Origin: Entophlyctis helioformis
Lineage: Eukaryota; Chytridiomycota; Chytridiomycetes; Chytridiales; Chytriomycetaceae
Length of the DNA stretch: 29,211 nucleotides
Direction: 5' to 3'
Assembly: GCA_025526915.1 (NCBI GenBank)
Contig: JAHLKH010000261.1
Location: forward strand, 1-29,211
A program made the position numbers and the translations under genes. Shown one piece after another: positions 1 to 29,211 of this stretch (position 1 is its first letter; each line of letters starts with the position of its first letter). A model generated the notes under the pieces. That model was not told the DNA's origin and ran no database searches. It worked only from the letters and a program-made list of their open reading frames with translations.

Positions 1-753
1 GGCCAAAGACGGCCGCCCCAAACACCACTCTCCCGCACGCGGGACTGGCTCGAGGCCGCGTGTGTGTCCGCCGCGCAAGCACGCCCACGCCCGCACGCCC
101 GCACACACGCTGCCGCGCCTGCTGCCTGACTCGCCCCCTGCCTGCCCGCCTTTCTCGCTGATCAGCCGCGGCTCATTGCGCGCCTGGCCCGCGTGTTCTT
201 TTCGCCGTGCGCCGTGCCTTGCGTTGCCTTGCCTCTGCCGATTGCGGCCGGCGGCTGCTTGGCGGCAGCTGCTTGGCGGCAGCGGCGGCAGTTCCGCTGA
301 TACACGGGCCGTCGCCGTCTCTCCGATTCTCCTTACCCACTTCCCCTCCCCCTCTCCTCCTCCTGACCCCCTCCTCCAGCACCCAAAATCGCCCCTCAAA
401 ACACCTCGCCTCAACATCGCCGTTCATGGCCTTTGCCCGCCATCAACAATACGCCTCGCTAACACAGATATTCCCGGCTGCTCCCCACTCCTTCGGCCCC
501 ATCCCTGCCTTTACGACGCCGGCGGCCGCACCTTTTTCTGTCCACATCTGGCTTTTCTCTCTGCTCGCCATCCATCGAACCAATCTCTTGTCCTGGGCTC
601 GGCCTTCCTTTTTCGGATCCGGCGCTGTTGCCTTTTTGTCGATCCATCGATCCGTCCATCCATCCACCTGCCCTCCCGGTGATCCGTCTGTCCTTCCGTC
701 CGCCTGTCCGCTTGTCCGCTCGCCCGCCTGTCCGCTCGCCCGCCCCTCTGCAG
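1..753. other. Left-edge stretch without supported coding exon; pyrimidine-rich intron end
   Basis: Open frames exist on both strands here, but none shows a recognisable domain; they are rich in Pro, Ser, Arg and Ala, as expected for random frames in GC-rich DNA. The right end (about 640-753) is a long pyrimidine-rich run of tccgtctg/tccgcctg-like units ending in ctctgcag. That is a good splice acceptor for the velvet exon starting at 754. I infer that most of this stretch is an intron or 5' flank of the velvet gene. The exon with the velvet N-terminal signature (the arginine-rich segment before PPP) was not found and may lie left of the window. Confidence 0.5.
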
Positions 754-2787
754 CCTCGAGGCGATCGACGACGTGCCGGCCCTGTTTGCGCATCTCTATC
801 TGTGCTCTGCAGACGGCACACGAGACCTGAGCGCTGTGCAAGTGCCGCTTATGACGCTGCTGGGCCAAAACTCGACGTGGGCCAACCCTCCTGCTCCCGC
901 GTCGACAACCGCCTCGACAACCGCGTCCATGTCCGCAACATCCCTGCTGACGCCTCAAGATCCAGCGCTCATGGACAGATTCATTCCTTCCGTGAGTCCG
1001 TTTTTGGAGGGCAAGCCGGCAGCAGTCGGCATCAACATGAGCACCAGCACTGCGGCCGACTCCCAGGCCAGCATGAGCTCGATCATGAACCTGGACACAC
1101 TCGCCAACCCAAAAATCTCGCCAGACGGGGACATGGGCATGTTTGACAGCGCAGAGAGTATGGACGCCAGCCTCGCCACGCTTGCATGCCCGTCTGTCAC
1201 CGCCAACGCGTCTGGCCTCCCAGCCTTTGCCTCACCAATGCATTCATCCATGCATCCGCCAATGCTTCCGCCAATGCATCCGCCAATCATGCAGTCCATG
1301 TCGTCCTTGTCGTCCTTGTCGTCCCTCAAGTCGACCAAGGCAACGCACGCCGATGGCGCAGTTGAAAACTCGACAAGTACACTCGGCTCAATGACGTTGG
1401 ACTCTGACCCGCTTGCTTTGGGCATGGATTCAGGTGCGTCCGATCAACATACCAGTCAGCAGTTTTGGGGCAGCCATACCCGGCATCCAAGTTTTGAGGG
1501 GACTGGACAGCCGCATCCATACCAGCAGCCGCTCGGATCATCCATGTCGCCAGTCGCACCAACCAGCAGTCCAATACAGAGCAACAGCAGGCAAACAGCA
1601 TCACGTAGACCGCCTATTAGTAATATCGAGACCCAGAGCACACGCCAGCGGACGCCTTCAGCCGTTGCCGGACGCTCATCGCCGTTGCACATCATTGCCG
1701 TCAAGTCCTTGATGGCGTCCACCAAATCTCGGGCCGTAGCTTCTCCAGGCAGCACCACAAGTGCCGACCATGCCGGCACAGGCAGCGAAAATGCACAGCT
1801 GCATCACGGTCGGTCTCAACGCCAGCATCCAGCTGAACACGCCGCACCCGACGTGCGTCAGGAGCCCTCGTCGCGAGGGCGATCTCATTCGACTCTACCT
1901 TCTCTCTGTCTGCACTGTCTGCATCGAACCGCCCCGCAGCTACAGGCAGCTCGGCTGGTGCTGCCATGGGCTCTTCCACGGCTGCGTCATCGTCATCGTC
2001 ATCATTGCCACTGCCTTCCCAGGCCAGCAGCACATCATCTGGACCCCAACCACCGCATGGTCATACCCGCGCATTTTCGTCATCCATTCTCGAGGAAGCT
2101 TCTACACACCGCCACGACCCAAGATCGCAACCTGTACAAAACTCACATGGCCCTGCATCATCATCATCAACAACATCACCACCCTCTCTAATGCACTCGC
2201 AGCTGTCCGGCACCCATGCCGCGCGCTTTGTGGATGTCACGCGCGACGTTCTCTTCAACAACTCCCTTTCGCAGGTCGAACGGTCTCTTTGCGGCCAGCT
2301 TGTTACCCATGCTGACATTATCAAAGAGTCGTTCAGCACCCGCGGCGTCTTTTTCAGCTTTCCTGATCTCGGTGTCCGAGTCGAGGGCATCTACCGAATA
2401 CGCATTGTTGTGTCACGTGTTGCATTAACGTGAGTTGCTCGTGCATCGTATCCATGACCCGTTGCTCGCATGCCAGTTTGTTCAGCTGACTCATCTGTGC
2501 ATGCCCCTTCCAAACTGTCTGAACTGCCCAGTGCCGAAGGTGATGCAGACATATCACTCGGCCGCCATGTAGATTTGAGCACTGTGATTGCCGAGTCCAT
2601 CACGGACGCCTTTGTGAGCTACTCGCCGCGCGACTGGCCTGGATTTCTCGAAACCACGGCCTTATCCAAGCGGTTTGCTATGCAGGGCGTCAAGATACCC
2701 GTTCGTCGTAAGCCTTTTGCACAGCCGCCGCCGCGCATTGTCATGGCCACCACCGATACAGGACCCGTTTTACCCAGTACATTCTAG
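754..2787 (+). CDS. Velvet-domain regulator (VelB-like), 5'-incomplete, with giant internal insert
   Basis: Velvet proteins are fungal DNA-binding regulators that couple development and secondary metabolism and form homo- and heterodimers in the nucleus. Three separated pieces match the family. Near 760-830 the frame reads AHLYLCSADGTRDLS, like the strand before the VelB insertion. At about 2282-2400 it reads LCGQLVTHADI then FFSFPDLGVRVEGIYRIRI, the central velvet core. At about 2600-2710 it reads FVSYSPRDWPGF then LSKRFAMQGVKIPVR, the domain's C-terminal signature. Between the first two lie roughly 420-450 residues rich in Ser, Met, Pro, His and Thr. The reading frame changes between 1837 and 1966, through an intron (possible GT at 1857, AG at 1939) or a 1-nt indel. 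Another intron lies near 2417/2430 to 2476/2485. The stop is TAG at 2785-2787. The velvet N-terminus is missing. VelB from Ascomycota also carries a disordered insert at this place, but about 100 residues long. Confidence 0.82.
1240..1330 (+). repeat. Short tandem repeats inside the velvet insert
   Basis: Imperfect repeats of the type catccgccaatg (about 1245-1290) encode a His-Pro-Met-rich run, followed by tandem tcgtccttg units (about 1300-1325) encoding repeated Ser-Ser-Leu. They lie inside the coding insert of the velvet gene and are probably slippage-derived. Confidence 0.6.
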
Positions 2788-3287
2788 AGTCCGTTAATGC
2801 TGCTCGTTCCGTGGTTATAATTTGCGGTCTGGTGAAATGTGTTTGCACAGCACTGCATGCACGCATGCATGCCTAATTGTGTACTGTGGCATCGCGGCTG
2901 CCTTGCTCTGCATTCGAATACAGACGTCGTTTTGTGTGCATTGCCTTGTGCCTGCCATTCATGGTGACGAAACGACTCCTGGTGGCGGATTGGCTATAAA
3001 GGCAGGTGTGTCTTGGCTGCATTGTCAATGTGACAAGCATGAAGCACCCTGATGCCGAGCGCACGCACAGCAAGATCGGCCAAGCCGAGCCGAGATGCTG
3101 CAAGCCTCAACGCTGCGTGCCGTGTCCTAGAGTCGCGCCGGCCACTACTTTTTTCTTCTTGACTCGACACACCAAAAGAGTCGTAAGTCGGCGCAATGGG
3201 ATGGGACGGGACATGCCGTTGAAGCCGGCGCTGCACCGACACAAACGGCAAGCTCACGCCTATTGCTGCAACAGGAGGGAGTCAGCC
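2788..3287. other. Intergenic spacer between velvet gene and eIF1A
   Basis: I see no gene in these 500 bases. The left part holds the 3' flank of the velvet gene with a gcatgcatgcatgc run near 2860-2872. A TATA-like tataaa lies at 2995-3000, about 290 nt before the eIF1A start. It could be a promoter element, but with no transcript data this is weak. ORFs crossing the spacer on both strands show no domain. Confidence 0.45.
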
Positions 3288-4537
3288 ATGCCAAAGAACA
3301 AGGGAAAGGGCGGCAAGAACAGAAAGCGGTGCGTCCGTCGTGCGGCCGTGCAGGCGTGCTTAGGATGTGGGGGTGTCGCCGTGGGGTCAACGGGCAGCAA
3401 CGGGCAGCAGCGCTGTGTGTCTGTGTCTGTGTGTGTGCGGCTGCAGGGGTCGGGCAGATGCCGACGGTCCGACCAGCCGACCGTCCGTGCACACAGCGAA
3501 GTGCACAAGGCACTCTGGCCCGGCACAGCAAGGTGGCGGCTGCGTCACTGTCTGCCGGCCTGATCACCACCTGCAGGCGGAGTGACGAGTGTGACGAGAG
3601 TGACGGGGGGCTCGGCGCTTGCAGCCCGCCAACTGCCGGCCCGCTGCCTGCCCGTGCGCAGACACACTCCCACGGCTGCGGGCCACTGTCCGTGCGTGAG
3701 TGTGCAACGGTGTGCTGACTCTTGCCTGTGCTGCTGCTCCACTCGGCCCGCCGTCGCCGCCGTGTGAACCCCCAAACGCAACGATTCTGTCGTGGCCGCC
3801 GTGGATGGATGAATGGACGCACGGCCGGACGCCTGTGTTCTTGCTGTGTCGGCGCTGGGATGGATGTGTGGACGGCAATGGCGACCATGGCAGTGGAAAG
3901 AACGAGAACGAGAACGACAAGCGCGAGCTCGTCTTCAAGGAGGACGGCCAGGAGTACGCCTCGGTCAACAAGATGCTCGGTAACGGCTGGGTCGAGGTCA
4001 CCTGCACGGACGGCACCAAGCGGACTGCCCACATCCGCGGTGCCTTCCGCAAGAAGGTTTGGTGAGTCGATCTGGCTGGCTGGCTATCTGCCTGCCTGCC
4101 TGGATGGATGGATGGATGGATGGATGGATGGATGGATGGATGGATGGATGGATGGATGGATGGATGGCTATCTGGCTGTGCGCATCTCCACAAACGCACA
4201 CTCGGATCCATGGCGCTAACAGGCAGTGATGATGGACAGGATCGGTGTCGGCGACGTTGTGCTGCTGGGTCTGCGCGACTACCAGGACGACAAGGCCGAC
4301 ATTATCCTCAAGTACATGCCCGACGAGGCGCGCATGCTCAAGTCATACGGCGAGTTGCCAGACAACATCAAGATCAACGAGACCGAGACGACCGGCGAGG
4401 CTGGCGGAGACGAAGGTGGGATGGCTGTCCGAGCACCCTGCGCTGCCGTGCTGCCGTGCTGCCTTGCTGCCTTACTGACCGTGTGTGTGCGCTGCCCAAC
4501 AGGATTCGATGTCGAGTTTGACATTGATGAGATTTAA
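3288..4537 (+). CDS. TIF11: Translation initiation factor eIF1A
   Basis: eIF1A binds the 40S subunit A site, promotes scanning and stabilises the 43S complex with eIF1. Four exons give 139 residues: 3288-3328, 3894-4061, 4240-4415 and 4503-4537, all with GT-AG borders and matching phases. The N-terminus is the hallmark basic run [20 protein letters not shown]. The OB-fold follows, with [26 protein letters not shown] and [11 protein letters not shown], then [16 protein letters not shown] and [14 protein letters not shown]. The C-terminus is the typical acidic [11 protein letters not shown]. Length fits the family (about 140-155). Intron 1 is unusually long here (565 nt), and intron 2 carries a tetranucleotide satellite. 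The start is fixed by the family N-terminus. Confidence 0.97.
4101..4167 (+). repeat. (TGGA)n microsatellite in eIF1A intron 2
   Basis: About 17 uninterrupted copies of tgga lie inside intron 2 (4062-4239), preceded by ctgcctgcctg. It creates spurious open frames on both strands (MDGW on plus, HPSI on minus). It is likely length-polymorphic. Confidence 0.97.
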
Positions 4538-4784
4538 TGTGCATTTCCAACAACAACGACAACAACAACAACAACCCATTGACGTTCGAAGCGTCTTTCG
4601 AGGCCGCAGCGGCCAGTCCTTGAAATGAACCGATTAGAGCGAGTGTGGCCACTGAGTCGGGGCGGGTATGCACGCGGGCTTTCCAGCGCGTCTTGAGATG
4701 CGACGCTTTTACAGGAGGCGCAGAGGCGCGCATCAGCGCAAAAGCACGTTTGACCCGATCTCGCCCATCTCGCCCTCCTCAACA

Positions 4785-6171
4785 ATGCTGTCTGTTGCCG
4801 CCGTGGTGGCGTTTCTGGTCAACCCCATCGCCCTGTCGGTCGCCGGCTTCCTCTACGTGGTCGCGGCGTGGAGTCTGTCGGGCCGCTTCCAGCCCGCCCG
4901 GCTGCGCAAGCACCTCAGCGGCCGCCACGTCCTCGTCACGGGCGCCTCCAAGGGCCTGGGCAAGGCCATCGCCGCCAAGCTGGTGCAGGCCGGCGCCCGA
5001 GTGACGCTCGTGGCCCGCGGCAAGGACATCGACCCGGCCACGCAGCGCTCGTCGCTCGACGACGCCGTGCTCGAGCTGCGCGAGCTCGGCGCCAGCGTGG
5101 CGCTGCCGGGCACCACGCAGGTGAACGGCTACGCCGTCGACCTCACCGACTATGCGCAGGTCGTCGCCTTTGTGCGCAGGCTGCGCGGCGAGGTCGGCCT
5201 GCCCGACTGGATTGTCGCCAGCGCCGGTGCCGCCAAGCCGGGCTACCTGGCCGACCAGCTGCCTGCGCCTGTGTCCGACTCTGCGTCTGCCTCTTCGTCC
5301 GGTGGTGCCTCGTCGCCTGCCTCTGCGTCTGCGTCTGCGCTGGCCACGGCCTTCAAGGCGGCGGCCGCCCCTCACGAGACCATGATGCAGACCAACTACC
5401 TGTCGGCCGTGAACATTACCCGCGCGCTTGTGCAGGTCGCCAAGGAGACGGCCAAGGACGACAACGAGGACGCGGCGTTTAGCATCGCGGGCGTCCGCTG
5501 GCCGCCCAGGCGCACCTGCCCGAGCGCATCATCTTTGTCGGCAGCATGCTGTCGCTGATGTCGTTTGTGGGCTACTCGGCCTACTCGGCCAGGTGAGCGA
5601 TCTCGGCCTGTTGTGTTGCTGTTGTGTTGCTGTGGCGTGGCATGGCGTGGCTTGAACGGGCTGGCCCTCTCGCTGTCCTACTGTCTTACCTGGCCCTCTG
5701 GCTGACTGGATATCTGTCGTAATAACCGGCCTCGATCGCACGCCGGTCGCACACCGCCGCTGCAGCAAGTTCGCCCTGCGCGGTCTCGCCGACGGCCTCC
5801 GCTCCGAGTTCCTCCCGCTTGGCGTCAAGGTGCACGCGTACTTCCCCGGCAACATCGACTCGCCCGGCTTTGCCGAGGAGAACAAGACCAAGCCGGCCGT
5901 CACCGTCGCGATCGAGGGCCAGGACGTGCCCGCGTCGGCCCGCTCGGTCGCCCAGTTCCTGCTCGCCGGCGTGCTCAACGAGCGCTTCTACATCACCAAC
6001 GACTTCCTGGGCGAGCTCGCGCGCGTCTCGGTGCAAGGCGCTGGCCCGCGTCCCAACCTCATCCCCGAGATCCTCATGCTGCCGCTCACCGGACTCATCT
6101 TTTCCGTGTGGAGCATGTACGCCGACTACACCATCGGCCGCCACTTTGCATCCAAGGCCGCCAGCATCTGA
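4785..6171 (+). CDS. TSC10: 3-ketodihydrosphingosine reductase (KDSR/Tsc10), with apparent frameshift
   Basis: This enzyme reduces 3-ketodihydrosphingosine to dihydrosphingosine with NADPH, the second step of sphingolipid synthesis, on the cytosolic face of the ER. A hydrophobic N-terminus (residues 1-30) precedes the Rossmann motif TGASKGLG (52-59). The catalytic Ser sits in FVGSMLS and the Tyr/Lys pair in YSASK, split by a GT-AG intron at 5593-5765. The C-terminal exon reads KFALRGLADGLRSEFLPLG, then PGNIDSPGF, and ends in a second hydrophobic helix before TGA at 6169-6171. Near 5486-5496 the frame must shift by one: upstream the open frame ends in KDDNEDAAFSIAG, and downstream the conserved part continues from LAAQAHLPERIIFVG. 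One added G in the ggg run restores about 404 residues, somewhat longer than yeast or human enzymes because of a Ser/Ala-rich insert near 5275-5345. Confidence 0.93.
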
Positions 6172-6266
6172 GCGTGTCTGCGAACACGTCTGCCTCTTCT
6201 TTTACATGATCGTAATACATTGCATCCCGCAACGGCCGTCTGCTACTTTGTCGTGTTGCCGCCCGC

Positions 6267-7697
6267 ATGGACGCTCGCTTGCACGGCGCCTGCGACGATG
6301 GCCAGCGCGTGCGGCTGCTGCTGCTGCTTGCTCCCGGCAGCCTTGGCGACGCTCTGCCGCTGGCCGCCATCGCCCTGCACTTGCACGCGGCCCTGCCGTC
6401 GCTCGGCTTCCGCCTCGTTGCCAACGCCGCGGCCTGCAACGCCCTGCGTGTCCTCTTGCCCTCGGCCCTCGCGCACCGTCTCCACCTGTGGCCCATCCCG
6501 GCCGTCCCGCCGTCGTCGCCACACGCCGCCCAGCGCCAGCACGAGCTCGCATGCATGCTGGCCGCCGCCACGCTATCTCCATCTCCGTCGTCGCCATCAC
6601 AGTCGCCGTCACAGTCGCCACCATCACAGTCGCCACCAGACAGCACCGGCCGCATCATCGGCGTCGTGTTCACGCTGTTCGCCATCGAGGGCTGGTCCAT
6701 GGCCGAAGCCCTCCACGTGCCCGCCATCGCCGTCTCGCCCTTTTCGCCATCCACCGTCCCCGCCCCACGCTCCTTCCTCGCCGCCCTCGCACACGCCCGC
6801 CCAGACCTCGTGTCGCGGCTCGATGCCGCCGCCATGGCCGATCTCGCCACATGGCAATGGCGCCTGCATCTCGACGATCAGGGCGACCTGCGTGCGGGGC
6901 TTGGACTGCCGCCCGCGCCGATAGACGATGACGCGGCCGCCTCGCTGCCCGACACGCGGCTGCTGGTGCTGCAAGATGGCCGGCTGCTGCAACGCGTCGA
7001 CTGCCCGTCACCGCGTATCGTATGGACCGGTCACTGCGCGTTGCCCAACAGCAACACGCTGCTGGTTGTCCCCCACGCTGCGTGGCTCGACGACGTGACA
7101 GACGTCGCCGTCGTGACGTTTGGCTCCATGGACACTCTGTCGCGCGTGCTGATCGACGAGCCGTCTGCACACCAGCTGCTCATGCACGTCTGCTGCGCAC
7201 TGGCGGCCCATGGCATGCGCGGTCTGTGGATCACCGCAGACACCACAACGCTACATGCCGTGCACGAGCGGCTGTGTACGACGCTGCCACTTGTGCGTAC
7301 CACGCTGCGGCTGTGCGGCACGGTGCCGCTACCGGCACTGCTGCAAACGTTGCAATCGTCGCACGGACGCGAGGGGTCGGTTATCGTGGTGCACCATGGC
7401 GGCTCAGGCACGTTCCATACCGCGGCGGCAGCAGGCGTGCCGCAAGTCATTCTGCCGCTACGGTTTGATCAGCATGGTGTGGGCGAGGCGGCCGTGGCCG
7501 TCGGTATCGCACATGTCGTCGACACGGACGCCGCGCTGGACGACTGGACGGCTGCGGTGGGGTGGGCAGTGGACGTGTCGGCCCAAGAGGCTGCTGGCCG
7601 CGTGCGGCAACAGCTGCTTGCCCAGCCGCCCGGCACACACACGGCCGCTGCACACATCATCGAGTCACTCGGACTGCTCGAGCCGCATACGAGGTGA
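6267..7697 (+). CDS. GT-B glycosyltransferase, GT1/GT28 (UGT-like) type
   Basis: A 476-residue intronless ORF with the two-domain GT-B layout. The N-terminal half begins with LLLLLAPGSLGDALPLAAIA, matching the glycine-rich start of GT28/GT1 acceptor domains. The middle has IEGWSMAEALHVPAIAVSPF, typical of the segment after the acceptor site. The C-terminal half has VVTFGSMDTLS and the donor-binding signature HHGGSGTF (376-383), followed by AAAAGVPQVILPLRFDQHG. These are the nucleotide-sugar contacts of sterol glucosyltransferases and related antibiotic-type UGTs. A Ser/Pro-rich linker (near 6580-6640) separates the halves. No signal peptide or membrane anchor is evident. It starts 95 nt after the sphingolipid gene KDSR on the same strand. 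A lipid acceptor (sterol or sphingoid) is possible, but this is inference only. Confidence 0.85.
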   Translation: MDARLHGACDDGQRVRLLLLLAPGSLGDALPLAAIALHLHAALPSLGFRLVANAAACNALRVLLPSALAHRLHLWPIPAVPPSSPHAAQRQHELACMLAAATLSPSPSSPSQSPSQSPPSQSPPDSTGRIIGVVFTLFAIEGWSMAEALHVPAIAVSPFSPSTVPAPRSFLAALAHARPDLVSRLDAAAMADLATWQWRLHLDDQGDLRAGLGLPPAPIDDDAAASLPDTRLLVLQDGRLLQRVDCPSPRIVWTGHCALPNSNTLLVVPHAAWLDDVTDVAVVTFGSMDTLSRVLIDEPSAHQLLMHVCCALAAHGMRGLWITADTTTLHAVHERLCTTLPLVRTTLRLCGTVPLPALLQTLQSSHGREGSVIVVHHGGSGTFHTAAAAGVPQVILPLRFDQHGVGEAAVAVGIAHVVDTDAALDDWTAAVGWAVDVSAQEAAGRVRQQLLAQPPGTHTAAAHIIESLGLLEPHTR

Positions 7698-7717
7698 CAC
7701 CCCATCCCCGGCTTTAT

Positions 7718-9562
7718 TCATCGGCTCGACTTGTACCCAAACGTCATATAAATCATCTCGTTCTCCAGACAAAAGATCGAGTAGTCAAACATTATGACGT
7801 CCACGCGGCACGACACGGTGGGGATGGCGACAGCGTCACGGAACGCGTCCGCCCACTGCTTATGGAACGTCACGTGGAGCGTGTAGTCGAGCTGCGACGG
7901 CATGTCGCGGATCGGCGGACTGACGACATACTCGGTGATCTGCCGGCGCGCGTACAGCTCCGAGATTTTGTGTTTGCGCGTCGCGAGCATGCCCTGGCGG
8001 GCCGCGCGGGCGACACCCACATAGTCCTGCGCATACGTGCCAATGACGTCACGTGCCCAGATGCGCGGGCACATGAAATGCACCGTCTGCGGCTCCGTGG
8101 CACAGGCCTGCGCCATCTGGTGAAAGTCGGGCGGCATGTAGTAGTCGCACATGTTGCCCCAGGAAATGTCCGTCGGCGAGAGCGCGCGCACCGCGTCAAT
8201 CGACTGCCGGTCGCCCGGCCGCACCGAGCCCAGCCGCACCTCGATGCGCACGCGGCTGTTGGCCACGTCTTCCGCCAGCTTCGTGATGCGGTGGTACAGG
8301 ATCGCCGCGGCGGCCGTGACCACGTCCGGTGCGCCATTGTGGCGGCAGTTCCACAGCGCTGCCGGGTCGAGCGTGCGCAGAAAACACTCGTTGCGCGCGC
8401 GGCGGCCCACTGTCGCGGGATTGCCAAACATGACCGTCGATCCAACGTCGCCCTTGAGCACCTCGCCCGTGAGGAGGTACAGGCAAAAGGCCATCCGGTC
8501 CACCTCGTCTTTGAGATCCGCAATCGTGGGCCACATCTCGGGGGTCATGGACGCGAGCCATTCGCGTCGCGCCGTGGCGAGCGGCACCTCGAGGTCGATC
8601 CAGTGCCGCAGAATGGCCATGACTTGAGGTGCATGGCCGCCAGTCACAGTCACGGCACGCAGGGCCGTCTGGAAGGCCGTGTACGTGCGACGGCTCCACG
8701 ACGAAGAGTACCACACCTGCAGGATGGCGTCTGCAACGGCAGCCTTGCGGATCATCTCCACGAGCACAAGCGTCTTGGCCACAATGTACGGCGATCCATC
8801 AAAGCCAACCCAACGCAGGGGAGCGTTGGCCTTTTCCTCGGGCTGTAAGTCGCGCGCGAGAAGCTCTCCGAGGTCAGCAAACTCGATGGCGACGTGCGTG
8901 GCACCAAAGAAGATGCGATGGTAGTAGCATGGTGCCTGCGCAAAGCTGTGGTACGTGTTCGGATCATACTGCACGCGAGGGCCGAAGCGCACCGTGCCTG
9001 CGCGTGCCGACCCAAACCACTTGGCAACTGGCTGGTTGAGAGCGGGTCGGGCTGGCGGAAGCGTCATAAAGTGCTGCTTGACATGCATGCGCTCGAACAT
9101 GGTCCAGGCAAGCTCAAAGCGGTCCACAGCATACGCCTGGTCAAAGGCAGCCGTGAGGAACGCAATGCACGCTGCAGAGTCTGTTTGTGTGGGCATGAGG
9201 CCGCGGGTGGCAAACTCGAGGTGGAAAGGAGAGACGTTGCTGCGGCCTTCGTACTTTGTCTGCTTGGGCAGTGCGTCGCGTGCAAGCACAAAGCGGTTGT
9301 CAATCTCATCGGGGTCGCCCTCCGACTCGGATTCGAGCGGATCGCCTTCCATAACCTCGTCCTCGTCGTCTTCATCATCTTCATCGTCTTCGTCGACGTC
9401 GTCGTCACCGTTGTTGGACTCGCCGTCTCGGTAGGAATTGGCTGTCGCATGGTCTCGCGCCGCCTTACGCATACTGGGGTAGCTCATCTGGCTCGCTGTG
9501 CTGGCGGAGCTCTCACGACGCGCGGCCTCTGTCCATGCCATGCTGTTGTTAGAAACGATCAT
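7718..9562 (-). CDS. Conserved-looking protein of unknown function, 614 aa
   Basis: I do not recognise this protein. It is a continuous 614-residue ORF. Residues 1-47 are polar. Residues 48-86 are a strongly acidic run of Asp/Glu. The rest is a well-composed globular sequence rich in Trp, Tyr, His and Cys. Distinctive blocks are FFGATHVAIEFADLGELLA, VGFDGSPYIVAKTLVLVEM and ILQVWYSSSW, followed by helical segments and a C-terminus rich in aromatic residues. I see no membrane helix, kinase, zinc-finger or nuclease motif. The composition, unlike the antisense ORF over the same bases (7562-8848), supports this strand. Its 3' end lies 20 nt from the convergent glycosyltransferase stop. Its ATG lies in the same frame as, and 24 nt after, the TAG of the upstream ORF at 9587. 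A second ATG at 9541 could also start it. Confidence 0.75.
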   Translation of the reverse strand: MIVSNNSMAWTEAARRESSASTASQMSYPSMRKAARDHATANSYRDGESNNGDDDVDEDDEDDEDDEDEVMEGDPLESESEGDPDEIDNRFVLARDALPKQTKYEGRSNVSPFHLEFATRGLMPTQTDSAACIAFLTAAFDQAYAVDRFELAWTMFERMHVKQHFMTLPPARPALNQPVAKWFGSARAGTVRFGPRVQYDPNTYHSFAQAPCYYHRIFFGATHVAIEFADLGELLARDLQPEEKANAPLRWVGFDGSPYIVAKTLVLVEMIRKAAVADAILQVWYSSSWSRRTYTAFQTALRAVTVTGGHAPQVMAILRHWIDLEVPLATARREWLASMTPEMWPTIADLKDEVDRMAFCLYLLTGEVLKGDVGSTVMFGNPATVGRRARNECFLRTLDPAALWNCRHNGAPDVVTAAAAILYHRITKLAEDVANSRVRIEVRLGSVRPGDRQSIDAVRALSPTDISWGNMCDYYMPPDFHQMAQACATEPQTVHFMCPRIWARDVIGTYAQDYVGVARAARQGMLATRKHKISELYARRQITEYVVSPPIRDMPSQLDYTLHVTFHKQWADAFRDAVAIPTVSCRVDVIMFDYSIFCLENEMIYMTFGYKSSR

Positions 9563-9586
9563 TGTCGGCCATGTCCTGACATGGAA

Positions 9587-12500
9587 CTACTGGGCATGGC
9601 TGTTACCATCACGAGACTCGAGCACATCCTCGTCATCGTCGAGTCCCTCGGCCTCGGCGATCCATTGAATGGGCGAGAGCGGCCTAGGCTGTTGGTCCAC
9701 GGGCTGAGAAGCAGAGGGCTGTGCTGGGCTCTTGGCTGCAGGTGTCGAGGGCATCGGCGCAGGCTTGGCAGATGCAGGCATCGCTGGTGCCGCCTTGAGA
9801 GCAGGAGCAGGCTTGGTCTGGGCAGGTGCGGCAACTGGTGGTGCAGGCTTAGATGTCGCCGCGACTGCGGGAGCAGGAGCAGGCTTTGTCTGGGCTGCAG
9901 TTGGAGGCACGGGTGGCTTGGCAGACGCGACCGGAGTCGACTTTAGCTGGAATGCTGCAGATGGCGTCAGAGGCTTGATTGGCGCAGGTGCGGGTGCTGG
10001 TGCTGGTGCTGGAGCAGATGCAAGAGGCTTGGCAGGAGTGGCGGTTGCCGTGGCAGTGACGGCAGCAGCTGATACCATGGCAGCAATCACATCGTCTTTG
10101 GGCGGCGGGGTGATCTTTGCCGTGCCGGCTTTGGCCGGAGCTACTGCAGCCGGCTGTGCTGCTGAGGATGCTGCCTTTGCTGGCTGAGGGGCAGGCGCGG
10201 CTTTTGCCTTTGGCTGAGCTGGAGCTGAAGCTGGAGGATTCGCGCTCGCTTTTGCCGTCGGTGCTGGCGCGGCTTGAGAAGTAGGAGCTGGAGCTGGAGG
10301 CTGGGAGGATGGTGCTGGAGTGGGCATGGGCGTAGCGTTGAGCTGAGCGCGCAGATGCAGCAGCTCATGGTCGCGTGGCGCCAGCTCCAGTCCGGCCAAC
10401 ACCGCGCGCTCAGCCTCAGGCCGCCAGTTCATGATAAACAGCGCCATGGCCAGTCGACGACGCGCCTTGAGGTTGTGCGGATCAAGCACAATGGCAGCCG
10501 TTGCATCTGTGATCGCCTGCCTGTACCGCTTCGTTCTCAGACGGCTTGCTGCGCGGTTTGACAGCACAACAGAGGCGAGCTCGGGCGAATCTAGAGCGTC
10601 TAGAGCGGCCAGGTACATGTCGAGCGCGTCCAGGAAGTTGTAGTCGCCAAAGAGGACATCCGCGGCAGACTTGAGCGAGATGGCGTCCTTGACAGAGCCT
10701 TCGCTGTACATGGGCCGGCGGGACTGGGCACTTGCGGCGGCGGTCGCAGAAAACTGCTGCATGGGCGATGCGGTCGTGCGGTCGCGATGGCCAATGGCTG
10801 CCACCGCACGCACGGCAGACGTGAATGCAGAGTCTTCGTCAGGGAGGCCAGAGGGTAGCAGCGGGATGCGCGCCGCCACGCGTTTGATAAGAGCGTCTGC
10901 ATCGGCCGTGTCGCCCATACGTTTGGCTTGCTTGGCACACCAGTAAGCTGCTTCCGGCGCACCATGCTCCTCGAGAGCGAGCGACAGCACAGCGAATGCC
11001 TGGTAGGACGGCTGAATGGCCACACTGGCAATGGCGTAGCGGGCAGAGGTGACGGGTTGTGCCATCGCAAAGCAAACGTCTGCAATGGCGGTAAGCAGCG
11101 ACGGAAGCATGCCCGTGCCGATAAAGTGGATCAGAGAGCGGATGTACATGTCTGGCTTGTTGCGAAGACTGCTGCCCCCTATGCTGACGCCGTCGTCACG
11201 GTGCTGGTGGTCGGCAGAGGCACCAGGCCCAGATTCGCGCTTGCCAGATGCAGGGGACGATGCATTTGCAGGAGCGGGTTTCTGGGCCGATGCGGATGGT
11301 GCGGCAGGCGGATCGCTCCAAACAAGAGTCGCGGGATTGTTGACAAAGATGGCTGGCTGGCCGTCGCTGTCGAGTGCGTAGATGGGCTCGATGATGGTCA
11401 GATGCAGGCCAGGCGCGAACATGGCATCGACCGTAGCAATCTGCACACGCGGAGCCAGGTTGGGCAGCATGATATTGTCCATGGTGACGCGCACGAGACT
11501 GCCCTGGCTGTCTTCTAGCAGAACCGAGGCGCCGCTGGGCGGTCTGGCAACCGGCTTTTCCACAAGCACGCCGTGCAGAGTGCGCATGTTATGCACGTAT
11601 CCGACAACCATCTCCTTGACATGAACAGAAATGCATGCCGGCACAGCAGGCAGTGCACGATGTTGCATGGCGGCCAGCTGCTGTTGGTGCTGCTGCTGGA
11701 TCTGTTGGTGAAGCTGTTGCTGCTGCAATTGATGGAGTTGCTGCCGTTTCAACTGGTTAAACTGTTCCTGCTGGGACTGCTGCTGCTGAGACTGCTGCTG
11801 GGCTGAGCCGGACGAGCTGTTCTTCAGAGCTTGCTGCTGGCGATTCTGGCGCTGATCCAGGACGAGCTGCTCGCGGGTCTTTGCGTTGCTTCCGCTGGTG
11901 CCTGCGGTAGTGCCATTTGCAGGCGCAGATCCAGGTGCAGGCGCAGATCCAGGTCCAGGTGCAGATCCAGCAGCGGCCAGAGCAGCGTTGGCATTTGCGA
12001 CAATGGTGCCCAGGACCGAGCGAGGAGGTTGCGAGGCAGACGCCGACGCATTGCGAGCCGCCATGGACACGGCAGCCGTAGCGGCAGCCATGGCGGCCGA
12101 GGCGGCAGGAGCGGTGCCCGAGACGCCCGGCATTGCAGGCATTCCCGGCATGCCAGCGAAGCCAGCAATGGCAGGAATGGCCGGAACGCCCGCGATGCCC
12201 GCCGTTGTAATCGAGCCCGACTCGGTCAGCGTCAGGACGGCCGCGACGGCCTGGTGGACATCGCCCGAAAAGGCAGCGGACACGGCGGCGGCGATGGCGT
12301 TGGCGGCGGCCGACGGCACGCCCGAGATGGGCCGCCCCTCGATGGTGGCCCGCACGGCCTCGTCGGCCAGACGGAACAGTGCCGCCTGGTAGGCGCCCTG
12401 GAAGTCCTCTTCGGGCAGCGAGGCCAGGGCCGGGTCGGCTGCGCGCACGGCACGCTCGAGCTCGGGCTGCGTCATGAGCGGGGCGAGGCGGTAGTGCTCA

Positions 12501-12658
12501 AAGGTGGCGGCCTCGAGACGGGCCTGCATCTGCGCGGGCGTTGGTGCGGCGGGTGCTGCAGGTGTTGGTGCTGCAGGCGCTGGTGCTGCCGGCGTTGAAG
12601 CAGGCGGCCGGTGCTTTGCGCTGGCGCTGCTCGACGCATTGCCTCGTCTGGAAGCCAT
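9587..12658 (-). CDS. Low-complexity TPR protein with TPR-SET-like N-domain, SET domain absent
   Basis: About 1023 residues from the ATG at 12658; an in-frame ATG at 13009 would add 117 residues of poor composition, partly from a repeat, so I prefer 12658. Order: an Ala/Pro-rich N-terminus; a Gln-rich, probably coiled region (about 260-335); then a folded segment (about 340-447) with VLLEDSQGSLVRV and LHLTIIEPIYALDSDGQPAI. That segment resembles the domain preceding the repeats in fungal TPR-SET proteins. Next come helical repeats with EEHGAPEAAYWCAKQAKRMG and a clear TPR array (about 646-776: GDYNFLDALDMYLAALDAL, VVLSNRAASRLRTKRYRQA, DPHNLKARRRLAMALF). The last 230 residues are Pro/Ala/Lys-rich and disordered. 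No SET motifs follow. TPRs usually bind protein partners; the specific role is unknown. Confidence 0.75.
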   Translation of the reverse strand: MASRRGNASSSASAKHRPPASTPAAPAPAAPTPAAPAAPTPAQMQARLEAATFEHYRLAPLMTQPELERAVRAADPALASLPEEDFQGAYQAALFRLADEAVRATIEGRPISGVPSAAANAIAAAVSAAFSGDVHQAVAAVLTLTESGSITTAGIAGVPAIPAIAGFAGMPGMPAMPGVSGTAPAASAAMAAATAAVSMAARNASASASQPPRSVLGTIVANANAALAAAGSAPGPGSAPAPGSAPANGTTAGTSGSNAKTREQLVLDQRQNRQQQALKNSSSGSAQQQSQQQQSQQEQFNQLKRQQLHQLQQQQLHQQIQQQHQQQLAAMQHRALPAVPACISVHVKEMVVGYVHNMRTLHGVLVEKPVARPPSGASVLLEDSQGSLVRVTMDNIMLPNLAPRVQIATVDAMFAPGLHLTIIEPIYALDSDGQPAIFVNNPATLVWSDPPAAPSASAQKPAPANASSPASGKRESGPGASADHQHRDDGVSIGGSSLRNKPDMYIRSLIHFIGTGMLPSLLTAIADVCFAMAQPVTSARYAIASVAIQPSYQAFAVLSLALEEHGAPEAAYWCAKQAKRMGDTADADALIKRVAARIPLLPSGLPDEDSAFTSAVRAVAAIGHRDRTTASPMQQFSATAAASAQSRRPMYSEGSVKDAISLKSAADVLFGDYNFLDALDMYLAALDALDSPELASVVLSNRAASRLRTKRYRQAITDATAAIVLDPHNLKARRRLAMALFIMNWRPEAERAVLAGLELAPRDHELLHLRAQLNATPMPTPAPSSQPPAPAPTSQAAPAPTAKASANPPASAPAQPKAKAAPAPQPAKAASSAAQPAAVAPAKAGTAKITPPPKDDVIAAMVSAAAVTATATATPAKPLASAPAPAPAPAPAPIKPLTPSAAFQLKSTPVASAKPPVPPTAAQTKPAPAPAVAATSKPAPPVAAPAQTKPAPALKAAPAMPASAKPAPMPSTPAAKSPAQPSASQPVDQQPRPLSPIQWIAEAEGLDDDEDVLESRDGNSHAQ
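11925..11980 (-). repeat. Coding tandem repeat (Pro-Gly-Ser-Ala-Pro-Ala units)
   Basis: Repeats of a gcaggcgcagatccaggt-like unit encode PGSAPAPGSAPA-like residues in the disordered part of the TPR protein. Similar Ala/Pro repeats occur near 9985-10020 and 12535-12600. Confidence 0.6.
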
Positions 12659-13607
12659 CGCGCAGGTGGTGGGCAGCTGTGCAAGCGCAGCAGTCAGTAC
12701 TTCCGTCTGCGTGTGTCCATGTCTGCCTATGTCTGCGTCCATATCTGCGTCCATGTCTGCCTTTGTCTGCGACCGTCTGGTGGCAGCCGCCTGCACGGGC
12801 ACGGGCACGAACCTGCTGATCTCCGAGTGCGCTGTCGATTGGCCGAGAAACCGCACGTCGGATCGCGGACACGCCATAAAGGGCATCTCGCACGTCTCGC
12901 GGCCGCTCTGGCTGCCCGTCAGAGGGCCGCATTCGCGTCTGGACATGCTATCCAGCCACCCATCCATGCAGCCATCCACCGCCTGGCACGATCGCACCCT
13001 CTCTCTCACAGATCTGCCGCTGTGGCATCTGCTGTTTGGCCATCAGCCTGCCTACGCGACCCGCCTGCCATCCAGCCACTCCTGCATCAGATTCGCCAAT
13101 CGGATCGCAGTAAACAAATGCCCCGAATTATGAGCCAGCCGAGCTCACCTGCAAACCAAAGACAAGATCCACAACCATACGCATCCGCAATTCGGTTTGC
13201 TCGTCTGTCTCCTTGCATCTCCCCCCTCGCCTTTGATCGAGCTCGCAAATCCAGCAAAACAGATCAGGCTCGCTCGCACACCAGCAGTGCCAAACAGTGC
13301 CCGATAAGAGCGCAACCACAGCCACGCTCTCGCGACCACGTCTCTCCAGATTGGGTCTGGCCGACGTTTGTTGATTGCCTGTGCACATACACGCAGCGCT
13401 GCAAGGTACGTGGCTCGCCCAGGCCAACAGGGGCCACTCCATGGCAGCGCCTCTGCGTCCAGAACACGCCGCAGACAGAACACGCTGCAGACATATCACG
13501 CTGGAGACAGAACACGGCGCAGCCACGCTGCCTGCGCACTGCCGCCCCCATCGAGTGCCACACGATCGATCCTCCGTCCACCTTCCCACAATTGTGGCAT
13601 TTTGTGT
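12659..13607. other. Divergent intergenic region between TPR gene and Ser-rich gene
   Basis: About 950 bases lie between the divergent starts at 12658 (-) and 13608 (+). I see no supported gene. A short tandem repeat of tctgcgtccatatctgcgtc-like units sits at about 12711-12768 and explains the MDADMDAD stretch of the upstream in-frame extension. The rest gives open frames on both strands without domain content. It presumably holds both promoters and 5' UTRs. Confidence 0.5.
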
Positions 13608-15809
13608 ATGGACGCCTCTGACAGCCAGGTCCCCCATCTGCATCTGCATGTGCAGGACAGGGCCGCAGGCTCGCCCCTGGTGACCGTCTCGGTGACCGAC
13701 ACCAACGCCAGCACCAGCTCCTCTCCTGGCGCGGACGTCCTCGACGGCAGCAACACCAGCGACGCCTATCTTGCCGGCGACTCGTCCGCTTCGTTGCCGG
13801 GCATCGACACCACCACGACCACATCTGGAGGCACAACCGCTTCCGAAAGCATGGCGACCAGCGTTTCGGTCACGGGTACGACGGGCACCGTCTCCAGCCA
13901 TTTCTCGACAAGCGGCACGACCGGCACGTCAACACCCTCGTGGCGCACTCGTCGCCGCTCCTCGTCGGTTCGCGAAGCCCTCGAGCGTGTCTTTCGTCCC
14001 CTCGCCCTCCATCTGAGTCATGCAGACGGCAGTGCCGGCAGCCCAGGTGCAGGGCCTGGCGCTGATCCAGCGACTGCACCAACAGATGGAAACAATGCCG
14101 ATGCAGCAGCTGGCACAGCAATGCAGAGCGGGACGGGGAGCCGGCGTAGCAGCCTCAACTTTCCCATCCCCAGACGCAGATCCAGCAGCCACTCGCCCAC
14201 CTTCCATATCGGCTCGTCGGCACCCATGCCATCCCCAAAGGAGCAGCCCGATGACGGCGGCTCCAGTGGCGATGGCAGCGAAGATGACGGCGGCGGCTCC
14301 CAAGACGAGCCCAGGCAGCGTGGATCTGATAGCCAGCACGCGCAAAGGCGACGTGTCTCCATTGCAGGAGGGCTGTGGCAAATGTTCACGGCCGTGCGGC
14401 CCACCGCACGGACAAAGCACCCCAAAGCACCTTCTGTGCACATTGAGGGCATCTCTCTCGAGTCGCTGCATGCCGAAGAAGAGCGGGGCGAGCACACCAT
14501 CCGCTTCTCCAAGGGGTTCCCATCCACCTTCCAGCTGTCGCGCACTGGATACGCGATCACGCTTCGCGAGATCCACGAGTCGGCCATGACGCAGACCATC
14601 CGAGGAACGCTGTGCATCAACGCCCTGCAGCAAACATCGCAGGTTGCTCCGCCGCCTGGCCGGCTGCCTCCTCTCTCCAAGTCGCCCTCTATGCCAAGGT
14701 CGCCATCGGGCCTGTCGGCCTTGCCTGGATCGCCTACAACAGCCACAAATCCCAGCTCCACACACGGTATCCCCCAGTCTGCGTCTTCAGGATCTGTTCA
14801 AAGCTCGAATGCGTCGGCCACAGCCTCGTCTACGCTCACCAACAAGACTGATCAAAGCCTCGAAAGCACTTCTCAAGCCCAGCCTCTGCCTCTGGCGAGC
14901 TCAAACGCGGACAAGCTGCAAGAACACTCGTCACATCGCCACACCTCTGGATCATCCCCATCCCGCCAACCGAGCATCAAGTCACGACGCGCAAGCAACC
15001 GGCCCGAGGGAATGCCCAACATCATCGTCGGCGTCAACTACGCATTCAATGACATTACTGGTGGCAAGCCCTTCTGGGCATCGCTGCTGGATGGATCGCT
15101 TCACTTGGACATGACCACCAACCCGCCCGAGCTTGTGACGCAATTTGCGTTCCCGCTGAACACGTGCTTTATCAAGGACGTGTACAAGGCGCTGCGCCAA
15201 GTAGGTGCCGAGAGCGGGCTGCCAAGTTTTGTCATGGACGCGGCCGTCACGATCATGGTGGACGTGTTTATAGAGTATCCGTCGTCGGATCCAGCATCGC
15301 CGCTCGCACCGAATGCCGCGCCGGGCACAGGCACAGGTGCTGCACAAGAGAGCGACTGTGCATCGCCTCTGTCGCCCATGTCGCCCTCATTTAGCATCAC
15401 ACAGCCCAAGCTCACACCGCCATCGCCCGAAAGCAGCAGCCGACGCGCGTCCATGGGCACCATCACGCCGACGCCCATGTCGCCGTCGACCGCCACTGGA
15501 GGCATGGGCCTCCCGCCGTCGCTGCTGTCCGTGCCGACCAAAATGTCAGCGCTAGCCAACAGCGCGTCCAGCAACAGCATAGCAGGCAACAGCCTTGCAA
15601 ACAGCGGCAGCGGGCCGAGCGGCAGCATGGGGCTCAGCGTCAACACCATCAGCAGCAACTCGAGCCTCGGCCATCTGGGCAGCGCCGGATCGAGCCGCGG
15701 GCCCGAGGATCCGGTCATCTCGGCCGACTTTGTCGTGCAGTTTGAGATGAGCAAGAGTCCGGACCTGCCGACGCTCAACCAACTGCAGGCCACGCACGGA
15801 CGCCACTAA
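13608..15809 (+). CDS. Ser/Pro-rich protein of unknown function with clustered RRxS sites, 733 aa
   Basis: I do not recognise this family. The ORF is intronless; an upstream extension to 13368 exists, but its composition is poor, so I chose the ATG at 13608. Residues 20-260 are Ser/Thr/Gly-rich and disordered. Two stretches look folded: about 272-345 (IRFSKGFPSTFQLSRTGYAI then TLREIHESAMTQTIRGTLCI) and about 468-558 (NIIVGVNYAFNDITGGKPFW, ELVTQFAFPLNTCFIKDVYK, VTIMVDVFIEYP). A last possible strand is at 704-715. At least six RRxS/RRRxS motifs lie near residues 117, 181, 192, 251, 463 and 615, the recognition pattern of PKA-type kinases. There are also many SP/TP sites. It is divergent from the TPR gene and 148 nt upstream of RAD9. 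Confidence 0.72.
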   Translation: MDASDSQVPHLHLHVQDRAAGSPLVTVSVTDTNASTSSSPGADVLDGSNTSDAYLAGDSSASLPGIDTTTTTSGGTTASESMATSVSVTGTTGTVSSHFSTSGTTGTSTPSWRTRRRSSSVREALERVFRPLALHLSHADGSAGSPGAGPGADPATAPTDGNNADAAAGTAMQSGTGSRRSSLNFPIPRRRSSSHSPTFHIGSSAPMPSPKEQPDDGGSSGDGSEDDGGGSQDEPRQRGSDSQHAQRRRVSIAGGLWQMFTAVRPTARTKHPKAPSVHIEGISLESLHAEEERGEHTIRFSKGFPSTFQLSRTGYAITLREIHESAMTQTIRGTLCINALQQTSQVAPPPGRLPPLSKSPSMPRSPSGLSALPGSPTTATNPSSTHGIPQSASSGSVQSSNASATASSTLTNKTDQSLESTSQAQPLPLASSNADKLQEHSSHRHTSGSSPSRQPSIKSRRASNRPEGMPNIIVGVNYAFNDITGGKPFWASLLDGSLHLDMTTNPPELVTQFAFPLNTCFIKDVYKALRQVGAESGLPSFVMDAAVTIMVDVFIEYPSSDPASPLAPNAAPGTGTGAAQESDCASPLSPMSPSFSITQPKLTPPSPESSSRRASMGTITPTPMSPSTATGGMGLPPSLLSVPTKMSALANSASSNSIAGNSLANSGSGPSGSMGLSVNTISSNSSLGHLGSAGSSRGPEDPVISADFVVQFEMSKSPDLPTLNQLQATHGRH

Positions 15810-15840
15810 CGTGCTCGTCGTGTTTTCGTCGCGTGTTGGA

Positions 15841-15880
15841 GTGTGTGTGCTTTATGTGTGTGCTTTATGTGTGTGTGTGG
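15841..15880 (+). repeat. 13-bp tandem repeat upstream of RAD9
   Basis: Two copies of tgtgtgctttatg (period 13) within a TG-rich run lie about 80-115 nt before the RAD9 ATG and just after the stop of the preceding gene. They could sit in the promoter or in the 3' UTR of the neighbour; no function is evident. Confidence 0.7.
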
Positions 15881-15957
15881 CAATGAAGGCTGTCCGAATC
15901 CCGCCTTGTCCAGACCGCCTTGTCCGGCTTGTCCAGACAACGCAAATCCCACGCAGC

Positions 15958-18241
15958 ATGGCCGAGTGCGTCATTGCCGCCGCCAACCTCAAGGGTAAGG
16001 GCCTCGAGTGCACGCAGTGTCGACGCGCTGCACAGCTGGCTGACTGGCGGGCTGACTGGCTAACGAGCTGCCTGACGGTCCTACTCTGCCAGCCTTTGCT
16101 CGCTTCCTGACGACCCTGGCCAAGTTCAACGAAGAGGTCTTTCTCGACTTTGCCCATGCAAGCCAGGTGTGTGCTGCTCGTGCTGCTCGTACTGGGGATG
16201 CCTAGGATGCCGCACACTCACGCTGCCGCACACTCACGCTGCCATGCCCTCACACACGCCGCCAGCTGTCCATGTCCTGTGTCAACACCGCCGTGTCTGC
16301 CTACGCCATGATCAAGATCAACCACTCGCCGTCCGCCGCCAACTCGTTCTTCGAGTCGTACTCGGGCCATCCCCAGCCAACTGGGCTCTGCTACAAGCTG
16401 CTGCTCAAGGTGCGCTTGCCGAGCACACTGTGGGATCGCCTTGTCTGTCTGTTGGTCCCTCTGGCATGCCTTGCCGCTGATCGCTCATGCTGCCGCCCCT
16501 GCATCTCGACAGCCGCTCATCAACATATTCAAGAGCGGCAGCCATCTGGACAGCATCCAGCAGTGCCGCATCAAGCCCGTTTCGGAAAAGTCGGGCCAGG
16601 AGCGTCTGGAAGTGCAGCTCCACTGCCGCTTTGGCAAGTGCCGTCTGGGCTCCTGCCGCATCGCTCCTGATCGTTTCTGACCCGGTGGCTGACACGCGAT
16701 CGCTTGCTTGCTTGCTGATGCTGCCAACCGTCCCCTCCAGGTGTCATGAAGACCCACAAGTTCAACTACGAGCTGGTCGAGCCCATCAAGCTCGTCTTCT
16801 CTGACAACCAAGACAGCCGCAGCCAATGGATGGCGTCGCCGCGCATGATCCACGACCTGCTCAGCCATTTCCAGCAAAAGCTCAAGGAGGTCACCATCAC
16901 ATGCGACGTGAACCTGTTCAGTGTCAGGAGCCACGAAGAGACGTTTGTGCCGGACAGCAGTACGTACTTTGTTGGGTGTCACGACACGTCACGTTGTGTT
17001 GCATGCGTGCCGTGCCATGCCGTGCTGTTGGTGCTAACCTTGTGTGCTGGCGGTGGCGCGCTGTGGTTGATGCGCTGTTGCAGCCACGATTGTCAGATCC
17101 CTCGAGACAGAGATCAGAGTCGACGTGACCGATTTTGACCTGTATCATGTGTTTGGCGAGGGCGATCTGACGTTTGAGCTCAAGGACTTGAAGGTGTCTA
17201 CGAGATGCATGGTACACGAGGCAGCGATCAGCAGAAGCACGCTCTGACTGACATGGCTTGCAGACTGTGTTGGCTTTTGCAGAGAGCATCGAGCTGCCCA
17301 TCAAGTGCACGTTTGACTTTGAGGGCGGGTACGGATGGCATAATGGTTGCCCACGGTCCGCAGTGTTGTTGGCGTCTGGCTGACGCTGCCATCGCAATGG
17401 TTACAGGCCGCTGTGCTTCTCATGCAAGCCTACAAGCAATTCGTTTGAAGTTGATATTGTGCTTGCTGCAGCACCCAAGGTCGGTCCGCGCACTGAATCG
17501 CCACACTCTGCACGCGGTCGTTCGGCCATGCCCAGCCAAGCAGGCCGTCCTGGCAGCCACATGTCGCATAGCCCTGCCAACGCGAGCCACCATACCATGT
17601 ACGCGACACCGCTTCCAGCAGCACCAGGCCAGTACAGCCAGTATCCGCAACAGCAGCCCCAGTCGGTGCAGCGAATGGCAGAGACGGAGCCATCGCAGTT
17701 GTTCCAAAGCGGCACCTTTGTCATGGCATCGCAGAGCGAATACCGCCCGTTACTTGGCATCCATACGGATCAAGAAGAGATTCTCGTGCCAGCGAGTCCC
17801 GTGTCTGGCGACGGCGAGGTCGACAACAGCGACGATGAACGTGAACGCGACCGCAACCCATACTCCAGAGTCGGCCGCCCAGGAAGTGGCCGTGGTGTTC
17901 TGTACATGATCGAGGACGACCAGGCGATGGGCGGTGGTGGTGACGGTGACGAGGAAGATGAGCAGCCACTGCAACGACGCAGGGTGGACAGCGAGACAAC
18001 CAGTGACGGGCTTGGAGGGGTGCTGCAAGGACGGCGACGACGCATGGTGGTTGACCAGAGCAGCGAGAACGACCGGAGCGACAAGAGCAAAGGCAGCCTT
18101 GGCCGTGGGCAACGCGGTCTGGTTGGCGCAGCAGGGTCAAACGCGTCGTCGATTGTCACTGGCACCACGACTGGCGGCCACCAGGGACAAGCAGGACAGG
18201 CACAAGGGCAAGGCGGCAAACGAGTGCGATACTCTGACTGA
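15958..18241 (+). CDS. RAD9: DNA-damage checkpoint clamp subunit Rad9 (9-1-1 complex)
   Basis: Rad9, Rad1 and Hus1 form the ring loaded at DNA damage that activates ATR/Mec1 signalling. Eight exons (15958-15994, 16093-16166, 16266-16409, 16513-16633, 16741-16959, 17084-17193, 17264-17328, 17407-18241) sum to 1605 nt, 534 residues, with consistent phases. The PCNA-like N-terminal half (to about residue 275) shows AFARFLTTLAKFNEEVFLDF, SMSCVNTAVSAYAMIKI, VQLHCRFGVMKTHKFNYEL, GDLTFELKDLKTVLAFAES and LPIKCTFDFEG. Each aligns by pattern with Rad9, including the C-x-F-G-V-x-K-T-H motif. The C-terminal tail (about 260 residues) is disordered, with acidic runs and SQ sites, as expected for the phosphorylated Rad9 tail. 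The fourth intron (16634-16740) uses a GC donor, since no GT donor keeps the frame. SMC3 follows downstream on the same strand. Confidence 0.93.
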
Positions 18242-18831
18242 TCTGTCCGTTCTGCGACTGCAGCTGATCTCCAACTCGCGTGTCGGCAGCCTGCCCACAG
18301 CAGCAGCAGCATGTGGAGGAGGATGAGAGGGAGGATGGATAGATCACCTTGGCTGGGAGCCGCGGCAGATCAGCGAGAGAGTCATGCGGTGCTTGTTGGG
18401 CGAGTGGATGGCCACATCATCAATACACACGCATGCAACTGTTGCAAATGGCTCGTGGCGGACAATACACTCTGTTGGATAAGGTACGTGTTGGCAAGCA
18501 GGCAGTGCGTTGCTCTTGCCGTGCCACTGCAGAGTTTGAGAGATGCCTATTGGTGTCGGGTGGTGCATCACATGCTCAAGCTCGAAAGGCAGACAAAGGA
18601 GCGCGGTGGACGTTGATCGTGTTGGGTGGCCCTCCAAGTCAACGTCGAGGCGTGGCTGTGATCGTCAAGAGACCCGGCTGGAAGTGACTGCCGTGTGTGC
18701 GGCCGAGCGAATAAACGCTCTCTTGTGTGCACTGGCGGGCGGTGGGCTGGACGCTGAGCACGATCTGTGGTTGTCCGCCCGCCAGCCAATTTACAGACTT
18801 GTCCGATCGTCCGCAAGGCTCAAGCAGCACG
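18242..18831. other. Spacer between RAD9 and SMC3
   Basis: No gene is supported in these 590 bases. Several short ORFs exist on both strands without domains. An aataaa at 18709-18714 could be a polyadenylation signal, but it lies far from the RAD9 stop. The SMC3 promoter and 5' UTR are presumably in the right part. Confidence 0.5.
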
Positions 18832-23663
<4,832 letters not shown>

Positions 23664-23881
23664 TCTCGTCTGCACACGGGGATATGCTGCGTGCTGTATG
23701 CTGCTTGACACATGGTATCTAGCTTGGGGTGACCTGAATTCAACGTGTTTTTACTTGCACCGCAAACCGACCATGGCAATACAGGAGAAAGAAGGATAAC
23801 GAAGGGGAGAGGGGAGAGAGAAGGAGAGGGAGAAAGTAAGAGAGGGAGGGAGGAGAGGGAGAGGGAGGCGCAAGACAGCCA
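23664..23881. other. Convergent spacer between SMC3 and LSG1 stops
   Basis: This 218-bp stretch lies between two convergent stop codons. It is dominated by the purine tract annotated separately; the rest is unremarkable and no gene is visible. Both 3' UTRs and both terminator regions must lie here and may overlap. Confidence 0.6.
23783..23868 (+). repeat. Polypurine (GA-rich) tract
   Basis: About 86 bases are almost entirely A and G on the plus strand (gagagggagaaag-like), broken by a few pyrimidines near 23797-23800 and 23837. On the minus strand it is a pyrimidine tract immediately after the LSG1 stop. Such tracts can form triplex DNA or affect 3' end formation; no function is shown here. 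Confidence 0.85.
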
Positions 23882-26652
23882 TTACAGATCGTCCTTGGTC
23901 CATTGCGTGCGCGACTTGACAGCCTTCTTGCCCTTCTTGTGCGACTTTTTGCCAGGCAGGCCGGCGCCGGTGCCGTACAATGCCGCCGCCGTGCCCGAGT
24001 CTGCCAACGGAGCCGGCGTCTTGGGGCCGGCCGGCTTGGCATCGTTGGTGAGCATGTTCTGGTGCGGGTACAGCTTCGTGCGCGTAAAGTCGCGCGACGC
24101 CGCCTTGCCCGCTGTGCGCGCTTGCACGGTGTTGGTCATGAAAAACGACACGTCGATGGCCTTGGCGCTGGAGCCACCTGCAATGGCTGCGACTGCTGGC
24201 ATGCCGAGCGTCTTGGCTTGGCTCTTGCTAGCGGGCATGCTTCCGTCGGCCGTCTGTCATGGGCAAGTCCGCTTGTCGTCAGCAAGCCCGATCCCCGACG
24301 GCACAGCAAGGATGCAAATACAGACACACACACACCTGGAACCGCACGGGCTGATGCTCTTCCTTGAGCGTCAGATTGGCCTTGGCATGCAGGTCGGACA
24401 GGTTGAGCTTCTTGATGTGTCTCCGGAGAATGCGCTCGTCCTCGTACAGCTGGCGGTTGAACGCCGTGCCGTCGACGTTGGGCGGCGGGTGCACATACAG
24501 CAGCTTGCCGTTGACATAGTCCTTGAGAATGATGCGCGCGGCGCGTGCCTCGTCAGGATTGCCTTGGCTCGACTTGGCAAAGCCGCGCATGACTAGAGGA
24601 GTGGTGGGCGGCGGGAGTGGGTGGGGGCAGCGTGTGAGACTGTTGCACCGTCCCGCACGTGCACTGTAACACAAAGGAAGAGTGCGCTGAGATGGACAGA
24701 CGTACTGGCATAGGCGGACAGGAACTCTTCGGGAGTCGGCTGGCGGTCGACGAGATCGCCCTCGACGTTGCGCGTCTTGATGACAATGCCGTACAGCGCC
24801 TCGAGGTAGTACTTGGGAATACGCTGGCATACCAGACCGGTGGGTCCGACATACTCGCGCAGCTGGTCGATGGGCAGCACTCCGTTGATGACCATCTCGG
24901 CCTTGGTGGTTGCAAACGACGGGAACACGAGACCGGGACAGTCACAGAGAATGAGATTGTCCGACAGGTGGATGGTCTGGAAGTGCTTGGTCTTGCCGGG
25001 CGTGGAGCCGACAGCGACTCGCTTGGCACCGACAAGCGCGTTGAGGGTAGACGACTTGCCGACGTTGGGGTATCCAACAAAGCCAATGTTGATCTTTGCA
25101 TTGGGGTCTGTCCATGCAAGCCAGGCCAGGCGTCAGAGTCAGCACATGGCTGTGATGGGCGATCCAGAATAGGCTATCTTCGCGTACCGTCCGTACGCGT
25201 GGTCGTAGGGCATTCCTTGAGCAGCAGGTCGACAAGCTGGTGGGCATCAATGATGCGGATACGCTCTGGCAGCGACTCCTGGTACCTGTAGTCCAGCTCG
25301 GCATCGTCCTCGTCCACCTCCTCTTCGGCATACTCGATGTACTCCTCCTCCTCCTCTTCCTCCTCTTCCTCGTCGTCATTGTCCGAGTTGGCGCTCTTCA
25401 TGTTCTTGACAAAGGCGACATCGGCAGCAAGCTCAGCAGCGCGGCGTTCGGCATCCAGCACCTTTTCCATGTGCTGCTTGGCGAGTGCGGCCGAGAAGAA
25501 CGTGTATCGGACGCCCTCTTTGTCAAAGTAGTCTGCCCAGGCCTCTCTGTCCATTGCGGCGTGGTTGTCAATGCAGACAGACGAGGTGAGCGAAGGGATG
25601 CGGGACATGGAAGCAGCAACAAACAGCAACAGCACACCTTTGCTCTGTGGTCAGGAGATCGGCCTTGTTGATGAGCAGCAGGTTCTTCTTGAGCGGCGAG
25701 ACTTCGTGCACGTATTTCTCGAGATCGCTTGAACGGAACAGCATGGGGTTGCGGGCATCGACAATCTGCACGACGAGATCGGACCGCTCAATGACACGCC
25801 ACAGCTGGCGCCACACCTCGATGTTGCGCTCGTACGGGGTCATGATGAGGCCCTGCTCCTCCTCGAGGAACACGAGGCCGCGACGCCAGTCGAGGAACGA
25901 GTCGTTTTCGGCGTGCTTGAGCTGTTCGGCGGTGGTGGTGCGCGTCCACTTTGGGCGGCGCGGCACCGTCAGCCGGTCCTTGTTCTCCTCGTGGAGCGCC
26001 AGCGTCTCTGCCTCCTTCTCGGGGGTCAGGAGGAACGGGTTCAAGTACGAGTTGCCCGGCAGGCCGAGCGAGCCAACGACTTGGACATTCAGGCGCTCTG
26101 TGCCAACAACGATGGAATGTCAGCGGACGATCGTTGGCTGGGGGGAGCTGTGCACCAGGCATCCGCGGCAGTGGGCATCCGCGGCGGTAAGTGCCAGCAG
26201 CGCCAGCAAGCCACACCGGCAGACACCTGCAGACAGATGACTCGACTGAGGGCGGATGACTGGCAGCAGGCAATCACGCACCGGCCGTGAATTCGGTGCC
26301 GGCCAGCTGGGCCGTGGACAGGAAGGCGTCGAGGTCGTTCTCCTGGGTGATGGACTGCATGTTGACCCAGTTGGTGGTCGAGTCGTTGATGTCTGTCGTG
26401 TGCTGCAGGCGGGCAGGCGGGCAGGCGGCCATCCACGCCGATTGCGCAGGCCAGGCGGGTCAGCAAGCGAGGTTGGCCTGCTGGCACATGGGCAGGCGGG
26501 GCAGACATCGCCAAGGCAGGCATCGGCACCAAGACGAGCAGACGCACTCGGATGGATCCATCGGGGTTGACGTGCACGGGCGTCGACGAGTTGTTGAAGC
26601 GAGAGCGGATGAGCGCACGGCCGAGGCCCTTTGCCTTTTTGGAGCCTGCCAT
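23882..26652 (-). CDS. LSG1: Large-subunit GTPase Lsg1 (60S export factor release)
   Basis: Lsg1 is a cytoplasmic circularly permuted GTPase that triggers Nmd3 release from exported 60S subunits. Seven exons in transcription order (26652-26548, 26402-26282, 26097-25638, 25546-25188, 25107-24706, 24592-24336, 24253-23882) sum to 2076 nt, 691 residues, with all phases consistent. The N-terminus MAGSKKAKGLGRALIRSRF and the block HTTDINDSTTNWVNMQSI are family hallmarks. The permuted GTPase order is visible: VDARNPMLF (188-196), G4 NKAD (219-222), then G1 GYPNVGKSS (360-368) and G3 DCPG (404-407). A Glu-rich acidic run lies in exon 4 between G4 and G1. Downstream, GNPDEARAARIILKDYVNGK and LLYVHPPP are typical of Lsg1, and the C-terminus is Lys-rich. 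It is convergent with SMC3. Confidence 0.96.
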
Positions 26653-26936
26653 TGCGACGAGGTCTTGAAGGTGGAGGTGGAAGTGTTGGCCTGAGTGAAG
26701 GCAACTCGAAAAAAAAAGTTGGTTGTTGGTTTCTTGGTGTTTGTGTTGTTGTTTGTGTTGTTGTGAACCAAACTTCGGCCCGATATTCATACAATTACCA
26801 AGGATTTTGGAATAAAATTCGACCAGAGAGGCGACGGATGCAAGCCCACATATCACACGATGGAAGGTTCGAGTCAGCAACGAGCATGCGACGACAGGCG
26901 AGCGAGGCACATCCAACAAGGTGCTCACCTTTATCG
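26653..26936 (-). other. Spacer between the Fanzor stop and LSG1 start; candidate guide-RNA/element-end region
   Basis: This 284-bp stretch holds the LSG1 promoter and 5' UTR, with a caacaa-rich run (minus strand of about 26705-26765) close to its ATG. It also holds the 3' flank of the Fanzor gene. In TnpB and Fanzor loci the guide RNA is encoded at or overlapping the 3' end of the nuclease gene, so this is where it would be expected. I cannot recognise a defined RNA or a terminal inverted repeat by eye. Confidence 0.4.
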
Positions 26937-29141
26937 TTAGAAAAAGTGACCCGTTAGGTCGATCGGGAGGTGCCCCGATTCAAAGAGTTGGTAGTCAAAC
27001 AAGTCACTGTGTGGGATGCAGGTCAAGTGACTTGAGGGCAGGCTGTCTGCGTGCTGGTCGCAGCTGGACGACGGATGGTCCGTGTCTTGAACGCTGCTGT
27101 ACAGCACGTCTTGAACGCTGCTGGTGGACAGGCTGATCTGGTCCCATGAGGCCACATGCGACTTGAAGTGTTTCCGCGTTTGAGGCTGTGGGACAACAGG
27201 CGGAGCATCTTGTGCACGCAGCTTGATGGCAGTATGCATTCTTGCGATGCTTTTGAGGTGCTCTGGCGTGGCTGGATTGCTGTCAGGTTTGGTGTGTGTC
27301 AAGTAGAGCGGCCGGTGTCCAAAGAGCAGATGCCACAGCGCGACCATCCCGATGTTTGTGGCTCCAAGCACATCGCGGTGGTAGACAGTCTTGCATGGTA
27401 TGCACTCGTAGCGTCGCAGGTTGGTGCGGTTCTCGTATGGGATCCGCTGCTTGCACTGCGGGCACATCTGGCTGGTCAGGTTCTCGTTGCAGCGGTAGAT
27501 CTGTGTGTGTGTGTGTGTGTGTGGTCAGTTGGTGCACAGATGGATGGATGGATGGACAGCGTGGCATCAGACGCACATAGGCATATCCAGATGACCGCAG
27601 ATGCCTGATAAGAAACCTCTCAAACACAGCGTGCCGGCCACCTTGACCTGTAAAGTCGATGCCAAATGCCCACACAACGGGAATGTTGTCCTCTGTCGAC
27701 TTTGTTCGGTCGACAGGGAGGCCTTGAGATGCAGCAGATGCGCGCTTTCCAGTGGTCGATCCTGCCAGCTTCATGATGCCCTCAAGAGCGTTTCCGCGAA
27801 TAGACGTGCTGTTGCTGCACATGGTGAACCGCTTGGCCTTGACCTTCTGTGGAATGCCATGTCATGCCATGCCATCCAGTGCAATCAGCAGGCGATCAAG
27901 CAGTATGGCGGTCATGGCAATGGACATCCAGAAACAGAGAAACCGTACCCGTGCATTCAGGAATGGTGTGCAGTAAGCATGGCAGCGCAGATCCCAAAAG
28001 GCTCTCTCGCCAGGCTTGACGTTTGGATCGACATGCTTTGCTGTCTTGAATGCAATGGCCGCCTGGATGTCAGCAGCCTTGGCAAGTCGGTCATCAAACC
28101 TGGCACAAGAGCCACGTGCTGTTAGCCGACCTGTTCAAGAGTGCGCGTGGCAGAGTCATTGCATGCATACCACCACTGAAGGTCACGCTCAGCTTGAAAC
28201 ATGCCAGAGGAGAGCACGTAGTTGGACTCGAGCGTATACGAAAAGTCTCTGAGGTCGACCAAGATGCTGGACGCGCCATACAGGTACCGCTTGCCCCAAT
28301 CAAAGCTGACAACACGAACAGTCTGGTAGCCTTGGTCAGTGAACAGATTGTTGGCGTTGATGATGTCACGCAGTCGCTGCGAGGCGTAAAAGTTGCGCTT
28401 GCCCTGTCGTGCCATGGCATGAGTGAGGAATGTGCAGTGCATGTGCACCAATGCGCGAGGTTGGCATGCAAGTGGCTTACAGGATTGGGCGTGTATGGCT
28501 TGGTGGCTGATGGGTCGGCTGGATCGGTGGCTGTGGATGGCATGTCAGTCGGCGTGGTCAACAAGTGTGCGTCTGGATTGGTACAGCAACTCACATGTGA
28601 CGTCCATGTGATCATGAGCATCACCAGCAAGACTGAGTTGCTGGGCTGAAGACGCCGCGTTGGGACCTGCAGATCAAGGCGGATGTCAGAACCAATGTGT
28701 GCACCATCGCATTCAAGTGCGCCACATACTGCGAGGCGACTCTGGACGGTCTGTGCGAAAGTCCAGAGTCAGCTGAGAGACGCTGTATCCATCGGTCTTG
28801 ATGCTGCCTAGTCTGACAGCCTTGGTTGGTCGCGCTGGGGGCAGGGCTTTGATCGCAGCCTGGATGTAATCCTCGCGCTCCTTGCCAACCAGAAGGAGTC
28901 TCTTGGCCTCAAGAGTCGCATCGGCAATGGCGTCTGCTCTGGCCTTGGCAGCCGCGTCCATCTGGACCTTAGCGTCTGCAGGCGTCTGGAAGCGTCGTGT
29001 ATCCGAGGCGAGTCCGGGGAGGAGAATGTCGAGAACGCAATCCTCGCGGCTTGAGCTGAAAGCGGCTTGTATGTCCTTGTTGGATGACGCAAGAGTCAAG
29101 GCTTGCGAGCCAGGCTCTTTGAGAAGAGTGGTTTGTAAGTA
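26937..29141 (-). CDS. Fanzor (eukaryotic TnpB-like RNA-guided DNA endonuclease), 5' end unresolved
   Basis: Fanzors are eukaryotic relatives of transposon TnpB that cut DNA guided by an RNA from the element end. Exons in transcription order, all with matching phases: A (from within 29141-29055) to 28730, 28666-28595, 28530-28481, 28403-28171, 28099-27949, 27846-27577 and 27500-26937. From the codon at 29099 they give 569 residues. RuvC-I is VVSFDWGKR (Asp at 28299-28301). The RuvC-II strand is VVWAFGIDF (about 27675-27650) without a canonical Glu. Next come NENLTSQMCPQC (Glu at 27483-27485), the second zinc pair CIPC (27395-27404), and RuvC-III YHRDVLGATNI (Asp 27372-27374). About 120 further residues follow the zinc ribbon. 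In-frame sequence upstream is open only to the TGA at 29142-29144 and lacks an ATG, so a first exon lies further right, possibly beyond the window; a good acceptor is at 29056-29057. By eye the base composition is less GC-rich than the neighbours. Confidence 0.88.
26962..26979. repeat. Short inverted repeat at the 3' end of the Fanzor gene
   Basis: The bases atcggg (26962-26967) and cccgat (26974-26979) form a perfect 6-bp stem with a 6-nt loop, 25 bases before the 3' end of the coding region. It may be chance. It is noted because guide RNAs of this family overlap the nuclease gene's 3' end and are structured. Confidence 0.35.
27502..27523 (+). repeat. (TG)11 microsatellite in the last Fanzor intron
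   Basis: Eleven TG units directly abut the splice acceptor of the intron at 27501-27576; on the coding strand this is a CA run ending in cacag before the exon with NENLTS. A short tgga run lies in the same intron (about 27540-27556). Confidence 0.95.
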
Positions 29142-29211
29142 TCAAATCATGTAAACATGGCATAACCAAGTGCGACCTTGTAACGGATGCTCGGTCGCGG
29201 TCACGTGATCC

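Follow-up and report, generated by a model that had tools for sequence, protein, structure and literature searches.

Multi-copy Fanzor elements without a recognised transposase are already known. The excerpts of PMC10432273 used here describe Spu-1 of Spizellomyces punctatus, an element of ~2.1 kb that has one ORF and is represented by 42 Fz loci and 134 "ghost" loci; in the same excerpts, the omegaRNA of SpuFz1 combines a 75-nt scaffold, lying between the stop codon and the 3' inverted repeat, with 14-15 nt of flank. Fanzor1 elements whose ends are unclassified or MuDR-like are reported from Rhizopus, Phycomyces, Mucor and Cyanidioschyzon in the excerpts of PMC3627910, where CMe-1A of Cyanidioschyzon merolae reaches up to ~150 copies, and Fanzor copy numbers up to hundreds are mentioned in an excerpt of PMC10711439.

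The locus described here adds a divergent, intron-rich member to these elements. The window, i.e., the whole 29,211-nt stretch analysed, is an entire contig of Entophlyctis helioformis (JAHLKH010000261.1), and its Fanzor is the 3' end of a high-copy transposon with terminal inverted repeats (TIRs) and 8-bp target site duplications (TSDs). Like Spu-1 and SpuFz1 as excerpted, this is a multi-copy TIR element with no recognised transposase and a Fanzor near its 3' end, with conserved noncoding sequence from the stop codon to the right inverted repeat, and with LTR element insertions in some copies. Unlike the Spu-1 of those excerpts, the elements here are mostly 7.2-9.7 kb long, occupy ~200 loci and have seven predicted introns in the visible half of the gene alone. 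With the Fanzor1 elements of the PMC3627910 excerpts they share the D-X-[TS][TS]-XX-C4-X-RD motif and carrier elements lacking a recognised transposase; compared by TSD length, the MuDR-like ones differ, with 9 bp in that source against 8 bp here. TnpB of IS200/IS605 is similar in having its RuvC domain and zinc ribbon near the C-terminus and in being encoded at the end of a mobile element, whereas the present gene has eukaryotic introns, sits in a TIR/TSD element in which no TnpA was recognised, and matches TnpB models weakly, below their cut-offs. The gene is probably of Fanzor1 type, as assigned by its TIR-element context only.

The minus strand from 29116 to 26937 encodes the RuvC/zinc-ribbon half of a Fanzor, which a preliminary description had recognised as a multi-exon gene. 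Removal of six GT-AG introns (63, 64, 77, 71, 102 and 76 nt) leaves a frame of 583 aa, open as far as a TAA stop at 26939-26937. The first exon in the window (28730..29116) is internal and was placed from the spliced frame and the comparison of intron 0 described below. Exons at 28595..28666, 28481..28530, 27949..28099 and 27577..27846 follow from the spliced frame and the alignment of copies, and the exon at 28171..28403, with the first RuvC aspartate (D213, in SFDWG), from the spliced frame, the motif and its conservation. The last exon (26937..27500) holds the NENLTS glutamate (E402), the C4 zinc ribbon (C409, C412, C429 and C432), the HRD aspartate (D439), a variable tail and the stop; it is supported by a PF07282 match, motif spacing and conservation. 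Gene prediction over-spliced the copies and served as a guide only. The one piece submitted to structure prediction, the start of exon 7 from five copies, gave a mean pLDDT of 44.9, too low for a usable model.

The catalytic and zinc-binding residues, placed by motif, stand in the order known from TnpB and Fanzor, as the preliminary description had claimed. Their spacing (D213, X=191, TSQM, the four cysteines, X=5, RD) agrees with the definition D-X(125,275)-[TS][TS]-XX-C4 zinc finger-X(5,50)-RD in the excerpts of Bao and Jurka 2013 (PMC3627910), and D213, E402 ahead of the TNB domain and D439 correspond to the catalytic triad outlined in excerpts of PMC11423790 and PMC10432273, in which D is followed by E before the TNB and by D on the last helix. 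Of the profile checks proposed at the outset, the one against the OrfB zinc ribbon was clear, with PF07282 matching the spliced window protein at E=2.9e-10 and 40.6 bits (curated cut-off 26.3). The TnpB models gave a divided answer: they match six of six copies, with E down to 2.2e-7, but far under their curated cut-offs. PDB sequence and profile searches returned no Fanzor, which indicates a large distance between this family and the structurally solved ones, SpuFz1 included.

How many copies there are can be judged in several ways. A 30-mer covering the catalytic site occurs 201 times at ≤3 mismatches in the 29.6-Mb genome, a 25-mer from the right end 166 times and the left end 99 times at the same tolerance, each with 0 matches for a reversed control. 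A PF07282 profile search of the genome gave at least 150 matches from 205 candidates, and a DNA search with the window region gave 54 matching pieces from the 40 candidates scored of 436, the nearest other copy among those scored being 98% identical over 2.4 kb. Some of these loci have common flanks: among 24 elements read on both sides, C436 has its flanks in common with C35, and C18b with C272, and C176 and C141 share >1 kb past the right end. Part of the copies may thus represent segmental duplication or allelic contigs, and these counts may be too high.

The right terminus of the transposon, its right TIR, lies at 26777..26801 on the minus strand, as placed by the 25-mer matches and by a border common to the copies. 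GGGCC, as this border reads, is in the same place in 35 of the 37 other copies aligned (L027 and L037 are the exceptions), and the sequence past it differs from copy to copy, apart from flanks common to L011 and L014 and to L021 and L025. Two copies traced upstream are ~98% alike as far as a common left end. The TIRs are imperfect, with 19 of 23 bp identical in a hand alignment of the ends. Among the 24 elements with both flanks read, the TSD is perfect over at least 8 bp in 11 (the reading extends to 9-12 bp where adjoining bases happen to agree), has one mismatch by reading in five, and has two or more or is not recognisable in eight; inspection by eye of the same 24 found no obvious TAM-like motif beside the TSDs. 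With TIRs and TSDs present, a Helitron was excluded. When the 59 of 99 left ends that are exact were paired with the 81 of 166 right ends that have 0-1 mismatch, 31 candidate elements resulted; three measure 1.0-2.2 kb, 20 measure 7.2-9.7 kb and eight measure 11.6-20.6 kb.

Two features of the ends vary among copies. Six copies (L001, L004, L005, L006, L008 and L036) have ~47 more common bases (ATTTGCCGGCGG...CACCCCT) past GGGCC, which suggests the same Fanzor module in an element with another end, and at the left end the C176 (L040/L044) and C7 (L041/L045) copies have a variable number of 28-bp subterminal repeats (CCTGGTGGAATCGSTGTGATTGGTCGAT). Elements comparable to the "ghosts" of Spu-1 were also sought. 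Among 100 noncoding cores, 26 appeared to lack a TNB match among the 150 matches listed; in contrast to the ghost loci of the Spu-1 excerpts, eight of the nine of these that were fetched carry Fanzor sequence by tblastn, some of it degenerate, and one (L096) has none, so we discarded the idea of ghosts here.

The copies give good evidence on the gene model. In 35 other copies from the same genome, GT-AG is retained at 202 of 210 intron positions, and hence the splice sites of the window are not due to chance; the eight exceptions are all acceptors, six in intron 1, one in intron 2 (L014) and one in intron 4 (L019). In a 2023 survey, Fanzors reportedly had introns and a rearranged catalytic site. 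Counted codon by codon over the window and 37 copies, with frame damage elsewhere in a copy ignored, D213 is retained in all 36 sequences covering this position, E402 and D439 in all 38, and the cysteines at 409, 412, 429 and 432 in 38, 38, 37 and 38 of the 38, respectively. Across 19 copies selected for undamaged frames in exons 3-6, the median dN/dS is 0.48 (170 pairs retained of 171), which argues for coding constraint. As for the introns, introns 2-5 (28594-27847) differ between copies by 0.069, less than 4-fold degenerate sites (0.10-0.14), while intron 1, at 0.127, is not below them; intron 6 (27576-27501) has TCCA and CA microsatellites whose length differs among copies. We also considered intronless retrocopies and rejected them: in L008 and L046 the long frames seem to result from reading through introns, and L047 has no 250-aa frame.

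The Fanzor copies are recombinant mosaics. We counted site conflict over 441 two-state sites in 23 sequences, including the window, for the region 29178-26777. Near sites conflict at a rate of 0.374, against 0.429 (sd 0.003) when permuted, and none of 1000 permutations was as low. The rate rises from 0.175 at <20 bp to 0.51 at 800-1600 bp and is 0.34 beyond. This low conflict at near sites, rising with distance, indicates that the copies have recombined.

At its 5' side the window copy is cut off, and the gene start at 29141 given in the preliminary description has to be withdrawn: 29141 is just the codon that follows a stop within an intron, and the first true exon starts at 29116. The remainder of this predicted intron 0 occupies 29117..29178 (minus strand), with donor GTAGGT and acceptor TCTCAAAG taken from sister copies, where the intron is 64 nt long. 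Exactly this donor, acceptor and length are common to 12 of 22 copies, and in 11 of the 12 the spliced reading (best of three frames) is stop-free. Six of the other ten copies have a stop-free intron 0 of 75-76 nt, and four keep stops (L020, L026, L027 and L029). In three of those four the stops stem from automatic placement, which settled on an acceptor further along or lacked a proper donor; L026 carries the 76-nt form and a single stop. In other copies the Fanzor continues upstream (672-aa ORF), and the corresponding N-terminal exons are absent from the window, as is the N-terminal WED/REC lobe of Fanzor/TnpB nucleases. Among the N-terminal ORF pieces of sister copies, none reaches a Pfam cut-off.

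Beyond intron 0, the last 33 bp of the window (29179..29211, plus strand) are an exact match to the start (TGTAACGG...) of a ~262-bp LTR-like repeat, inside which the contig ends. The repeat has TGT...ACA ends and also sits inside other Fanzor copies. Its 33-mer has 135 matches genome-wide, and the 100 listed include 11 pairs 6.37-6.47 kb apart, a spacing as for the two LTRs of one element. Reading by eye found 5-bp duplications in four of five copies (CCAAT in L019, CATAT in L026, TACTT in L013 and CGGTA in L037; none clear in L036), those of L013 and L037 belonging to a related repeat. In L037 the LTR-like insert (~245 bp, ~2434-2678) lies in the RuvC-I coding exon. The TGT...ACA ends, the 5-bp duplications and the paired matches led us to replace an initial reading of the 33-bp tail as a MITE, and 29178 was also rejected as the left end of the Fanzor element, as sister copies extend >5 kb further. 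As counted on the sister copies, the LTR entered after the second base of intron 0 (29178/29179). An entry point inside the 64-nt sister intron means that the LTR in the window copy is probably intronic.

The preliminary description read the window copy as intact, stating that all RuvC and zinc-ribbon residues were present and that no inactivating change was visible. With the LTR insertion and the contig end, this holds for the C-terminal half only, which has its residues and neither a stop nor a frameshift, and does not extend to the N-terminal half, which is off the contig. The copy could also be pictured as a dead relic, with an LTR inside it, a 5' half perhaps lost or broken and no functional Fanzor. 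The LTR at 29179 and the missing N-terminal exons fit such a relic, and so does the damage in many sister copies: under the window exon model only three of 35 others are stop-free (L015, L016 and L021), a count in which some stops sit in intron 0 or in alternative C-termini. It is harder to reconcile with the undamaged visible coding half, with dN/dS values against the window of 0.41-0.79 for the nine closest copies, and with the place of the LTR in a predicted intron, where the target duplication would restore the donor. Weighing these, we lean slightly against a relic.

The other end of the gene bears on how such an element might persist. The 3' region (26777..26979, minus strand) is a candidate omegaRNA scaffold, marked by a hairpin at 26979-26962 and an invariant core at 26892-26863. 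A 30-mer from this noncoding core is found at 181 loci at ≤3 mismatches (reversed control 0) and is exact in at least 100 of them; the catalytic-site 30-mer of the window is exact in six of 201, its commonest variant being one mismatch away. The constancy is local. Overall, 26937-26777 is no more constant (0.870) than exons 3-6 and the exon 7 core (0.866-0.933), with blocks of 0.97 at 26980-26961, reaching into the last codons, and 0.96 at 26880-26861 alongside variable ones of 0.72 at 26940-26921 and 0.81-0.84 at 26860-26801. The host flank beyond the terminus (26757..26776, minus strand) would be the guide; a TSD copy is expected in its first 8 bp (GAAGTTTG), and the 26-mer at 26776-26751 occurs once in the genome at ≤3 mismatches, as expected of a flank-derived guide. 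From the analogy with SpuFz1, we infer that the 3' region acts as scaffold and the flank as guide.

Taken as a whole, we think it likely that the locus belongs to a high-copy DNA transposon whose intron-containing 3' Fanzor uses the 3' region and flank as omegaRNA scaffold and guide and copies the element back at empty sites. The 3' region would be transcribed as the scaffold, with the adjoining host flank read as the guide. By analogy with SpuFz1 and TnpB, the Fanzor RNP would cut the same locus where it stands empty on a sister or homologous chromosome; the element would then be copied into the cut during repair, so that it keeps its place. In the window copy, the guide would direct the cut to DNA immediately upstream of LSG1. 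For the element to move at all, a transposase would be required that is encoded elsewhere or escaped recognition. Another mobile element, inserted in this copy, is the reason why the contig lacks the first half of the gene. With ~200 related Fanzor loci, close copies among them, a separate flank at every locus as potential guide and a candidate invariant-core scaffold, the genome amounts to a natural experiment, and small-RNA sequencing of one organism could read many guides at once and ask whether the empty sites of these loci are cut.

The conserved 3' core might instead be a transposase binding site at an ordinary transposon end, with no part in an omegaRNA. The core is near the TIR, the left end also has the subterminal 28-bp repeats, which are typical of binding sites, and, one pair apart, covariation over 26 copies does not support the fold that a single copy suggested for the 3' region (83.5% of cells paired, vs 83.5% for shuffles). 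Nor does the 209-nt 3' region of the window fold better than shuffles (z 0.28), or 149-nt pieces of the window (0.81), L005 (0.07) and L020 (-0.26); the pieces that do are a 49-nt window piece with the hairpin (z -2.76) and the 149-nt piece of L038 (z -2.56). A search of 26500-29211 against Rfam gave nothing up to E=1. Against a binding site are the highly constant blocks up to ~200 bp inward, into the last codons, the hairpin at 26979-26962, whose pairing is kept through a G-C to A-U double change in two of 26 copies, and a position and extent that resemble known Fanzor omegaRNAs as excerpted. We regard a binding site as unlikely and keep the scaffold reading.

No Pfam transposase was found in 14 ORF pieces from four copies, a subset of the ORFs and one with uncertain splicing. 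In the left half of the element, L040, L041, L048 and L049 have ORFs that are XPG/FEN-like by motif, two copies being 36 and 41% identical to a third. By eye, this upstream ORF has HVD(G), EAD, DSD and a final D across divergent copies, which we take to be those of XPG/FEN nucleases, in a comparison of three rows where one lacks the EAD stretch and one is composite. The XPG_I_2 model stays below threshold (12.2 bits vs a cut-off of 24.2), a search of the ORF with two other copies gave no Pfam family, a PDB profile search gave no nuclease, and the literature searched yielded no paper with Fanzor and XPG together. One could imagine ~200 recombining, intron-bearing Fanzors with an invariant-core guide scaffold and a FEN/XPG-like partner, spreading by two nucleases free of a transposase. 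In that case, RNA-guided cuts at empty sites and flap processing by the partner would lead to copy-back homing and to gene conversion between copies. We consider this improbable.

In coding sequence, short patches with few versions each are reassorted between copies, e.g., FQAERD, AHAEGI and ARAEHS near 28200-28176.

The preliminary description also took the gene to be possibly domesticated, but a host gene derived from a Fanzor and kept beside LSG1, for which its open reading frame, introns and essential neighbour might speak, is scarcely credible and was rejected on copy number and transposon ends: the gene has ~200 related loci (201 catalytic-site 30-mers) where few copies without transposon ends would be expected, the same introns in 35 other copies, a transposon end at 26777 and a nearest copy 98% identical. 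In a family this large, the intactness, introns and essential neighbour of any one copy are weak signs of domestication. LSG1 itself, a ribosome-biogenesis GTPase gene of approximate extent 24593..26652 on the minus strand and outside the element, is real, with a PDB phmmer match to Large subunit GTPase 1 at E=7.2e-110. It is merely the gene next to the insertion, with its ATG 124 bp past the element end.
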